Shown here: positions 1-64,000 of the stretch, in pieces
Layout of the letters: every line of letters begins with the position of its first letter
How positions within the stretch are numbered: position 1 is the stretch's first letter
NCBI RefSeq assembly: GCF_014199535.1
Contig: NZ_JACHNV010000010.1
Span: 1 to 64,000, forward strand
Direction: 5' to 3'
Length of the DNA stretch: 64,000 nt
Origin: Hymenobacter latericoloratus
GTDB taxonomy: Bacteria > Bacteroidota > Bacteroidia > Cytophagales > Hymenobacteraceae
The notes under the pieces: model-generated
What the model was told of the DNA's origin: nothing
Database searches by the model: none
The model's input: only the letters and a program-made list of their open reading frames with translations
Program-made: the position numbers and the translations under genes

Positions 1-35
1 ACATCCGTCCATTGTGGGCGGACGCTCTTTATAGA

Positions 36-70
36 GTTGGCAAAATCAATAGTTTATCATTCAAGCCAAC
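36..70. terminator. possible terminator hairpin
   Basis: GTTGGC (36-41) pairs with GCCAAC (65-70) around a 23-base loop. It lies just beyond the stop of the minus-strand 5'-nucleotidase gene, and T-rich sequence follows on the plus strand. The long loop makes it a weak candidate. Confidence 0.3.
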
Positions 71-76
71 TTTATT

Positions 77-1732
77 TTACTTCGCTGTCACGATGTGTAC
101 CCGCGCCGGTGTGGGCGGCGCTACCGTGCCGCGCTTGCGCAGAGCAGCCTCCACAACCTCCGTCACACCTTTATCCAGCTTCAGCACGTTCGTCCCCTGC
201 GCGAAGGTGGTGTAGCGGTGAATGCCGGTGAGCATGCCGCTGTGCGTGACTACGCGGTAGCGGCGCTGGGCATCCAGCGGCTGCCCGTTCACCCGCACGT
301 CGCTCACCCGCCGGCTCACGGGCAGGATCAGGTCGGCCGTCCAGTTCAGGCCGCTGGTTTGCAGCAGGCCGCCCACCCGTGCCATGTCGTTGCCGGGGTT
401 CTGGTTAGTGGCCGTTTGCTCCAGCAACTGCCGCACCTGCGCGCCGGTCAGCGCCAGCGTGACTACTTTGGAGGGGTGCGGCAGCAGGGTATAGAGCATT
501 TCGCGGGTGATGGGGCCCGGTTCCAAGGAAACGCCGTAACCCACGCCGGGCAGGAAGGCTAGCTCGGCGCCGGTGGCCTCGCGCAGCAGCTCGCCGGCGA
601 GCTGGTCGAAGGGGCTGGCCGATTTGTATTGCCGCCCGATGCGGCCGGTAGCAGTGGCCAGCACTTCTTCCAACCGCGCTTTATGGGGCGCCCGCAGCGA
701 GTCCACGAGCTGCGCCAGCTTCGTGTAAGCCGGGTATTCCGTGGTCCAAAGCGTGGGCGCGATGCCCTCGACGCTGGTTATTTTGCCCGCCTTCACCTGC
801 ACGGTAAGTTGACCCAGCACAGCCGCGTCTGACAGCGCCTGCACCACCCAGGCATTACCGACTTGGCGGGGCGGCGCAATCCGGTCGTGGGAGTGGGCGC
901 CCACAATCAGGTCGATGCCCGGCACCTCGCGGGCCAGCCGCTCATCCACCTTGGTGCCCTGGTGGGAGAGAATCACGACCACGTCGGCGCGGGCGCGCAG
1001 GGCTGGCACGTAGCGCCGGGCTGCCTCAATACCGCTACCGAACGCCAGTTCTTTCGTGTTGTCGGGGTTGCCGGTCTGGGCCGTGTTGTGGTAAGCCAGG
1101 GCCAGCACCCCCACGCGCACCCCGCCCACGGTAAACACCTGAGCGGGCTCACCCAGAAACGGCTGGCCGGTGGCCCTGTCCGTAACGTTGGCCCCACGCA
1201 TGGGGAAGTGGGCCAACTGCTGCAGCTCGCGGGTGCGGGCCGTGCCGTAGTCGAAATCGTGGTTGCCCAGGGCCATGAACTGGTAGCCCAGCGCATTCAT
1301 GAGCTTGATGTTGGCCGCTCCCTTCGTAAGGTTGCCCAGCAGATCGTCGCTGAACGTGTCGCCCCCGTCGAGCAGCAGCACGTTAGCAGCCCCGCGTGCC
1401 TGCCGCACCTGCTGCACAGCCGTGGCCAGGTGGGCAAACCCGCCCACCCGCCCGGCGCGCTCGAACGAGGAGGGGCTACGGCCGGGGTCGCCGGTTTGGG
1501 CGGTGGCATTGCCGGGGCTCACGGTAAAGGGCCGGTGCCGGCCGTGAATATCGTTGGTGTGCAGAATGGTGAAGGAGCCGCTGGCTGAAGCGACACCCTG
1601 GCGGGAGTTGCTCTGACAGCTGCTCAGCGTTCCGGCGGCCGCCAGCACCGCGCTACCCAGCGCCAGCCACCGCCACGGGGCTAAAAAGCGGGTTGGAAAG
1701 GTAATAGAGTCAGTATTTGGGGAAGCTTGCAT
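77..1732 (-). CDS. 5'-nucleotidase/metallophosphatase lipoprotein (UshA-like)
   Basis: A 551-residue exported enzyme of the bifunctional metallophosphatase/5'-nucleotidase family, expected to hydrolyse nucleotides or related phosphoesters outside the inner membrane with a two-metal site. A hydrophobic leader ends in a lipobox (LSSC, Cys39), so it is probably a lipoprotein. The metallophosphatase domain shows DIHG (61-64), GGDTF (about 123-127), GNHDFDYG (156-163) and later LSHQG and GAHSHD. The C-terminal half matches the 5'-nucleotidase substrate-binding domain. It is divergent from the ArsR-type gene, with about 60 bp between them. A second relative lies at 35462-36898, but that one is SoxB-like and lacks a leader. 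Family call is firm; substrate unknown. Confidence 0.9.
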   Translation of the reverse strand: MQASPNTDSITFPTRFLAPWRWLALGSAVLAAAGTLSSCQSNSRQGVASASGSFTILHTNDIHGRHRPFTVSPGNATAQTGDPGRSPSSFERAGRVGGFAHLATAVQQVRQARGAANVLLLDGGDTFSDDLLGNLTKGAANIKLMNALGYQFMALGNHDFDYGTARTRELQQLAHFPMRGANVTDRATGQPFLGEPAQVFTVGGVRVGVLALAYHNTAQTGNPDNTKELAFGSGIEAARRYVPALRARADVVVILSHQGTKVDERLAREVPGIDLIVGAHSHDRIAPPRQVGNAWVVQALSDAAVLGQLTVQVKAGKITSVEGIAPTLWTTEYPAYTKLAQLVDSLRAPHKARLEEVLATATGRIGRQYKSASPFDQLAGELLREATGAELAFLPGVGYGVSLEPGPITREMLYTLLPHPSKVVTLALTGAQVRQLLEQTATNQNPGNDMARVGGLLQTSGLNWTADLILPVSRRVSDVRVNGQPLDAQRRYRVVTHSGMLTGIHRYTTFAQGTNVLKLDKGVTEVVEAALRKRGTVAPPTPARVHIVTAK

Positions 1733-1772
1733 GAGCAGGTGAAATATTTTGGAACCAAAAAGAATGGGAAAG

Positions 1773-1803
1773 TTGTATACATGAACAAATGATCATACAT
1801 TTG
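1773..1803 (+). promoter_or_regulatory. Bacteroidota sigma-A type promoter of the sulfur regulator gene
   Basis: TTG at 1773-1775, a 20-bp spacer, then TACATTTG at 1796-1803. This is a full match to the TTG-N19/20-TAnnTTTG consensus of this phylum. Transcription would start near 1810, only a few bases before the ATG at 1813, so the mRNA is nearly leaderless. This excludes the in-frame ATG at 1789, which lies upstream of the -7 box. Confidence 0.7.
1781..1796. promoter_or_regulatory. candidate operator, copy 1
   Basis: ATGAACAAATGATCAT lies exactly between the -33 and -7 boxes of the regulator promoter. It shares 13 of 16 positions with ATGAACAACTTTTCAT at 2160-2175. Both have the form ATGA-N8-TCAT, a short inverted repeat. 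Position and recurrence suggest autoregulation by the ArsR-type protein. Confidence 0.5.
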
Positions 1804-1812
1804 CAGCACCTT

Positions 1813-2130
1813 ATGACACCGACTACCACCTCCGCCGATCTGAACCTGACCACTGAAAAGATGGAGAAGGTGGCCTTCATTCTCAAAACCACGGCCCACC
1901 CCACGCGCATTGCCATCGTGCAGCTGCTGGCGAATCAGGAAAGCCTTTCCGTCACGGACATCAGCGAAAAGCTGAATGTGGAGCAAAGCCTGCTTTCCCA
2001 CCACCTGACGGGCATGAAGCTGAAAGGTATTCTGAGCAGCCACCGCGACGGCAAGAACATCTTCTACGCACTGAAGATGCGCGAAGTGGTCGACGTGATT
2101 CAGTGCCTGGCCGGCTGCACGTTCCTGTAA
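1813..2130 (+). CDS. ArsR/SmtB-family repressor, probable persulfide or redox sensor
   Basis: A 105-residue winged-helix regulator. The recognition region reads SVTDISEKLNVEQSLLSHHL, followed by a wing ending HRDGKNIFYAL. The only cysteines are Cys98 and Cys102 in the last helix (QCLAGC), a vicinal-type pair at the C-terminus. Classical ArsR metal sites are absent. Known BigR/SqrR sensors of this fold use two cysteines to sense sulfane sulfur, but spaced differently, so persulfide sensing here is an inference supported by the downstream sulfur genes. The start at 1813 was chosen because the promoter -7 box covers the alternative start. Likely represses itself and the exporter gene that follows. 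Confidence 0.8.
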   Translation: MTPTTTSADLNLTTEKMEKVAFILKTTAHPTRIAIVQLLANQESLSVTDISEKLNVEQSLLSHHLTGMKLKGILSSHRDGKNIFYALKMREVVDVIQCLAGCTFL

Positions 2131-2159
2131 GGGAACCAGCCTTTTTTTTGCCAAAACGC

Positions 2160-2175
2160 ATGAACAACTTTTCAT
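2160..2175. promoter_or_regulatory. candidate operator, copy 2
   Basis: ATGAACAACTTTTCAT, the second copy of the 16-bp ATGA-N8-TCAT motif. It lies 27 bp upstream of the TauE/SafE start codon at 2202. Its presence in both intergenic regions flanking the regulator gene fits a shared operator. Confidence 0.5.
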
Positions 2176-2201
2176 AACTACATACGTTCACCCGTTCATC
2201 C

Positions 2202-3017
2202 ATGTTACACATCGTCGGCTACTTCGCGGCTATATTCATCGGTCTTTCTCTGGGCATTATGGGCGGGGGCGGCTCTATCCTCACCGTGCCGGTACTGGTG
2301 TACCTGATGGGCGTAAGCCCGGTGCTGAGCACGGCTTACTCGCTCTTCGTAGTAGGCTCCACCTCCGTAGTGGGCGCCTCGGGTTATTTCCGCAAGGGAC
2401 TCGTGTCATTGAAGACGGCCATTGTCTTTTTGATTCCCTCGCTGCTGGCCGTGTTTGCCGTGCGCAAGCTGCTGATGCCCGCCATCCCGCACGAGCTCTT
2501 TACCCTGGGCAGCATTGTCTTCACCAAGGACCTGCTGGTGCTGGTGGCCTTCGCAGTGCTCATGGTCGTGGCCGCTACGTCCATGATCCGCAGCAAGCAG
2601 GCCGAGGAAGTGCTCGACGAAGAGCTGCACCACAAGCACGCCTTTAACTACCCGCTGATTCTGGGCATTGGCCTGGTGGTGGGCACGCTCACGGGCTTCG
2701 TGGGGGCCGGCGGCGGCTTTTTGATTATTCCAGCCCTGGTGCTGGGGGCGCGCCTGCCCATGAAGCTGGCCGTGGGTACCTCCCTGGCCATCATTGCCCT
2801 GAATTCCCTGATTGGCTTTACCGGCGATTTGAGCGCCGGCACCCCCATTGCCTGGACGTTCCTGCTCGGCTTCCTGGCCTTTGCCCTGGCGGGCATCGTG
2901 CTGGGCACCTACCTGGCCCGCTTCATTCCCGGGGCCAAGCTCAAGCCGGCCTTCGGCTGGTTCACCCTAGCCATGGGCACCTTCATTCTGCTGCGCGAGC
3001 TGGTATTCACCCACTAA
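2202..3017 (+). CDS. TauE/SafE family membrane exporter (sulfite/sulfur anion)
   Basis: A 271-residue integral membrane protein of the TauE/SafE (DUF81) family, which exports sulfite, sulfonates or related anions. The two halves each carry a glycine-rich signature: [19 protein letters not shown] near residues 18-36 and [16 protein letters not shown] near 165-180, the usual internal duplication. About eight membrane segments are visible, with a charged cytosolic loop ([12 protein letters not shown]) in the middle. It sits between the ArsR-type regulator and the persulfide dioxygenase, so removal of sulfite made by that enzyme is the likely job. Start is ATG at 2202, right after the second operator copy. 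Confidence 0.88.
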
Positions 3018-3108
3018 GCAGCTGGCTCTTATCCCGGTAGTTCTCGTTTCCCGGTTTACCTCTCTTTTAGTTTTTCCGCTTCCACTCACCTCCCAACCAC
3101 TTTTGGTC

Positions 3109-4464
3109 ATGAAAATCGAACAGTTTGAAGACAAGGGCTTGGCCCACTTTTCCTACGCTATTCTCAGCGAGTGCGCCCGCGAAATCGTGCTCATCGACCC
3201 CGCCCGCGATCCGCAGCCCTACTATGACTACGCCAAGGCGAACGACGCGAAAATCGTCAGCGTTATCGAAACCCACCCCCACGCTGACTTTGTGAGCAGC
3301 CACCTGGAAATAGCCCAGACCACCGGAGCCACCATCCGCGTGAGCAAGCTGCTGGGAGCTGATTATACCCACGAAGCTTTCGATGAAGGCCATTCCTTCA
3401 CAGTGGGCAAACTGACTTTCCGCGCCCTGAACACGCCGGGCCACTCGCCCGACTCCATCAGCATCGTAGTGAGCCGCGAGGGCAAAGACGAAGCCGTGTT
3501 TACCGGCGACACGCTGTTTATCGGCGACGTGGGCCGGCCCGACCTGCGCGAAAAAGCCGGCAACATGACGGCCAAGCGCGAGGAGCTGGCCCGGCAGATG
3601 TATCACTCCCTGCGCGACAAGCTGATGCCGCTGGCCGGCACGGTGCTGGTCTATCCCGCCCATGGCGCGGGCAGCCTCTGCGGCAAGGCCCTCAGCGGCG
3701 CTAACAGCAGCACCATCGCCGACGAGAAATTCGGCAACCCTATGCTGCGGGAAATGAGTGAAGAGGAGTTCGTGAAAGAGCTGCTCGCTGACCAGCCCTT
3801 CATCCCGAAATACTTCGGCTACGACGTGGCCCTGAACAAAGCCGGTGCGCCCGATTACAAGCCGAGCGTGCAGAAAGTGAACCGCCTGGCTGCCGGCACG
3901 GCCCTGGAAGCCGGTACCATCCTAGTTGATACCCGACCCGAAGCAGAGTTCAAGCAGGGCCACATGGACGGCGCCATTAATATCCAGCAGGGCGGCAAGT
4001 TCGAAACCTGGCTGGGTTCCATCGTGGGGCCGGAAGAGCCGTTCTACCTGGTGGCAGCCGACGAGGCGACCCTGGAAGACCTGATCCGGAAAACGGCCAA
4101 AATCGGCTACGAGGCCCTGATCAAGGGGGCATTGGTCGGCTCGCCATCTTCTGAGGCGAAGCTACCGAAGCTGGATGTGGAGCAGTTCCGCCAGCATCCC
4201 GAGCAGTACACCATTGTGGACATCCGCAACGCCACCGAGCACCGCGACGAGCCCATTTTTGCGGACGCGCTCAACATTCCGCTGCCCGAGCTGCGGGAGC
4301 GGGCCCAGGAAATCCCCACCGATAAGCCCGTGGTAGTGCACTGCGCCGGCGGCTACCGCTCGGCCGCGGGCTCCAGCATCGTGGCCGATGCCCTGCCCGG
4401 TACGGAAGTGCTCGACCTGAGCGAGGCCGTCAAGTCTTTCCAGTCCGCCTCCGCCCAGCACTAA
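3109..4464 (+). CDS. MBL-fold persulfide dioxygenase with two rhodanese domains
   Basis: A 451-residue fusion. Residues 1-230 are an ETHE1-type metallo-beta-lactamase fold with the metal ligands THPHADF (His56, His58, Asp60), GHSPDS (His112) and FTGDTLFIGDVGRPDL (Asp134). In this family the enzyme oxidises glutathione persulfide to sulfite with O2. Two rhodanese domains follow. The first (about 255-340) has no active-site cysteine, where VAADEAT replaces the usual loop. The second (about 355-450) has an intact loop HCAGGYRS. Start is ATG at 3109; an in-frame TTG six bases upstream is less likely. Substrate specificity is inferred from the family. Confidence 0.9.
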   Translation: MKIEQFEDKGLAHFSYAILSECAREIVLIDPARDPQPYYDYAKANDAKIVSVIETHPHADFVSSHLEIAQTTGATIRVSKLLGADYTHEAFDEGHSFTVGKLTFRALNTPGHSPDSISIVVSREGKDEAVFTGDTLFIGDVGRPDLREKAGNMTAKREELARQMYHSLRDKLMPLAGTVLVYPAHGAGSLCGKALSGANSSTIADEKFGNPMLREMSEEEFVKELLADQPFIPKYFGYDVALNKAGAPDYKPSVQKVNRLAAGTALEAGTILVDTRPEAEFKQGHMDGAINIQQGGKFETWLGSIVGPEEPFYLVAADEATLEDLIRKTAKIGYEALIKGALVGSPSSEAKLPKLDVEQFRQHPEQYTIVDIRNATEHRDEPIFADALNIPLPELRERAQEIPTDKPVVVHCAGGYRSAAGSSIVADALPGTEVLDLSEAVKSFQSASAQH

Positions 4465-4477
4465 TTCCCAACGGCCG

Positions 4478-4511
4478 ACCGGGGAGCCGCCCTGCAGGCG
4501 GGCTCTCCGGT
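4478..4511 (+). terminator. intergenic hairpin after the dioxygenase gene
   Basis: A GC-rich stem with one wobble and one bulge: ACCGGGGAGCC pairs with GGCTCTCCGGT across a short loop centred on TGCA. It starts 14 bases after the stop codon. No T-run follows, so it may attenuate transcription or protect a processed 3' end rather than stop transcription fully. Confidence 0.4.
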
Positions 4512-4530
4512 TGCCTGACGGCCTTATCCT

Positions 4531-4905
4531 ATGCCTTCGCTCACGTTGCTTCTTCCCCTCTTGGCCATGCTGAATTTCTTTCAAGGCGCTACGCCCGCCT
4601 ATAAAAACCTCACCCCTGCTCAATTCTCCGCGGCCCTGCGCCAGCCCGGCGCGGTGCTGCTGGACGTGCGCCGCCCCGACGAGTTTGCCGGTGGCCACCT
4701 GCCCGGGGCCGTGAACATCGACGTCACCGCGCCCGACTTCGCCCAGCGCGTGGCGGCGCTGGATAAAACCAAGCCCACCTACGTGTACTGCCGCAGCGGC
4801 GCCCGCTCGGCTAACGCCGCCGGGCAGCTGACCAAAAGCGGCTTTGCGCACGTGTCGAACCTGCTGGGTGGCGTGCTGGACTGGCCCGAAAAGCTGGTTC
4901 GCTAA
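4531..4905 (+). CDS. single-domain rhodanese, exported or membrane-anchored
   Basis: A 124-residue rhodanese (sulfurtransferase). A hydrophobic N-terminus (LTLLLPLLAMLNFFQ) suggests export or a membrane anchor. The domain shows VLLDVRRPDEFAGGHLPGAVNID and the active loop CRSGARS with Cys87 as the persulfide-carrying residue. Such single-domain proteins move sulfane sulfur between partners. The neighbours (persulfide dioxygenase, YeeE/YedE, DsrE) all handle sulfane sulfur. Start ATG at 4531. Confidence 0.88.
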   Translation: MPSLTLLLPLLAMLNFFQGATPAYKNLTPAQFSAALRQPGAVLLDVRRPDEFAGGHLPGAVNIDVTAPDFAQRVAALDKTKPTYVYCRSGARSANAAGQLTKSGFAHVSNLLGGVLDWPEKLVR

Positions 4906-4998
4906 CCCGCATCCATTTTCCCTTCTTGTTTAGCAAGAATTCCGGCCGGCCGCTGCGGCGGGCGGGCCGGATGTCTATACTCCTGACCTTCTGACTTC

Positions 4999-5559
4999 AT
5001 GCTTGAATTACTTCGCCAGCCCTGGCCCTGGTACGTGGCCGGTCCGCTCATCGGGCTGACCGTGCCCGCGCTGCTGCTCATCGGCAACAAGGCCCTGGGC
5101 ATCAGCTCCTCGCTGCGCCACGTGTGCGCCGCCTGCGTGCCCGCCGGTATTCCTTTCCTGACCTACAACTGGCGGGCCGAACTCTGGAACCTGTTTTTTG
5201 TGCTGGGCATCGGCATCGGCGGCTTTATCGGCTACCAGCTCATGGGCCACGCCGATACGATTGCCATTTCCCCGGAAACCGTGCGCGACCTGAAAGCGCA
5301 GATGCACCTGACCGACTTCTCGGGGCTATTACCCAAAGAACTGTTTGCTCTGGAGAACCTCTCAAACTGGAAAGGCTGGGTGTTCCTGGTGCTCGGCGGT
5401 TTCCTGGTCGGCTTCGGCACCCGCTACGCCGGGGGCTGCACCTCGGGCCATGCCATTTCGGGTCTGTCCAACCTGCAGTGGGTGTCGCTGGTGGCCGTCA
5501 TTGGCTTCTTCGTGGGCGGTCTGCTCATGACGTGGGTGTTTTACCCAATGATGTTTTAG
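4999..5559 (+). CDS. YeeE/YedE family transporter, first half
   Basis: A 186-residue membrane protein of the YeeE/YedE sulfur-transport family; members import thiosulfate or related sulfur compounds. About four to five membrane helices are seen. The diagnostic motif is GFGTRYAGGCTSGHAISGLSNLQ near residues 138-160, whose cysteine is thought to relay thiosulfate. In many bacteria this short form is paired directly with a second short protein (DUF6691). Here the partner is at 6229-6639 and a methyltransferase gene stands between them. Confidence 0.87.
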   Translation: MLELLRQPWPWYVAGPLIGLTVPALLLIGNKALGISSSLRHVCAACVPAGIPFLTYNWRAELWNLFFVLGIGIGGFIGYQLMGHADTIAISPETVRDLKAQMHLTDFSGLLPKELFALENLSNWKGWVFLVLGGFLVGFGTRYAGGCTSGHAISGLSNLQWVSLVAVIGFFVGGLLMTWVFYPMMF

Positions 5560-5583
5560 CCCAGTACTGCTACCCCACCCGCC

Positions 5584-6207
5584 ATGAACACTGCTTTCCA
5601 ATCCGCGGCCGCCGAGTTCTGGGACGCCCGCTACGAAAGCGAGGCGTATGCCTACGGCACCGAGCCCAACACGTACCTCCGCCAGCAACTGGATAAGCTG
5701 CCGCCTGGCCGCCTGCTGCTGCTGGCCGAAGGCGAAGGACGCAACGCCGTGTACGCCGCCCGGCGCGGGTGGCAGGTAACGGCGGTGGACTTCAGCGACG
5801 AGGCCCGCGCTAAGGCCCAACGCCTGGCCGTATCCCAGGGCGTGCACCTGGACTACCAGGTGGACGATGTGACCAGCCTGCGCTGGCAGCAGCCCGGGCA
5901 CTATGACGCCATAGGCCTGATCTATGCCCATCTACCGCCCGTGGCCCGCTGGGCCGTGCACGCGGCCGCGGCCCAAAGCCTGGCATCCGGGGGACACTTG
6001 ATTCTGGAAGCCTTCAGTCCCCGCCAGTTGGGCTTGCCCTCCGGCGGCCCCCAATCGGCCGAACTGCTCTACGACCCCGACACCCTGGCCTCCGATTTCG
6101 CTGGGCTCACGGTACGGGAAAACCACGAGCTGGGTGTCGTTCTGCACGAGGGCAGCTTCCACTCCGGGCCGGCCAATATTGTGCGCCTGCTGGCCACGCG
6201 CTCCTAA
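5584..6207 (+). CDS. class I SAM-dependent methyltransferase
   Basis: A 207-residue Rossmann-fold methyltransferase. Motif I is LLLLAEGEGRNAVYAARRGW (about 41-60), followed by VTAVDFS, where the acidic residue binds the ribose of SAM, and by HYDAIGLIYAHLPP (motif IV region). The family includes TehB-like and thiol methyltransferases. Placement between the two YeeE/YedE halves, with only 21-24 bp on each side, suggests a sulfur- or chalcogen-related substrate, but the sequence does not show which. No membrane segment or signal peptide. Confidence 0.8.
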   Translation: MNTAFQSAAAEFWDARYESEAYAYGTEPNTYLRQQLDKLPPGRLLLLAEGEGRNAVYAARRGWQVTAVDFSDEARAKAQRLAVSQGVHLDYQVDDVTSLRWQQPGHYDAIGLIYAHLPPVARWAVHAAAAQSLASGGHLILEAFSPRQLGLPSGGPQSAELLYDPDTLASDFAGLTVRENHELGVVLHEGSFHSGPANIVRLLATRS

Positions 6208-6228
6208 TTCCCTCTTCTATTACCTGAC

Positions 6229-6639
6229 ATGAAAAACCTGAAATACCTGGTGCTGGGCGTACTGTTCGGCATTATCCTCACGAAAAGCGAAGTGGTGAGC
6301 TGGTGGCGCATCCAGGAGATGTTCCGCTTCCAGAGCTTCCACATGTACGGCATCATCGGCTCAGCCATTGTAGTCGGCCTGATTTCCATTCAGCTCATCA
6401 AGCGCAACCGCCTCAAGACCATCAACGGCGAGGAAATCACCCTGGCCGATAAGAAGTACAACCACGGCACCTGGATCGGGGGCACCATTTTCGGCCTGGG
6501 CTGGGCCCTAACCGGCGCCTGCCCCGGCCCGATGTTCGCCCAGTTGGGCAGCGGCGTGGCCGGCGCGGCCGTGCTGATACTCGCGGCCCTGGCCGGCACC
6601 TGGACCTACAGCGCCCTGCGCGAAAAGCTGCCTCACTAA
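6229..6639 (+). CDS. YeeE/YedE family (DUF6691) transporter, second half
   Basis: A 136-residue membrane protein with about four helices. It has the GLGWALTGACPGPMFAQLGSG motif (about 89-109), whose cysteine corresponds to the second conserved cysteine of full-length YeeE. Together with the protein at 4999-5559 it would form one complete sulfur-compound channel. Its gene lies 21 bp after the methyltransferase. Start ATG at 6229. Confidence 0.85.
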   Translation: MKNLKYLVLGVLFGIILTKSEVVSWWRIQEMFRFQSFHMYGIIGSAIVVGLISIQLIKRNRLKTINGEEITLADKKYNHGTWIGGTIFGLGWALTGACPGPMFAQLGSGVAGAAVLILAALAGTWTYSALREKLPH

Positions 6640-6675
6640 CTACCGGGCACCGGTGCCCGCCTTCGCTACGCTGCC

Positions 6676-7731
6676 ATGGAAACCCCGTCTGATTCCGTTG
6701 CCCGGCTGTCCCGGCTGGTGCGCATCCTGCTGCTGCTGACGTCTGCGCTGGTGTTGGTCGTGGTGGTGGTGGTGCTGACCCAGCTGTACGGCCCGGCCAG
6801 CCCGCCCCCGCTGGCCCCGGTGGCCGAAGCCAACGAGGGGCCGCCCCCTTCCGGCAGCTACCACCGCCCGGCCACGGCCGCCCCCGACACGGCGACCCTT
6901 CCCCACACCGCCGCCGGCCGGCAGATCCGCTACGGCCGCGACCTGATTGCCCACACTGCCCGCTACCTGGGGCCGCAGGGCTCGGTGGCGCACCTGACCA
7001 ACGGCATGAACTGCCAGAACTGCCACCTCGACGCCGGCACCAAGGGCTTCGCCAACAACTACCTGGCCGTGGCCGCCACCTACCCCAAGCTGCGGGCCCG
7101 CTCGGGCACGATGGTCACGACGCAGATGCGGGTGAATGACTGCCTGGAGCGCAGCCTCAACGGCCGCCCGCTGGCCGACAGCAGCCGGGAGATGCGCGCC
7201 ATCGTGGCCTACATCAACTGGCTGGGCCACGACATTCCTAAAGGGAAAAAAGTGTATGGTACCGGGTTCACAAAGCTGGCTTACCTGCCACGCGCCGCCG
7301 ACCCGGTAATAGGAAAGGCCGTGTTTGCCGCCAAGTGCCAGAGCTGCCACGGCCCCCACGGGGAAGGCAAGCAGCTGGCCGACGGGCGCGAGTACCAGTA
7401 CCCGCCGCTTTGGGGCAAGCACAGCTACAACGATGGCGCGGGCCTGTACCGCGTCACCAACCTAGCCCGGTACGTGAAGGCCGCCATGCCCTTTGGCGCG
7501 GCCTTCGACCACCCCCAACTCACCGATGCGCAGGCCTGGGACGTGGCCGCCTTCGTCAACTCCCAGCCCCGGCCGCACCTGAATACGCCCCGGGACTGGC
7601 CCGATATCAGCAAAAAGCCCGTCGATCATCCCTTCGGGCCCTATACGGACTCCTTCTCGGAGCGCCAGCACAAATACGGGCCCTACCAGCCCATCGAAGA
7701 TGCCCACCCGCAACTGGCCAAGGCCAAATAA
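6676..7731 (+). CDS. di-haem c-type cytochrome, thiosulfate dehydrogenase (TsdA)-like
   Basis: A 351-residue exported cytochrome with an N-terminal membrane helix (about 15-37) and two haem c sites: CQNCH (113-117) and CQSCH (221-225). The first site sits in MNCQNCHLDAGTKGFANNYL, typical of the TsdA family, which joins two thiosulfates to tetrathionate or runs the reverse reaction. The second haem domain is a standard cytochrome c fold. A proline-rich linker (residues 39-75) separates anchor from catalytic domain. The next gene starts inside the last 32 bases. Direction of the reaction cannot be read from sequence. Confidence 0.82.
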   Translation: METPSDSVARLSRLVRILLLLTSALVLVVVVVVLTQLYGPASPPPLAPVAEANEGPPPSGSYHRPATAAPDTATLPHTAAGRQIRYGRDLIAHTARYLGPQGSVAHLTNGMNCQNCHLDAGTKGFANNYLAVAATYPKLRARSGTMVTTQMRVNDCLERSLNGRPLADSSREMRAIVAYINWLGHDIPKGKKVYGTGFTKLAYLPRAADPVIGKAVFAAKCQSCHGPHGEGKQLADGREYQYPPLWGKHSYNDGAGLYRVTNLARYVKAAMPFGAAFDHPQLTDAQAWDVAAFVNSQPRPHLNTPRDWPDISKKPVDHPFGPYTDSFSERQHKYGPYQPIEDAHPQLAKAK

Positions 7732-9193
7732 GTCGTTCGCGCTGCCGCGCACCCTCCGCCTGCTGGTGGCCAGCCTGCTGCTGCCGGCGGTGGCCTGGGC
7801 GCAACACGCCGAGCCGGCCCTGACCCGGCCGGTAACGGGGCGCACGCAGCTGCCACCCTACCCGGCGCCGACGGCGCCCGATACGGTGCAGGCCCGCTCC
7901 CTGCCGGAGGCCTTTGGCCGGGGACGCTGGCACGGGCGGGTGCGTAGCTACTCGATGGCCACCCTGAACCAAGGCCACTACCCCGACTACTACGCCCAGG
8001 GACTGGGAGCCGGGGCCCGCTTTGAAACGGCCTCTTTCCACGGACTGCAGGTGGGCGTGGGCGGCTTTTTCTGGGCCAATCTGGCCTCCAATGACCTGGC
8101 GACGCCGGACTCGCTGACCGGCGCCGTGAGCCGCTACGAGGTGGGGTTGTTTGATGTGACGAACCCCGGCCGGCGCCGGCTCACCGGGCGGGCAGAGGAG
8201 CTATTTCTGCGCTACCGCTGGCGGCAGTCCACCCTCACGCTGGGCCGGCAGTTGCTCACTACCCCGCTGCTCAACCCCCAGGACGGCCGCCTGAGCCCCA
8301 ACTACGCCGAAGGGCTGTGGCTGGAGCTGCGGGAGCTTCCCCGCACCACCCTCTCCGCGGGCTGGTTAACCGGCTTGGCCGTGCGCTCCACCACCGACTG
8401 GACCTCAGTAGGCGGCTCCGTGGGCCTGTACCCGGCGGGTGTAACGGAAGCCGGTCAGCGGGCCCTGTACGCGGGCAACCTGCACAGCCGGGGGCTAGGG
8501 ATTGTGGGCGTCAACCGGCAGGTAGGTGCGCGTACCACAGCCCAAGTTTGGAACTACTACGCTGACAACCTGTTCAACGCCAGCTTTGCGGAGCTGACCA
8601 CCGGCCGGGTCCTGGGTATGGGCCAGCTCACGTTGGGTGGGCAGTACCACTACCAGCGCACGGTGGGCTCTGGCGGCAACCCGAATCCACAGCTGGCCTA
8701 CAGCGCCCCCGGCCGCCGGGCCCATGCCCTGAGCACCCGCCTGGGCTACCAGCGCGGGGCCTGGAGCGTGAGCGGCAACTACACCCGCATCACCCGCACC
8801 GGGCGCTTTCTGTTTCCGCGGGAGTGGGGCCGGGAGCCGTTCTACACGTTTCTGCCCCGGGAGCGAGAAGAAGGCTTCGGGGGCGTGGACGCGGCGGCCC
8901 TGCTCGGGGGCTACACCTTCGCCCAAGTGCCGGGCTTGAAAGCCGAAGCCGGCTACGGCCACTACTACCTGCCGGACGTAAAAAACACCCGCCTCAACAA
9001 GTACGGTATGCCCTCGTATCGCCAGCTGAACGCTTCCCTGACCTATGCTTTCCCGGGCTGGGCCAAGGGACTGCGCGGGCAGCTGCTCTACGTGTACAAG
9101 GGCCGCCTGGGCAACACCTACGGCGAGGCCCGCTACGAAGTCAACAAAGTAGACCTGCACCTGGTGAATCTGATTCTCAACTACGATTTTTAA
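7700..9193 (+). CDS. outer-membrane porin, OprD-like
   Basis: A 497-residue protein with a signal peptide (LRLLVASLLLPAVAWA, cleavage near residue 35) and alternating hydrophobic/polar strands up to a C-terminal aromatic residue (NLILNYDF), as expected for a beta-barrel. TLGRQLLTTPLLNPQDGRLS resembles the conserved strand of OprD-type porins. The gene overlaps the cytochrome gene by 32 bp, so the two are probably translated together. A role in admitting thiosulfate or tetrathionate is suggested only by context. Confidence 0.75.
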   Translation: MPTRNWPRPNKSFALPRTLRLLVASLLLPAVAWAQHAEPALTRPVTGRTQLPPYPAPTAPDTVQARSLPEAFGRGRWHGRVRSYSMATLNQGHYPDYYAQGLGAGARFETASFHGLQVGVGGFFWANLASNDLATPDSLTGAVSRYEVGLFDVTNPGRRRLTGRAEELFLRYRWRQSTLTLGRQLLTTPLLNPQDGRLSPNYAEGLWLELRELPRTTLSAGWLTGLAVRSTTDWTSVGGSVGLYPAGVTEAGQRALYAGNLHSRGLGIVGVNRQVGARTTAQVWNYYADNLFNASFAELTTGRVLGMGQLTLGGQYHYQRTVGSGGNPNPQLAYSAPGRRAHALSTRLGYQRGAWSVSGNYTRITRTGRFLFPREWGREPFYTFLPREREEGFGGVDAAALLGGYTFAQVPGLKAEAGYGHYYLPDVKNTRLNKYGMPSYRQLNASLTYAFPGWAKGLRGQLLYVYKGRLGNTYGEARYEVNKVDLHLVNLILNYDF

Positions 9194-9209
9194 CCCTTTC
9201 CCCTTCGCC

Positions 9210-9683
9210 ATGAACGCTCCTCTCCGCTTTCTTGCGGCCTCTGCCCTGCTGCTGGCCAGCCTTACCACCACCCAGGCCCAGACCCCGACCGCCGGTAAAC
9301 CAGCCGCCGAATTCACAGGTGCTGTGGCGGACAAAGCGGAGTACAAAGTGGTGTACCAGCTGGACAGTGACGACCCCAAGCTCATCAAGCAGACCCTGCG
9401 CAACATGAAAAACGCGCTGGAAGACCCGCGCCTCAAGGGCAAGCTGCAGATGGAGCTGGTGGCCTACGGCGGCGGCACGGACGTGTTCCGCAAAGCCCAG
9501 CCCTACGAGGCGGATCTAAAAGCCCTCCAACAGCAGGGCGTGTTGCTGGCCCAGTGCCTGAACACGATGAAAGAGCGCAAGATCAGTAAGGACGAGCTGT
9601 TTCCCTTTATCAGCTACGTACCCACCGGCAACGGTGAGCTGATCATCCGCCAGGCCCAGGGCTGGGCTATCGTGCACCCCTAA
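9210..9683 (+). CDS. exported DsrE-like sulfur carrier protein
   Basis: A 157-residue protein with a signal peptide (FLAASALLLASLTTTQA) and a DsrE/DsrF-like fold. KVVYQLDSDDPKLIKQTLRNMKNAL is the first strand and helix, and the single conserved cysteine is in LLAQCLNTMK (about residue 112), at the place where DsrE proteins carry persulfide. Export is unusual for DsrE but known for related proteins in Bacteroidota. It lies 17 bp after the porin gene and fits the sulfane-sulfur theme. Confidence 0.82.
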   Translation: MNAPLRFLAASALLLASLTTTQAQTPTAGKPAAEFTGAVADKAEYKVVYQLDSDDPKLIKQTLRNMKNALEDPRLKGKLQMELVAYGGGTDVFRKAQPYEADLKALQQQGVLLAQCLNTMKERKISKDELFPFISYVPTGNGELIIRQAQGWAIVHP

Positions 9684-9727
9684 ACAACTACGTTTCCTAT
9701 ACTTCCTCCCCCCATTAGCTACTAGCC

Positions 9728-11065
9728 ATGACTACTCCGCGTCTGGGTCTGCGTGAAAACTGGCACCAGTTCAGCCTGCTGGTCCTGGTGAATGCCTTTG
9801 TGGGGGGCATGGTGGGGCTGGAGCGCACGATTCTGCCCCGGCTGGCGGAGCAGGAATTTCATCTAGTAGCCCGCTCGGCCATTCTCTCCTTCATCGTGGT
9901 GTTTGGGCTTACGAAAGCCGTGGCCAACTACTACGCCGGGGCCTGGGCCAATACGGTGGGGCGCCGAAACCTACTAGTTATTGGTTGGCTCATTGGTTTG
10001 CCCGTGCCCCTGCTGCTGCTCTGGGCTCCCTCCTGGGGCTGGGTGATTTTCGCCAACGTGCTGCTGGGCCTGAATCAGGGCCTGGCCTGGTCGAGCACCG
10101 TGGTGATGAAGATTGACCTGGTGGGCCCCAAGCAGCGCGGGCTGGCCATGGGCCTGAACGAGTCGGCGGGCTATCTGGCCGTGGCCGCTACAGCGTTTGC
10201 ATCGGGCTGGCTGGCCACCGAGTACGGCCTGCGGCCTTATCCCTTTTATCTGGGCATCGCCCTGGCGGTGCTGGGCCTGCTGGGCTCCCTGCTGGTGCGC
10301 GATACGCGCCACCACGTGGCCCTGGAAGCGGCTCAGGCTCCGGCCGGCAGCTCAGCTGGGCCGCCGCTGTCCTTCTGGGACGTGACCTGGCGCCACCCCA
10401 ACCTGGGCTCGGTCACGCAGGCCGGCTTGGTCAATAACCTCAATGACGGGATGGTCTGGGGGTTGCTGCCGTTGCTGCTGGCTTCCAAGGGATTCACCCT
10501 TACCCAGATTGGTACCGTGGCCGCCGTGTACCCGGCCGTGTGGGGGCTGGGCCAACTGGTGACCGGCCCGTTGGCCGACCGGCTCTGCAAAAAAGACCTG
10601 CTCTTCTGGGGCATGCTGCTGCAGGGGGCGGTGCTGCTGGCCATGCTGTTTACTTCTTCTTACCCGGTGTTTCTACTGCTGGCAGGTCTGCTGGGCGCCG
10701 GTACGGCCCTGGTATATCCCACCTTTCTGGCAGCTATTGCCGAGTATGCCCCCCTGGCCCAGCGGGCACACAGCGTAGGCATCTTCCGCCTCTGGCGCGA
10801 CGCGGGTTACGCCATCGGCGCCTTGCTCACGGGCGTGCTGGCCGATACACTGGGCCTAGGGGCCGCTCTGGCTGCCATCGGAGGGCTGACGGTACTTTCC
10901 TCTCTCGTCATTCGCCGCCGCATGTACTGCCTGCCCGCGCCGGATAGCGTAGACGCCTCCACCGGCAGTTGCGCCCGGCCCGCTTCAACCTTTCACCTAA
11001 GCAGTAGGCGGCTGGTTCGCCCGCTAAGCTCCTATCTGTTTCAGCCCTTACTACGCTGCGCGTGA
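9728..11065 (+). CDS. MFS transporter
   Basis: A 445-residue major facilitator with about twelve helices. The A-type loop motif between helices 2 and 3 reads GAWANTVGRRN, and GPLADRLCKKD repeats it in the second half, as expected from the two-fold symmetry. The C-terminal tail after the last helix (about 55 residues, rich in Ser/Arg) is longer than usual. The stop overlaps the AraC start (GTGA), so the two are co-translated. Substrate unknown; in this cluster a sulfur compound or metal is plausible. Confidence 0.82.
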   Translation: MTTPRLGLRENWHQFSLLVLVNAFVGGMVGLERTILPRLAEQEFHLVARSAILSFIVVFGLTKAVANYYAGAWANTVGRRNLLVIGWLIGLPVPLLLLWAPSWGWVIFANVLLGLNQGLAWSSTVVMKIDLVGPKQRGLAMGLNESAGYLAVAATAFASGWLATEYGLRPYPFYLGIALAVLGLLGSLLVRDTRHHVALEAAQAPAGSSAGPPLSFWDVTWRHPNLGSVTQAGLVNNLNDGMVWGLLPLLLASKGFTLTQIGTVAAVYPAVWGLGQLVTGPLADRLCKKDLLFWGMLLQGAVLLAMLFTSSYPVFLLLAGLLGAGTALVYPTFLAAIAEYAPLAQRAHSVGIFRLWRDAGYAIGALLTGVLADTLGLGAALAAIGGLTVLSSLVIRRRMYCLPAPDSVDASTGSCARPASTFHLSSRRLVRPLSSYLFQPLLRCA

Positions 11066-11922
11066 AAACGGCCCCGGTTCCCGTCTACTGCATCGACTCC
11101 TACCCGGAAGGCCACGGGCATGATGCCTTTCACGCCCAGCGGCTGGAAGATGTAATTGCCGGGTTCTCGGGTATCGACAACGCCCACACCCACGACTTTT
11201 ACCTATTGCTCTACGTCACGGCCGGCACGGGCACGCACACGGTTGATTTTGTGACGTATCCGGTGCACGCCGGCAGCTTATTTTTGCTGGCTCCCGGCCA
11301 GATGCACAGCTGGAACCTGAGCGCCGACTGTCAGGGGTATTTACTGTTTTTTGAGGCCGGCTTTTACCTGCACCGCTACCCCAGCAGCCGCCTGCACGCG
11401 TATCCCTTCTTCAAGCCCCTGCACGCGCCCGTCGTGGAGTTGCCCGCGGGCGGCGGTACCTTTCCGGTGCTGCTGGAGCACGTGCTACAGGAAGCGGAAA
11501 GCCGCTTCGATAACCGGCTGGAAGTGCTACGTGCCTGCCTCTACGTGCTGCTGGAAATGGCTGCCCGCTACGCCCGCCCCGAGCCCGCCGGCAGCAGCCC
11601 GCGCCAGGTGCGGCAGCTGCACCAGTTCGAGGAGCTGCTGGAGCAACACTTCCGCACCGAGAAAACCGTGCAGGCCTACGCCCAGTGGCTCAACCTGACG
11701 CCGAATCACCTCAACGCCCTGTGCCGCCGGCACCGGGGCCACACGGCCAGCGACCTGATTCAGCAGCGGGTGGTGGTGGAAGCCCAGCGCCTGCTGGTGC
11801 ACTCCCGCCAGCCCGTCAAACAGATTGCTGCCGAGCTGGGCTTCCAGGATGCGTCCTACTTCGGCCGCTTCTTCCGCAAGCGCACCGGCCTGACGCCCGA
11901 CCAATTCCGTGAAAATCGTTGA
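11062..11922 (+). CDS. AraC-family transcriptional regulator
   Basis: A 286-residue regulator beginning with GTG that overlaps the MFS stop codon by four bases. The N-terminal half is a cupin-like sensor (AHTHDFYLLLYVTAGTGTHTVDF, with HAGSLFLLAPGQMHSW). The C-terminal half has the two helix-turn-helix motifs (VQAYAQWLNLTPNHLNALCR and VKQIAAELGFQDASYFGRFF) and ends with FRKRTGLTPDQFR. Its effector and targets cannot be told from sequence; the adjacent MFS and cydAB genes are candidates. Confidence 0.88.
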   Translation: MKTAPVPVYCIDSYPEGHGHDAFHAQRLEDVIAGFSGIDNAHTHDFYLLLYVTAGTGTHTVDFVTYPVHAGSLFLLAPGQMHSWNLSADCQGYLLFFEAGFYLHRYPSSRLHAYPFFKPLHAPVVELPAGGGTFPVLLEHVLQEAESRFDNRLEVLRACLYVLLEMAARYARPEPAGSSPRQVRQLHQFEELLEQHFRTEKTVQAYAQWLNLTPNHLNALCRRHRGHTASDLIQQRVVVEAQRLLVHSRQPVKQIAAELGFQDASYFGRFFRKRTGLTPDQFRENR

Positions 11923-11974
11923 TCTGTACGCAAAACACCCTGTTTTGTGCCTTTACCCGCTTTTAGAGAAAGGG

Positions 11975-11982
11975 TAAATTTG
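11975..11982 (+). promoter_or_regulatory. -7 promoter box (TAAATTTG) ahead of DUF983-cydAB
   Basis: TAAATTTG matches TAnnTTTG. No TTG stands at the ideal 19-20 bp upstream. Transcription would begin near 11989, giving an 88-base leader before the DUF983 gene. The leader contains a perfect 14-bp palindrome CCCGTCCGGACGGG at 12037-12050. Confidence 0.45.
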
Positions 11983-12076
11983 TAAATGTACCAGAGCACC
12001 GGCGCCGCCGGTTTCATCCGCTTGGGTACTGCCCCACCCGTCCGGACGGGGTCCACTCCTTTCGCTCCTATTGGTT

Positions 12077-12523
12077 ATGGCAACTTCCTCTTCGTCGCTG
12101 CTGGCCTTTGCAAACCAGCGCTGCCCCCGCTGCCACCAGGGCCGCGTGTTCAAAACCTCGGCCCTGAACCTGGCCCATTTTCAGGATATGCACCAGGCGT
12201 GCCCGGTCTGCCACCAGCACTACGAGCCGGAACCCGGCTTTTACTGGGGCGCCATGTACATCAGCTACGCCTTTTCGGTTGCCATCGTGGTGGCCGTGGG
12301 CATTGCTACCTACGTGCTAGGCCACGACCCCGACGCCTGGGTGTACATAACAGCCGTGGCCGTTACGACCCTGCTTATGGTTCCGCTTTCTTTCCGCTTC
12401 TCCCGCCTGGTCATGCTCCACCTGTTTGCCGGCGTCGACTACGACCCGGCCGTGGAGGCGCGCGTGACAGGCCACGGCGGCCGCCGCCACCCGGCCGCCC
12501 GGCCAATGACCGCCGAGCAGTAG
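12077..12523 (+). CDS. DUF983 family membrane protein
   Basis: A 148-residue protein with a zinc-ribbon-like N-terminus ([10 protein letters not shown], then CPVCHQHY: two CxxC pairs) followed by two membrane helices (about 55-100). DUF983 proteins are small membrane proteins often found near respiratory oxidase genes, and here cydA follows 86 bp downstream. A help in oxidase assembly or metal supply is a guess from this linkage. Start ATG at 12077, preferred over a TTG six bases upstream. Confidence 0.8.
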
Positions 12524-13672
12524 GTTTTTATCCCCCTGCCGGGTATATCTCATGCTATCAGGCGCTTAGCGGCGCATTCCTTCAGGGTCTATCCGATTTG
12601 CCAGCTGCCATGTCCGTCGAAATCCTGTCCCGCATTCAGTTTGCCTTCACCATTGCCTTTCACTACATCTACCCGCCCTTGAGCATCGGGCTGGGCGTGG
12701 TGCTGGTGGGCATGGAAGGCATGTACCTGAAAACCTGCAACCCGCTTTACGAGCGGCTGACCCGGTTCTGGATTCGCATTTTCGCCCTGATCTTCGGCAT
12801 CGGCGTGGCCACGGGCATCGTGATGGAATTCGAGTTCGGCACCAACTGGGCCACTTACTCTCGCTACGTGGGCGACATCTTCGGCTCGGCGCTGGCGGCC
12901 GAGGGCATCTTTGCCTTTGCCCTGGAATCGGGCTTTCTGGGCATCCTGCTCTTCGGCTGGAACCGCGTGTCGCCGGCCGTGCACTTCTTTTCCACCATAA
13001 TGGTGGCCCTGGGCTCCATGTTCTCGGCCGTGTGGATTGTGGTGGCCAACTCCTGGCAGCAGACCCCGGCCGGCTTCCACATCGTGGGCTCCGGGATGAC
13101 GGCCCGGGCGGAAGTGACGGACTTCTGGGCCATGGTATTTAACCCCAGCAGCGTGGACCGGCTCTCGCACACCATCATCGGTGCCCTGCTGGCCGGCTCC
13201 TTCTTGGTGCTGAGCGTAAGCGCCTGGTACTTGCTCAAGGGCCGCTTCGTGGAAAGCTCAAAAGCTGCTTTTAAGATTGCGCTGGCCGTGGCCACGGTGG
13301 CCGGTCTGGGTCAGCTCTTCACTGGCCACCATTCGGCCAACGGCGTAGCGGTCAACCAGCCCGCTAAACTGGCCGCCTTCGAGGGCCACTACGCCGCCTT
13401 CGCGCCGGCCGATATGTACCTGCTGGGCTGGGTCGACAACAAAACCCGAAAAGTCAGCGGGCTGGCCATTCCCGGCGGGCTCAGCTTTCTACTGCACGAA
13501 GACTTCAAAGCGCCGGTTACCGGGCTCAACAGCTTTCGGCCGGAAGACCGGCCGCCGGTCAACTTCGTGTTTCAAACCTATCACTTGATGGTGGCTATCG
13601 GCATGGCCCTCATCGGCCTGACGCTGCTGGCCAGCTTCCTGCTCTGGCGGGGCCGGCTCTGGCAGACCCGCT

Positions 13673-13677
13673 GGCTG
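13673..13677. repeat. 5-bp target-site duplication, left copy
   Basis: GGCTG directly abuts the left end of the transposon. The same five bases abut the right end at 32569-32573. A 5-bp duplication is the normal footprint of Tn3-family insertion. Confidence 0.9.
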
Positions 13678-13715
13678 GGGGTAGCACTAGAGAAGGAACA
13701 GAAATTCCCGCTAAG
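13678..13715 (+). repeat. left terminal inverted repeat (38 bp)
   Basis: Begins GGGGTAGCACTAGAG and ends TTCCCGCTAAG. It matches the inverted right end at 35 of 38 positions, differing at positions 11, 16 and 18. Length, the leading GGGG and the terminal TAAG are typical of Tn3-family ends bound by the transposase. Confidence 0.92.
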
Positions 13716-13776
13716 AGTATATACCGTTTCTAATACTCCGTGTGTGGATTCGGAAAAGCAGTCGGCAGAAGTTTAG

Positions 13777-13927
13777 ACATCACCCGAAAATCACCCGGAA
13801 AAAGCGTTCGAAAAACCCTCTCAAAAACCGGCCACTAAAACGCGCTTTTCAGGGCCGAGAAGGCCGGTGCTAGAGATGTTCGAGAAACAGTAGTTTTGCG
13901 AATGGCCTTTTCATCACCCGCCCTTCG
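13777..13927. promoter_or_regulatory. probable res site and tnpR promoter
   Basis: The 151 bp before the resolvase gene hold three copies of ATCACCCG (one near 13914), two GTTCGA-A-AAA-like boxes and an inverted repeat ACCGGCC (13827-13833)/GGCCGGT (13862-13868). A TAGTTTTG -7 box at 13891-13898 matches the promoter consensus. Resolution sites of this family lie next to tnpR and contain several imperfect dyads, so this is the expected place for res; the individual subsites were not resolved. Confidence 0.5.
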
Positions 13928-14497
13928 ATGAGAGCTGCGATTTACGCCCGCGTCAGCACCAAGGATAAGGGACAGACCAACGAGAACCAGTTGCGGGAAC
14001 TGCGCGACTTCGCTCAGCGGCTAGGCTACTCCATCTATAAAGAGTATTGCGACCAGGAAAGCGGCGGCAGCGCCGAGCGGCCCCAGTTTCAACAGCTGTT
14101 CGCGGAGGCCCATCAGCGGCGCTTTGACGTGGTGCTGTTCTGGGCCCTGGACCGTTTTAGCCGCGAGGGCGTAACCGAAACGCTTACTCACTTGCAGCGA
14201 CTCACGGCCGCCGGGGTGCAGTTCAAGTCCTTCACGGAGCAGTACCTGGACAGCACCGGCTTATTCCGGGATGCCATCATCGGCTTTCTGGCCGCCATTG
14301 CCAAACAGGAGCGGGTGCGGTTCTCCGAGCGCATTAAAACCGGGCAGGCCCGCAGCAGCAAAAAGCCTGGCCGCCCCGCCCTAGCTCCGGAGGTGGTGGC
14401 CGAATTACGCCGGCTGCGTAGCACGGGCCTGAGCTTTCAAAAGATTCAGGTGGCGACCGGCATCCCCGTGGCGACGATGCACAAATACCTGGTGTAA
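13928..14497 (+). CDS. tnpR: serine recombinase, Tn3-type resolvase
   Basis: A 189-residue resolvase/invertase. The catalytic serine is in IYARVSTKDKG (Ser10), with the conserved arginines in ALDRFSREG and the E-helix AIAKQERVRFSERIKTG. The C-terminus is a helix-turn-helix (LSFQKIQVATGIPVATMHKYL). It resolves the cointegrate formed during replicative transposition. It is convergent with tnpA, the stops being 29 bp apart, so tnpR is next to the left end. Confidence 0.92.
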   Translation: MRAAIYARVSTKDKGQTNENQLRELRDFAQRLGYSIYKEYCDQESGGSAERPQFQQLFAEAHQRRFDVVLFWALDRFSREGVTETLTHLQRLTAAGVQFKSFTEQYLDSTGLFRDAIIGFLAAIAKQERVRFSERIKTGQARSSKKPGRPALAPEVVAELRRLRSTGLSFQKIQVATGIPVATMHKYLV

Positions 14498-14526
14498 CGG
14501 CTCCGGTTGGTCTGCTGCCCGCTCCG

Positions 14527-17500
14527 TTATTCCACCGGGGCAAACCGCTCCTGCCAGTTTTCGGGATTGTACAACGGGCGCAACTGCCCGGCCGCAATGC
14601 TTTCGGGCAGCGTAAAATCGTAGCGGCCCAGCATGTTCACGTGCTCGTGCAACAGGGGCGAGAGGCGGGCCACATCGTCCGGTAGTAGGGCCGTTTCCGT
14701 TTCTGGCCACTGTTCCAGCGCCTGCTGCAAATACCGCGTGTTCCACAGCACCAGGGCGTTGACCACCAAGCCCAGTGCGCCTAACTGGTCCTCCATGCCC
14801 TCGCGGTAGCGTTGGCGCAATTCGCCTTTCTTGCCGTGGAAAACGGCGCGGGCCAGCGCGTGCCGGCCTTCGCCCCGATTGAGTTGCACCAGGATGCGCC
14901 GCCGGTAGGCCTCGTCGTGGACGTAGGCCAGCAGGTAGAGGGTTTTCTCCACCCGCCCCAACTCGGCCACGGCCCGGCCCAGGCCCGAGAGGGAACCGGC
15001 TCGTTGCAGCGTGCGCATGACGGCGGTAGCCTTGACCTTGCCGAGCTTGAGCGAGCCGGCCAGCCGCAGCATGTCGTCCCAGTGCTCGGCAATGAGCCGG
15101 GCATTGATGACGTGGCGGCTCAGCTCGTTGAGAGGGCCGTAGTCGTCCTCCTTTTGGAGGCGCCAGAACCGTTGGTCCGGCAGGTCGGCCAGCCGGGGGC
15201 TGAAGCGAAAGCCCAGCAAGGAAAAGAGCCCGAATACCACCTCGCTGAAGCCGTGCGTGTCGGCCATGATTTCCCTGGGGTCGAGGCTGGTTTGCTGTTC
15301 CAGCAGCCCGGCCAGGATGAAGAGCGAGTCGCGCAAGGTGCCCGGAATGACGATGCCGTGAAAGCCCGAGAACTGGTTGCTGGTGAAGTTGTAGTAGGTC
15401 ACGCCCCGTTGGGAAGCGAAATACTTGCTGTTCCAGCCTGCGTAAATGGTGCGCACGGGCACGACGAAGCGCATTCCATCGGCGGAGGCCACTTCCCCGC
15501 CGCCCCAGGCCTGGGCCAGGGGCAACCCCGCCTGCCCGTCCACCAGCCGGGCATTGGCGGCCGTCAGGGTTTCCACCCGCACGTAGTTTTGCTGCACCCA
15601 CGAAAGCCGGGGCAGCGTCAGGGCCGGCACCTCCGCTCGTGCCACCGTTTTCAGGCCGATGTTGCAGGCCTGGGCCAGCAGCACGGCGCAGATGCTTAGC
15701 GGTAGGTCATTCGCGGCAGTTTGCCCGTCGGCCACGTGGGTGAAGGCGCTGGCAAAGCCGGTGAACGCCTCCACCTCCAGCAGCAGCGCGGCCAATTCGA
15801 CCGGGGGCAGCTGCCTCGCCAGTTGCTCGCGCAGGTGCGTCAGGCTGCCCGGCTCTTCCTGCGCGGCCAGGGGCGTTAGGGTGATGTAGGGCTGACCATC
15901 GGCCTGTAGCAGTTGCAAGGCCGTGTTGTGGGCCAGGTTGGTACCTACCTCTGTGTAGGCCGCGTGCAACTGCTGTTGCAGCCGGGCCAGCTCCACGGCC
16001 GGGTCAGTGGAGCGGTCCAGGGCCCGGGCCACCGAATCCCGCGCCGCCTCCCACGCTTCGCCCCGTAGCAATTCGGCGCGGGGGTCGCCAAACCGTTCGC
16101 TGCTCGGCACGAAGACCTCGCGGCGGCGCAGGGCCTGGTGCAGCCGGTCGAGCACGCACAGCGTGTACGCCTGCGGATTTACTTCGCCCTTGCCGGGAAA
16201 GACGCGCCGGGCCCAACTTTTGGGAATAACCGCCGCTGGCGCGGCGGCCCACTTGGGCCGGCCCCGGCCGGGCTGCTCCAGTTGCTGCAAGAAGTGCCAG
16301 GCATCCAGCAGCGGCTTGGCCGACGGGGCCCCCTCGAAGACCAAGCCATTGAGCAGCGCGGGCAAAAAGCGGCGAACCGTGGCGTAACTGCCCGCCAGCA
16401 CCTGAAGCATCGGGTCGTCGTCGCTGCTGGCCAACGCCTGCACGGCATCCGCTGCTTCGCGCAACGCGGTTTCGCCCAGCGAGTTGAGCACCCGCTGCCG
16501 CAGGTCCGCATCGGGCACTGTCTCGTCGAGCAGGATACGCACAGCCTGCTGCAACAGCAGCGCGGCTTCGTCTAAGTCCTTCAGGGAGCGCAGCCGCTCG
16601 CGCCGGCGTTTGGCCTCCCCCCGCAGGGCCAGCGCACTCATCAGCCCGTCGAACAGGTCTAAAATGTCGTCGGTGGCCGTGCGTTCCAGCGCCTGCAAAG
16701 GCCAGCAGCGTGGCCAGCCGGCGCTCCGGCCCCATGCGCAAGAGCGGCTGGGCCCAGGCCAGCTGGGCGTGCCGGGCCATGCGGGCCAGCTGGGCTTCCG
16801 GCAGGTCGCGGATGGGTACGTCGCCGACGCCGATGGCCCGAATCTGGTTCAGGCGTTGCAGGGCAGCCACCAGCGCGGGCGCGGAAACCCGGGTGGGGGA
16901 CGTGCGCAGCACCTCCAACGGGGTGAGCCGCTGGCCGGGCAACACCACGAGCAGCGCGTCCAGCGCGTCTTGTTGCGTCGTGCTCAGCCGGGCGGCCAAC
17001 TGGCGGTAGATGTGGCGGCCGGAGCGCTCGCGCACCCGCGCAATCAGGCGGGCCAGCACCGTGACACCGGGCAGCACCACGCGCAGCGTGACCAGGTGCG
17101 CGGTGGCCAGGTCAAACAAGACGCTGGGCCGCACGGTGCTGGTGGCCACCTGCGCGTAGAGCCAGCGCGTGAGCCGAAACGCCTGTGCGGCTTCGAAAGG
17201 GGCGTAGCCCAGGTAGGCCACTACCCCCGGCTGGTGTTCGTACCAGGTGCTGAGGCGCTTGCCGTAGGCCGCCCACTCCGTGGGCGCGACGTGGAGCTGC
17301 GCGGCCAGCGTCTCCACGACGACGGCCGGCACCTGGGCGGGGTTGGGCAGGAAGGTACCCAGAAAGCGTAGCGTGCAGAGCTGCACGGCGCAACCGAGCT
17401 GATTGGGCCGGCGTCGTCGCCGGGCCACGAATGCCAGGTCGTCCGGGCTTAGGTAGAAGAAGCGGGCCAGCTGCTCGGGGCTGGGGTCGGCGTGGTAGCG

Positions 17501-17545
17501 GCCGTAGCGGGTAGCCTGCTCGTCGCTGAGAAATTCTACAGGCAT
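14527..17545 (-). pseudogene. tnpA: Tn3-family transposase, broken by a frameshift
   Basis: Read across one frameshift the gene encodes about 1,006 residues, the normal length for a Tn3 transposase. The 5' part (from 17545, MPVEFLSDEQATRYGRYHAD) runs in one frame to about 16697 (RRLATLLAFA). The rest, starting ALERTATDDILDLFDGLM, is in another frame down to 14527. It includes the DDE-domain segment ADTHGFSEVVFGLF and the C-terminal GLVVNALVLWNTRYLQQAL. The switch near 16695-16700 fits loss of two bases or gain of one. If not a sequencing error, the transposon cannot move without a transposase supplied in trans. Confidence 0.85.
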
Positions 17546-17587
17546 CGGAAAAAACAAAAAAGCGAAGACGTAAACATACGCCACGCA

Positions 17588-17607
17588 ATGTCGTATATTT
17601 GCGACAT
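17588..17607. promoter_or_regulatory. arsR promoter with overlapping ArsR operator
   Basis: ATGTCG (17588-17593) and CGACAT (17602-17607) are perfect inverted arms. The eight bases between them are TATATTTG, a consensus -7 box. A repressor bound there would cover the promoter, so arsR should be autoregulated. The start codon follows at 17622. No clear TTG is present at the -33 position. Confidence 0.6.
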
Positions 17608-17621
17608 ACTTCATACTTCCG

Positions 17622-17975
17622 ATGACCTACGCCAAAACCGCTGCCTTCACCGCCGACCAGCAGCAGCTCGCCCGCGTGGCCAAAGCCCTGGCCCATCCGG
17701 CGCGGGTGGCCATCATTCAGCTGCTGGCCAGCAAGCATACCTGCATCTCGGGCGACATTGCCGCCGAACTGCCCCTCTCGCGCACGACCGTTTCCCAACA
17801 CCTGCAGGAGCTGAAGGCGCTGGACCTGATTCGCGGCGAAATCGACGGGCTCACGGTCTGCTACTGCCTCAATATCGAGCTGTTGCACCAAGTGCACCAG
17901 CAGTTCACGGCCTTTTTCATCGAGGCCACCGCGACGGGGCCGGTCTGCGGGCCGGAAGACGCCTGCGCCTGCTAA
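17622..17975 (+). CDS. arsR: ArsR-family arsenic-responsive repressor
   Basis: A 117-residue winged-helix repressor. The recognition helix region is ISGDIAAELPLSRTTVSQHL, and the wing includes IDGLTVCYCLN. Cysteines occur at CIS near residue 44, in the VCYC pair and in the C-terminal CGPEDACAC tail, giving several possible thiolate ligands for As(III). It heads the arsenic cluster and is transcribed away from tnpA. A dyad overlapping its -7 box supports autoregulation. Confidence 0.87.
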   Translation: MTYAKTAAFTADQQQLARVAKALAHPARVAIIQLLASKHTCISGDIAAELPLSRTTVSQHLQELKALDLIRGEIDGLTVCYCLNIELLHQVHQQFTAFFIEATATGPVCGPEDACAC

Positions 17976-18004
17976 TTCCTTTTCCCATCCTAACCTCCCA
18001 ACCC

Positions 18005-18463
18005 ATGAACATTTCCGAAATGAAGCAGTCCCTGACGGGGCTGGACGCCGTGAATTTTCGCCTGCCTACGGGTGAATACCTGCCCCCGCACTTCCACGTC
18101 ACGGAAGTAGGGCTGGTGAGCAAGCACTTCATCGACTGCGGCGGCGTCGAGCGCAAGGAAACGGTGGCCAACTTTCAGCTCTGGGAGGCCGGCGACTATG
18201 ACCACCGCCTGGCCCCGCAAAAATTCCTGCACATCCTGAACCTGTCCGAGAAGATTCTAGGCAGCGAAGATTTGCCTATTGAAGTTGAATACCAGCAGGA
18301 CACCATCGGGAAGTTCGGCCTCACCTTCGACGGCACCGATTTCGTGCTCACGCCCAAACAAACCGCCTGCCTGGCGCAAGACGCCTGCGGTATCCCCAAT
18401 GCCTCCCTGGCCCTGCCGCAGCTGCAAGTGGCCAGCTGCACACCGGGCGGCGGGTGCTGCTAA
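18005..18463 (+). CDS. DUF6428 family protein in ars operon
   Basis: A 152-residue cytosolic protein with no signal peptide. It begins MNISEMKQSLTGLDAVNF and has FRLPTGEYLPPHFHVTEVG near residues 18-36. It ends in a cysteine-rich stretch (CLAQDACG, then ASCTPGGGCC) that could bind arsenite. DUF6428 genes are often placed after arsR in Bacteroidota ars operons, but their function is unknown. The His-rich front and Cys-rich tail suggest metalloid binding; this is inference. Start ATG at 18005; longer in-frame reading upstream overlaps arsR and is not coding. Confidence 0.78.
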   Translation: MNISEMKQSLTGLDAVNFRLPTGEYLPPHFHVTEVGLVSKHFIDCGGVERKETVANFQLWEAGDYDHRLAPQKFLHILNLSEKILGSEDLPIEVEYQQDTIGKFGLTFDGTDFVLTPKQTACLAQDACGIPNASLALPQLQVASCTPGGGCC

Positions 18464-18471
18464 GGCCTTCC

Positions 18472-18508
18472 ACGGCGCAACCCATCCGGTTGCGCCGTTT
18501 TGCTTTTC
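18472..18508 (+). terminator. intrinsic terminator after DUF6428
   Basis: A perfect 10-bp stem, ACGGCGCAAC (18472-18481) with GTTGCGCCGT (18489-18498), with a 7-base loop and followed by TTTTGCTTTT. It lies nine bases after the stop codon. It would separate arsR-DUF6428 from the downstream genes or reduce their expression. Confidence 0.75.
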
Positions 18509-18532
18509 ATTCCTCATTATCTGTTCTTTCTA

Positions 18533-19306
18533 ATGACGATTGCCTTCTTTTCCGACGTGCACGGCAACCTGCCGGCGCTGCAAGCGGTGCTGGCCGACCT
18601 GGACCAGCGCCGGCCGGACATGATTTTTTGCCTGGGCGACCTGGTGGGGTATGCCCCCTGGCCCAACGAGGTGGTGAACGAGGTGCGGCGGCGGGGCATC
18701 CCCACGCTGGCCGGCAACTACGACCAGGGCATTGGCCTGGCCAGCTCGGATTGCGGCTGCGCCTACCAGACGGACACCGATAAGAGCCTGGGGGCGCAAA
18801 GCATCGCCTACACCAATTCCATCGTGGGCGACGACGAGCGGCGCTACCTGCGCCTGCTGCCTAAACACATGCGCCTGGACTTTCAGGACGAGCCCTGCAC
18901 GCTCAGCCTGCTCATGGTCCACGGCTCGCCGCGGCGCATCAACCAATACTTGTTCGAGGACTTCCCAGAAGGCAGTTTTTTGCGCCTGCTGGAAGGGGCC
19001 GGGGCCGACATTCTGCTCTTTGGACACACCCACAAGCCTTACCACCGGGCCATTCCCTACGAGGTGGAAGGCGAAACCCGCTACCGGCACGCGCTGAACA
19101 TCGGCTCGGTGGGCAAGCCCAAGGACGGGGACGCCCGCGCCGCCTACCTGCTGCTGCACCTGGACCAGAACACCAAACTGACCGACGCCGGCAGCATCCG
19201 CTCGGAGCTGGTGCGCGTGGCCTACGATGTGGAGCAGGCCGCGCAGGCGGTCGAAGCCTCGCCGCTGCCCAACGAGTACGCCGATATGCTGCGCAAAGCC
19301 TATTAA
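18533..19306 (+). CDS. metallophosphoesterase (YfcE/DiaA-like)
   Basis: A 257-residue calcineurin-like phosphoesterase. All five metal-binding motifs are visible: FSDVHGN (about 6-12), CLGDLVGYAPWPNEV, GNYDQG, MVHGSPRRINQY and FGHTHKPY. There is no signal peptide, so it acts in the cytosol. Its place in an ars operon is unexplained; relatives are sometimes found there in Bacteroidota. Start ATG at 18533, directly after the terminator hairpin. Confidence 0.85.
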   Translation: MTIAFFSDVHGNLPALQAVLADLDQRRPDMIFCLGDLVGYAPWPNEVVNEVRRRGIPTLAGNYDQGIGLASSDCGCAYQTDTDKSLGAQSIAYTNSIVGDDERRYLRLLPKHMRLDFQDEPCTLSLLMVHGSPRRINQYLFEDFPEGSFLRLLEGAGADILLFGHTHKPYHRAIPYEVEGETRYRHALNIGSVGKPKDGDARAAYLLLHLDQNTKLTDAGSIRSELVRVAYDVEQAAQAVEASPLPNEYADMLRKAY

Positions 19307-19318
19307 GCCTTCGATGCC

Positions 19319-19885
19319 ATGAAGCTGCACCCCCTCACGGCCGCCCACTGGCCCGCTGTCAAGGCCATTTACGAGCAGGGCATTGCCACCGGCAACGCCA
19401 CGTTTCAAACCGACGCCCCAACCTGGGGCGAGTGGGACCGGGGCCACCTAGCGCATAGCCGCCTGGTCGCGGTGGATGCCGGCTACGGCAACAACGGCCA
19501 GGTGCTGGGCTGGGCCGCGCTTTCGCCCGTCTCGGGCCGCTGCGTGTACGGCGGCGTGGCCGAAGTAAGCGTGTACGTGGCCGGCGACGCCCGCGGGCGC
19601 GGCGTGGGCCGGCAACTGCTGGCGGCCATCGTGGCCGAATCCGAAGCAAACGGCCTCTGGACACTGCAAGCCAGCATTTTCCCGGAAAACACCACCAGCA
19701 TCAGCATTCACGCTGGGGCCGGCTTCCAAACCGTCGGCCGCCGCGAACGCATCGGGCAGCTGCACGGCGTGTGGCGCTCCACGGTGCTGCTCGAACGCCG
19801 CAGCGCCATGGTCGGGGTTGAAGCTAGTCCCGTTCCTGACGCCCCTTCCTATCTTCTTTCCTCCCCCGTTCATGCCACCGCTTAG
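19319..19885 (+). CDS. GNAT N-acetyltransferase, ArsN/phosphinothricin type
   Basis: A 188-residue GNAT enzyme close to phosphinothricin acetyltransferases. [20 protein letters not shown] is the substrate-loop region, [20 protein letters not shown] the acetyl-CoA site (V-x-x-x-x-R-G-x-G-x-G/R), and the C-terminal [12 protein letters not shown] is typical. In ars operons such enzymes (ArsN) acetylate organoarsenicals such as arsinothricin. The last 14 bases overlap the ACR3 gene. The C-terminal tail after ERR is longer than usual and may be an incidental read-through. Confidence 0.82.
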
Positions 19886-20993
19886 CCTCCCCACCCCCCC
19901 GGCCCCCGCCGTGCTGGCCGAAAAGAAACTCTCCGGCCTCGACCGGGGCCTGACGCTCTGGATATTCCTAGCCATGGCGCTGGGTGTGGGCCTGGGCTAT
20001 TTCGTGCCCGGCATCAACGGGGCCATCAACTACTTCTCGGTGGGCACGGTGAACGTACCGCTGGCTATCGGCCTGATCCTGATGATGTACCCGCCGCTGG
20101 CCAAGGTGAAGTACGAGGAGTTGCCCAAGGTCTTCAACAACACGCGCATCATCGGCCTCTCGCTGGTGCTGAACTGGCTAGTGGGGCCGCTGCTCATGTT
20201 CCTGCTAGCTATCTGGCTGCTGCCCGACAAGCCCGAGTACATGATGGGCCTGATTCTCATCGGCATTGCCCGCTGCATTGCCATGGTGCTGGTGTGGAAC
20301 GACCTGGCCGACGGCTCCCGCGAGTACGCGGCCGGCCTCGTGGCCCTGAATTCCATCTTTCAGGTGCTGTTCTACTCGGTGCTGGCCTGGCTGTTCATCA
20401 CGGTGCTGCCGCCCTACTTCGGGCTGAAAGGCTACGCCGTGAACATTGGCATCTGGGACATCGCCCAGAGCGTGCTCATCTACCTGGGCATTCCCTTTGC
20501 CGCCGGCTTTCTCTCGCGCACCATCCTGCGCCGCCTGAAAGGCAATGCGTGGTATGACACGGTATTCATTCCGGCCATCAGCCCCATTACCCTCATTGCC
20601 CTGTTGCTCACCATTGTGGTCATGTTCAGTCTGAAGGGTGAAACCATCGTGCAGGTGCCGCTGGACGTGCTGCGCATCGCCCTGCCGCTGGCCCTCTACT
20701 TCGGGGTGATGTTCGTGCTCAGCTTTGCCGCCGGCAAGTGGCTGGGGGCCGACTACGCCGAGAATGCCAGCATTGCCTTCACGGCCACCGGCAACAACTT
20801 CGAGCTGGCCATTGCCGTGGCCATCGGCGTGTTCGGCCTGAACTCGGGCCAGGCCTTCGCCGGCGTGATTGGGCCGCTGATTGAGGTGCCGGCGCTCATT
20901 GCGCTGGTCAACCTGGCCTTCTGGTTCCGCCGCCGCTGGTACGGTGGTAAAACGGTCGTTGCTTCCTCTTCCACTTCCACCCCGGCCGTATGA
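19872..20993 (+). CDS. arsB: ACR3-type arsenite efflux permease
   Basis: A 373-residue inner-membrane carrier with ten predicted helices that extrudes arsenite. The family signature [37 protein letters not shown] is present, with the essential cysteine in RCIAMV (helix 4), plus [18 protein letters not shown] in the helix 9 region with the conserved glutamate. Start ATG at 19872 ([11 protein letters not shown] follows), overlapping the acetyltransferase gene; the start of Usp overlaps its stop (ATGA). Confidence 0.93.
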
Positions 20994-21802
20994 ACCAGCT
21001 GCTCGTTCTGACCGACTTTTCCGCCGCCGCCGATAATGCGCTGGCCTACGCCGCGCAGCTGGCCCAGCCCCTGCGGGCCGGTCTGCTGCTGCTGCATGTG
21101 CGCCGCACCTCGCTGTTGGACCCCGAAGCCCTGACGGGCAAGTACCCGGCCCGCACCGAAGCCGAAGCCCGCGCCTTGCTGCAGCAGCAGGCCGCGCACT
21201 GGCAGCAGCAGGGCATTGCCTGTACCGGGCAGGTAGCCGCCGGCGACGTGACCGAAGAATTTGTAGCCGCGGCCCGGGCGCACGGCGTCCTGTTGGCCGT
21301 AGCCAGCAAGTGCGACACCGAGGAATTGCCCGATGAGCTGGTCAACAGCACGGTGCTGCGTTTGCTGCGCCACACGCCCTGCCCGCTGCTGGTCGTGCCC
21401 GAAGCCTACCGGCAGCACGCGCTGCCGCTGCACTGGCTGGTAGCCCTCGACGAGCAGCCCGCCCAACTGGGGGCGCTGGCCACGGCCGTACAACCCTTGC
21501 TTGAAGCGGGCCACCCCCTCGTGCAGGGCGTGCAGGTCATCGGGGAGGGCCAGGCAATGAGTCCGGCGCATCCGGCAAACCTGGCCACGGCGCTCGGGGC
21601 CGAAGCTCCGGTGCAGGTGCTGCCCGGCTCCGATGTGGCGCTGGTACTCACCAAGCGGGCCCGGCAGCAGCTGGGCAGTTGGCTGGTGCTCTGGGCGCGC
21701 TCCCGCAGCCGGCTGAGCAACCTGTTTCACCGCAGCCGCACGGCGGCCGTCGTGCTGCACAGCCCGGTGCCGGTGCTGGTGCTGCCCGAAGCGGCAGCGT
21801 AA
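20990..21802 (+). CDS. universal stress protein (tandem UspA domains)
   Basis: A 270-residue protein beginning [20 protein letters not shown], the usual Usp first strand and helix. Residues 1-140 are a full UspA domain ([20 protein letters not shown] closes it) and residues 145-270 a shorter second one ([27 protein letters not shown]). The G-2x-G-9x-G(S/T) ATP motif is not clear. It overlaps the ACR3 gene by four bases and precedes arsC, so it is part of the arsenic operon. Function in arsenic stress is unknown. Confidence 0.85.
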
Positions 21803-21831
21803 CGCTTTCTTCCTCCTTAACTTCTTCTCCG

Positions 21832-22254
21832 ATGAAACCCAACATCCTGGTGCTCTGCACCGGCAACTCCTGCCGCAGCCAGTTGCTGCACGGCTATCTA
21901 GAACAAGAGCTAGGCGACCGGGCCACGGTGTACAGCGCCGGCGTGGAAGTGCACGGCCTCAACCCGCGCGCGGTGCAAACGATGGCCGAAGACGGCGTGG
22001 ACATCAGCCACCACACCAGCAACCACGTCGATGAGTACGCCCACGTGCCGTTCGACTACGTGCTGACCGTGTGCGACCACGCCAACGAGGTCTGCCCCGT
22101 GTTTCCGTCCACGGCCCAAAAGTGGCACCACAACTTCCCCGATCCGGCCAAAGCCACGGGCAGCGAGCAAGAAATCATGCAGCAGTTCCGCTCGGTGCGC
22201 GACCAGGTAAAATCCTACGCCCACACGTTCGTGCAGCAGATGGCTACGCCCTGA
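21832..22254 (+). CDS. arsC: arsenate reductase, thioredoxin-coupled (LMW-PTP fold)
   Basis: A 140-residue arsenate reductase. The phosphatase loop is CTGNSCRS (Cys9-Ser16), and the redox pair is in VCDHANEVCPVFP (Cys81 and Cys88), matching the triple-cysteine relay of the thioredoxin-dependent class. It reduces As(V) to As(III), which the ACR3 permease exports. Start ATG at 21832, 29 bp after the Usp stop. Confidence 0.93.
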   Translation: MKPNILVLCTGNSCRSQLLHGYLEQELGDRATVYSAGVEVHGLNPRAVQTMAEDGVDISHHTSNHVDEYAHVPFDYVLTVCDHANEVCPVFPSTAQKWHHNFPDPAKATGSEQEIMQQFRSVRDQVKSYAHTFVQQMATP

Positions 22255-22398
22255 CGACAGGGACGGAAGCGCTGTGCGGGCGCTGCTACTAGCCTGCCAT
22301 GTGCGTGGATAGGCAACCGGACTATGCGTGCGCATTCTTAGGGCTGGCATGACCGCTAAAACCATTCCCCGCGCCCCGCGTTAAAGTCCCCAACAGTA

Positions 22399-22459
22399 TT
22401 CGGTGATGGATTTCCACCGCGAACCGCTAACTCTTCGGAGTTGAGCTGATGATTCCTAC
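22399..22459 (+). ncRNA. fluoride riboswitch (crcB motif), copy 1
   Basis: The conserved core is present: GGTGATGG, CCACC, then GAACCGC, a stem AACTC-TTCG-GAGTT, and GCTGATGATTCCTAC at the 3' side. These are the hallmark segments of the fluoride aptamer, including the pseudoknot partners. It is nearly identical to the copy at 30950-31010 (about four differences in 61 bases). Sequence after it contains GCCCG-TC-CGGGC, a possible expression-platform stem. The first good gene downstream is at 22715, with no known fluoride exporter in the operon. Confidence 0.85.
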
Positions 22460-22714
22460 CAAACGCGCTGCCCGTCCGGGCTGCGGGGTAGTCGTCTTGT
22501 TCGCTTGTTGCCGTGGTCATCGCCCCCTTCTTTTCTTGGTTGTTGCACGCCACTCCCCGCGCTGCCGGGCGGTGGCTTTGGCGTGGGCCCTGCCCGTCGC
22601 GTTTGGTTTCTCTGGCAGAATCGAAGGCGACGGGCTGGGCTTTTTCGTGGTGGCCCGGCCCGTTTTCGGCGCTGGGTTTTGTGTACCAATCTGGTTTACC
22701 GCACCCGTTGCACG
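22460..22714 (+). other. long leader between riboswitch 1 and its first gene
   Basis: About 255 bp with no coding region I can support. It starts with the GCCCGTCCGGGC dyad (near 22470) that may act as the riboswitch output. Readings open in two frames here look like shadows without a family match. Confidence 0.4.
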
Positions 22715-23002
22715 ATGGATACTTCGCCCCGCCCCGCCGTTTTTTCGCCGCGCCTGGCCTACCAGCTACGGCTGGTCGCCGCCTCCGTGCTCTGGTACGC
22801 TGCCCTGGCCATCGGGCTGCTCCGGCACGCGCCCTTTCCCCTGCCTCCGGTGTCGCTGCTGGGCCTGACGCTGGCTCCGGCCGCCCTGGGCTGGGCGGCG
22901 CTGGTGCTGGCGGCCCTGCTCTTTCCCGAATACGACGACAAAGCCGTGCAACGGGCCTGGCTTATCAGCCTGCCGCTGCTGCTGGCACTGCTGGTCAGCT
23001 GA
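22715..23002 (+). CDS. small membrane protein downstream of fluoride riboswitch
   Basis: A 95-residue protein with about three membrane helices (LVAASVLWYAALAIGLL, LLGLTLAPAALGWAALVLAALLF, AWLISLPLLLALLV). It does not show the signature of the fluoride channel CrcB/Fluc, so it is not called as one. It is the first clear gene behind the first fluoride riboswitch. Start ATG at 22715 was chosen because sequence upstream is arginine-rich and not membrane-like. Family not recognised. Confidence 0.6.
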   Translation: MDTSPRPAVFSPRLAYQLRLVAASVLWYAALAIGLLRHAPFPLPPVSLLGLTLAPAALGWAALVLAALLFPEYDDKAVQRAWLISLPLLLALLVS

Positions 23003-23047
23003 ATAGATGCTCCCTATTGACTTTCTTTTTCACCTAGTAGTTTCCTG

Positions 23048-23953
23048 ATGACCAAACCCCTTTTTTGCGCCCTGTTGCTATCTTTTGGCTGCGATGGTCC
23101 GGCAGCCCAAACCCCGGCGGCAGCCCGCTTTGCCAGTAGCGCGGCCCCGGCAGCCAGTCCCACACGTTTCAGCCCCTATGCCTTTAACCGGGCAGCGGCT
23201 ACGTATACCCTGCCGCCTGAGCTGGCCGAAATCTCGGGCGTGAGCCTGGCCGGGCCCGACCGCCTGGCCGGTGTGGAGGACGAATCGGGCACGCTCTACT
23301 TCTACAACCTGCGCACCCAGCAGATGGACAGCACGGTGAAGTTTGGCCCCAAGGGCGACTACGAAGACCTGGCCCGCCAGGGCGACGCCTGGCTGATACT
23401 GCGCAGCGACGGCACCATTTTCCGGCGCACGGCCACCCAAACCACCCTGCATGACACCGGCCTGACGGCCGCCAACGAGCCCGAAGGCCTGGCCTACGAC
23501 GCGGCCAGCGGCCAGCTGCTGGTGGCCTGCAAAAGCGAAGCCGGCGCGGGCCTCGATGAGACGAAGCGCGCCGTGTACCGCCTCAACCCCCAAACCTACC
23601 GCATCGAGCCGAAGCCGGCCTACGTGCTGGACGTGCCCGCTATCCTGGCCGCCGACCCCGGCCAGCAACAGGGCAAGAAGGCGCCGAAGGTGAGCCAGTT
23701 CGCGCCCTCGGCCGTGGCCATTCAATCGGGCACGGGCCATGTGTTTGTGCTCTCGGCGCGGGGCAACGGGCTGGTGGAGCTGGACAAGCAGGGGAAGGTG
23801 GTGGCCGTGCAGACGCTGCCGGGTAAGCTGTTTCCGCAGCCCGAGGGCCTGGCCTTCGCGCGCAACGGCGACCTGTTCATCTCCTCCGAAGCCGGCAAGA
23901 AAGACGGACAGGGCCTGGTGTACCGCTTCACGGCCACGGCCGCGCTCAACTAA
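23048..23953 (+). CDS. exported beta-propeller-like protein (SdiA-regulated domain)
   Basis: A 301-residue exported protein. The leader (LFCALLLSFGCDGPAA) contains a lipobox-like LSFGC. The body has repeated propeller-style segments: ELAEISGVSLAGPDRLAGVEDESGTLYFYNL, EPEGLAYDAASGQLLVACK and PEGLAFARNGDLFISSEAG. This pattern matches the SdiA-regulated/phytase-like propeller family. It lies 45 bp after the small membrane protein gene and 10 bp before a PAP2 phosphatase, so phosphate chemistry at the cell surface is a reasonable guess. Substrate unknown. Confidence 0.72.
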   Translation: MTKPLFCALLLSFGCDGPAAQTPAAARFASSAAPAASPTRFSPYAFNRAAATYTLPPELAEISGVSLAGPDRLAGVEDESGTLYFYNLRTQQMDSTVKFGPKGDYEDLARQGDAWLILRSDGTIFRRTATQTTLHDTGLTAANEPEGLAYDAASGQLLVACKSEAGAGLDETKRAVYRLNPQTYRIEPKPAYVLDVPAILAADPGQQQGKKAPKVSQFAPSAVAIQSGTGHVFVLSARGNGLVELDKQGKVVAVQTLPGKLFPQPEGLAFARNGDLFISSEAGKKDGQGLVYRFTATAALN

Positions 23954-23963
23954 CCCTGCTCCG

Positions 23964-24578
23964 GTGTTGACGACTCTTTTCGATATTCTCCGGCAGGCCG
24001 ACCACGGGCTGCTGCTCGCCCTCAACGGACTTCACACGCCCTGGCTGGACTCCGTGATGGTATTTGCCTCGCAGGCCAAATCCTGGCTCAGCGGCTACCT
24101 GCTGCTCATCGTGGGGCTGGCCTACCTATTCCGGCGGCGGGCCTGGGCACTGCTGCCCATCATTGGGGCCTCGGTGGGGCTGGCCGATTTGATTTCGGCC
24201 CGGCTCTTCAAGCCCTTTTTCCACCGCCTGCGGCCCTCGCACACCCCGGATTTGGGGCCGCTGCTGCATTTGCCCGATGGGCCAGGCGGGCCGTTGGGCT
24301 TTCCCTCCTCGCACGCCGCCAACGTGACGGCGCTGGCCACGCTGCTGTGCCTGCTGCTGCCCCCGCGCTACCGGGCGGCCAAGGGATGCGCCGTGGCCTG
24401 GGCTACGCTTGTGTGCCTGAGCCGGGTGTACCTGGGCGTGCACTACCCTGCCGACGTGCTGGGCGGGGCGCTGCTGGGCGTGGCCCTGGGCTTCGGCGGG
24501 GCGGCGGTGTACGGGTGGGTAGGGCGCCGCCTGGCCAGGCCGGTGCCCGCGCCAACGCATGCGCTGCAACAAGTCTAG
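23964..24578 (+). CDS. PAP2-family membrane phosphatase
   Basis: A 204-residue membrane phosphatase starting with GTG at 23964. The three PAP2 motifs are clear: KPFFHRLRPSH (about 78-88), GFPSSHAANV (about 108-117) and SRVYLGVHYPADVLGG (about 146-161), with the catalytic histidines in the second and third. About five helices. Members dephosphorylate undecaprenyl-diphosphate or lipid phosphates. It lies in the operon behind a fluoride riboswitch; fluoride inhibits many phosphatases, which may explain the link. Confidence 0.85.
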   Translation: MLTTLFDILRQADHGLLLALNGLHTPWLDSVMVFASQAKSWLSGYLLLIVGLAYLFRRRAWALLPIIGASVGLADLISARLFKPFFHRLRPSHTPDLGPLLHLPDGPGGPLGFPSSHAANVTALATLLCLLLPPRYRAAKGCAVAWATLVCLSRVYLGVHYPADVLGGALLGVALGFGGAAVYGWVGRRLARPVPAPTHALQQV

Positions 24579-24631
24579 GTTTTCTGCCCGCCTCAACGCT
24601 TTCAATATCCCATAATCACTCGCAATACGCC

Positions 24632-24970
24632 ATGAAAGACACCCTCGTAACCACCGCCCGCCGCGCCGCGCTCCTGCTGAGCCTGACCGCCCCGCTCACC
24701 CTGACGGCCCAGGCCCAGCAAGGCTCGCCTGCCACCATGAGCCAGGTGGAAATCCCCGCCAGCCAGCTGCCCACTGCCGTGCGCCAGGCCATTGCCAAGC
24801 AGTACGCAGGCTACCGCGTGGACGATGCTCGCAAAATCAGTGGCGGCAAAACCGGCACCACCTACCGGGTGGAGTTGGAAGGCACCGGCAAACAGGAGAT
24901 GTACGTCATGTTCAACGCCGCCGGCAAGGTGCTGCGCAGCACCACTGAAACCGAGCGCGACGACGACTAA
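24632..24970 (+). CDS. exported PepSY-like protein
   Basis: A 112-residue exported protein with a signal peptide (AALLLSLTAPLTLTAQAQ) and one PepSY-like domain: LPTAVRQAIAKQYAGYRVDDARKI followed by TYRVELEGTGKQEMYVMFNAAGKVL. Such domains occur in periplasmic inhibitors and sensors. It lies 53 bp after the PAP2 gene and probably ends the operon. Start ATG at 24632. Confidence 0.75.
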   Translation: MKDTLVTTARRAALLLSLTAPLTLTAQAQQGSPATMSQVEIPASQLPTAVRQAIAKQYAGYRVDDARKISGGKTGTTYRVELEGTGKQEMYVMFNAAGKVLRSTTETERDDD

Positions 24971-25008
24971 CCCCGGCGCAGTCACAGAACGGTCCGCTGG
25001 TCGCCTGT

Positions 25009-25995
25009 TTACTCCACTTCCGCTACTTCACGGGCCAGTTGCTGCACGTCGCTTTTCATCAGGTTGACGGTGGATTCGAGCTGGTCGAAGAGGTTGGCGC
25101 GGATGCGTAGTGCGTCGGCTTTGTAGGTGCCGCCTGCGCCGAAAAGCAAGTCTTCGAGCTGCTGTTTCTCGTCCGCGTCTTTGGCCCCCAGCTCGCCGGC
25201 CGTGAGCCAGCGGCCCAGCAGGCGCTGGCGCAGCGGGGGCTGGTTCGCGCCCCGGATGCCGGGGCGGGAAAGAAAATTCCAGACCGCCGCCGGAAACACG
25301 GTCGATTCCGTAGGGCCGCGCCAGACGTCGCCCAGCGCGTTGCGGCGGTGCGAGAACGGAATGTCGGCCGCGGCCGAGGTGCGCAGGCTGCTGTAGCCCA
25401 GCGCCGCCCCGATGAGGCCAATGGCAATGCCCACGGGCCGGTAGATGGTTTTGCGCACGTCGAAGAGCGACATCAGGCCCGTGGCCACCGTGCCCAGCGC
25501 TCCCAGGAGAATGGCCAGGATGGTCAGGTTCTTGACCCGCGAGCCGGCCTCATCGAGCAGGAAGTCGGCAATCTGGTCGGCGCGCTCCTCCTCGCAGTCC
25601 AGCTCGCCGGCCGTGCTGGAAATCTCCAGCGCCACGTCGGTGAGGCGGCTGCTCACCTGCTGGCGGGCCACCACCCGCGCCAGCGTGCCGGGCGCGGTGG
25701 CCAGCATGGCCCGCAACTGGGGCACCAGCCCGCACACGTTGGCCGTGCGCAGGGCATCGGCCGAGAAGGTACGGGCCAGCAGCGAGTCGGCGGCCAGCAC
25801 CGCCTCGGGCAGCACGGCGTAGCCCTTGGGCGCTACCACGGGCGTGAGCGGCGCGCACTCGCTCTCGTCGGGCACGTCCTTGGGGTTGAGCGAGCGGGGG
25901 GCGGTATTGCAGCTGCCCAGCAGCAGCAGGCCACTCAGCCCAATGACTTTCCAGAACAGCGCGGGCCGGTGGCCGGCGGGGGATGATTTCACCAT
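25009..25995 (-). CDS. lipoprotein with two internal membrane segments, unknown function
   Basis: A 328-residue protein with a lipoprotein signal (LSGLLLLGSC, Cys near residue 28). The middle has two hydrophobic segments (LTILAILLGALGTVATGLMSLF and VGIAIGLIGAALGYSSL, about 155-200). The C-terminal half is helical and charged, ending LREVAEVE-like, perhaps a coiled coil (FDQLESTVNLMKSDVQQLAREVAE). No family recognised. It is transcribed against its neighbours. Start ATG at 25995, because a TTG nine bases upstream is less likely. Confidence 0.65.
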   Translation of the reverse strand: MVKSSPAGHRPALFWKVIGLSGLLLLGSCNTAPRSLNPKDVPDESECAPLTPVVAPKGYAVLPEAVLAADSLLARTFSADALRTANVCGLVPQLRAMLATAPGTLARVVARQQVSSRLTDVALEISSTAGELDCEEERADQIADFLLDEAGSRVKNLTILAILLGALGTVATGLMSLFDVRKTIYRPVGIAIGLIGAALGYSSLRTSAAADIPFSHRRNALGDVWRGPTESTVFPAAVWNFLSRPGIRGANQPPLRQRLLGRWLTAGELGAKDADEKQQLEDLLFGAGGTYKADALRIRANLFDQLESTVNLMKSDVQQLAREVAEVE

Positions 25996-26137
25996 AGGTA
26001 CCAAACAGCGGAGCTAGGCTTACGCTAACGCGCCGCCGGGCGTGGGGGTTGGCCGGCCGCGCCGGCGCAAGTCCGCCGCCGGGTTTCCTACGGGGCCGGG
26101 CACGCGCTGCCCGTGCGGTGGGCTGGGAGAATCCGTG

Positions 26138-26145
26138 TACTTTTG
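26138..26145 (+). promoter_or_regulatory. -7 promoter box (TACTTTTG) ahead of TonB-receptor unit
   Basis: TACTTTTG matches TAnnTTTG. It lies about 30 bp upstream of the probable TTG start of the small exported protein. No good TTG is seen at -33. Confidence 0.45.
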
Positions 26146-26167
26146 GGAGCATCTTTCGCCGCTTCGC

Positions 26168-26497
26168 TTGGCCCGCCATTTCCTGTTTCGTCTGCTCACC
26201 CTGCTGTTCGGTATCGTTTACCTGGGCAGCGCGTGCGAGCTGGACGCGCAGGAATACCGGCAGCATTACGCCCACGAAACGCACGACTACCTGCCCGAAG
26301 CGGCGGGCATCGAGGTGCCCGCTCCGGAGGCGCAGCCCGCCACCCCGGCCGTTCAGCCGGAACGGCTCGGGGCCACCGACCGGCCCCGGCTGAGGTTTCG
26401 GGGCCTGCCCGGCTCGCCGGCCGCGTGGCCCTGGGTGGCCAACCCGCCGCCCCCGGTGCGCCGGCTCTACCTGCGCTACGCCGTACTGCAAGTCTGA
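26168..26497 (+). CDS. small exported protein before the TonB receptor
   Basis: An open frame of 109 codons if begun at TTG 26168: ARHFLFRLLTLLFGIVYLGSAC, a hydrophobic leader with a possible lipobox, then a His-containing segment (YRQHYAHETHDYLPEA) and a proline-rich tail. Small exported metal-binding proteins often sit before TonB receptors in Bacteroidota. The start is uncertain because no ATG follows the promoter. Family not recognised. Confidence 0.45.
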   Translation: MARHFLFRLLTLLFGIVYLGSACELDAQEYRQHYAHETHDYLPEAAGIEVPAPEAQPATPAVQPERLGATDRPRLRFRGLPGSPAAWPWVANPPPPVRRLYLRYAVLQV

Positions 26498-26595
26498 TTT
26501 ACGGGTTTGAACTCCGCCACTGGCGGCTCTCGGATGAGGGTCGCCTGTCCGTGTTTACCCCGTTTTCAGCTCTATGGCGCGCGGCGCCCCTTCTC

Positions 26596-28779
26596 ATGAA
26601 ATTCTTATTTGTATTCCTGGCCCTGCTGCTGAGCAGTGCCGGCCTTGCCGTGGCCCAAAGCCCGCTGCGGGTGCTGGTGCGCGACGAGCGCACCAAAACC
26701 GCTTTGCCCGGCGTCACCGTGGCTATTCCTTCTCTCGGTCTCGGCGCGGCCACCGATGCCGACGGCCGCGCCACCCTGCCCGACGTGCCGGCCGGCCCCC
26801 AGCAGGTGCAGGTTGGAAGTATCGGCTACGAAACCCGCATCCTGACCTTCACCCTGCCCCAGGCTGGCGACGCGCCCGCCCTGGTTGAATTGGAACCCAG
26901 CAGCCTCGAATTGCAGGGCGTGGTCGTGGAGGCTACCCGCACCGGCTCGCGCATTGAGGACGTGCCCGTACGCATTGAGGTGCTGGGACCGGAAGAGCTG
27001 GCCGAAAAAAGCAGCATGCGGCCGGCCAACATTGCCATGCTGCTCACCGAAGCCTCGGGCATCCAGCCGCAGTTCACCTCCGCCAACTCCGGGAGCGTGG
27101 CCTTCCGCATTCAAGGGCTGGATGGGCGCTACACCCAGCTGCTGCGCGACGGCTTTCCCCTGTACGGCGGCTTTTCGCAGGGGCTGAGTTTGGTGCAGAT
27201 TGCGCCCCTGGATTTGCGGCAGGTGGAAATCATCAAAGGCGCGTCCTCGGCCCTGTACGGCGGGGATGCTATTGCGGGCCTGGTGAACCTAGTGAGCAAA
27301 GCGCCCACCGAAACGCCGGAACTGAACGTACTGCTCAACCAGACGCAGAAGGGCGGCCGCGACCTGACGGCCTTCTACACTGGCCGCACCGGCCAGCTCG
27401 GCCTCACGCTGCTGGCCACGCAGAACACCCAGCAAGCCCGCGACGTGAGTGGCGACGACTTCACCGACCTGCCCCAAGTGCAGGCCACGACGGTCAACCC
27501 GCGCCTATTCTACTACATCTCCGATTCCACTACATTGTACGCTGGGCTGAATGCCACCGTGGAAACCCGCGCCGGGGGCTACCGGCCGGCCCTGGACAAC
27601 CCGGCTACGGCCGGCTACACCGAGCGCAACCGCTCTGACCGCTACAGCACGCAGCTCCGGTTGGATACCCACCTGGGCCAAAAGCGGGTACTCACGGTGA
27701 AAAACAGCGTCAGCAGCTTTACCCGCCGCATTGAGGCCGGTAGCAGCTACTTTGCCGGCCGGCAGCTCTCGACCTACTCCGAAGCGTCGCTGCTGGTGCC
27801 CCTCGGCACGCACCGGGCCGTGCTCGGCGGCAACGTCCTCACCGATGACTTCCGCGAAACGGCGGCCGTGGCCGCTGCGGGTGCCCGCGACTACCAGTAC
27901 CAGACCTACGGGCTGTTCGCGCAGGACGACTGGCGGGTACTGGAAAACCTGACGCTGCAGGCGGGCCTGCGCACCGACTACCAGCGCCCCTACGGCCTGT
28001 TCGTGCTGCCCCGCTTTTCGGCCCTCTACAAGGCCGGCGAGCACGTGAGCCTGCGGGCCGGGGGCGGCTTCGGCTACAAAGCGCCCACTATCTTCAGCAG
28101 CGCCACCGAGCAGCAGGCCTACGTGAACGTGCAGCCCCTCGATGTGCAGGGGCTGCGCGCTGAAACCTCGCGGGGGCTGAACGCCGACGTGACCCTGCGC
28201 GGCCGGCTCGATGAGCTGAACATCTCGCTCAACCAAGCCGTGTTCTACACCCGCCTCGACCACACCCTGATTCCCGACGCCGCGCAGCTGGCCACGGGCA
28301 TCACCGAGTTCCGCAACGCGGCCTCGCCCGTCACGGCGCGGGGCCTGGAAACGAACCTGCGCCTGGGCGTGGAGGGGCTGCAGTTCTTCACGGCGTATAC
28401 CTTCACCGACACCAAGCAGACCTACGACCAGAGCCAACCCGCGCAGCTGCCGTTTGTCTCGCGCCACCGCCTGGTGCTCACCACCGTGTACGAGCAGGAA
28501 AAGAGCTTCCGCCTGGGCCTGGAAGGCACTTACAACGGCCCGCAGTACCTGGGCGAAGGCACGCGGCAGGGGCGCGGCTTCTGGCTGCTGGGGGTGCTGG
28601 GCGAGAAGATATTTGCCCCACACTTTTCGGTGGTGCTCAACGTGGAAAACTTCCTCGACGTGCGCCAGACCCGGTTTGAGCCCGTCGTGCTCGGCACCCC
28701 GGCCGCGCCCACGTTCCGGCCGCTCTATGCCCCGCTCGATGGCATCGTGGGCAACATGGCGCTCAAAATTACCCTCTGA
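26596..28779 (+). CDS. TonB-dependent receptor with carboxypeptidase-like N-terminal domain
   Basis: A 727-residue outer-membrane receptor. After a signal peptide (FLFVFLALLLSSAGLAVAQS), a carboxypeptidase-regulatory-like domain (LRVLVRDERTKTALPGVTV) is followed by the plug (VEVLGPEELAEKSSMRPANIAMLLTEASG; IQGLDGRYTQLLRDGFPLYGG; DLRQVEIIKGASSALYGGDAIAGLVNLVSK) and a long beta-barrel ending LKITL. It imports or exports an unknown ligand with energy from TonB. As transposon cargo beside metal genes, a metal ligand is plausible. Start ATG at 26596. Confidence 0.9.
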   Translation: MKFLFVFLALLLSSAGLAVAQSPLRVLVRDERTKTALPGVTVAIPSLGLGAATDADGRATLPDVPAGPQQVQVGSIGYETRILTFTLPQAGDAPALVELEPSSLELQGVVVEATRTGSRIEDVPVRIEVLGPEELAEKSSMRPANIAMLLTEASGIQPQFTSANSGSVAFRIQGLDGRYTQLLRDGFPLYGGFSQGLSLVQIAPLDLRQVEIIKGASSALYGGDAIAGLVNLVSKAPTETPELNVLLNQTQKGGRDLTAFYTGRTGQLGLTLLATQNTQQARDVSGDDFTDLPQVQATTVNPRLFYYISDSTTLYAGLNATVETRAGGYRPALDNPATAGYTERNRSDRYSTQLRLDTHLGQKRVLTVKNSVSSFTRRIEAGSSYFAGRQLSTYSEASLLVPLGTHRAVLGGNVLTDDFRETAAVAAAGARDYQYQTYGLFAQDDWRVLENLTLQAGLRTDYQRPYGLFVLPRFSALYKAGEHVSLRAGGGFGYKAPTIFSSATEQQAYVNVQPLDVQGLRAETSRGLNADVTLRGRLDELNISLNQAVFYTRLDHTLIPDAAQLATGITEFRNAASPVTARGLETNLRLGVEGLQFFTAYTFTDTKQTYDQSQPAQLPFVSRHRLVLTTVYEQEKSFRLGLEGTYNGPQYLGEGTRQGRGFWLLGVLGEKIFAPHFSVVLNVENFLDVRQTRFEPVVLGTPAAPTFRPLYAPLDGIVGNMALKITL

Positions 28780-28793
28780 GCCAGCTGCAACTT

Positions 28794-28828
28794 AAAAAAC
28801 CCCGCTCGCAGGGTGCGGGCGGGGCTTT
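28794..28828. terminator. bidirectional intrinsic terminator
   Basis: An 11-bp stem, CCCCGCTCGCA (28800-28810) with TGCGGGCGGGG (28814-28824), one G-T wobble, a GGG loop, AAAAAA before and CTTT after. It lies between the TonB-receptor stop and the stop of the minus-strand Cys-rich peptide, so it can serve both. Confidence 0.75.
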
Positions 28829-28850
28829 GGAAAAGACTGGGCGCGGACGC

Positions 28851-29057
28851 TTACTTCATGCAGCAGCCGGGGCGGGGCGTACAGGTTGTGGGGGCTTTGG
28901 CAACCGGCTGGCACAGGCTGGCCGGGCAGTCTTTGGTGACGGGGCAGCTTTTGCGGGCGGCGGGCTTGGTAGCCGCGTGGGGGGCGGTGCCGGCCGCCAG
29001 CACCGAACCAGCGAAAAGCAGCACGCCAGCGCTCAGGGCAAACAATTTCTGTTTCAT
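28851..29057 (-). CDS. small exported cysteine-rich peptide
   Basis: A 68-residue exported peptide. A signal peptide (LFALSAGVLLFAGSVLAAG) precedes a mature part rich in cysteine: SCPVTKDCPASLC, then TTCTPRPGCCMK, in all six cysteines in about 30 residues. The spacing suggests metal binding or disulfides. It is downstream of a CsoR-like regulator gene and on the same strand, so a periplasmic metal chaperone is possible. Start ATG at 29057; a longer reading upstream is not leader-like. Confidence 0.65.
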   Translation of the reverse strand: MKQKLFALSAGVLLFAGSVLAAGTAPHAATKPAARKSCPVTKDCPASLCQPVAKAPTTCTPRPGCCMK

Positions 29058-29180
29058 GGGAAAAAGGAAATGAGGGAAAGAGAAAAAAACAGTCCTTGCG
29101 GACGCAAAGGCAAGCAAATAAGCAGGGGGGCGGGGCGTGAGCAGCATCCAGGAATAGGAGTTAAGCAAAGTGAATTCTGG

Positions 29181-29519
29181 TTAGGAGCCGGGAGTAAATT
29201 CGGTTAGATAACTCAGTACCTGCGGCAAGTCCAGGTGGGCAAACTCTTTCTTGAGGCGTTCCACCCGGTCGCAGTAGTCGCACGCGCCGGGGCAAGCGTC
29301 CTGCGCGGCCACCAGGGCCAGGGCCAGCTTTTTGCGGAACAGCTCGTCGAGCACCTGCGCCACGGCCCGGTGGGCAACCCCTTCCACGGCCCGGAATTGC
29401 TGAAACAACACGTCCAGGCCCGTACCCGGGGCATCGAGCAAGGTGCGCAACCCGTCAAGTTGCCCGGTAAGGGCCGTGAGTTGCTGCATGACGACTTTGC
29501 GCTCGGCGGGGGTCAGCAT
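29181..29519 (-). CDS. CsoR/FrmR-like metal-sensing repressor, divergent
   Basis: A 112-residue all-helical protein. ALTGQLDGLRTLLDAPGTGLDVLFQQFRAVEGVAHRAVAQVLDELF has the helix pattern of the DUF156 (CsoR/RcnR/FrmR) family. The usual first cysteine in helix 2 is replaced (GTGLDVL), while a His is kept (AHRAV). A CPGACDYC cluster near residues 76-83 may be the metal or thiol sensor instead. It is divergent from an MFS gene, and a CsoR-type dyad lies between them. Confidence 0.6.
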   Translation of the reverse strand: MLTPAERKVVMQQLTALTGQLDGLRTLLDAPGTGLDVLFQQFRAVEGVAHRAVAQVLDELFRKKLALALVAAQDACPGACDYCDRVERLKKEFAHLDLPQVLSYLTEFTPGS

Positions 29520-29565
29520 AGATGGGCAGGGGAGCAGGGGAGGAACAGGACAAAGGTCTTTCGGG

Positions 29566-29577
29566 TACCCCGGGGTT
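29566..29577. promoter_or_regulatory. candidate CsoR-type operator
   Basis: TACCCCGGGGTT with a perfect 10-bp palindrome ACCCCGGGGT at 29567-29576. CsoR-family operators have this C-run/G-run form. It lies in the 136-bp gap between the regulator (minus) and the MFS gene (plus). A -7-like TAAATTTA at 29602-29609 with TTG at 29577-29579 may be the MFS promoter. Confidence 0.5.
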
Positions 29578-29655
29578 TGTCAAGGGGAAATCACTTTTTT
29601 TTAAATTTATTTTTTTCTCCTGCCGGGGCGCTCCTGCCCCGGCTGTTTCACGCGT

Positions 29656-30873
29656 ATGCGCCGTATCACCTCTCGCTTTTCTTACGTTACCCGCGCCGTC
29701 TGGCTGCTCTCGCTCATCAGCCTGTTCACCGATCTGGCCAGCGAGATGCTCTATCCGGTCATGCCACTGTATTTGCAGAGCATCGGGTTTTCCGTCTTCT
29801 TCATTGGCCTGCTTGAAGGCGTGGCCGAAGCCGTGGCCGGGCTCAGCAAGGGTTATTTTGGGCAGTGGAGCGACCGGCTGGGCCGGCGCGTGCCCTTTGT
29901 GCAGTGGGGCTACGGGCTCAGCGCCCTCAGCAAACCCTTACTAGCGGTGCTAGCCACGCCCGGGTGGGTGCTGCTGGCCCGCACCCTGGACCGGCTGGGC
30001 AAGGGCCTGCGCACCGGGGCGCGGGATGCGCTGCTCAGCGACGAAACCACGCCCGCCGACCGGGGCAAGGTGTTCGGCTTTCACCGCTCGGTGGACACAT
30101 TGGGCGCGGTGTTGGGGCCGCTGGCGGCCCTGGGCTGGCTGGCCGCGCACCCGGGCCAGTACCGGCCGCTGTTTTGGTGGGCCTTCTTACCGGGGGTGGT
30201 AGCCATCGGCATCACCTTCGCGCTGCGGGAGCGGCGGGCCGAGCCCTCGGGCCGGCCGGTGATGCCGTTCTGGGCCTCCTTCAGCTACTGGCGGCAGGCC
30301 CCGCCCGCCTACCGGCGGGTGGTGGGCGGACTGCTCGCGTTTGCCCTGTTCAACTCGTCCGATGCGTTTTTGCTGCTGCTGGCCCGGCAGCGCGGGCTGT
30401 CGGCTCCTACCATCATCGGTCTTTACGTGCTCTACAACCTGACCTATGTGCTCAGCGCTTGGCCCCTGGGCCACCTGGCCGACCGGCTGGGGCCGCGCCG
30501 CCTGCTGGTCGGCGGCTTACTGGTGTTTGCCGGCGTGTACGGCGGCGTGGCCCTGGCCCACGAGCGGTGGGCGTTCGGGGCGCTGTTTGCCCTCTATGGC
30601 CTGTACGCGGCGGCCACCGAGGGCGTGGCCAAAGCCTGGGTGAGCACGCTCTGCAACAAAGCCGATACCGGGGCCGCGCTGGGCACCTTCGCCGGCCTGA
30701 GCAGCCTGGCGGCGCTGGGGGCCAGCACCGGGGCCGGGCTGGTGTGGCAATGGGTTGGCCCGCTGCCCACGTTCGGGCTGGCGGCGGCCGTGGCCCTGGC
30801 CGTGGCCGCGTACCTGGCCCGCGTGCGGGTAATGGTCAGCCCACCGCCCACGAGCCATCCCGGCGAAGCGTGA
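29656..30873 (+). CDS. MFS efflux transporter, possibly metal efflux
   Basis: A 405-residue major facilitator with twelve helices. The first half contains FTDLASEMLYPVMPLYLQSIG, GLLEGVAEAVAGLSKGYFGQWSDRLGRR and RTLDRLGKGLRTGARDALLSDE; the second half GHLADRLGPRRLLVGG. This subgroup includes proteins linked to nickel or other metal resistance (NreB-like), but the resemblance is from memory of motifs. Regulation by the divergent CsoR-like protein supports metal efflux. Confidence 0.78.
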   Translation: MRRITSRFSYVTRAVWLLSLISLFTDLASEMLYPVMPLYLQSIGFSVFFIGLLEGVAEAVAGLSKGYFGQWSDRLGRRVPFVQWGYGLSALSKPLLAVLATPGWVLLARTLDRLGKGLRTGARDALLSDETTPADRGKVFGFHRSVDTLGAVLGPLAALGWLAAHPGQYRPLFWWAFLPGVVAIGITFALRERRAEPSGRPVMPFWASFSYWRQAPPAYRRVVGGLLAFALFNSSDAFLLLLARQRGLSAPTIIGLYVLYNLTYVLSAWPLGHLADRLGPRRLLVGGLLVFAGVYGGVALAHERWAFGALFALYGLYAAATEGVAKAWVSTLCNKADTGAALGTFAGLSSLAALGASTGAGLVWQWVGPLPTFGLAAAVALAVAAYLARVRVMVSPPPTSHPGEA

Positions 30874-30933
30874 CGGCTGCGCAACCACCCGCGCCCAGCG
30901 CGTAAAGCCGGCGGACGTGTCCGGGCAAACACC

Positions 30934-30941
30934 TATCTTTA
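30934..30941 (+). promoter_or_regulatory. -7-like promoter box before riboswitch 2
   Basis: TATCTTTA differs from TAnnTTTG only in the last base. It is placed so that transcription would begin right at the 5' edge of the aptamer (about 30948). Confidence 0.4.
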
Positions 30942-30949
30942 CCCTACAA

Positions 30950-31010
30950 TTCGGTGATGGATTTCCACCGTGAACCGCCAACGCTTCGGGGTTGAGCTGA
31001 TGATTCCTAC
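30950..31010 (+). ncRNA. fluoride riboswitch (crcB motif), copy 2
   Basis: GGTGATGG, CCACC, GAACCGCC, a TTCG-capped stem and GCTGATGATTCCTAC form the fluoride aptamer. Behind it CCGGT (31031-31035) pairs with ACCGG (31041-31045) and TTTT follows, a terminator-like expression platform. It controls the CLC-F gene that follows, a known pairing for this riboswitch class. Confidence 0.93.
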
Positions 31011-31030
31011 GCATCCTCCGGGCTTTCGAG

Positions 31031-31049
31031 CCGGTGAGGAACCGGTTTT
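31031..31049 (+). terminator. riboswitch expression-platform hairpin
   Basis: CCGGT-GAGGA-ACCGG followed by TTTT, 20 bases after the aptamer. It fits a premature terminator that fluoride binding would prevent. The stem is only five pairs, so efficiency is uncertain. Confidence 0.5.
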
Positions 31050-31074
31050 CGTTGGCTTTTACCTGCTGTTGTCC

Positions 31075-32415
31075 GTGGCACTCCCTTCTCCTTTTTCTCG
31101 CTTTCGGCGGCCTGCGCTGGCCCTGACGCCCGCGCCGCACCTGCTGTTTCTGTTGCGCTGGCTGCTGATTAGCGCCGCCGTGGGCGGACTCGTGGGTTCG
31201 GCTTCGGCGGGCTTCCTGGTCGCCCTCGACTGGGTGACGGCCTGGCGCGAAGCCCACCCCGGGGTGCTTTGGCTGCTGCCGGCCGGCGGCCTCGTCGTCG
31301 GGGCCAGCTACCACTACCTGGGCCAAGGCGTGGTGCGCGGCAACAACCTGCTGCTGGACGAAATCCACACCCCGCGCATCCGCATTCCGCTGCGCATGGC
31401 CCCGCTGGTGCTGTTCGGCACGCTGGTCACCCACCTGTTCGGCGGTTCGGCCGGCCGCGAGGGCACGGCCGTGCAGATGGGCGGGGCGCTGGCCGACCAG
31501 CTCACCCGCCTCTTCGGTCTGCGGCCCCGCGACCGAAAGCTGCTGCTCATTGCCGGCATCAGCGCGGGCTTTGCCTCCGTGTTCGGCACCCCGCTGGCGG
31601 GGGCCGTGTTCGGGCTGGAGGTATTTCTGCTGGGCACCCTGCGCTACGATGCCCTCGTACCGAGCTTCCTGGCCGCCGTCTGCGCTGACCTCGTGACCCG
31701 GGCCTGGGGCGTGGGCCACGCGCACTACCCCGAACTCAACGCGCTGCCCCTCACGCCGCTGGGGCTGGGGCTGACCTTGGGCTGCGGCCTGCTGTTCGGG
31801 CTTACGGCCCGGGGCTTTGCCACACTCACCCACCGGATTACCGACGGGTTCAAGCGCATCGGCTACCCGCCGCTGCGGCCCGTGGTGGGCGGGATGCTGG
31901 TGGCGCTGGCGGTTTTCGCGCTGGGCACCACCCAGTACATCGGGTTGGGCGTGCCCACCATCCTGGCCTCGTTTCAGACCCCGGCGCTACCGCAGGCCTT
32001 CCTGCTTAAGCTGGGGCTCACGGCCCTCACCTTAGGCTGTGGCTTCAAGGGGGGCGAGGTCACGCCGCTGTTTTTCATCGGGGCCACGCTGGGCTCGGCG
32101 CTGGCCCTGGTGCTGCCGCTGCCGGTGGCGCTGCTGGCGGCCATGGGCTTCGTGGGCGTGTTCGCGGGCGCGGCCAACACGCCGCTGGCCTGCACGCTGA
32201 TGGGCCTGGAACTGTTCGGCACCCACGCCGGGGTGTACCTGGCGCTGGCCTGCGTAACGGCCTACCTGGTTTCGGGCCACACGGGCATCTACTCGGCGCA
32301 GGTCATCGGCCAGGCCAAGCACCTGCGCTTCGGCCGCGAGCAGGGCCAGTCGCTGGGCAACCTCCCAGCGCATCGGGAAAATGGCCGGGCCACCCCTTAC
32401 GAGAAAGCTGAATGA
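31075..32415 (+). CDS. CLC-F type fluoride/proton antiporter
   Basis: A 446-residue chloride-channel-family protein of the fluoride-exporting branch. Family motifs are GSAGREGTAVQMG (selectivity region), GVVRGNNLLLDEIHTP, GFASVFGTPLAGAVFGLEV and GFKGGEVTPLFFIGATLGSAL. It exports fluoride in exchange for protons and so protects enolase and pyrophosphatase. The fluoride riboswitch in its leader confirms the role. GTG at 31075 is taken as the start because earlier in-frame positions lie inside the riboswitch and its hairpin. Confidence 0.9.
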   Translation: MALPSPFSRFRRPALALTPAPHLLFLLRWLLISAAVGGLVGSASAGFLVALDWVTAWREAHPGVLWLLPAGGLVVGASYHYLGQGVVRGNNLLLDEIHTPRIRIPLRMAPLVLFGTLVTHLFGGSAGREGTAVQMGGALADQLTRLFGLRPRDRKLLLIAGISAGFASVFGTPLAGAVFGLEVFLLGTLRYDALVPSFLAAVCADLVTRAWGVGHAHYPELNALPLTPLGLGLTLGCGLLFGLTARGFATLTHRITDGFKRIGYPPLRPVVGGMLVALAVFALGTTQYIGLGVPTILASFQTPALPQAFLLKLGLTALTLGCGFKGGEVTPLFFIGATLGSALALVLPLPVALLAAMGFVGVFAGAANTPLACTLMGLELFGTHAGVYLALACVTAYLVSGHTGIYSAQVIGQAKHLRFGREQGQSLGNLPAHRENGRATPYEKAE

Positions 32416-32530
32416 TGAATCGCTATAGCCCTCCCCCCAATATCCGCTATGCCATAAACTGGCACCCTTAGAGGTGGTTCCCCCTTTTCCGACTACCAGT
32501 CCAAGCTGAAAAATTATACCCCGAAAGACC
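32416..32530. other. non-coding right end of the transposon
   Basis: About 115 bp between the fluoride exporter stop and the right terminal repeat. I see no gene or clear hairpin in it. Confidence 0.5.
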
Positions 32531-32568
32531 CTTAGCGGGAATTTCTGTTCTTACTCTTGTGCTACCCC
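32531..32568 (-). repeat. right terminal inverted repeat (38 bp)
   Basis: On the minus strand it begins GGGGTAGCACAAGAGT and ends TTCCCGCTAAG, 35 of 38 identical to the left end. Confidence 0.92.
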
Positions 32569-32573
32569 GGCTG
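32569..32573. repeat. 5-bp target-site duplication, right copy
   Basis: GGCTG, identical to 13673-13677. Confidence 0.9.
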
Positions 32574-32936
32574 CTGGGCGTATTTGTGTCGGCCGTGCTG
32601 CTGCCGCAGCTCGCCAACCAACTTGGGTGGTACTCGGCCGAAGTGGGCCGCCAGCCCTGGGTGGTGTACGGGCTGCTGCGCACTTCCGACGCACTGTCCA
32701 AGGCCGTGACGGCGGGCCAGGTGTGGTTTTCCCTGATTCTGTTCACACTGGTTTACGCCCTGCTCTTCGCCCTGTTCCTGTACCTGCTCAATAAGAAGAT
32801 TCAGCACGGCCCCGACGAGGAGGAGCTCAGCGAGGCCCACCACCTCTCCCCGGCCTCCAAGCGCAACAACCCCGTCATTTCCCACGACGCGCCGGGCATT
32901 TCCGCCGCCGCGCTCCGCAACGTGTCCGACCTCTAA
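32574..32936 (+). pseudogene. cydA: cydA, 3' part separated by transposon
   Basis: The last 120 codons of cytochrome bd subunit I. It begins [29 protein letters not shown], contains [16 protein letters not shown] and the final helix ([21 protein letters not shown]), then a cytosolic tail ending in NVSDL. The frame joins exactly to codon 356 of the 5' part when the element and one GGCTG are removed. A GTG at 32559 inside the transposon end could start a short membrane fragment, but function is not expected. Confidence 0.93.
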
Positions 32937-32972
32937 CCCCCACCAGCTATGGCAACCTTCTAAGGACTTGAC

Positions 32973-33983
32973 TTGGCTACCTGGTGGTTTCTAGTAGTCG
33001 GGGCCGTATTTACGGGCTATGCCGTGCTCGACGGCTTTGATCTGGGCGCCGGGGCCGTGCACCTGCTGCTGCGCAAAGAGGAAAGCCGCCGCATTGCTCT
33101 AAACGCCATCGGGCCCGTGTGGGACGGCAACGAGGTCTGGCTGGTGATTGGCGGAGGTACGCTGTTCGCGGGTTTCCCGGTGGTGTACGGCACCGTGTTT
33201 TCTGCCTTCTACGTGCCGTTCATGCTGTTTCTGGTGGCGCTGATTTTCCGGGCCATTTCCATCGAGTTCCGCAGCAAGGAGCCCATGCCGTGGTGGCGCT
33301 CGATGTGGGACTGGAGCTACTCGGTGGCCTCCGTGGTCATTGCCCTGAGCCTGGGCGTGGTGCTGGGCAACCTCATCCAGGGCCTGCCCATCGGGGCAGA
33401 TCGGGAGTTTCAGGGCTCCTGGCTGACCTTCCTGAACCCCTACGCCCTGCTGGTAGGTGCCACCACGGCGGCGCTGTTTGCCCAGCACGGGGCCGTGTAC
33501 CTGCTGCTTAAGACCGAGAACCGCATTTTTGCCCGCCTCACGCTCATCGTGCGCCAGACCCTGCGGGTGTTCGTGGCCCTGTACCTGGTGCTGTCGGTGG
33601 CCACGCTCTGGCACGTGCCCCACATGCTCACCGTGTTCCGCGCTCAGCCCTGGCTGTTTGCCGTGCCGCTGCTCACGCTCGGGCTGGTGCTGAGCATTGG
33701 CTGGCTGATCCGGCGCCGCCGCTACTTCGCGGCCTTTCTCTGCTCGGGCTCCATCGCTGCCCTGCTGCTGCTGACGGTGGCGGCGGGCCTATTTCCGGTG
33801 CTGGTGCGGTCCACGCTCAATCCGGCCTGGAACCTGACCATCTACAATTCAGCCTCTTCTTCCAAGTCGCTGGGCATTATGCTCACCATTGCCGCCATCG
33901 GCATCCCGCTCGTGGCTACCTACACTGGCTTCGTATTCTGGGTGTTCCGGGGCAAGGTGCGCCTGGATGAGGCCAGCTACTAG
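32973..33983 (+). CDS. cydB: cytochrome bd oxidase subunit II
   Basis: A 336-residue subunit II with about nine helices: WWFLVVGAVFTGYAVLDGFDLGAGAVHLL at the start, GPVWDGNEVWLVIGGGTLFAGFP, and the conserved WDWSYSVASVVIALSLGVVLGN. It pairs with CydA to make the quinol oxidase. The only start after an in-frame stop is TTG at 32973. A five-codon frame ATG GCA ACC TTC TAA (32949-32963) lies just before it. Because cydA is split, cydB is probably orphaned and its transcription reduced by the insertion. Confidence 0.9.
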   Translation: MATWWFLVVGAVFTGYAVLDGFDLGAGAVHLLLRKEESRRIALNAIGPVWDGNEVWLVIGGGTLFAGFPVVYGTVFSAFYVPFMLFLVALIFRAISIEFRSKEPMPWWRSMWDWSYSVASVVIALSLGVVLGNLIQGLPIGADREFQGSWLTFLNPYALLVGATTAALFAQHGAVYLLLKTENRIFARLTLIVRQTLRVFVALYLVLSVATLWHVPHMLTVFRAQPWLFAVPLLTLGLVLSIGWLIRRRRYFAAFLCSGSIAALLLLTVAAGLFPVLVRSTLNPAWNLTIYNSASSSKSLGIMLTIAAIGIPLVATYTGFVFWVFRGKVRLDEASY

Positions 33984-34054
33984 GCCTGCGCGAGCCTGCT
34001 AACCATCTTCCCCCTCTCGGGCGGGTTTTGCTCCGCCATGCTATCCTCGCCTCA

Positions 34055-34072
34055 ATCATGTGAAAGCATGAT
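34055..34072. promoter_or_regulatory. inverted repeat upstream of sulfide:quinone oxidoreductase
   Basis: ATCATG-TGAAAG-CATGAT, perfect 6-bp arms, 66 bp before the start codon at 34138. It is a possible operator. It is not the same as the ATGAACAA motif near the ArsR-type gene. Confidence 0.4.
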
Positions 34073-34137
34073 CCTATTTACCCAGGTTCATGTAACTACC
34101 CAATTTGCCATTTCCCACTTCCCAAGTTTCTGACGCC

Positions 34138-35361
34138 ATGCACGTACACCCTGCTTCCCATCACCAAGTGCTCATCATCGGGGGCGGCAACGCCGGCCTC
34201 TCGGTGGCCGCCCAGCTGCTGCTCGCTGACCGCCGCCTGCACGTCACTATCCTCGAACCCAGCGCCAAGCACTACTACCAGCCGGCCTGGACGCTGGTAG
34301 GCGGTGGGGCCTATGACATCCGTGACACGGAGCGCAACGAGGCCGACTTCATTCCCCAGGGCGCTACCTGGCTGCAGGACGCGGCGGCTTCCTTCGAGCC
34401 CGACGTCAACGTGGTAGTCACGGCCAGCGGCCAGCGCCTGGGCTACGACTACCTCATCGTGGCCCCGGGCATTCAGCTGGACTGGCACAAGATTAAAGGG
34501 GCTAAAGAAGCGCTGGGCAAGAACGGCGTGTGCTCTAACTACGGCTACGAGCTGGCCCCCTACACCTGGGAGTGCGTGAAGAATTTCCAGGGCGGCACGG
34601 CCCTATTCTCGGCCCCGAACACGCCCGTCAAGTGCGGCGGCGCGCCCCAGAAAATCATGTACTTGGCCAGTGACAACTGGCGCAAGCGCGGCGTGCTCCG
34701 CAAAGCCGATGTGCGGTTCACAACCGGCGGTGGGGTATTATTTGGGGTCAAGGTCTTCGCCGATGCCCTGCAAAAGGTGGTCAACCGCTACGGCATCAAG
34801 ACCGACTTTCTGCACAACCTGAAGGAAATCCGCGGGGAGCAGCGCGAAGCGGTGTATGACGTGTATAAGGACGGTCAGGTGGTGGGTGAGGTCACCAAGC
34901 ACTTCGACCTGCTGCACGTGGTGCCCCCCATGAGCGCCCCGGATTTCATCAAGAACAGCCCCCTGGCCGTGCCCGGCAACCCGCTGGGCTGGGTGGACGT
35001 GGACAAGCACACGCTGCGACACGTGCGCTACGCCAACATCTTCGGGCTGGGCGACGCCACCTCCACGCCCAATGCCAAAACCGGCGCGGCCGTGCGCAAG
35101 CAGGTGCCCGTGGTGGTTAAAAATCTGTTGTCGCTGCTGCGCGGGCAGCAGTTGGCCGGCAACCCGCCCTACAACGGCTATGGCTCCTGCCCGCTGGTAA
35201 CGGGCTACGGCAAGCTAATTCTGGCCGAGTTCGACTACGACAACAACCCTACCCCCAGCTTCCCCATCGACCAGGCCCAGGAGCGGTTTTCCATGTGGCT
35301 GCTCAAGCGCTACGCTCTGCCGTGGCTGTATTGGAACAAAATTCTGGCCGGCAAAGCCTAA
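34138..35361 (+). CDS. sqr: sulfide:quinone oxidoreductase (SQOR type)
   Basis: A 407-residue FAD enzyme that oxidises sulfide and passes electrons to the quinone pool. The dinucleotide site is VLIIGGGNAGLSVAAQLL (about 11-28). The two redox cysteines known from human SQOR are both present: VKCGGAPQKI (Cys166) and GSCPLVTGYG (about Cys352). Further cysteines are at 132 and 146. NIFGLGDATSTPNAKTGAAVRKQ is the second FAD contact. With the persulfide dioxygenase and rhodaneses upstream it completes a sulfide to sulfite/thiosulfate route. Start ATG at 34138. Confidence 0.92.
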   Translation: MHVHPASHHQVLIIGGGNAGLSVAAQLLLADRRLHVTILEPSAKHYYQPAWTLVGGGAYDIRDTERNEADFIPQGATWLQDAAASFEPDVNVVVTASGQRLGYDYLIVAPGIQLDWHKIKGAKEALGKNGVCSNYGYELAPYTWECVKNFQGGTALFSAPNTPVKCGGAPQKIMYLASDNWRKRGVLRKADVRFTTGGGVLFGVKVFADALQKVVNRYGIKTDFLHNLKEIRGEQREAVYDVYKDGQVVGEVTKHFDLLHVVPPMSAPDFIKNSPLAVPGNPLGWVDVDKHTLRHVRYANIFGLGDATSTPNAKTGAAVRKQVPVVVKNLLSLLRGQQLAGNPPYNGYGSCPLVTGYGKLILAEFDYDNNPTPSFPIDQAQERFSMWLLKRYALPWLYWNKILAGKA

Positions 35362-35383
35362 CCGTTTCACGTTAGTCAGCATT

Positions 35384-35418
35384 CCCGCCTATCGGCCGAG
35401 GTCTGGCCGATAGGCGGG
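35384..35418 (+). terminator. strong hairpin after sqr
   Basis: A perfect 14-bp stem, CCCGCCTATCGGCC (35384-35397) with GGCCGATAGGCGGG (35405-35418), loop GAGGTCT. No T-run follows, so it may be a weak terminator or an mRNA-stabilising structure. Confidence 0.55.
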
Positions 35419-35461
35419 GTATCCCTGCCAGCCAACTCCCTAACTCACCCTTTCCCACCTT

Positions 35462-36898
35462 ATGGCTACCACTCTCTCCTTCTTCCAGCTAAATGATGTG
35501 CACGGCTACCTGATTCTGCACCAGGAGCTGTTTTACGGGCCCACCGGCCCTGAGTACCGTCCCTGCGGAGGCTACGCCCGCATTGCCACCCTGCTGCAGC
35601 AGTGGCGCCAGCAGTACCCGGAAAATCTGCTTTTCGACGGGGGCGACACGTTTCACGGCACCCGGCCGGTGGTGGATACACAGGGCGAGATTCTGGTGCC
35701 CATCCTCAACGAGTTGGGCGTGGCCGGTATGACGGCCCACTGGGATTTTGCCTATGGACCAGACCGGCTGCGCCAGTTGGTTAAGCAGCTGAATTACCCC
35801 CTGCTGGCCGCCAATGTGTATGAGAAAGCCTCGGGCGAATTGGTGTATCCGCCGTATCAGGTCTACGAAACGGCTGGCCTACGCGTGGGCGTCATCGGCC
35901 TGGCCTGCCCCATCGTCGACAAGACCATGCCGGCCCATTTCGGTGAGGGCCTGCGCTTCACCGATGGCACGGCGGAGCTACCCCGCTACGTGGCCGAACT
36001 GCGCGGCCCGGAGCGCGTCGACTTGGTAGTATTGCTTTCTCACTGCGGCTTCCCCCAGGACGTGGCCCTGCTGCAGGCGCACCCCGGCGTGGACGTGTGC
36101 CTGAGCAGCCACACCCACAACCGCCTCTACGAGCCCTTCCGCGCGGGCGACTGTCTGGTAATGCAGTCCGGGGCCCACGGTTCCTTTGTCGGCCGCCTCA
36201 CGCTCACCGTGGAAAACGGCCGCGTCACCGCCTACGACCATGAGTTGCGGGAAGTCAGCGCGGACCTGACGCCCGACCCGGCTCTGCAGGCGCGCATCGA
36301 CGCGGCCCTGCTGCCCTATGCCAGCCTGCGTGAGGTGGTGGGCGTCACCGCCACCGGGCTTCACCGGGGCACGTCGGTGGAATGCCCGGCCGACGATTTT
36401 CTGTTGGCCAGCATCCGGGCGCTGGTGCCCGCCGACCTGTACTTCTCCAACGGCTGGCGCTACGGTGCTCCCATTCCCCCCGGCCCGGTGCAGCTCAACG
36501 ACCTCTACGATCTGGTGCCGATGGACCCGGAGATTGAAACGGTCGAGCTCAGTGGCGCGGAGTTGCGCCAGATGCTGGAGAAGAACCTCGAGGGCACCTA
36601 CAGCCAGGACCCGCTGCACCAGATGGGCGGCTACGTAAAGCGGGCCCTGGGACTGAAAGCGTACTTCAAAGCTGAGAACCCCAAGGGTAGCCGCTTGCAA
36701 ACCGTGTTTATAAAAGACCAGCCTCTGGATCCGGAACGGACCTATAAGGCCGCGTATATCACCTCACAGGGCGTACCGCTCCAGTATGGCCGCAACCGCC
36801 GCAAAACCGGGCAGCATATAGTGGCCGTTATGCGGGCATACTTAACCCAGCACCGGCCCATGGTTGTGCATCCGCACGCGACGTTCGTAGTGGTATAA
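35462..36898 (+). CDS. SoxB-like metallophosphatase/5'-nucleotidase family hydrolase
   Basis: A 478-residue protein of the 5'-nucleotidase family. The metal motifs are NDVHG (11-15), DGGDTF, LSHCG and SSHTHN. Where nucleotidases have GNHEFDYG it has MTAHWDFAYG (about 89-98), which closely resembles the MTGHWEFTYG stretch of SoxB, the thiosulfohydrolase of the Sox system. There is no signal peptide, whereas SoxB is periplasmic, and no SoxYZ carrier is present here. It may hydrolyse a cytosolic sulfate ester, thiosulfonate or nucleotide. Placement 100 bp after sqr supports a sulfur role. Confidence 0.75.
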   Translation: MATTLSFFQLNDVHGYLILHQELFYGPTGPEYRPCGGYARIATLLQQWRQQYPENLLFDGGDTFHGTRPVVDTQGEILVPILNELGVAGMTAHWDFAYGPDRLRQLVKQLNYPLLAANVYEKASGELVYPPYQVYETAGLRVGVIGLACPIVDKTMPAHFGEGLRFTDGTAELPRYVAELRGPERVDLVVLLSHCGFPQDVALLQAHPGVDVCLSSHTHNRLYEPFRAGDCLVMQSGAHGSFVGRLTLTVENGRVTAYDHELREVSADLTPDPALQARIDAALLPYASLREVVGVTATGLHRGTSVECPADDFLLASIRALVPADLYFSNGWRYGAPIPPGPVQLNDLYDLVPMDPEIETVELSGAELRQMLEKNLEGTYSQDPLHQMGGYVKRALGLKAYFKAENPKGSRLQTVFIKDQPLDPERTYKAAYITSQGVPLQYGRNRRKTGQHIVAVMRAYLTQHRPMVVHPHATFVVV

Positions 36899-36937
36899 TG
36901 CCCGGGGTAGCCCGGGCCTCCGCTTTACTGCTTCCGC

Positions 36938-37237
36938 ATGCCTGCATTTCCTTCATTACCGCCCAACTATGACCAGCAGGGCCTGGCCGCGGCCCGCACC
37001 CGCATGGCCAATGAGCGTACGTTTCTCACCTACGTGCGCACCAGTCTGGCTATGCTGGGCTTCGGTCTGGCCCTGATTCAGCTTCATCCGGTGCGCGCCG
37101 GGTCGTTGGGCTACTGGGCGGTTGGTGCTGCCGGCGTTGTGCTGCTCACCGGGTGGCTACGCTTCCGGATGCGGCAGCGGGAAATTGAAGAGTGTCGGAT
37201 AGCAGTCAATGCTTCTGCAACTAGCCTGCCTCGTTAG
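36938..37237 (+). CDS. DUF202 family membrane protein (YidH-like)
   Basis: A 99-residue protein with the family signature RTRMANERTFLTYVRTSLAMLGFGLAL (about 21-47) and two membrane helices. Function unknown. It closes the sulfur island; the next genes on the right are convergent transfer genes. Confidence 0.85.
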   Translation: MPAFPSLPPNYDQQGLAAARTRMANERTFLTYVRTSLAMLGFGLALIQLHPVRAGSLGYWAVGAAGVVLLTGWLRFRMRQREIEECRIAVNASATSLPR

Positions 37238-37273
37238 CTAGTGAACTTCTCGACGCCCGGCACCTGGCAACCC

Positions 37274-39346
37274 CTACCACCGGGGGCTGGTCCGGGGACG
37301 GTTTTCCGGAACTGGGGGCTTGGGCGCATGTAGCAGCTGCGCCGCTTGGCGCAACTGCAGTACGGCGGGGCTGGCTTTCAGCGTGTCCAGCGTATCCACC
37401 ACCGCCAGAACCCTTGCGACATTCTCTTGGTTGATACCCGTCAGCGCCGGCCGGGTCAGCAGCTGCTTGCTGACTTCCTGCAGCCGGGCGGCCTCCAAGC
37501 CGGCGGCGCACACGCGCAGCTCGCGGACTACCTGCCGCGCCGCCTCGATGAAGTCCTGACGGGCCTGATCACGGGCGGGGGAGTCACTGGGCCGCAATGG
37601 CGGGCCAGCTTGGCGCTCCTGCTCCCGGGCGGCGGCCAGCTGCCGGCGCTCCACCGCGTCCTGCCCGGATTCTACCACCGTGACCCGGGGATTCTGCCGG
37701 AGCGCATCCACTGCGTCGCTGATGGCCGGCAACTGGGGTGATTGAACGGGGTAGCGCAGGGTCAGTTCCGTTAGTATTTCGCGGGCTACACCGGGCGGCT
37801 GCCGGGTGGCGTGGTCGATGTGCAGGCCGATGCGCTCCAGATTTTCGCGCAGGGTGGGCAGCAGCGCCGTTTCGTCCCGGCTTTCGCGCAACTCTACCAC
37901 TAGCAGCCGCTCCCCTTGGGTCCGGGCCTCGGCCTGGGCTTGGTGCAGCTGGGCAATCTTCCCGCTGCCACTTATTTCCGGATTGTCCCAGTGCTGCTGG
38001 CCGAAGCCGTATTGGTCCTCGTCCACGTCACCCAGCTCGCGCCGCACCACCTGCTGCAGCTGGTCCTGCTTTAGATCCTGGTTCCAGTCCTTGCCCTGGC
38101 TTTTCACGAGTTCCACCCGGTGCTCGAAGGCCAGCGTCTGGCTGGCCGCCTGATTGAAGGCGTGCAGCGCCCCCGGGCTCATGGGCAGGTGAAACTGGTA
38201 GGTGTGGGCGCCCAGCTTCTGAGAGTGTATTAGCTCATCGCGCAGGGTCGGGCTCGTGGCCGGCGTACCGGGGGCTCCATTAGCCTGACTGAACTGCTGA
38301 CTCGTCTGCTCGTTGTAAGCCTGCAGCCGCCGGCTCAATGCCTGCACGCCGGCCGGCTGGGGCGCCACGATTTCGACGGTCAGTTGGTGCTCATGCTCGC
38401 GCACCACTTTCATCGGATTCTGGTCGCTGGCCAGGCCTGCCAAGAGCCGCGTGTCGAAATGGTGCCCCTGGGTGTCATTGTCAAAGGCAGCCCGGATGGC
38501 CGGAATCTGCTCCTCGCGCAGCAGCCGTTTCAACTCGAAAATCTTATTCTGGGTGAGCGTGCCGGCGGTGGAAGCGTAGAGGGCGCTTTCCTGGGGGTGC
38601 AGCTGCGCATAGGAAAGCGTATCGAGGGCTGACTCGCTGACTACGAGCACCGCCGCCGGCCGGCCCTCGGGCAGCCGGCTCAGCCACAAGGAGCGGGAAA
38701 ACTGGCTTTCCGGCGCCTGCCCCTTGAAGCCTGCGCCTTTCAGTTCCAGTCCCACTACCCGCCCCTCGTGGTAGGCCGGGAAGGCCGTGTTGACGTAGGT
38801 TTTGGGCGGCAGCCCGGCCCGCTGCACGGTGTGCCGGTGGTTGAGTATGCGCCCGACGAACTGCGGGTGCCGCAGCGTAGCTAGGCTGATGCCCCGCCCT
38901 TCGAGGTAGGTGGTGTCTTCCAGCGGCCGGCAGTCCTTAGTGAAGATGCTGTGGAACTTCTCGCCGGGCGCGGTTTCGGCAATAGGTGGCAAATCGAGCC
39001 GGGGCCGCTGCGGCTCGGGCAGGCTCAGGTAGGCGCGGAAGTGGTCGTTGACTGCCTGCCACAGAGTACGACCCGGCAGCTGGGCAATGCCAGCAATTCG
39101 TCCCGAGCTTACCCGGTTCTTCATCCAGTCGATGACGCTGCCCTTGTCGCGGTCATCCTGGGCGTTGAAATACATCCAGTCACCGCCCCGGCCCTTAAAC
39201 ACGACCAGGGTATCGTCGCCCTCGAATACATGCCACTTGCCTCGGCCCAACTGCTCGCCTTTTTTCAGGGTGTAGCCGAAATGGCTCAGCAGCTCGGGCA
39301 ACTCCACCCGCTCCTTGATTTTTTGAAAAGTCAGCTCGTGTTCCAT
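37274..39346 (-). CDS. Toprim/DUF3991 primase-like mobilisation protein
   Basis: A 690-residue protein. The N-terminus (FQKIKERVELPELLSHFGY, then WYFNAQDDRDKGSVIDWMKNR-like) resembles a degenerate primase zinc/DNA-binding region. The Toprim core is VLVVSESALDTLSYAQLHP (catalytic Glu) and RAAFDNDTQGHHFDTRLL (Asp-x-Asp). The C-terminal 300 residues are helical and charged. Such proteins occur on Bacteroidota plasmids beside mob genes and may prime the transferred strand. It is the last gene of the minus-strand mob operon. Confidence 0.8.
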   Translation of the reverse strand: MEHELTFQKIKERVELPELLSHFGYTLKKGEQLGRGKWHVFEGDDTLVVFKGRGGDWMYFNAQDDRDKGSVIDWMKNRVSSGRIAGIAQLPGRTLWQAVNDHFRAYLSLPEPQRPRLDLPPIAETAPGEKFHSIFTKDCRPLEDTTYLEGRGISLATLRHPQFVGRILNHRHTVQRAGLPPKTYVNTAFPAYHEGRVVGLELKGAGFKGQAPESQFSRSLWLSRLPEGRPAAVLVVSESALDTLSYAQLHPQESALYASTAGTLTQNKIFELKRLLREEQIPAIRAAFDNDTQGHHFDTRLLAGLASDQNPMKVVREHEHQLTVEIVAPQPAGVQALSRRLQAYNEQTSQQFSQANGAPGTPATSPTLRDELIHSQKLGAHTYQFHLPMSPGALHAFNQAASQTLAFEHRVELVKSQGKDWNQDLKQDQLQQVVRRELGDVDEDQYGFGQQHWDNPEISGSGKIAQLHQAQAEARTQGERLLVVELRESRDETALLPTLRENLERIGLHIDHATRQPPGVAREILTELTLRYPVQSPQLPAISDAVDALRQNPRVTVVESGQDAVERRQLAAAREQERQAGPPLRPSDSPARDQARQDFIEAARQVVRELRVCAAGLEAARLQEVSKQLLTRPALTGINQENVARVLAVVDTLDTLKASPAVLQLRQAAQLLHAPKPPVPENRPRTSPRW

Positions 39347-39451
39347 GGCTTGGGGATGGGTTAGACCGGGGGCAGCCCAGAAAAAAGAAGCCCGGAAAAG
39401 AGCTTCCGGGCTTGGGGTGAATAGATGATGGCGTGGAAGCAGTTGGCCCGC

Positions 39452-41251
39452 TTAGTGGCGCGGCCCCCGGGTTTTCACCTGCGTCGTTTGCTCCTTGGCC
39501 GGCGTGGCCACCACCGTCTTGGTAGCACCCGGTACCGCTTGCTGCACCTGCGGCGCCTGGCGCTGGATTAGCTCATGCGCGGCGGGGCGCACCTCGATGC
39601 AGGCCTTAGCAGCATTTACCTGCACGGTGCCGTCGAATTGCCGGCCACCGTCGCCGCTGGCCATGCCGGCCAGGGCCACGACTTTGCCCTCGCGCAGGTC
39701 GTGGCTCTGCTCGGGCGTGAGCTTGACGCCGGCAATAGTATCGTGCAGCGTCACCTTGTCTTCGGGCAGAATCACTACTTTGTTCATGGTCTTATCCACG
39801 GCCACGTAGCCGTTGTAGGTGCGGCCCTGCTCATCCTTTAGGCCGCGCAGCAGGCCGGCGTTGCCCTCGGCTTCCAGCCGCTGCCGCTGCTCGGGCGTGA
39901 ATGGCAGCCCTCCAATCTCATTGGGAATCACCAACCGGGCCTGGGGCAACTCCATTTTCAGGGTGGCCGTGCCGTCAGCTTCGCGGCGCAGCACCATCTT
40001 CCCCGCAAACCGAACGGGGTCCTGATCCGGCCGGCCCGTCACCTGCATGGCCAGCAGGTCGGTTTGCCGCCCGCTCAGCAGCTTTTCCAGCTGCCCGCTC
40101 TGCTCCAGCATCTGCAGGGTCAGGCCCAGCGAAGCCAGCACCTGCTGCGGCACGTCGCTGGCCTGGAATGGCGGGGCACTGGGGGCCGGCGGGGCTACCA
40201 CCTCGGCCGGAGCCGGCTTGCCGGCGTCGGCGACGGCCACTGCGTGGGCACCTAGGGCAGCTGGCGCCTGGTCGGGCAGAACTTCCGCCTGGGCAGTACC
40301 TGCCTTGCGAAGCAGGCGCGCCTGCAAATCCTGGCGGGTTTGCTCGTAGTCCACTTCCAGGTGCTGCCGGGTCTTTGGGCCGCCGTTCAGATGGGCGTAG
40401 AAGTTCTTCAGAAAGGCTGACGCCGGGTTGCCGCTGGTGTCAATGTCAAAAATGCTTTTCCCGTCGCGCAGCACCTGCTCGGTGGTCTTGCCCTGCTGCT
40501 GGGCCAGCTGCTGCACGCGCTGCTCGGCTGCGGCCTGCTGCCCCTGCTCCGGGACGGTTAGCGCGTGCTTGGGCACGGCCGCGAGCTGGGCGCTCAGCGC
40601 GTCCCACTGCCCGGCGCCGAATGCCTGCCGCACCTGCTTGCTGCGCGGGGGCTCATAGCTGTCATCGTAGCCCGCCTCCTGCCGGCGGGCGGCCGCCTGC
40701 TCCGGGTTTTCCATCACGCCCACGCCATTCCCTATCTGCCGGAAGCCCTGTAATGTCGCCTCCAGCTGACCCAGTTTGTTGGATTCGGGGTCGTAGCTGA
40801 CCGCAAAGCCCCCCGTGAGTTTGCCCGCCGGGTTACGCTCGAACTGCAGTGCGCCCACGGCCACGCCGGCTTCCCGGAGTTGGTCGAGGTAAGCGCGCAT
40901 TTCCAGCAGCGGGGCTACCTCATCGCCCTTCTGCTGCCAGGTGATGCGCAATTCGCCCACGGGCGCTGTAGCCATTGCATCGGTAGCAGGGTCGGCAGTG
41001 GGGGCCTCCTGCCCCTCCCTTACCGCTGTGGTCTGCGCCTGCGGGCCCTTGCTCGGCTGCTCATCGGGTGTCAACGCCGCAGGAGCTGTATCCCCGGCCG
41101 GCGCAACGCCTGGAGGTAGGGCCACCTCCTCGGCCTGGGGTACGGGTAGCGGCGGGGTTTGCGCCTGCCCAGTAGTCAAAGATTCGTTTGCGTCGCTGGC
41201 CTTTATCTGGGGCAACGACGCTGGGGTCATCTCGTCATCTTGCTCAGCCAT
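39452..41251 (-). CDS. DUF3945 domain protein of mobilisation region
   Basis: A 599-residue cytosolic protein. It starts at ATG 41251 (AEQDDEMTPASLPQIKASD). The N-terminal third is acidic and proline-rich. The middle and C-terminus contain the DUF3945-type repeats: LTLQMLEQSGQLEKLLSG, FTPEQRQRLEAEGNAGLLRGL, LTPEQSHDLREGKVVALAGM, each followed by a short strand-rich part. Such proteins are common in Bacteroidota conjugation regions and have no proven function. Confidence 0.8.
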   Translation of the reverse strand: MAEQDDEMTPASLPQIKASDANESLTTGQAQTPPLPVPQAEEVALPPGVAPAGDTAPAALTPDEQPSKGPQAQTTAVREGQEAPTADPATDAMATAPVGELRITWQQKGDEVAPLLEMRAYLDQLREAGVAVGALQFERNPAGKLTGGFAVSYDPESNKLGQLEATLQGFRQIGNGVGVMENPEQAAARRQEAGYDDSYEPPRSKQVRQAFGAGQWDALSAQLAAVPKHALTVPEQGQQAAAEQRVQQLAQQQGKTTEQVLRDGKSIFDIDTSGNPASAFLKNFYAHLNGGPKTRQHLEVDYEQTRQDLQARLLRKAGTAQAEVLPDQAPAALGAHAVAVADAGKPAPAEVVAPPAPSAPPFQASDVPQQVLASLGLTLQMLEQSGQLEKLLSGRQTDLLAMQVTGRPDQDPVRFAGKMVLRREADGTATLKMELPQARLVIPNEIGGLPFTPEQRQRLEAEGNAGLLRGLKDEQGRTYNGYVAVDKTMNKVVILPEDKVTLHDTIAGVKLTPEQSHDLREGKVVALAGMASGDGGRQFDGTVQVNAAKACIEVRPAAHELIQRQAPQVQQAVPGATKTVVATPAKEQTTQVKTRGPRH

Positions 41252-41457
41252 TGGAAAGTGAAATAGAGGAAGGAAAAAGCCACCCTGACCGCTTAGCACG
41301 GGGCCGGGCAGCCCGGAATTCGACTTGTGCAAACCTATCGGCCACCACTAGGCGCGGAGCAGAAACTTGACGAGTGGTCAGAATTGGGGGGGTAAGGTGC
41401 CGGCTGGGTACACGAACGGCATCCTCAGGCAGGCCCACCACCGCACTATAAATGATT

Positions 41458-43467
41458 CTACTGCTCGGCCTTTTCCTTAATCAGATGGCGCAATGCTGGG
41501 TCCTGCTTGATGCGGGTCAGCTCGCGGGCGCATAGCTCTTTCACGTCCGTTTTCACCCGGTTGAAGTTGGCCTTAATCATCTCCTCGGCCTCGTCCTTGC
41601 CCGTAGTCGGATTGATGAAGCTGGTAATATCAGGGATGGGCTGGTAGCCGCTGGCTTCCGCCGCTACGGCCTTCACGTCTACCTGGATGCGGGCGTGAAA
41701 CACCTTCTGGTCGATTTCCTCGCCGAAGTTGTCGGCTACCGCTCCCACGAAATTACCCTGGGTGAGGTTGGCAATGGTGCTGGCCGGAATCATGCTGTCC
41801 ATCTGCGTGGAAAGGCTGGTGCTCGTCTCACGCATGTTGATGCTCAGGCTCTGGCGCCGCTGCAGAATCTTGCCGAACCGCTCGCTTAGCCACTTGCCGC
41901 TATTGCCCGATACCTGCCCGCTGAACACGTTGCCCACCGTGTTCTTGATGACCTCGGCCTCCTTCTGCCCGTAGTCGCGCTCCAGCTGCGAGAAGTCCTG
42001 GAAGCCCAGACAGGTGCTCACCTTGTTGCTGCGGGCCGTGGCAATGAGGTTATCGAGGCCCTTGAAGTAAATGGTGGGCAACTCGTCAATGATCAGCGAC
42101 GACTTGCGCTTGCCCTTCTGGTTGACCAGCTTCACCAGCCGGGCGTTGTAGAGGCCCAGCGCGGCCCCGTAGATGGCTTGGCGCTCGGGGTTGTTGCCCA
42201 CGCACAACACCTTGGGCTCCTCGTTGCTGTTGATGTCGAGCGTAAAGTCGTTGCCCGACATCACCCAGTAGAGCTGGGGCGAAGCCAGCCGGCTCAGCGG
42301 AATCCGGGCGCTGGCAATCTGCCCTTCCAGCTGCTCAATGGCGTCCTTCTGAAAGGCCGATACGAAAGGCTTCACCAGATTCTCAATTTCCGGGTACGAG
42401 GCCAGCACCGGGAAAATCTCCTCGTAGTCGCGGCTCAGAAACTCGATAACGTGGGGAAAGGTGCAGTACTTGCCCTTCTCGAACAGCTTCAGAAACCAGA
42501 TGATGGCCGCCACGAAGTTGATGGGTGACTCCACGAAAAAGTCCCCCTGCTTCTGAATCCAGCTCTTGTTCAGGTTCAGCATGATGGTCGACGCGCTTTC
42601 GTAGGCGTCCACGATGTCGGTCATCAGCTCGGGCAGCAGCGGGTTGCAGCGGTGGCTTTTGCGCGGGTTGTCGAAGTTGATGACATAGAAGCCCACCGGC
42701 CTATCGAACTTGTCCTGGTGACGCAGCAGCGTGTTGTAGCAGATGCGGCTCAGGTCGTCAAACTTGTAGTCGTAGATGTACATGCAGAAGCCCTTGGCTA
42801 GGTGCTGCCGGATAAACTCGTTGATGATGGCAAAGCTCTTGCCCGAGCCGGGCGTGCCCAGCACCATCGTGGCCCGGAACGGATTCACCACGTTTAGCCA
42901 GCCGCGGTGCTTCTTGCCGCGCAGCCAGTACTCGGTGCGCAGATTCACCGAGTACTCGTTTTCCATCAGCCGCTCCTCCTGCGGGAAGCTCTCGTTTTCC
43001 TTGTTGAAGATGTCCTTCAGCAAGTCGTTGTTGAACAGCCGGCTCAGCCACGCGCCGGCACTCAGTAACAGCAGAAAACCGGCCGTCAGCAGTCCGGTGT
43101 AAAGCACCGTCGTCAGCCCGGCTCCCAGCGTCAGCCCGCGCACTGCATCCGCCCCGAAGAGCAGCAGCAGCCCCAGCGCGGCGGAGCCCGCCACCGTCCG
43201 GCCTCTGAGCTCCTGGTTAGCCCGCCCCCGCGTGCCCAGGCAGCTGAGCAGTAAGAATACCACGGCCAGGCTCTTGCTAACCCAGCTGGCTTTGAACAGA
43301 AAGGTATTTCGCGTGAAGCTCTCCAGCAGGTGCTCCACCACTCCCGTCGTCCAGCCCAGAGAGCGGAAGTATCCGAAGCAGTAGTAGTAGATGTTTACAG
43401 CCAGCAGCCCGATGGCAAACAGGCGCATAAACTCCATGATTTTCCGTAACCCCTTTTCGTCGTCCAT
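41458..43467 (-). CDS. type IV secretion coupling protein (TraG/VirD4 family)
   Basis: A 669-residue membrane ATPase that links the relaxosome to the mating pore. Three or four N-terminal helices (to about residue 165) precede the ATPase. Walker A is LGTPGSGKSFAIINEFI (about 205-221), Walker B SLIIDELPTIYFKGLDNLIATARSN, and QDFSQLERDYGQKEAE is the TraG motif. Start ATG at 43467 (DDEKGLRKI). It follows the relaxase on the same strand with about 130 bp between. Confidence 0.9.
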   Translation of the reverse strand: MDDEKGLRKIMEFMRLFAIGLLAVNIYYYCFGYFRSLGWTTGVVEHLLESFTRNTFLFKASWVSKSLAVVFLLLSCLGTRGRANQELRGRTVAGSAALGLLLLFGADAVRGLTLGAGLTTVLYTGLLTAGFLLLLSAGAWLSRLFNNDLLKDIFNKENESFPQEERLMENEYSVNLRTEYWLRGKKHRGWLNVVNPFRATMVLGTPGSGKSFAIINEFIRQHLAKGFCMYIYDYKFDDLSRICYNTLLRHQDKFDRPVGFYVINFDNPRKSHRCNPLLPELMTDIVDAYESASTIMLNLNKSWIQKQGDFFVESPINFVAAIIWFLKLFEKGKYCTFPHVIEFLSRDYEEIFPVLASYPEIENLVKPFVSAFQKDAIEQLEGQIASARIPLSRLASPQLYWVMSGNDFTLDINSNEEPKVLCVGNNPERQAIYGAALGLYNARLVKLVNQKGKRKSSLIIDELPTIYFKGLDNLIATARSNKVSTCLGFQDFSQLERDYGQKEAEVIKNTVGNVFSGQVSGNSGKWLSERFGKILQRRQSLSINMRETSTSLSTQMDSMIPASTIANLTQGNFVGAVADNFGEEIDQKVFHARIQVDVKAVAAEASGYQPIPDITSFINPTTGKDEAEEMIKANFNRVKTDVKELCARELTRIKQDPALRHLIKEKAEQ

Positions 43468-43596
43468 TGCTTGAACCGCTTGGTGAATCAAGCAACTTAC
43501 CGCCCTGCCTTACCTCTGGCACGGATTACTTGACGAGCGGTTCAAAGTCAGCGGTGAGATGCACGCTCAGCACACGAAGGGTGACACCCCCTGCCC

Positions 43597-44466
43597 CTAC
43601 TGTCTACGCCCCTTCCGGCGGACTTGCTTCGGCCGTACAGGCGGCGCCGGCTGAGGCAGCGTGGTTGATACCTCGGGACGAGCCTTCCGCTCAGCTTCCG
43701 GCTCCCTAACCGGCTTCACGGATGCCGCCAGGGCCTCCCGCAGCTGCGCCCCTTTGTAGCCTACTTCCTGGCCCCTCAAAGCCACTCCTTCCGTTTCAAA
43801 GCTAACGCCGCGCAATACCCCGCCCTTGTCGTGGGTGTAGCGAATCTCGATGGCTAGTTTTTGCAATTGCAAAGCCAGCCACTGCTCCCCTTCCCTATCC
43901 GACTGCTGCAGCAGCTGCGCCAGCGCCTGACTTACCCGCTGCCGCGCCACCTCCTTGGTGGGGTCTAGTGTCTTCAAACTACGCCGCCTTTCGGGTAGCG
44001 GGTCCATGCCCAGCTCCTGGCTTATCTGCCGCGTGACGGCTGGCTGCCGGTAAAAATTATTATCCGTTCGCAACGCCGGGCCGCCGTCAATCGGCACCCG
44101 GTTCAGGTAGATGTGCACGTGGGCGTGCTGCTTGTCCCGGTGCTCATACACGACCACCTGGTGCCGATCAATCGGTGCTCCCATCAACTCACAATAGCGC
44201 TTGGCCGCCGCCACCTTTTGCGCCTGACTCACGGCTTCCCCGGCCTTCCACGAAAGGACCGTATGCCACACGGGTTTCCGCACGCGCTTGCTCCGGGCCG
44301 CCACGGCCTGCATATCCTGCGCCATCTCTTTCGGGCTTCCTGGAATTACGTTGGAGACCACTAAAAGTGGCGCCTCCCCTGGCTCCTTACCCCTCCCCTG
44401 CCGCTGCCCAGCCCCGTAAGTCAGCGCGCCCTCAAAGTCGCTACCCGTGGTTGTTTTCGCAATCAT
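43597..44466 (-). CDS. mobA: relaxase/mobilisation nuclease (MOBP-type)
   Basis: A 289-residue relaxase that nicks oriT and binds covalently to the transferred strand. The metal-binding HUH motif is EHRDKQHAHVHIYLNRVP (about 110-127), and the active tyrosine may be in LTYGAGQ near residue 17. FYRQPAVTRQISQELG follows. It overlaps the mobC stop by four bases (ATGA). The protein is short, lacking the primase or helicase domains of large relaxases. Confidence 0.88.
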   Translation of the reverse strand: MIAKTTTGSDFEGALTYGAGQRQGRGKEPGEAPLLVVSNVIPGSPKEMAQDMQAVAARSKRVRKPVWHTVLSWKAGEAVSQAQKVAAAKRYCELMGAPIDRHQVVVYEHRDKQHAHVHIYLNRVPIDGGPALRTDNNFYRQPAVTRQISQELGMDPLPERRRSLKTLDPTKEVARQRVSQALAQLLQQSDREGEQWLALQLQKLAIEIRYTHDKGGVLRGVSFETEGVALRGQEVGYKGAQLREALAASVKPVREPEAERKARPEVSTTLPQPAPPVRPKQVRRKGRRQ

Positions 44467-44786
44467 ATCAGGTAGCCTCTAATAATGGTCAGCGCCTCTA
44501 ACAGCTGCGCCTCATGGTTGCTAAACGACTTACCAGCCTGTGCCAGACGCGCAATCTGATTAAGGTTAGTACCAATGCCAACCAGCTGCCGTCGCAACTC
44601 TGCCGGGACGCTTTCTTTTATCTCTACCCCCCGTCCAACGTCCCGCAAATAGGCTGACACCTTCTTATAACCAGCTGCCGCCGCTTTCTCCTGCAGCTCC
44701 TTTTTCTCATCAGGACTTACGCGCACATCAATGCGTGAAGTGCGCGTAGACTCGGCAGTTGTTTCATCTTGATTCTCTGATTCCAT
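44463..44786 (-). CDS. mobC: MobC-like relaxosome accessory protein
   Basis: A 107-residue DNA-binding protein with a ribbon-helix-helix start (RIDVRVSPDEKKELQEKAAAAGYKKVSAYLRDV) and the MobC C-terminus (LVGIGTNLNQIARLAQAGKSFSNHEAQLLEAL). It helps the relaxase at oriT. It is the first gene of the mob operon; a consensus promoter lies about 60 bp upstream. Confidence 0.88.
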   Translation of the reverse strand: MESENQDETTAESTRTSRIDVRVSPDEKKELQEKAAAAGYKKVSAYLRDVGRGVEIKESVPAELRRQLVGIGTNLNQIARLAQAGKSFSNHEAQLLEALTIIRGYLI

Positions 44787-44804
44787 AAGCTATTTACGGC
44801 GGTT

Positions 44805-44838
44805 GGTGAAGAATGGCTACTGAATAGTAATGTTCACC
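44805..44838. promoter_or_regulatory. inverted repeat in the mobC leader
   Basis: GGTGAA (44805-44810) and TTCACC (44833-44838), with an alternative pair GAATGG/CCATTC in the same segment. It lies between the mob promoter and mobC and could be an operator for MobC, a protein with a ribbon-helix-helix fold. Confidence 0.35.
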
Positions 44839-44845
44839 ATTCAAG

Positions 44846-44876
44846 CAAATCTAAGCAGCTAGACCTAGCAAGCCAA
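44846..44876 (-). promoter_or_regulatory. mob operon promoter (minus strand)
   Basis: On the minus strand TTG (44876-44874), a 20-bp spacer and TAGATTTG (44853-44846) give a full match to the Bacteroidota consensus. The start point would be near 44839, about 53 bases before mobC. The -33 box overlaps the outer arm of the candidate oriT, so relaxosome binding may repress the operon. Confidence 0.7.
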
Positions 44877-44953
44877 GCCATGTGAGCCTGCGAACTTGGC
44901 GGTGTCATTGACTCTGGCAAACGAAGTTTGTCCGGACAATGACATGGCTTGCT
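44871..44953. other. candidate origin of transfer (oriT)
   Basis: Three inverted repeats are nested or overlapping: AAGCCATGT (44875-44883)/ACATGGCTT (44942-44950), TGTCATTG (44903-44910)/CAATGACA (44937-44944), and CAAAC (44918-44922)/GTTTG (44926-44930) with a GAA loop. The palindrome GTCCGGAC follows the inner hairpin. It stands directly upstream of mobC-mobA. This is the layout of a MOBP-type oriT. The nick site cannot be named from sequence. Confidence 0.6.
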
Positions 44954-45307
44954 GGTCGATGAACGAACGGATTGAACGAGGACGTTGAACGGGGCTAGGA
45001 CTATAACTAGCGCGCTTCTTTGCATCATTGCTTCCTTGCTTCAATGAAGCACTTAAAACACGAATTAAACTTGGTGATGAAGGACCAGAACATTTGAATA
45101 CACATTGCTACTATCTACTGCAATTTCTGCTTCAAAGAATCGGTGCTTCATTGCTTCATTGCTTCACACGTAGCTTTTATACTACTTGTAAAATTGCCAC
45201 GTTACTATTGCTTCGTCGCTTCATTGCTTCATTGCTTCACTGCAGGTTTCTCAAAGTTTTATTTTTTGCTTCAGTGCTTCATTACTTCGGCGCTTCAATT
45301 TAATCAT

Positions 45308-45336
45308 ACTTCAATGCTTCATTGAAGCATTGAAGT
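45308..45336. repeat. 29-bp near-perfect palindrome inside the array
   Basis: Two 14-bp arms (45308-45321 and 45323-45336) are exact reverse complements around a single T. Each arm holds two phased repeat units (ACTTC and GCTTC), so the repeats converge on one centre. A smaller version, GCTTCA-A-TGAAGC, is at 45038-45050. Confidence 0.85.
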
Positions 45337-45365
45337 ATTGATGCGCTGACAGTCTGCTTCTATAC

Positions 45366-45396
45366 TTCGATAATTCAACGAGGCTATGTATCTTTG
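45366..45396 (+). promoter_or_regulatory. parA promoter within the repeat array
   Basis: TATCTTTG at 45389-45396 is a full -7 match; 20 bp upstream is TTC (45366-45368) in place of TTG. A second -7 match, TAACTTTG, is at 45485-45492. Both are flanked by repeat units, so a protein bound to the array would control parA. Confidence 0.5.
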
Positions 45397-45544
45397 ATGC
45401 CTTGCTTCTTTGCTTCAGCGACTCTTGAACAGTTAGAAGCTCTGAAGCACAGAAGCAAAGAGTCAATGCTTCATTGGCACATTGTAACTTTGAAGCATTG
45501 ACGCATTATGAACCGACTACCACTTTTTTAAAACCACTCACCTA

Positions 45545-46360
45545 ATGAAAAACACTCGGGTAATTGCCTTTGCCACTCAGAAGGGTGGGGCTGGCAAATC
45601 CACCATCGGCACGCACGTCGCCTCGGCGCTCTGCTATCTCTACGGTTACAAAGTGGCGATGCTTGACTGCGACTATCCGCAGAACACCTTGCACGCCTAC
45701 CGCAGCCACGAGCAGCAGCTTCTGCAATCCGACGTGGCTTTTCAGGAGCGGCTCATCAAGCAAGGGGTAACGCCTTACCCGATTGCTATTTCGAGCGTTG
45801 AAAAGGCCGTTGAGGCGATTGACACCCTAGCCGAGAAAGAGTTCGATTTTATCCTGGTGGATACGCCTGGTACGGTCAACGTTGTGGGGTTGAGCGAACT
45901 GCTAGAGCGAGTAGACTACATCTTTCTGCCCATGGAGCCGGATATGGGAACCATTGCCTCCACGATGTCCTACATGCACATTCTGGGCAACTTCACCCAT
46001 AAGCAGCGGCCGGAATCCAACCTGGCAGGCTTTTACGCCTTCTGGAACAAGTTTCTCAAGGCGGAGAAGCGGACGGTTTACACGAAGACCGCCGAGCTGT
46101 TTCGTGAAAAGGGCTATCCGCTGCTCAACAGCCGGGTGGAGTCCCTGGTCAGCATCAAGGACAAGCGCTCCACGATGTTTCCTATGCCGGAAAAGGAGCT
46201 GGGCAAACTCGGCCTGGGCAGCCTGATTACGGAGATTCTGGAATTGGTGCTCGGCAAGGGCACGGTTACCCCCTCGGGCAAGACCATTGACTTCACGCCC
46301 ACGGAATTCGAGCAGCCGGCCCCCGCTGCCCTTGAAACCCTCGACGACAACGCTAAATAA
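45545..46360 (+). CDS. parA: ParA/MinD-type partition ATPase (TraA-like)
   Basis: A 271-residue ATPase with a deviant Walker A KGGAGKST (13-20), Walker A' (VAMLDCDYPQNTLHAY) and Walker B FILVDTPG. It segregates the replicon with a DNA-bound partner. The order ParA then a small ribbon-helix-helix protein matches traA-traB of CTnDOT-like elements and also partition cassettes. It is preceded by the repeat array and followed after 11 bp by its partner. Confidence 0.9.
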   Translation: MKNTRVIAFATQKGGAGKSTIGTHVASALCYLYGYKVAMLDCDYPQNTLHAYRSHEQQLLQSDVAFQERLIKQGVTPYPIAISSVEKAVEAIDTLAEKEFDFILVDTPGTVNVVGLSELLERVDYIFLPMEPDMGTIASTMSYMHILGNFTHKQRPESNLAGFYAFWNKFLKAEKRTVYTKTAELFREKGYPLLNSRVESLVSIKDKRSTMFPMPEKELGKLGLGSLITEILELVLGKGTVTPSGKTIDFTPTEFEQPAPAALETLDDNAK

Positions 46361-46371
46361 CGCCCGCTCCC

Positions 46372-47061
46372 ATGGCCAAGAAAACCACTGAATCCAAAGA
46401 AGCCGCGGCCGAGCGGCGCCAGCGTGAACTTGCTGCCCTCACCTCGGGCGTTGCTGCTTTCAGCCTGATGGGCGACGCCCCCCGGCCAGTGGCGCCGGCA
46501 CCGGCGCCCGCTGAAGCATCCGCAGCTGCCGTTGCGGAGACTCCTGCCGCGCCGTCGATGCCCCCCGCGGCTGAAGTCGCTCCCCCCGCTGCTGCAAAGG
46601 AACCAGCGGGAAAAAAGGCGACGCCTGCGCCAGAGGTGGCGGCCGTACCCGCGGCACCCGTTCAGGCGGTAGAACCCGCAGCAGCGGCGCCGGCACCAGT
46701 AGGGGAGGAGCCCCGCGCGGCCGCCCCCGCACCACTGCCTTCGCCAGCTCCGGCCAGCGCGCCGGAAGAAGAAGACGGGGAGGAAGCCGAGGAGTTGCCC
46801 GTTGCCACACCGGTCACGGCAGGTGGGGAGCTTGACTTGGCGCAGCTGTTCGTGCCTTCGGCGGAGAAGAAAACGACCACCCTCCGCATCACGGCCGACC
46901 ACCAGCAGTATTTCACCCAGCTCGGCTTTATCCTGGGCGGGGGCGCGTCGGCCCCGGATATCATTCATAACATTCTGAATCGCTTTCGGCAGGAGCACGA
47001 AGCGCAGCTGCAGAAGGCGATGAAAAAGCAGATCCGCCAGATGATGGCACCCAAAAAATAG
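46372..47061 (+). CDS. ParB-like ribbon-helix-helix partner (DUF3408-like)
   Basis: A 229-residue protein. Residues 1-155 are low-complexity Ala/Pro/Glu (many AAPAP and PAAEV runs) and probably disordered. The C-terminal 65 residues carry the fold: TTTLRITADHQQYFTQLGF (strand and first helix), ILGGGASAPDIIHNILNRFRQEHE (second helix). This resembles the DUF3408/TraB family. It is the obvious candidate to bind the upstream repeats. A terminator hairpin starts four bases after the stop. Confidence 0.72.
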   Translation: MAKKTTESKEAAAERRQRELAALTSGVAAFSLMGDAPRPVAPAPAPAEASAAAVAETPAAPSMPPAAEVAPPAAAKEPAGKKATPAPEVAAVPAAPVQAVEPAAAAPAPVGEEPRAAAPAPLPSPAPASAPEEEDGEEAEELPVATPVTAGGELDLAQLFVPSAEKKTTTLRITADHQQYFTQLGFILGGGASAPDIIHNILNRFRQEHEAQLQKAMKKQIRQMMAPKK

Positions 47062-47064
47062 GGC

Positions 47065-47084
47065 AGCCCTGGTATCCCAGGGCT
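47065..47084 (+). terminator. terminator after the par operon
   Basis: AGCCCTGG-TATC-CCAGGGCT, a perfect 8-bp stem, followed by ATTTCAT. A second hairpin (47100-47132) with arms CGGCCGGCTCA/TGAGCTGGCCG lies right behind it. Confidence 0.65.
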
Positions 47085-47264
47085 ATTTCATACGTATAGC
47101 GGCCGGCTCACCTTCTGTGGTTGAGCTGGCCGTTCCGTTTCCCGCTCTGGCCTTTTCCTAATACTCCACATTAACGGTGGGGGAGGGGAGAGGCTCTACT
47201 ACCACCCCGCTATGTCTACACAAACCTTATATCCGTCATCACCTTACTCACAATCCGTTACCGC

Positions 47265-49106
47265 GTGAAGGGCGGTGCTATCTGGGCCGTGCTCGGCCTG
47301 CTACTCGTCAGCCCCGGCGCCCGGGCCAACACCCGGACGCCATCTTCCAATAAGACGCCGCAGACCATCGACTCGCTGCGGGCCTTGGTGCGCCACGCCC
47401 CGCTGCCAGATTCCGCTCGCTTTCAGGCGCTGTTGGCATTAAGCGATAAGCTATTTGCCCAGGATGTGGCCGAAGGTCGCCGGGTAGGAGAGCAGGCAGT
47501 AACGTTTGCCCGGCGCCGGCTTGACTGGTCAGGGACAGCCGACGCCTTGTATCAGCTGGTGGTAAACTGTGAGCGGGCTGCCGACTACGTGGCCGCCATG
47601 CACTACAGCCAGCAGGGCGTGGAACTCACTCGTGCGCACCGACCCCGCGACCAGTGGCGCTTCACCCAATGCCTGGGCCTGGTGGCCGTGGATACCAAGG
47701 ATGCGGCCGGTGGCCTGCGCTACCTGCGCCAGGCTTACCGGCAGCAGGCCGCTACCCTCTCGGTAGGGCCCCGCGAGCGGGGTGGCCTGCTGCTGAACCT
47801 GGCCAATACCTTCCTGGTGCTGCAGCGCTACGATTCGGTGCTTCACTACGCCACGCGGGCTTTGCCTTACATGCAGCGCGCGGCCGACGCCCGGGGCCTG
47901 GGTTACGTGTACCAGTTTCGGGGCGAAGTGTATGCCAAGCTGATGCCCCGCTCGCGGGCCAGCCTGGCGGCCGCGGCCACGAACATGCAGCGGGCCCTGC
48001 GCATCATGCAGCACTACCGCTACCAGCCGCAGGCAGCCAGCTCGGCGCTTTCGCTGGCGCGCGTGTACCGCCTGCAGGGTCGGCCCCGGGCCGCCCAGCG
48101 GACGGCGGAGCTGGCCTTGGCCCTGGCCCGCGCGGAGAAAATGCCCGAGTACGAAGCGGATGCCCTCTCCAGCCTGGCCTGGGCCTATGCCGACCAGAAG
48201 CGTCCCGCTCGTGCGGATGAGCTCGACGCCCGGGCTGAGGATCTGCGCGATTCGCTCTTCAACGGCAATAAGGCGCAGGCCCTGGCCCAGCTGCAGGTGC
48301 GCTACGACGTGCAGCTGCTCACCGAGCAGAAAAAGGCGGCTGAGTTTGAACAGCGCAGCCAGCGGGCCCAGCTGCACTCACTCTGGCTGCTGCTGGGCGG
48401 CCTTGCCACGACCGTGGGCGTGGGTGGGGGCCTGTACTGGCGGCTGCGGCGGCAGAAAGCCCTGTTGGCCCTGGCCAACCAGGCCAACTGCCGGGCCGTG
48501 GCCGAGAAGGAAGTGTTGCTGCAGGAAATTCACCACCGAGTCAAAAACAACCTGCAGCTGGTCAGCAGCCTGCTGGCCTGGCAGCGCAGCACCCTGCCCG
48601 ACCCCGTACTGCAGCAGGCCCTGGCCAGTTCGCAAGCCCGCATCCAGAGCATGGCCCTGGTGCACGAGTTTCTGTACCGGGCCGACAACCTCTCGCAGGT
48701 GCGCATGAACGAGTATCTGGGCGAGTTGCTGGAATCCCTGCACCGCTCGCTTACCACGCCCCAGCAGCGCATTCAGCTGAGCAGCAGCCTGACGCCCCTG
48801 GTCATGGACCCCAAAGAAGCCAGCGCCCTGGGCCTGGTGGTGAATGAGTTGGTGACCAACGCCTACAAGCACGCGTTCCAGGACCGGGACCGTGGTCATC
48901 TGCACGTGGCGCTGGCACAGACTGCTGCCGGCTTCCAGCTTACGGTGCAGGATGACGGGGCGGGCTTACCAGCGGCGGGAACTGTGCCCGAAACTCATTC
49001 GCTGGGCTTGCAGTTGGTGAATACCCTAGCTCGACAGCTAAAAGCCAGCGTGTCGACCGCTCCCATTCTTCCCACGGGCACCCAGGTTACCGTGGCCAGC
49101 GTTTGA
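47265..49106 (+). CDS. sensor histidine kinase (LytS-like, HisKA_2) with TPR region
   Basis: A 613-residue kinase beginning with GTG. A signal peptide (GLLLVSPGARA) leads to a periplasmic region of TPR-like helices (about 60-340; for example EKMPEYEADALSSLAWAYADQKRP), then one membrane helix (LWLLLGGLATTVGVGGGLYW, about 368-387). The phosphoacceptor segment is LLQEIHHRVKNNLQLVSSLLAW (about 420-441), of the HisKA_2 type, followed by an ATPase domain (LVVNELVTNAYKHAF; DDGAGLP). It pairs with the LytTR regulator 34 bp downstream. Signal unknown. Confidence 0.85.
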   Translation: MKGGAIWAVLGLLLVSPGARANTRTPSSNKTPQTIDSLRALVRHAPLPDSARFQALLALSDKLFAQDVAEGRRVGEQAVTFARRRLDWSGTADALYQLVVNCERAADYVAAMHYSQQGVELTRAHRPRDQWRFTQCLGLVAVDTKDAAGGLRYLRQAYRQQAATLSVGPRERGGLLLNLANTFLVLQRYDSVLHYATRALPYMQRAADARGLGYVYQFRGEVYAKLMPRSRASLAAAATNMQRALRIMQHYRYQPQAASSALSLARVYRLQGRPRAAQRTAELALALARAEKMPEYEADALSSLAWAYADQKRPARADELDARAEDLRDSLFNGNKAQALAQLQVRYDVQLLTEQKKAAEFEQRSQRAQLHSLWLLLGGLATTVGVGGGLYWRLRRQKALLALANQANCRAVAEKEVLLQEIHHRVKNNLQLVSSLLAWQRSTLPDPVLQQALASSQARIQSMALVHEFLYRADNLSQVRMNEYLGELLESLHRSLTTPQQRIQLSSSLTPLVMDPKEASALGLVVNELVTNAYKHAFQDRDRGHLHVALAQTAAGFQLTVQDDGAGLPAAGTVPETHSLGLQLVNTLARQLKASVSTAPILPTGTQVTVASV

Positions 49107-49140
49107 TGCCGGCCCCTCGCCTCGTCCCTTATTCCACTCT

Positions 49141-49902
49141 ATGGCTACCATCCTCATTGTTGAAGACGAACTGCTGATTGCCGCCGAGATTGAACGCGCC
49201 CTGGTCCGGCTGGGCCACACGCCCCTGCCGCCCGTGGACAACAGCGACGAAGCGCTGAGTGTACTGGCCGCCCAGCCCGTGGAGCTGGTACTGATGGACA
49301 TCAACATTGCCGGCGACTGCGACGGCATTGCGGCCGCGCTGCTTGTGCGGCGGCAGTTTGCCGTGCCGGTGGTGTTTCTGACGGCCCGCTCCGACTCGGC
49401 CACCCTGAACCGGGCCAAGCTGGCCCAGCCCTACGGCTTTCTGGTCAAACCCTTCACCGATGATTCGCTGCGGGTACAGATTGAGCTGGCCCTGTTCAAC
49501 GCCTACGAGGCCGGGCCGGTGGGGCCAGTGCTGGACACGGCCGACGCCGGCACGGAGGTGCTGGGTCCCGCCGAGCGCTGCCCCAAGTTCAAGGACTACC
49601 TGTTCGTGCGCAAAGGTTCGGGCCACGTCAAAGTGCTGCTCAGCGACATCCTCTACTTCGAGGCCCTGCAGAACTACGTGCGCCTGCACACGGTGCGGGA
49701 GCGGTTTGTGTTTGACTCCACCCTTAAGGAGCTGGAGCAAAAGCTGCCCGACCAGTTTTTCAAGACCCACCGCTCCCACATCGTAAACCTGGACCACGTG
49801 CAGGCCTATGAGGAAAGTAGTGTGCTGCTGGGTACCGAATACGTGCCGGTGAGCCGTTCCTGCAAGGACGAGCTAAAGAGCCGCATTCACTTGGTAGGGT
49901 AG
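49141..49902 (+). CDS. LytTR-family response regulator
   Basis: A 253-residue regulator. The receiver domain has VEDE (7-10) and the phospho-accepting Asp53 in VLMDINIAG, with the lysine in LVKPF. The LytTR DNA-binding domain is ILYFEALQNYVRLHTV then FFKTHRSHIVNLDHV and VPVSRSCKDELKSRI. It is the partner of the upstream kinase. The pair sits between the par cassette and the mating-pore operon and may control conjugation. Confidence 0.88.
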   Translation: MATILIVEDELLIAAEIERALVRLGHTPLPPVDNSDEALSVLAAQPVELVLMDINIAGDCDGIAAALLVRRQFAVPVVFLTARSDSATLNRAKLAQPYGFLVKPFTDDSLRVQIELALFNAYEAGPVGPVLDTADAGTEVLGPAERCPKFKDYLFVRKGSGHVKVLLSDILYFEALQNYVRLHTVRERFVFDSTLKELEQKLPDQFFKTHRSHIVNLDHVQAYEESSVLLGTEYVPVSRSCKDELKSRIHLVG

Positions 49903-50000
49903 TCCTGCCACACCCCTATCCCCGTTTTCTGATGCCCGGCTGGCCGGCGACTGTCAGTAGTTTACCTTCGGGCTGGTATCTACGCCATTCTATCCAATCA

Positions 50001-50303
50001 ATGAAAACACCCGAGGAACGCCACGCGCACCTGGAAACCTCCAAGGCCATGCTGGATGAGGTAATGAACGAGGCCGGGCTCAGCAACGGCAGTCAGGGGC
50101 CGGACCGGCTGGATGAACTCACCAGCAACCTCTATAAGCTGGCCGCTTCCAAAGCCATGGATGTGGCAAATGCCCGGCTGGGCGAGTTTGAAGAGGTATT
50201 GACTGCGGCCGGGCTGCCAGCGGATACCGTTATGGCAGAAACTGAAGCCTGCAGGACCGAACTCATCCACCACCTGCGGCAACTAATCCGCGAACGACTC
50301 TAA
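50001..50303 (+). CDS. small helical protein, unknown
   Basis: A 100-residue cytosolic, helix-rich protein (TPEERHAHLETSKAMLDEVM; ARLGEFEEVLTAAGL; ELIHHLRQLIRERL). No family recognised. ATG at 50001 is preferred over an earlier in-frame start at 49932 that adds a non-conserved-looking stretch. A long hairpin follows 26 bp after the stop. Confidence 0.6.
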   Translation: MKTPEERHAHLETSKAMLDEVMNEAGLSNGSQGPDRLDELTSNLYKLAASKAMDVANARLGEFEEVLTAAGLPADTVMAETEACRTELIHHLRQLIRERL

Positions 50304-50328
50304 TAAGTGAGCTCCTATGTGGGCCGCT

Positions 50329-50376
50329 ACAACCCACCGGGGACCGGGCCAATTGGCTTGTTCTCCGGTGGGTTGT
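50329..50376 (+). terminator. long-stem hairpin after the small helical protein
   Basis: ACAACCCACCGG (50329-50340) and CCGGTGGGTTGT (50365-50376) form a perfect 12-bp stem with a 24-base loop. The stretch from here to about 50560 has no gene I can support. Confidence 0.5.
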
Positions 50377-50578
50377 TGTGCTTGGGAGAATAACGGGGCC
50401 CTGCTTAGCCCAGAGCACATCGTGCCGGGGCTGGTCAGGTCCATGGGAGGCAGCAGAGATGAGGCCATTCAGCGCGAAAACGGCCAGGAAAGGACTTCCA
50501 TTCGTGTGGAGTCGCTGCACCTCACCACCCGATTTTAACCGTTCGTCAACTTTCTACTAATCGGGTTTTGGGGCCGGA

Positions 50579-50586
50579 TATGTTTG
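50579..50586 (+). promoter_or_regulatory. -7 promoter box of the tra operon
   Basis: TATGTTTG matches TAnnTTTG, 75 bp before the first gene at 50661. The leader contains the palindrome GGTCGGCCGACC (50622-50633) and two stems that cannot form together: CCTCGG (50598-50603)/CCGAGG (50634-50639) and TGGCAC (50606-50611)/GTGCCA (50639-50644). Confidence 0.5.
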
Positions 50587-50660
50587 CACAAGTCAAACCT
50601 CGGTTTGGCACGCCCACGCTCAGGTCGGCCGACCCGAGGTGCCACGCTTGATTTCTGCCG

Positions 50661-51470
50661 ATGCTCAGCGCTTACTCCTGGAGCCAGTTTGGCCTGTTTA
50701 TGCTGGTCGTGGTTCTGCTCTACTACCTGATAGTCGGGTTACTCTACTACCGCGCCGAACTCGCCCCGCTACTCGCACTCGGTAAGCGCGGCGCGGGCAG
50801 CACTCCGGCCACTGTCACGGCTCCGCCCGCCCTGGTGCGCCCGACCTCGGCCTTTGCGCCACCGCAACCGGCTGCCACGGAGGCAGCACCGGAAGCTACG
50901 GTAGAGGAGGAAGGCGCCGCCGAGAACCTGCCCCCGGCCACCGAATCGGTAGTGGAAGGCCAGTTACCAGCCTCCACCGCCACGGCCACCGGCCAGGACC
51001 AGAGTGCCGACGACAGTACGCCCATGGATGCTGCTTCGGCCTCAGCTGAGGAACAAGCCGCGGCGCAGGACCAGACCCGGACCGAAGCCCCCGATCAGGC
51101 CGATGAACGCCTGGCCGAACTGGTGCGGCGCCAAGCCCACGCCGAAGCGGACCCGCCGGCGGCCGTCGACCAACCCGCTGAACTACTCGACGCCGAGCCC
51201 GCGCTTCAGCAGCGGCTGCTGGTGAGCTACGAGCCGCTGGCTTCATTCGAGGAGCCGGTCGCCTCCCCGCTGGACATCATCACCGCCGGGCCCGCGCCGC
51301 GGCTGGTGGCCGCCGAATCAGTCAGCGAATACATCGCCCTGCTGCAGGCGGGCCAGAACCCGCCCGCCCCGGCCGGCCTGCAGGGCAGCTGCCTGGCCGA
51401 GCAAATGGCCCAGCACCTGGAAGAATACCAGGCCGAGCTGGCCGCCCTGTTCGGGGCCGACGAGCTGTAG
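50661..51470 (+). CDS. membrane-anchored acidic protein at the head of the tra operon
   Basis: A 269-residue protein with one N-terminal helix (FGLFMLVVVLLYYLIVGLLYY, about 10-30) and a long acidic, Ala/Pro/Glu-rich, probably disordered tail with a more ordered C-terminus (SVSEYIALLQAGQNP; CLAEQMAQHLEEYQAELAALFG). Proteins of this shape occur before traE in Bacteroidota tra loci, but the function is not known. Confidence 0.65.
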   Translation: MLSAYSWSQFGLFMLVVVLLYYLIVGLLYYRAELAPLLALGKRGAGSTPATVTAPPALVRPTSAFAPPQPAATEAAPEATVEEEGAAENLPPATESVVEGQLPASTATATGQDQSADDSTPMDAASASAEEQAAAQDQTRTEAPDQADERLAELVRRQAHAEADPPAAVDQPAELLDAEPALQQRLLVSYEPLASFEEPVASPLDIITAGPAPRLVAAESVSEYIALLQAGQNPPAPAGLQGSCLAEQMAQHLEEYQAELAALFGADEL

Positions 51471-51515
51471 AGCCCGGCCCACCCATACCCACACGTCTCA
51501 TTCTTTCCCATTCGT

Positions 51516-51833
51516 ATGAACCAGAAGCGTTTTAGTACCTCGCTGGCCATCCTGGCCCTGCTCCTTAGCTCGCACCTGCTCTACGCCCAGACCGGGGCCG
51601 GCAACGGCACGGCCGGCATCCAGGATGCCACCACGCAGGTCACCAGCTACTTCGACCCGCTCACTAAGCTCATGTACGCCATCGGGGCGGTACTGGGCCT
51701 GGTGGGCGCCATCAAAGTATACAGCAAGTGGAACTCCGGCGACCAGGACACCCAGAAAACCGCCGTGTCGTGGTTTGGCTCCATGATTTTCCTGGTTATC
51801 GTGGCCACGGTGGTGCGCTCGTTCTTCCTGTAA
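51516..51833 (+). CDS. traE: conjugation protein TraE (DUF4134)
   Basis: A 105-residue pilin-like protein: signal peptide (LAILALLLSSHLLYAQ), then GIQDATTQVTSYFDPLTKLMYAIGAVLGLVGAIKVYSKWNSG and a second helix (VSWFGSMIFLVIVATVVRSFF). Matches DUF4134/TraE of CTnDOT-type conjugation, a VirB2-like subunit. First of the compact traE-F-G run. Confidence 0.88.
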   Translation: MNQKRFSTSLAILALLLSSHLLYAQTGAGNGTAGIQDATTQVTSYFDPLTKLMYAIGAVLGLVGAIKVYSKWNSGDQDTQKTAVSWFGSMIFLVIVATVVRSFFL

Positions 51834-51844
51834 GCCGGCCGACC

Positions 51845-52177
51845 ATGCCCGTCTACGACCTTAATCGCGGCATCAACAAGCCCGTCGAATTCAAGGGGCT
51901 GGTGGGCAGCAACATCTACTTTTTGGTGGCTGGCATCGGGCTGGTGTTTGCCCTGTTCGTGACCTGCTACCTGGCCGGCGTGCCGCTGGCACTCACCGTG
52001 CTGCTCACCTTTCTGGCCGGGGGCGGCATGTGGGCCGGGGTATTTGCCCTGAACCGCCGCTTCGGCGAGCATGGGTTGATGAAAGCCGCCGCCCGCCGCT
52101 CCTCGCCCCGCTACATCACCAACCGGCACAGCCGCCTTTTCCAACGCCTCAACCAGGACCCGCCCGGCCGCGCGTAG
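51845..52177 (+). CDS. traF: conjugation protein TraF (DUF4133)
   Basis: A 110-residue membrane protein of the DUF4133/VirB3-like family: YDLNRGINKPVEFKGLVGSNIYFLVAGIGLVF, a second helix (PLALTVLLTFLAGGGMWAGVFAL), and a basic tail (ARRSSPRYITNRHSRLFQRL). Start ATG at 51845, 12 bp after traE. Confidence 0.87.
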   Translation: MPVYDLNRGINKPVEFKGLVGSNIYFLVAGIGLVFALFVTCYLAGVPLALTVLLTFLAGGGMWAGVFALNRRFGEHGLMKAAARRSSPRYITNRHSRLFQRLNQDPPGRA

Positions 52178-52203
52178 CGGCCGGCACGGGTGCTTTCCCG
52201 CCT

Positions 52204-54690
52204 ATGAGCAACAAGGTTCTGCCCTCCGTTTCCCTGGAATCTAAGCAGCCCATCTACAAGGTGGAGAAGGACTGCCTCGTCTCGAAAAACGCGGACGTGA
52301 CGGTGGCGTTCCGGCTGGAGCTGCCGGAAATCTTTACCCTCTCGCGCGAGGACTACGCCCAGCTGCAGGCCGCTTTCGTGAAGGCCGTGCGCCTGCTGCC
52401 CGACCACTGCGTGGTGCACAAGCAGGACTGGTACGTGGAGGACAAGTACGCGCCGGGCTTCGAGGCCGAGCGCACGCTGCTCTCCGCCGCCTACGAGCGG
52501 CACTTCAACGAGCGGCCGTTCCTCAACCACTTCTGCTACCTCTACATCACCAAAACCTCGTCGGAGAGGCCCAACTGGGGCAGTACCTCGGGGCTGCTGG
52601 CCCGCCGCCACATCGTGCCCAAGGACATGCTCGACACGAAGGTGCTGGAAAGCTTCTTCGACAGCGTGGGTCAGTTCGTGCGCACGCTGGAAGGGGTGGG
52701 GCCTACCAACGCCCCCTTTATCCGCTCGCACCGGCTTACCTCCGATGAGCTGGCTGGCACCCAGGAAAAGGCCGGGCTGCTGGAAAAGTACCTCTCGCTG
52801 GACCTGTCCGACCAGGCCCTGCAGGTGGACCTGGACCTGACGGGCGGGCTGAAGGTGGGCCAGGATTTCTGCCAGATGTTCTCGGTGGCCAACCTCGATG
52901 ACCTGCCCACCTCGGTGGAAACTGACATCCGCTACGAGGCCTACAGCACCGAATACTCGGACTTTCCCATCTCGTTTGCCGCGCCACTGGGGCTGCTGCT
53001 GGGTACCAGCCACATTCTGAACCAGTACGTGTTTCTGGATAACACCCAGAAAACGGTGAAGACCTTCGAGCAGAAGAAGGACCGGCTCAACTCCCTTTCG
53101 CTCTACTCCCGGCAGAATGCCATCAACGTGGAGTACTACCACACCTTTCTCAACGAGCTGATTGCCCATAAGCGCCGCCCGGTGCGGGTGCACTGCAACG
53201 TGCTGACCTGGGGTAGGAGCGAGGAGGAGCTGACGGAGGTGCGCAAGCTGGTGAATGCCGCCTTTAACCAGATGAACTGCAAGCCCCGGCAGAACACCGT
53301 GGACATTGCCGCGCTCTACTGGGGTGGCATTCCGGGCAACGCCGGCGACTTTCCCAGCGAGGAGACCTTCTACACCTTCATCGAACAGGCCGTCTGCTTC
53401 TGGGCCTCGGAGACCAACTACCGCTCCACCGGGGCCACCAAGGGCATCAAGCTTTCCGACCGCCTCACCGGCAAGCCTGTGCTGGTGGACATTTCCGACG
53501 AGCCCATGAAGCGGCAGGTCATCTTCAACCGCAACAAGTTCGTGCTCGGCCCCTCGGGCTCGGGCAAATCATTTTTCACCAACCACATGGTGCGCCAGTA
53601 CTACGAGCAGGGCGCCCACGTGCTGCTGGTGGACACGGGCAACTCCTACAAAGGCCTCTGCGAGCTGGTGGGCGGGGTGTACTTCACCTACGAGGAGGAT
53701 GCGCCCATTGCCTTCAATCCCTTCCTGATTTCGGGCAAGCTGGACGTGGAGAAGAAAGAGAGCATCAAAACGCTGCTGCAGGCGCTCTGGAAAAAGGACG
53801 ACGAAGCGGTCAGTCAGTCGGAATACGTGTCGCTCTCCACAGCCGTGAGCCTGTATTACGTGATGCTCGAAGCCAACCCGGCTATTCAGCCCAGTTTCAA
53901 CACGTTCTACGAGTTTGTGAAGGGCACCTACCGCAAAGTGCTGGAGGAGGAAAAGGTGCGCGAGAAGGACTTTGATATCGACAACTTTCTCTACGTGCTC
54001 GGGCCCTACTACCGGGGCGGCGAATACGACTACCTGCTCAACTCCGATAAGGAGCTGGATCTGGTGCAGGCCCCGTTCATCGTCTTCGAGCTGGACAACA
54101 TCAAGGACCATCCCATTCTGTTTCCGGTGGTCACGCTCATCATCATGGAAACCTTCATCTCCAAGATGCGCAAGCTCAAGGGGGTGCGGAAGATGATTCT
54201 GATTGAGGAGGCCTGGAAGGCGCTGACCACGCCCGGCATGGCCGCCTACATCAAGTACCTATTTAAGACGGTGCGCAAGTTCTTCGGCGAGGCCATTGTG
54301 GTCACGCAGGAAATCGACGACATCATCGGCAACGAGATTGTCAAGGATGCCATCATCAACAACTCGGACTGCAAGATTCTGCTCGACCAGCGCAAGTTCA
54401 TCAACCGCTTCGAGGAGATTCAGGCCCTGCTCTCGCTCACGCCCAAGGAGAAGGACCTAGTGCTGAGCATCAACCGCGACAACCAGCCCGCGCGGGGCCG
54501 CTACACCGAGGTATTCATCTCGCTGGGCGGGGTGGTGTCGAAGGTGTACGCCATCGAGGTGTCGAAGGAAGAATACGTGACCTACACCACCGAGGAAACC
54601 GAGAAAGTGCGGCTGTTCGAGAAGCTGCGCCAGACCGGCGACATGCCCACGGCCATCAAGCTCTTCGCCGCCGAGCTGCGCGAAGGGTAG
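52204..54690 (+). CDS. traG: conjugation ATPase TraG (VirB4 family)
   Basis: An 828-residue ATPase that powers the mating channel. Walker A is LGPSGSGKSFFTNHMV (about 445-460) and Walker B KMILIEEAWKAL (about 662-673), followed by EAIVVTQEIDDIIGNEIVKDAI. The N-terminal 400 residues are the VirB4/TraC-type domain. Start ATG at 52204 (SNKVLPSVSLESKQPIYKVE). Confidence 0.92.
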   Translation: MSNKVLPSVSLESKQPIYKVEKDCLVSKNADVTVAFRLELPEIFTLSREDYAQLQAAFVKAVRLLPDHCVVHKQDWYVEDKYAPGFEAERTLLSAAYERHFNERPFLNHFCYLYITKTSSERPNWGSTSGLLARRHIVPKDMLDTKVLESFFDSVGQFVRTLEGVGPTNAPFIRSHRLTSDELAGTQEKAGLLEKYLSLDLSDQALQVDLDLTGGLKVGQDFCQMFSVANLDDLPTSVETDIRYEAYSTEYSDFPISFAAPLGLLLGTSHILNQYVFLDNTQKTVKTFEQKKDRLNSLSLYSRQNAINVEYYHTFLNELIAHKRRPVRVHCNVLTWGRSEEELTEVRKLVNAAFNQMNCKPRQNTVDIAALYWGGIPGNAGDFPSEETFYTFIEQAVCFWASETNYRSTGATKGIKLSDRLTGKPVLVDISDEPMKRQVIFNRNKFVLGPSGSGKSFFTNHMVRQYYEQGAHVLLVDTGNSYKGLCELVGGVYFTYEEDAPIAFNPFLISGKLDVEKKESIKTLLQALWKKDDEAVSQSEYVSLSTAVSLYYVMLEANPAIQPSFNTFYEFVKGTYRKVLEEEKVREKDFDIDNFLYVLGPYYRGGEYDYLLNSDKELDLVQAPFIVFELDNIKDHPILFPVVTLIIMETFISKMRKLKGVRKMILIEEAWKALTTPGMAAYIKYLFKTVRKFFGEAIVVTQEIDDIIGNEIVKDAIINNSDCKILLDQRKFINRFEEIQALLSLTPKEKDLVLSINRDNQPARGRYTEVFISLGGVVSKVYAIEVSKEEYVTYTTEETEKVRLFEKLRQTGDMPTAIKLFAAELREG

Positions 54691-54725
54691 GGGAGCACAC
54701 CATCATCAACAAAAGGGAAAAAACG

Positions 54726-55286
54726 ATGCGCAATCTATTGTTTCACCTGGCCCTGCCGCTGGCGCTGCTCAGCAGCTGCGGCAGCGATAAATCCCCAGCC
54801 GACTCGCCGGCTACGACGACCCCTGCGGCAGATGCAACGGTACCTGCGTCCACCGAGGTAGCTGCCGCGCAGGCCCTGGCCGACAGCCTAGTGGCGTTGC
54901 CCACCGCAGACCCGGCCGACAAGGCGGCGGCCCGGCGCTACGCCCAGTTCGTAGCGGCCTGGCAGGGCAGCGACCTAGACGCCTCAGTGAAGGAGCACCC
55001 GGTGGTACGCAACGGCTGGGCCCGCTACCGCTACGTGCTGCGCACGGTAGCCCGCTCACGGGGCCTGCCCCGGGTGCAGCCCGAAGACGTGGCTACCTGG
55101 AACGGCCTGGCCGGCCGCTGCGAAACGGTGGCCACGATGCTGCTGGCCCTGACCAAGGAGCCCAACATGACGGCAACGCAGGCCCTGCCCACGCTGCTGG
55201 GTTTTGAGGGCGGTACCGGCCAGGCCCGCTTCGCAGCCGAGCGGCACCTGAAGTACCTGCTGCACCCGCAAACCCGGAATCAGTAA
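54726..55286 (+). CDS. lipoprotein in the tra operon
   Basis: A 186-residue lipoprotein (HLALPLALLSSCGSDKS, Cys near 18) with an Ala/Pro/Thr-rich linker and a helical C-terminal domain (RYAQFVAAWQGSDLDASVKEH; DVATWNGLAGRCETVATMLLAL). No family recognised. Located between traG and the first traI-like gene, so a part of the transfer complex is possible. Confidence 0.65.
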   Translation: MRNLLFHLALPLALLSSCGSDKSPADSPATTTPAADATVPASTEVAAAQALADSLVALPTADPADKAAARRYAQFVAAWQGSDLDASVKEHPVVRNGWARYRYVLRTVARSRGLPRVQPEDVATWNGLAGRCETVATMLLALTKEPNMTATQALPTLLGFEGGTGQARFAAERHLKYLLHPQTRNQ

Positions 55287-55313
55287 GCCAACCACCACGC
55301 AAACGTGCCGCCC

Positions 55314-55967
55314 ATGCAGAAGAAAATCATCCTCCTCAGCCTGGCTCTGCTGGGCCTGAGTGCTACCCGGGCCTCGGCCCAGCTGGTGGTATCGGCCCCG
55401 CTGCTGGAAGGGCAAAGCGCCGTGCAGACCGGCCTGCAGAAGACCATGAAGGGGCTGGAAGCCGCGGCCAACAAGCTGGTAGCCTTCGGGGTGAAGGAGC
55501 AGGAGCTCACCAAAACCTTTGCCCGCAAGAACCTGGAGCAGCACAAAGAATGGTACGACGGCCTGCTCAAGGTCAGCGCCGCCGTGCGCGACTACCGCCG
55601 GGTGCGCTCCATCTACGCCAAGCAAACCCAGATTATCCAGCAGTACTCGGATGCCATCAACGTGCTGCGCACCTCGCCCTACATCAGCCCCCAGCAGCTC
55701 ACGCAGATGACCAGCATGTACGCCCAGCTGCTGGCCGAGGGCGCCAACACCGTGGCCGACCTGCGCACCGTGGTCAGCCCGGCCATGCTCAAGATGACCG
55801 ACGCCGAGCGCATGGAATTCATCGACCAGCTGGACGCCAAAATCACCGACCAACTGGGCTTGGTCAGCTACTTCACCCGGCGCAACATGCTGCAACTGCG
55901 GGCGGCCCAACAAATCGAGCAGGACCGCCAGACCCTTCTATCCTTCATGGGCGCCAGTGCCCGCTAA
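55314..55967 (+). CDS. traI: TraI-like conjugation protein (DUF4141), copy 1
   Basis: A 217-residue exported, mostly helical protein: signal peptide (LSLALLGLSATRASAQ), then AAANKLVAFGVKEQELTKTF, KVSAAVRDYRRVRSIY and NMLQLRAAQQIEQDRQTLLSF. This is the DUF4141/VirB5-like pattern. The next gene is a clear paralogue. Start ATG at 55314. Confidence 0.8.
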   Translation: MQKKIILLSLALLGLSATRASAQLVVSAPLLEGQSAVQTGLQKTMKGLEAAANKLVAFGVKEQELTKTFARKNLEQHKEWYDGLLKVSAAVRDYRRVRSIYAKQTQIIQQYSDAINVLRTSPYISPQQLTQMTSMYAQLLAEGANTVADLRTVVSPAMLKMTDAERMEFIDQLDAKITDQLGLVSYFTRRNMLQLRAAQQIEQDRQTLLSFMGASAR

Positions 55968-55982
55968 CCCCACCCGCTGCCG

Positions 55983-56639
55983 ATGAAAACTATCTCCTTC
56001 TTCGTGCTGCTGGCGCTGCTGGGCCTGGTGGCCCGGCCGGCGCGGGCCCAAACGGTGATATCGGCGCCCATCTCCGAGCAAATCTCGCGCAAGCAGATTC
56101 TCCACCAAGGCGTATCGACCACGCTGAAAGGCCGGGCCAAGGTGCTGGCCGGCGACATCAAACAGCTCAGCACGGCCATCAAGGGCATCACCGACCAAAC
56201 CCAGGTCCTGCACGCGCAGTGGTATAGCTCGCTGCTGCAAATCAGCGCCGGCGTGCGCAACTACCGCCGGGTGCGGGAAATCTACGACGCCCAGGCGGCC
56301 ATGATTACCCAGTTTTCCAGCGGCGTGACCGAGCTGCGCACCCGGGGCCTCACGCCCGCGCAGGTCAGCGAGGCTTCCACCATGTACCAGGTGCTGCTGC
56401 AGGAAAACGTGTCGCTCATCACCGAGCTGGCCACCATCATGACCACCAACCGGGCGCAGATGACGGACGCCCAGCGCCTCAAGTTCATCAACCGCATCGC
56501 CGACCGCATGCAGCAACAGCAGCACCTGATGACTTACTACACCAACAAGTGCCGGGCCGTGGCCTACCAACAGCAGCAGGCCCGGCAGGACCGGGCCTCG
56601 GTACTGGCCCTGATTGGGGCCGCAGACGCCGCCCGCTAG
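55983..56639 (+). CDS. TraI-like conjugation protein (DUF4141), copy 2
   Basis: A 218-residue paralogue of the preceding protein. The same frame of motifs is present: signal peptide (FFVLLALLGLVARPARAQ), VISAPISEQI versus VVSAPLLEGQ, QISAGVRNYRRVREIYDAQ versus KVSAAVRDYRRVRSIYAKQ, and a glutamine-rich end. It starts 16 bp after copy 1, so a tandem duplication with later divergence is likely. Confidence 0.78.
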   Translation: MKTISFFVLLALLGLVARPARAQTVISAPISEQISRKQILHQGVSTTLKGRAKVLAGDIKQLSTAIKGITDQTQVLHAQWYSSLLQISAGVRNYRRVREIYDAQAAMITQFSSGVTELRTRGLTPAQVSEASTMYQVLLQENVSLITELATIMTTNRAQMTDAQRLKFINRIADRMQQQQHLMTYYTNKCRAVAYQQQQARQDRASVLALIGAADAAR

Positions 56640-56677
56640 CGCCCCGCCGCTTTTCTCCCACCGCATTTCCCGCCGCT

Positions 56678-57787
56678 ATGGACATGAACTCAATCACCAT
56701 GCAGATGCTGCAGATGGAGCAGATGCTGGGTCGACTCTACGATTCGATGCTGCCGCTGGTCGCGCAGTTCGTGACCCTGGGCCGTGCCGTGGGCGGTATT
56801 GCCGCCCTGATATTCATCAGCTCCCGGGTGTGGGGCCACATCGCCCGGGCCGAGCCCATCGACCTGTATCCGCTGCTGCGCCCCTTTCTGATTGGCCTGG
56901 CCATTCTATTGTTTCCGCAGCTGCTCGGCGGCCTGCGCGGCATCACGGGCGCGCTGGCCACCAGCACCGATTCGGTGCGCACCGATCAGACCGCCCGCAT
57001 CGACCAGCTGCAGCAGCAGAAAAAGGCATTGCTGGCCCGCCAGCCGGGCAACGAGTACTTCGCCACGGATGAGGCCTACGAAAAGCGGCTGGAGGAGCTG
57101 GGCGGGACTACGGGCATGAGCAATATGGGCCAGCAGGCTGCCTTGGGATTTGATAAGCTCAAGTACGAAGTCAAGCAGGACTTCCGGGAATGGATGAAAA
57201 ACACCCTGGAGCTCTTCCACATCGCTGCCCGCCTGCTCGTCAACGTGCTGGCCACCTTCCTGCTCATCGTGCTGTCGGTGCTGGGGCCTCTGACCTTCGG
57301 CATTGCCATTTTTCCCGGCTTCACCGGCTCCATTGCCAAGTGGCTGGGGCAGTTTGTCACCATCAGCTTGTGGGTGCCGGTGGCCAACATCTTCGGGGCC
57401 ATCATGGGGCAGTTTCAGGTGATGATGCTGGAAGCCGACATCGGCCGCCTCAACACCGGCGCCGGCGTCGACTCCGCCGATTTTGGTTACCTGGTTTTTC
57501 TCTGCATTGCCATTGCCGGCTACCTGGTCATTCCCTTTATCACGGATATGATGCTGGCCGCTTCGGGCGTGAGCGGCGTGGCCCGCGCCATGCAGGGGGC
57601 GCTGGTAGGCACTGCGGCTACGGCCGGCGCCGCGGCTGGCGCGGCTACGCGTCTGGGCGCGGCCCCGGCCGCTGCGGCTGCCGCCACAGGGGCAGCCGCT
57701 ACCGACAACAGGTCCTGGGGCGAGCAGCTGGGCCACCGCGCCGGCACGGTCCTCCGCGAACGGGTCTTCGGCCGCCGCTCCGCCTGA
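56678..57787 (+). CDS. traJ: conjugation protein TraJ (VirB6-like)
   Basis: A 369-residue polytopic membrane protein. LVAQFVTLGRAVGGIAALIFISSRVW and IDLYPLLRPFLIGLAILLFP are the first helices, a coiled-coil-like loop follows (RIDQLQQQKKALLARQ), and FGIAIFPGFTGSIAKWLGQFVTISLWVPVANIFGAIM is typical TraJ. It ends in an Ala-rich tail. Start ATG at 56678. Confidence 0.87.
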   Translation: MDMNSITMQMLQMEQMLGRLYDSMLPLVAQFVTLGRAVGGIAALIFISSRVWGHIARAEPIDLYPLLRPFLIGLAILLFPQLLGGLRGITGALATSTDSVRTDQTARIDQLQQQKKALLARQPGNEYFATDEAYEKRLEELGGTTGMSNMGQQAALGFDKLKYEVKQDFREWMKNTLELFHIAARLLVNVLATFLLIVLSVLGPLTFGIAIFPGFTGSIAKWLGQFVTISLWVPVANIFGAIMGQFQVMMLEADIGRLNTGAGVDSADFGYLVFLCIAIAGYLVIPFITDMMLAASGVSGVARAMQGALVGTAATAGAAAGAATRLGAAPAAAAAATGAAATDNRSWGEQLGHRAGTVLRERVFGRRSA

Positions 57788-57825
57788 GGCCGAGCCTTCT
57801 TACTTCTCATTAGCCCTCTCCAGCC

Positions 57826-58440
57826 ATGTTCGCATCCCTGAAAACTATTGATTCCGCTTTCCAGCAGGTTAAAACCCTGGCCCTGCTCTTCATTGTGGCG
57901 GTGCTGGTGCTGGCCGGCACCATTGCCTACTTCGCGTTTCAGACCACCACCGCGGCCGCCAATCGCATCTACGTGCTGGAAGGCGGGCAGCTGCTCACGG
58001 CCGGCGCCCGGGATGCGCGGGCCAACCGGCCGGTGGAGGCCCGCGCCCACGTCACGCGCTTCCACGAACTGTTTTTCACCCTGGACCCCGATCAGAAAGC
58101 CATCGACAGCAACGTGAACAAGGCGCTGTACCTGGCCGACAATTCCGCGAAGCGGCAATACGAGAACTTCAAGGAGAAGGGCTTCTACAACGACCTGATT
58201 GCCGCCAACATCAGCCTGGAAATGAGTGTGGACAGCGTAGTGATAACCAACTCGCGCCCGTTGGTGGCGCGGTGCTACGGCCACCAGCGCGTTATCCGGG
58301 CCACCTCGGTGACCACCCGCAACTTCCTCTCGGAATGCTCCCTGCGCGACGTGACGCGCTCGGAGAATAACCCGCACGGCTTCCTGATGGAAAATTGGCG
58401 CGTGCTGCGCAACGAAGACCTCAGTACTCAGCCCCGTTAA
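57826..58440 (+). CDS. traK: conjugation protein TraK (VirB8-like)
   Basis: A 204-residue protein with a single N-terminal helix (TLALLFIVAVLVLAGTIAYF) and a soluble domain containing EARAHVTRFHELFFTLDPDQKAIDSN and KQYENFKEKGFYNDLIAAN-like sequence, then MENWRVLRNEDL. Matches TraK of CTnDOT-like systems, a bridging part of the channel. Confidence 0.87.
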   Translation: MFASLKTIDSAFQQVKTLALLFIVAVLVLAGTIAYFAFQTTTAAANRIYVLEGGQLLTAGARDARANRPVEARAHVTRFHELFFTLDPDQKAIDSNVNKALYLADNSAKRQYENFKEKGFYNDLIAANISLEMSVDSVVITNSRPLVARCYGHQRVIRATSVTTRNFLSECSLRDVTRSENNPHGFLMENWRVLRNEDLSTQPR

Positions 58441-58450
58441 GCCCCACCCG

Positions 58451-59650
58451 ATGGAAACCAAACCGCACGACGCGCAATTTCTGCGCACCCGCAAGATGGC
58501 CACCTTCCTGCCGGTAGTGGGCGTCCCCTTTCTGGCCGTCATGTTCTACCTGGGCGGCGGCGGGCAGGGCGCGCCCGCCGAGGCCCAGAACGTGCCGTCC
58601 GGCTTCAACACCACCCTGCCCACGGCCGAAAAAGGCTCCATCACCGCCAGCAAGCTCGAAGCCTACGCCAGCCCAGTGGATACCCTGCGCAACCGGGGCC
58701 TGGTCGATGCCCGTCTCGATACGGCGGCCGGCTCGGGTCTGTCGTACTCCATCGGCGCCGATGGCAAGCCCGGGCCCAATGGGTCGGTGGACAAGTCCGT
58801 GGTGGAAGCCCAGCAGCAGCTCATTGCCGCCCAGCAGGCGCAGCTGAACGGTGGGGCCGCGCCCGGCGCTGCGGCCACTCCAACTGCAGCAGCACCCGGC
58901 GCCCTCACGCCCCAGGAGCAGCTGGAGCTGATGCGCAGCCAGCACGAGCGGGAGCTGGCCGAGAAGGACGCCCAGCTGCAGATGGCCCAGCTGCTGGCGC
59001 AGAGCAACAGCGGCGGGGGAGGGGTAGCCCGCCCGGCCGTGCCGGTGGTGGCCAAGACTAAGAAAAAGGCCAGCACCCGGGCCAAGGTGGTCGATGAGGA
59101 TGCCGTCGTTTCCCGATTGGGCGGGGGCGGCTCGGGCAGCCGGCGCACGGCTTCGTTCACCGGCCTGGATGATGGCCGGGCCGCCACCGAGGATGCCAAC
59201 ACCTTGCCGGCCGTCATTCACGAATCACAGGAAGTAGTCAGCGGCTCGCTGGTTAAAATGCGCCTGACGGAATCGGCCGTGGTCAACGGCCGCGCCCTGC
59301 CAGCCAACACCTTCATCTACGGCAAGTGCAGCCTGGCCGGGGAGCGGCTGAACATCAGCATTGAGACGCTGAAAACCGGCAATCGGGTCTTCCCGGTGGC
59401 CCTCGAAGTCTACGACGTGGACGGCCTGGAAGGCCTGCACATCCCGGGCGCCATTACCCGGGACGCGGCCAAGCAGGTCGGCGCCGACGGCCTAAATGCC
59501 GCCGATGCCATGACCATGAGCGCCGACCCCACGCTGGCCGCGGCCGGCGTGGCAGTTACCGCCGTCAAGGGCCTCGGTCAGAAGAAAATCCGCCTAGTCA
59601 AGGTGCGCCTGAAAGCCGGCTACCAGGTCATGTTGAAGATTGATAAATAA
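58451..59650 (+). CDS. traM: conjugation protein TraM (VirB10-like)
   Basis: A 399-residue protein with one N-terminal helix (FLPVVGVPFLAVMFYLGGG, about 18-36), a long Ala/Gln-rich linker with a coiled-coil part (QEQLELMRSQHERELAEKDAQLQMAQLL), and the conserved C-terminal domain (AVVNGRALPANTFIYGKCSLAGERLNISIETL; VFPVALEVYDVDGLEGLHIPG). This is the TraM layout. It lies 10 bp after traK. Confidence 0.88.
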   Translation: METKPHDAQFLRTRKMATFLPVVGVPFLAVMFYLGGGGQGAPAEAQNVPSGFNTTLPTAEKGSITASKLEAYASPVDTLRNRGLVDARLDTAAGSGLSYSIGADGKPGPNGSVDKSVVEAQQQLIAAQQAQLNGGAAPGAAATPTAAAPGALTPQEQLELMRSQHERELAEKDAQLQMAQLLAQSNSGGGGVARPAVPVVAKTKKKASTRAKVVDEDAVVSRLGGGGSGSRRTASFTGLDDGRAATEDANTLPAVIHESQEVVSGSLVKMRLTESAVVNGRALPANTFIYGKCSLAGERLNISIETLKTGNRVFPVALEVYDVDGLEGLHIPGAITRDAAKQVGADGLNAADAMTMSADPTLAAAGVAVTAVKGLGQKKIRLVKVRLKAGYQVMLKIDK

Positions 59651-59658
59651 GCTACGCT

Positions 59659-60819
59659 ATGAGAATCGCCCTTGCCCTCTGCACCCTGCCCCTCAGCCTA
59701 GCTGTGGCACCCGCCCTCGCTCAATCCACGACGCTGGCCAGCACCCGACCCGTGGCCCCAGCGGCTCCGGCTAAGCTCGCGACGTATCCGCTGTTTGTGT
59801 CGGAGCAAAAGACCACCCACTTGGTATTTCCCTCCCCGGTCACCTACGTCGATTTGGGCAGTGCCGGGCTGATTGCAGCCAAGGCTACGGGCTCCGAAAA
59901 CATCGTGCGGGTCAAGGCGGCCGGCAGCGGCTTCAGCGAAACCAACATGACCGTGCTCACGGCCAGCGGCAAGCTCTACTCCTTCGTGGTGGGCTACCAG
60001 CGCAACCCGCGCCAGCTGGGCCTGGACCTGGGCGCGCCCAGCGCGGGCCCGGCTAAGCTGCCCGTGCTCCCGCTCTACGTCTCGGACCAGAAAACTACCC
60101 ACCTTGTGTTTCCCTACCCGGTCACCTACGTCGACCTGGGCAACTCCGGCATTCTGGCCGCCAAGGCCACGGGTGCCGACAACATCGTGCGCGTGAAGGC
60201 GGCCAGCAACCACGTGACCGAAACCAACATGACCGTGCTGACCTCCGGTGGCAAGCTGTACATGTTCGTTGTCAACTACCAGCACGACCCGAAGGTGCTG
60301 AGCCTGGACCTGAGCACGATGACCAGTTCCACTGCCCAGGCCGGCAGTGGCAGCGAGGCCATCCTGTCGAACACGCCCATTCCGCAGGGCAACCTGGATG
60401 CCTATTCTAAGCAGGCGCTGGCACGCGGCGGCTCGGTGGCCAGCGATACGAAAAACCAGCTTAGTGTGCGCGCGGGCAGCGTGGGCTACCAGCAGGAAAC
60501 TTTGTTTTTCCCGCTCCACCTGCGCAACCGCTCCAATGTGACGTATGATGTGGATTTCGTCAAGTTCTACATCCAGGACAAGAAGGTAGCCAAGCGCACG
60601 GCCGAGCAGGCCATTGAACTGACGCCTACCTACGTCTACAACGGCAACGAGAAAAAAATTGAAGCCGCCGGCAAGCTCCAGCAGGTATTCGTGTTCAAGA
60701 AGTTCACCATTCCCGACCAGAAAAACCTGGTCGTCGAGGTGTACGAAAAAGGGGGCGGGCGCAATATCAAGCTCAGGCTTTCCAACAGCGACCTGCTCCG
60801 GGCCCGCGGCTTCCGGTAG
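59659..60819 (+). CDS. traN: conjugation protein TraN (DUF4138) with duplicated domain
   Basis: A 386-residue exported protein (signal peptide LCTLPLSLAVAPALAQ). TraN normally has one copy of the beta-rich domain KTTHLVFP-x-PVTYVDLG; here it occurs twice: residues about 36-124 (EQKTTHLVFPSPVTYVDLG ... FVVGYQ) and about 136-216 (DQKTTHLVFPYPVTYVDLG ... FVVNYQ). The usual C-terminal domain follows (FFPLHLRNRSNVTYDVDFVKFYIQDKK; FKKFTIPDQKNLVVEVYEKGG). Last gene of the transfer operon. Confidence 0.88.
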   Translation: MRIALALCTLPLSLAVAPALAQSTTLASTRPVAPAAPAKLATYPLFVSEQKTTHLVFPSPVTYVDLGSAGLIAAKATGSENIVRVKAAGSGFSETNMTVLTASGKLYSFVVGYQRNPRQLGLDLGAPSAGPAKLPVLPLYVSDQKTTHLVFPYPVTYVDLGNSGILAAKATGADNIVRVKAASNHVTETNMTVLTSGGKLYMFVVNYQHDPKVLSLDLSTMTSSTAQAGSGSEAILSNTPIPQGNLDAYSKQALARGGSVASDTKNQLSVRAGSVGYQQETLFFPLHLRNRSNVTYDVDFVKFYIQDKKVAKRTAEQAIELTPTYVYNGNEKKIEAAGKLQQVFVFKKFTIPDQKNLVVEVYEKGGGRNIKLRLSNSDLLRARGFR

Positions 60820-60945
60820 CCTTAACTCGCCTGTGCGCCTTGCTTATTGGCATCGTTGCGTGCACCAAATCAGTATCATTTCGTTTACCTAATAGAGGAA
60901 GCAGGGCAAACGACCGGCTCGATACTCACTCTCATCCATACTGCT

Positions 60946-61134
60946 ATGCGTATTCTGCTGCTTATCGCCTTGGTTATTTTCCTCTACTCATCCTGGGCAC
61001 CAAGTTGGGGAGCTCAGGTGGCCACCTGGAGCCTGTTGCTCTATTTCGGCTTCAAGTTCTTCCGCCTTTCCAGCTCCGTCATGCACCGGGCCTCTCGCAG
61101 CCCTCAAGACCGTTACGACCCGCACAACCACTAG
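60946..61134 (+). CDS. small membrane protein
   Basis: A 62-residue protein with one or two membrane segments (ILLLIALVIFLYSSW; VATWSLLLYFGFKFF) and a charged tail. ATG at 60946. No family recognised; about 127 bp after traN. Confidence 0.5.
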   Translation: MRILLLIALVIFLYSSWAPSWGAQVATWSLLLYFGFKFFRLSSSVMHRASRSPQDRYDPHNH

Positions 61135-61163
61135 CAGTTCCCCGCTTTTCAGTTATCCATAAG

Positions 61164-61210
61164 CACCCTCCTGTTGCCTCTAGACGGTAGCGAGAGGGTG
61201 TTTGGGTTTT
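61164..61210 (+). terminator. possible terminator between transfer and toxin-antitoxin regions
   Basis: CACCCTC (61164-61170) and GAGGGTG (61194-61200) around a 23-base loop, followed by TTTGGGTTTT. Confidence 0.5.
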
Positions 61211-61262
61211 ACGTGCAAGCTGCTGCTTGAGTCCGTAACTTAGGTGGAACACAAAGCACATT

Positions 61263-61308
61263 TTGTAATGTTTTGCAGTCAAAAAACTTTACAATTGATG
61301 TATCTTTA
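61263..61308 (+). promoter_or_regulatory. promoter and dyads upstream of the AbiE-type operon
   Basis: TTGTAA (61263-61268)/TTACAA (61289-61294) encloses TTTTG (61271-61275)/CAAAA (61280-61284), and TATCTTTA at 61301-61308 is one base off the -7 consensus. AbiEi antitoxins repress their own promoters by binding inverted repeats, so this is a plausible operator. Confidence 0.4.
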
Positions 61309-61322
61309 CCGGCCCCAAGCAG

Positions 61323-62072
61323 ATGGAAAAAGCGCCCAAATCCACGACCGCCCGCCAGAAAATCCTCAACCGCTTGCAAAAGTTGGAGCCGGGCGCCCTC
61401 GTGCGCTACCAGGAGTTCGCCAGCTTAGGCATCGCACCGGGTACAGTGGCCGTGAACCTGAGCCGGCTCCGCCAGGCAGGAGTAGTGCAGCAGGTTACCA
61501 AAGGCACCTACCGCCTCCCCCTGCAGAGCCGGTTCGGCCCGGTCCCGGTTTCCGAGCAGCAGGTACTGCAGGTGCTGCTGCAAACATCCAGCAAAAAGCT
61601 GCGGGGCTACCCCACCGGCGTAGCGGCCTTCAACCGGCTAGGCCTGACCACGCAGGTACCGCAGGAAATTCAGATTGCCACGTCCCGGCCGGGACGGCCC
61701 AAGAAAGTCGGCAACGTGCGCGTGCGCTTCGTGCGCAGCCGGGCAGAGGTGAAGCCGGAGCAGGTAAAGCTCTGCCAGCTGCTGGATGCCCTGCGGCAGA
61801 TTAAGCGCCTGCCCGACACTTCGCCAGCCGCGGCTCTGCTGCGCCTGCGCGAGCAGGTAAAGCAGCTACCACCGGCTGAGCAGGCCGCTCTGGTTCGCTT
61901 GGCGCAGGACTACAATCCGGCCACGCGCGCCCTGCTGGGGGCCCTGCTGGAAGGGCTGGGTGAAGTCAAGTTAGCCACTACGCTGAAAGCCAGCCTAAAT
62001 CCCTTATCCACTTATAAGCTTGGTTTGTCCGAGCAGGCCTTACCCAACCGCGCGCAATGGCAAATCCGATGA
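61323..62072 (+). CDS. AbiEi/DUF6088-type antitoxin
   Basis: A 249-residue protein. The N-terminal winged helix (RYQEFASLGIAPGTVAVNLSRLRQAGVVQQVTKGTYRLP, about 28-66) is the DNA-binding part of AbiEi-type antitoxins; the centre contains YPTGVAAFNRLGLTTQVPQEIQIATSRPGRPKK, typical for DUF6088. It overlaps the toxin start by 16 bases. Expected to neutralise the toxin and repress the operon. Confidence 0.85.
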   Translation: MEKAPKSTTARQKILNRLQKLEPGALVRYQEFASLGIAPGTVAVNLSRLRQAGVVQQVTKGTYRLPLQSRFGPVPVSEQQVLQVLLQTSSKKLRGYPTGVAAFNRLGLTTQVPQEIQIATSRPGRPKKVGNVRVRFVRSRAEVKPEQVKLCQLLDALRQIKRLPDTSPAAALLRLREQVKQLPPAEQAALVRLAQDYNPATRALLGALLEGLGEVKLATTLKASLNPLSTYKLGLSEQALPNRAQWQIR

Positions 62073-63052
62073 CCCTGCACACCCACGAGCAGGACTTTCG
62101 CAACCTGATTACCATCACTGCGGCGGCCCGGGGGATGCGGCAAAGCTTTATTGAGAAAGACTACTGGGTAACCTGGGTGCTGCGCAACCTGGCCGATTCG
62201 GCCGTGGCTGACCAGGTCGTGTTCAAAGGTGGCACCTCGCTCTCCAAGGGCTACGGGCTTATTGAGCGGTTTTCGGAGGATGTGGACCTGGCCGTTATCC
62301 TGCAGGAGCAGCAAAGCGACGGCGCGCTGAAACGGCTCATCCGCGACATCCATAAAATCGCCGCCGGCGACTTGCCCGAAGTAGACGTGCCGGGCTCCAC
62401 CAGCAAGCGCGGCCACAACCGGCTAGTGCACCACCAGTATCCGCACCTGTTTACCGACCCGGTGCCGACGGCTACGGAGCACATTCTGCTGGAAATAACG
62501 GCCTTTGGAGAACCCGAGCCGCACAGCAAGCGTCCCTTGATTTCCTACCTTGGCCAGTACCTACTCGACCATGGGCAGCCGGACGCCGTGCAGGAATACG
62601 GCCTGGAAGCTTTCGATTTCAACGTACTGAGCCTCTCACGCACGTTTGCCGAGAAAATCATGGCCCTGGTGCGCGCGTCATACGAAGAAGACCCGCTCGC
62701 GGCAACGGGCCGCAAAGTGCGCCACCTCTACGACTTGCACCAGCTGGCCAGCCAGCCCGAGGTGGCCGCCCTGCTAGCCAGTCCCGGCCTGGCCCAGCAG
62801 CTCGCAGCCGTGCAACGCGATGATGCGCGGGCGGGCGTCATTGGCCCGACCCTGGAATGGAAAACCAAGCCTCTGACGGCGTGCTGGGCCTATACTGAGG
62901 AAGCAACGAACCTACGTCAGCTTCAGCAGCCCTACGAGCAGGAGTTGCCAAGCCTGCTGCATAGCGCACTTCCTGCGTTTGATCAGGTGCTGGCTACTAT
63001 GCAGTTGATTGCTCTACAACTTCGCACCTATGATGGATTAATTACCACTTAA
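62057..63052 (+). CDS. AbiEii-type nucleotidyltransferase toxin
   Basis: A 331-residue nucleotidyltransferase. The active-site motif is VFKGGTSLSKGYGLIERFSEDVDLAV (about 55-80): GGTSLSKGYG and the catalytic acidic residues in SEDVDL. AbiEii toxins arrest growth by modifying tRNA and can protect against phages. ATG at 62057 is used; ATG at 62069 (overlapping the antitoxin stop as ATGA) is also possible. Confidence 0.88.
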   Translation: MANPMTLHTHEQDFRNLITITAAARGMRQSFIEKDYWVTWVLRNLADSAVADQVVFKGGTSLSKGYGLIERFSEDVDLAVILQEQQSDGALKRLIRDIHKIAAGDLPEVDVPGSTSKRGHNRLVHHQYPHLFTDPVPTATEHILLEITAFGEPEPHSKRPLISYLGQYLLDHGQPDAVQEYGLEAFDFNVLSLSRTFAEKIMALVRASYEEDPLAATGRKVRHLYDLHQLASQPEVAALLASPGLAQQLAAVQRDDARAGVIGPTLEWKTKPLTACWAYTEEATNLRQLQQPYEQELPSLLHSALPAFDQVLATMQLIALQLRTYDGLITT

Positions 63053-63068
63053 GTTTACGACGAGCCTA

Positions 63069-63704
63069 TTAGCTATTGTATGCTCGGTTGATGCTCGCTG
63101 CAATACGCCGGTCAATCGCTAAGACCGAGCGGCGAAACTTCACCAACTGCAGACTGGCACCGTAAATTTCGGCAATTGCCTCGTTGGAATGTCCAGCACG
63201 TACCAATTGCATAAGCCCGTCCTCGGGTATTTGCAAGCTCCAGCCCAGCCATTCCGCTTCCGCTTCGCAACGTTCGTCGTGGCTACGCAGAGCAAAGTCC
63301 ATAGCTGCCCCCAGACAATTACCTGGATGCTGGCAAATGTGATGTCCCATCTCGTGCATGATATCGCTCTCTTGACGAGCAGCAGAGGCATTGGGATTGT
63401 AGACGATGATTTTATCGCCGCACATGCCAATAGCCATGGCCGAAAACGGGCGTTCCGTATCGGTCACCAACGAGGTCAGTTGGGCAACTCTACGGTCTAG
63501 ATCCGGGAATTCACCCAACGCTCCGGAGAGCAGTAGATTGTTCAGGGCAAACACCGGAAATACCCGCACCCCATAGAGTTTAGCCACGAGGCGGGCAGGG
63601 CACGCTTGCGTCAGCGAGTAACCCAGCTTACGGCGGATGGCGACAGAGTCTTTTTTAGCGACGGCTTTAAATCCCGGAGGGAGAGGTGAGCTGTTGGGTT
63701 TCAT
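63069..63704 (-). CDS. ImmA/IrrE-family metallopeptidase
   Basis: A 211-residue protein with the zinc motif DIMHEMGHH (His117, Glu118, His121) and a downstream acidic ligand in RCEAEAEWLGWSL. ImmA/IrrE peptidases cleave a partner XRE-type repressor under stress. It overlaps the XRE gene by 38 bases, so the two form a pair. Start ATG at 63704. Confidence 0.85.
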   Translation of the reverse strand: MKPNSSPLPPGFKAVAKKDSVAIRRKLGYSLTQACPARLVAKLYGVRVFPVFALNNLLLSGALGEFPDLDRRVAQLTSLVTDTERPFSAMAIGMCGDKIIVYNPNASAARQESDIMHEMGHHICQHPGNCLGAAMDFALRSHDERCEAEAEWLGWSLQIPEDGLMQLVRAGHSNEAIAEIYGASLQLVKFRRSVLAIDRRIAASINRAYNS

Positions 63705-64000
63705 CCGGTAATAGATTGCGCCGCGCAGCTGCATAGGTCACTTCAATCATTGTGATGAGCGCCTCCCGGGTAGCTGGGGTTAATAACTTATCGGCTCTTA
63801 AATGTACAATGATATCTTCTTTTTCCAGCACTGATTCCCTTGCTCCATCCCCCTGCGCCACGGGTTTAACCGCAAAATGAGACGGGGGCACATCCAGCCA
63901 GCGGCAGATTCTCATGTAAGTGTCCAAGTCCGGTAAGTTGCCCCGCTCAATCCGCGACAGTGTGGACGAACTCACTTTTTCCATCTGCTCTGCCGCTGCC
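63667..64000 (-). CDS. XRE-family regulator (partial, runs off the window)
   Basis: The visible part has the end of an XRE helix-turn-helix (AAAEQMEKVSSSTLSRIERGNLPDL) and a helical C-terminus (DIIVHLRADKLLTPATREALITMIEVTYAAAR). The frame stays open to the window edge, so the true start is beyond 64000. It is probably the repressor partner of the ImmA-like peptidase. Confidence 0.8.
   Translation of the reverse strand, partial: AAAEQMEKVSSSTLSRIERGNLPDLDTYMRICRWLDVPPSHFAVKPVAQGDGARESVLEKEDIIVHLRADKLLTPATREALITMIEVTYAAARRNLLPDETQQLTSPSGI

Follow-up and report, generated by a model that had tools for sequence, protein, structure and literature searches.

The array of short GCTTC-type repeats between mobA and parA, at positions 45014-45496, probably serves a type Ib-like partition system of a low-copy conjugative plasmid as its centromere (parS), and probably as an operator as well. 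We studied this array in a window of 64,000 nucleotides of Hymenobacter latericoloratus (positions 1 to 64,000 of the 85,924-bp contig NZ_JACHNV010000010.1) and in related loci. An earlier, sequence-only reading had taken it for the centromere of a ribbon-helix-helix (RHH) partner protein. The comparisons speak for this: the lattice of boxes is far above chance and the strongest on the contig, its period is usually kept among relatives of the ParA protein, the word written in the boxes follows ParA and its partner rather than MobA, and co-resident systems with a marked array have differing top words; the RHH fold of the partner is itself probable. Further support comes from parA as the sole AAA_31-type ParA found on the contig, with no ParB_N match there, and from a known analogue, the region before parF on a plasmid with ParG, where the period is likewise 8 bp. 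For this system we infer a low copy number, binding of the array by the partner, segregation, repression and a coupling of partition to transfer.

The window locus belongs to a wider pattern, for which we use the usual names, traA for the ParA gene and TraA-TraB for the ParA/DUF3408 pair of Bacteroidota conjugative elements. With slightly less than even confidence, we propose that TraA-TraB of the conjugative plasmids and integrative elements is a partition system with an RHH family to itself. Its centromere, located from oriT to traA, would hold strictly to the 8-bp lattice while the box diverges freely, which would give many mutually compatible specificities, and it would couple segregation of the element to its transfer.

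The mobA-parA intergenic region contains 19 GCTTC and 6 GAAGC pentamers, i.e. 25 exact boxes, with the first base at 45014 and the last at 45496; these are exactly the limits given before, and the claimed number of more than twenty pentamers was also correct. In dinucleotide shuffles of positions 45014-45510 (n = 500), the mean number of GCTTC/GAAGC boxes was 2.1 and the maximum 7, against the 25 of the real sequence. Within the range of 5-24 bp, same-strand pairs of GCTTC or of GAAGC were spaced exclusively by 8, 16 or 24 bp. The self-match of the array at lag 8 was 0.495, compared to 0.269 ± 0.020 (maximum 0.329) in 1000 shuffles. When the whole contig was scanned with a 400-bp sliding window, the top signal at lags 8 and 16 coincided with the site of the array.

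The boxes fall into four blocks. Block 1 (45014-45050; phase 6 mod 8) and block 2 (45129-45165; phase 1 mod 8) each have four exact boxes and one box with one mismatch, block 3 (45210-45238; phase 2 mod 8) has four exact boxes, and block 4 (45268-45496; phase 4 mod 8) has 13 exact boxes in both orientations plus seven with one mismatch, on 29 lattice sites. Allowing at most one mismatch to the word, 5/5, 5/5, 4/4 and 20/29 lattice sites were occupied in blocks 1-4, respectively. Hence, the exact 8-bp period claimed for the array holds within blocks, but there is no single continuous phase, as each block has its own register. Direct and inverted boxes are both present as described, with the correction that the two orientations share the same register: all 15 opposite-orientation pairs within 40 bp of each other were in common register in the window, as were 146 of the 155 opposite GCTTC/GAAGC pairs over 14 distinct upstream regions of the window's clade. 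Direct and inverted boxes in one register would be expected if each 8-bp site took up a two-fold symmetric dimer. Short direct and inverted repeats upstream of an operon form a layout of the centromere type, with centromere action itself predicted; such repeats are how the available text of a review describes type Ib centromeres (PMC5016525).

The gene that follows the array, parA (45545-46360, + strand), encodes a 271-aa ParA-family ATPase with the deviant Walker A motif KGGAGKST near its N-terminus. Its matches to the Pfam families AAA_31 (1.3e-12) and MipZ (2.4e-14) are above cut-off and run from residue 4-6 onward. The protein thus has the traits of a type Ib ParA, i.e. it is small, with a deviant Walker A and without an N-terminal DNA-binding domain. 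Neither a second AAA_31-type ParA nor a ParB_N match was found on the 86-kb contig.

The partner gene (46372-47061, + strand) starts 11 bp 3' of parA, and its product consists of an Ala/Pro-rich N-terminal part and a probable C-terminal RHH-like domain formed by the last ~65 residues. For partners of type Ib, the same review describes an N-terminus that is flexible and an RHH domain at the C-terminus (PMC5016525). A Pfam scan assigned no family to the whole protein at E 0.1, nor to its C-terminus at E 10. AlphaFold2 predicted a strand-helix-helix arrangement with low confidence (pLDDT 64.7). A fold search (Foldseek/VIA-align) returned a single row, a human complex I chain with Z 2.1 that we took as meaningless, and sequence searches of the PDB gave chance-level matches only. 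The claim that an RHH protein follows parA therefore stands as far as the position of the gene is concerned; that the C-terminus has an RHH fold is probable from the model, and the low confidence of that model counts against the centromere reading, as do the lack of an informative structural match and of any Pfam match.

Of the partners of more distant relatives, six of the 10 that were scanned passed the cut-off of DUF3408 (PF11888), and the C-termini of seven of 17 relatives' partners matched DUF3408 at E 1 or better. A profile-profile comparison of the window-type with the DUF3408-type partner group gave a probability of 86% (E 5e-6, 71 columns). We therefore propose that the partner is a diverged relative of DUF3408 (TraB), apparently too diverged for the Pfam model. 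Three other kinships were tried and rejected: the partner has no match to PF09274 and reached 12% in an hhalign profile comparison with ParG, while profile comparisons gave 0.2% with omega and 0.9% with MobA.

To compare upstream regions, ParA homologues were collected from the window's family (132 of 150 genomes with any match, mostly remote), from its class (17 of 395 genomes at E 1e-10) and from named genomes (21 loci); homologues of a second ParA system of the own genome occurred in 37 of the 150 family genomes at E 1e-30. The start of parA was obtained for 112 of 115 loci, with L053, L058 and L059 dropped for want of a parA match, and the loci formed 31 clusters at 75% ParA identity. For one representative per cluster, we determined which spacing ranked first in the 500 bp upstream of parA. 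Lags divisible by 3 were excluded, because a period of 12 shares lag 24 with a period of 8 and because of codon lags.

The top spacing was a multiple of 8 in 24 of the 31 clusters, compared to a random expectation of 4.8, and this held for 10 of 11 clusters of the window's family and 14 of 20 other clusters. In the controls, a multiple of 8 came out on top in 6/31 regions downstream of parA, 4/31 parA coding regions, 7/25 far-upstream regions and 2/12 other intergenic regions of the sister plasmid. A multiple of 8 was also the top spacing in 25 of the 33 clusters of a second set, which came mainly from a second family (29 of 151 genomes with matches) and shared loci L054-L085 with the first set. 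Furthermore, 26 of these 33 clusters were above a score that was reached by none of 33 coding and none of 33 downstream controls. The second set includes one Hymenobacter plasmid (L145), and when it is excluded these numbers become 24/32 and 25/32, respectively. Some members of the second family have ParA genes 91-100% identical to those of named Bacteroidales plasmids; the family, or its elements, would appear to be Bacteroidales. Among related parA loci the 8-bp period is mostly kept and the word is altered. A multiple of 8 was not the top spacing in 7/31 clusters of the first set and 8/33 of the second, which counts against the centromere reading.

The 8-bp score upstream of parA exceeded 2 in the three Bacteroides/Parabacteroides records and the two Spirosoma records that were examined. 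It was 4.4 in B. fragilis (top lags 16 and 8), 4.3 in P. distasonis (8 and 16), 3.2 and 3.9 in the two Spirosoma records, and 6.3 in Hymenobacter NBH84. In B. ovatus (L179) the score was 3.75, but the top lag was 28 and lag 8 came fourth; its own cluster was counted via its representative. In the Bacteroidales the boxes are few and degenerate, so that the period shows up in the statistics but no clean word can be read, and this degeneracy is a further point against a centromere. Another is locus L148, the one examined case of a ParA (23% identical) that lies beside rep with no mob genes nearby, where lags 8 and 16 were flat. Its top lag was 32 (z 3.2; score 0.6), which a bare count of multiples of 8 would pass. 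Since lags 8 and 16 are flat yet the top lag is 32, L148 decides nothing on partition versus transfer. Among four chromosomal controls the only fair one was L127, an AAA_31 locus with a 282-aa ParA-like ORF, and it lacked the 8-bp signal; the stretches of L129, L130 and L131 were set from the domain and may be coding. The upstream stretch of L182 ends somewhat before the true start of parA; the ParA of L182 is 77% identical to that of L002, and hence to a near relative of L098. The DUF3408 model matched in only 4 of 119 genomes of the window's class and gave no match in the window's own genome, which we also count against the centromere reading. Together with the numbers of ParA homologues, this indicates that the elements are spread over many genera yet occur in a minority of genomes.

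Eleven genomes of the window's family contain two to four such systems, which allowed a comparison within single cells, with arrays scoring above 2 regarded as marked. At least two marked arrays were found in five of them (G000, G126, G036, G020 and G088), while the other six are uninformative because each has a single marked array. The top words differed in all five genomes with two or more marked arrays. In G036, for example, a pair of systems with 77% identical ParA has the words TTCTG and TTTAC. Differing top words in co-resident plasmids would fit the avoidance of incompatibility, but do not prove it. Two observations weigh on the other side. Marked systems L015 and L183 of G036 have different top words but share ACTTT within the three that rank highest. 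In G547, from another family, two ParA genes that are 96% identical and have related words coexist on one 3-Mb contig. Both copies are presumably integrated elements, in which case incompatibility need not apply to them.

An 8-bp phased array upstream of a ParA gene has precedents. A ParG query sequence led to plasmids with an identical annotated ParG, of which one (IncX1, TP228-type ParG) was examined. In the last 228 bp upstream of its parF, the top lags were 8, 16 and 24 (z 4.4, 3.6 and 3.1), and ACTC-containing boxes were seen in both orientations. Boxes phased at 8 bp before the ParA gene are thus a trait that the window locus shares with the ParG family. ParF-ParG-parH of TP228 also resembles it in that a ParA-family ATPase is followed by a small RHH protein (a probable one in the window), with short boxes in both orientations upstream. 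In contrast to that system, the window partner is not a ParG and is about three times longer (229 versus 76 aa), the box is a GC-containing 5-bp box rather than ACTC, the array extends over ~480 bp, and the locus lies inside a transfer module. The available text on parH describes degenerate tetramer boxes with AT-rich spacers (PMC7308502).

Similarly, the Psychrobacter plasmid pP62BP1 has a ParA-ParG pair preceded by 17 adjacent repeats of 8 bp, which were proposed as its parS and whose layout the authors called apparently unique (PMC3346939). These 8-bp repeats also lie upstream of parA but, as far as that text goes, they are identical, contiguous and direct, they are placed between promoter and parA, and the partner has a ParG domain. 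The lags upstream of parF and the repeats of pP62BP1 make an 8-bp phased RHH centromere a known kind, so that the 8-bp period gives no ground for a new type of centromere, which the sequence-only reading had considered possible. We found no description of an 8-bp phased centromere for ParA-DUF3408 or TraA-TraB in the open-licence literature. The 8-bp period itself is not novel. The novelty lies in its occurrence with a ParA-DUF3408 pair within the transfer modules of Bacteroidota, in the family of the partner and in how widely the arrangement is distributed.

The delta-omega-parS system of pSM19035 is a further parallel, as its RHH protein occupies short repeats that adjoin one another, some direct and some inverted (PMC9499535). 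It differs from the window in having 7-bp repeats and in its omega protein, which has no sequence match to the window partner. As expected, lag 7 was the top lag upstream of the omega gene in our control (L117; z 5.5). Upstream of delta, lag 7 led in the last 212 bp (z 2.7), and over 532 bp the top lag was 11.

If the array is a centromere, dimers of the partner would dock via their RHH domains on successive 8-bp sites. The two-fold symmetry of such a dimer would let a box be turned round without shifting the dimer, which would account for direct and inverted boxes on one lattice. From the resulting coat, numerous flexible N-terminal arms would project, recruiting ParA and stimulating its ATPase; in type Ib systems, an arginine finger in the arm has this stimulating role. 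ParA action would then move plasmid copies apart, and the same coat would repress the parA operon. If true, a protein pair of conjugative elements of gut and environmental Bacteroidota would gain both a function and a site of action on the DNA. It would also make the position of the centromere predictable in such elements, and in Hymenobacter clades the word as well. The constant lattice with its changing word would be a natural series, useful for studying how RHH proteins read DNA and for plasmid compatibility. Moreover, a module in which the site for partition adjoins the site for transfer would allow a direct test of whether the two processes are linked, as is suspected.

The location of the array raises the question of transfer. 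In the window, genes for a coupling protein of the Bacteroides type (mobC, 41458-43491, − strand; NF041326, 1053 bits versus a cut-off of 900), a mobB-like relaxase (43597-44466, − strand; Relaxase 9e-27) and a mobA-like relaxosome protein (NikA-like/MobC, RHH-type; 44463-44786, − strand; NikA-like 1e-19) are divergent from parA, and a TraG-type transfer gene (52030-54690) lies downstream of parA. This is the layout of Bacteroides conjugative elements, in which parA occupies the traA position by gene order. The stretch that separates the partner gene from the transfer genes (47265-49902) has two ORFs, which correspond to a sensor histidine kinase and a LytTR-type regulator annotated at this position in the sister plasmid. 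Plasmids of Bacteroides ovatus, B. fragilis and Parabacteroides distasonis have the same order, and the gene after parA is annotated as DUF3408; the B. fragilis record has two DUF3408 genes. Spirosoma and another Hymenobacter plasmid have the mob/parA order wholly or partly (one record begins just before parA). The window therefore resembles the TraA-TraB elements in having mobC-mobB-mobA divergent from parA-DUF3408, followed by transfer genes. It differs from them in a partner too diverged for Pfam and in the boxes, since Hymenobacter has more sharply defined boxes than the Bacteroidales. B. ovatus, with its top lag of 28, also deviates in that two small hypothetical ORFs separate mobA from parA.

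The array might accordingly be a transfer enhancer of the VirC1/VirC2-overdrive kind, on which ParA and its partner would assemble the relaxosome or set its position, while contributing little to segregation. We consider this unlikely, but it is a serious rival and the best of the alternative explanations because parA adjoins the mob genes in all relatives with a visible mob side, and for the same reason a transfer role is not separated from partition. The array lies between the oriT-like block and the transfer operon, and this order recurs in the Bacteroides and Parabacteroides plasmids. Some Agrobacterium enhancers contain 8-bp repeats. Available text on Agrobacterium describes VirC1 as ParA-like and acting with VirC2 at overdrive beside the border, so that this system, too, combines a ParA-like ATPase and a partner with a site beside a transfer border (PMC8716806, PMC4949242). 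Against an enhancer, the window ATPase stays below the cut-offs of the VirC1 models (PF07015, 15.7 versus 24 bits; NF010423, 18.3 versus 313), and the 86-kb contig would be left with no recognised partition system of type I, given that the search for further ParA proteins on it found none. The differing top words of co-resident plasmids also fit incompatibility avoidance, again without proof. Transfer enhancement could be a second role of the same complex. If the array is a centromere, partition and transfer would probably be coupled, since the array adjoins oriT and heads the transfer operon.

Alternatively, the array could act only as an autorepressor operator of the parA/transfer operon, which we regard as improbable. 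It ends ~50 bp before parA, and it contains boxes of the promoter consensus TAnnTTTG at 45389 and 45485. The same type of box was present in 50 of 88 distinct upstream regions, so that these boxes are weak evidence for a promoter, and the claim that the array flanks the parA promoter is plausible only. Type Ib RHH centromere proteins double as repressors (PMC5016525). However, ~480 bp with 25 exact boxes is in our judgement beyond the need of an operator, and block 1 begins ~530 bp before parA.

The change of the word between clades bears on which protein reads the boxes. GCTTC, or TGCTT as its shifted form, was the top word in 20 of the 22 loci of the window's clade (14 distinct upstream regions). 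Among the loci seen, no otherwise identical par cassette lacked the array, which would have refuted the sequence-only reading: all 22 loci keep GCTTC/GAAGC boxes, although L009 and L040 have just 8 + 3 copies. In the clade with 69% identity (the L013 clade), the word is CAACT/TTGCA, with 0-2 GCTTC/GAAGC copies, and other clades have TTACT, TGAGG, TTCTG or TGATA. One upstream region of the L013 clade, held twice (L014 and L045), has a run of GGCT simple repeats before parA, and the top word of these two loci is this simple repeat and not a box.

Identities of MobA and of ParA and its partner do not run parallel among the loci, and can therefore be used to test what the word follows. Over 23 loci, the GCTTC count correlated with identity of ParA (rho 0.82), partner (0.83) and MobA (0.52), where four of the 27 rows were excluded because they had no usable MobA; the loci are related, so that these correlations are descriptive, and ParA and partner are indistinguishable. 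The word was kept in L008 and L012 (22 and 25 GCTTC/GAAGC copies), where MobA is 56% and 67% identical, and lost in the L013 clade (0-2 copies), where MobA is 79-82% identical. By these comparisons, the word follows ParA and the partner rather than MobA.

This makes it very improbable that the array is a MobA-binding array and part of oriT, which the adjacent mobA and the weak RHH_1 match of MobA, in addition to its NikA-like match, might otherwise suggest. Furthermore, the oriT-like hairpin block at 44865-44955, recognised by its fold, is 81-91% identical to the blocks of L013, L015, L021, L022 and L023, i.e. it stays conserved between clades with different words, and is therefore a module separate from the array. 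Identity of this block is lower or shorter in L008, L010, L012, L025, L027 and L028, and its function as oriT is presumed. Directly past the hairpin, at 44958-44995, spaced TGAACG-type repeats were seen by eye (GATGAACGAACGG, ATTGAACGAGG, GTTGAACGGGG); these are possibly sites for MobA.

Least credible of all is the replication origin with iterons that the sequence-only reading had offered as an alternative: repeated short words in an AT-richer intergenic region might suit one, but the repeats are not adjacent to rep, whose homologue lies ~35 kb away on the same contig (C10:81000-81938), and the rep of the sister plasmid is preceded by 21-22-bp iterons in which the 8-bp period is absent.

We infer that the 85,924-bp contig is a plasmid, because it has a rep gene (99% identity to rep of the sister plasmid) and because the record of the sister is that of a plasmid (92,427 bp; gene order identical to that of the window); no overlap of the contig ends was found. 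The genome (G000) has seven homologues of one replication protein family, on contigs C10, C11, C12, C17, C18, C19 and C20, which suggests many co-resident plasmids. A third plasmid of the same cell (L136, on C12) has no 8-bp signal but a 9-bp period, with GTAAYAY-like repeats in 130 bp upstream of parA (5654-5783) and at the start of the partner gene (4392-4895, − strand). Within the partner gene these repeats read as three-codon repeats (NISNSSNTSN), and the centromere of this plasmid is possibly embedded partly in the gene. Elsewhere in the window, a near-tandem duplication of 282 bp at 59800-60312 (1.8 copies, 77% matches) lies within the ORF at 59659-60819 and is apparently a duplicated domain.
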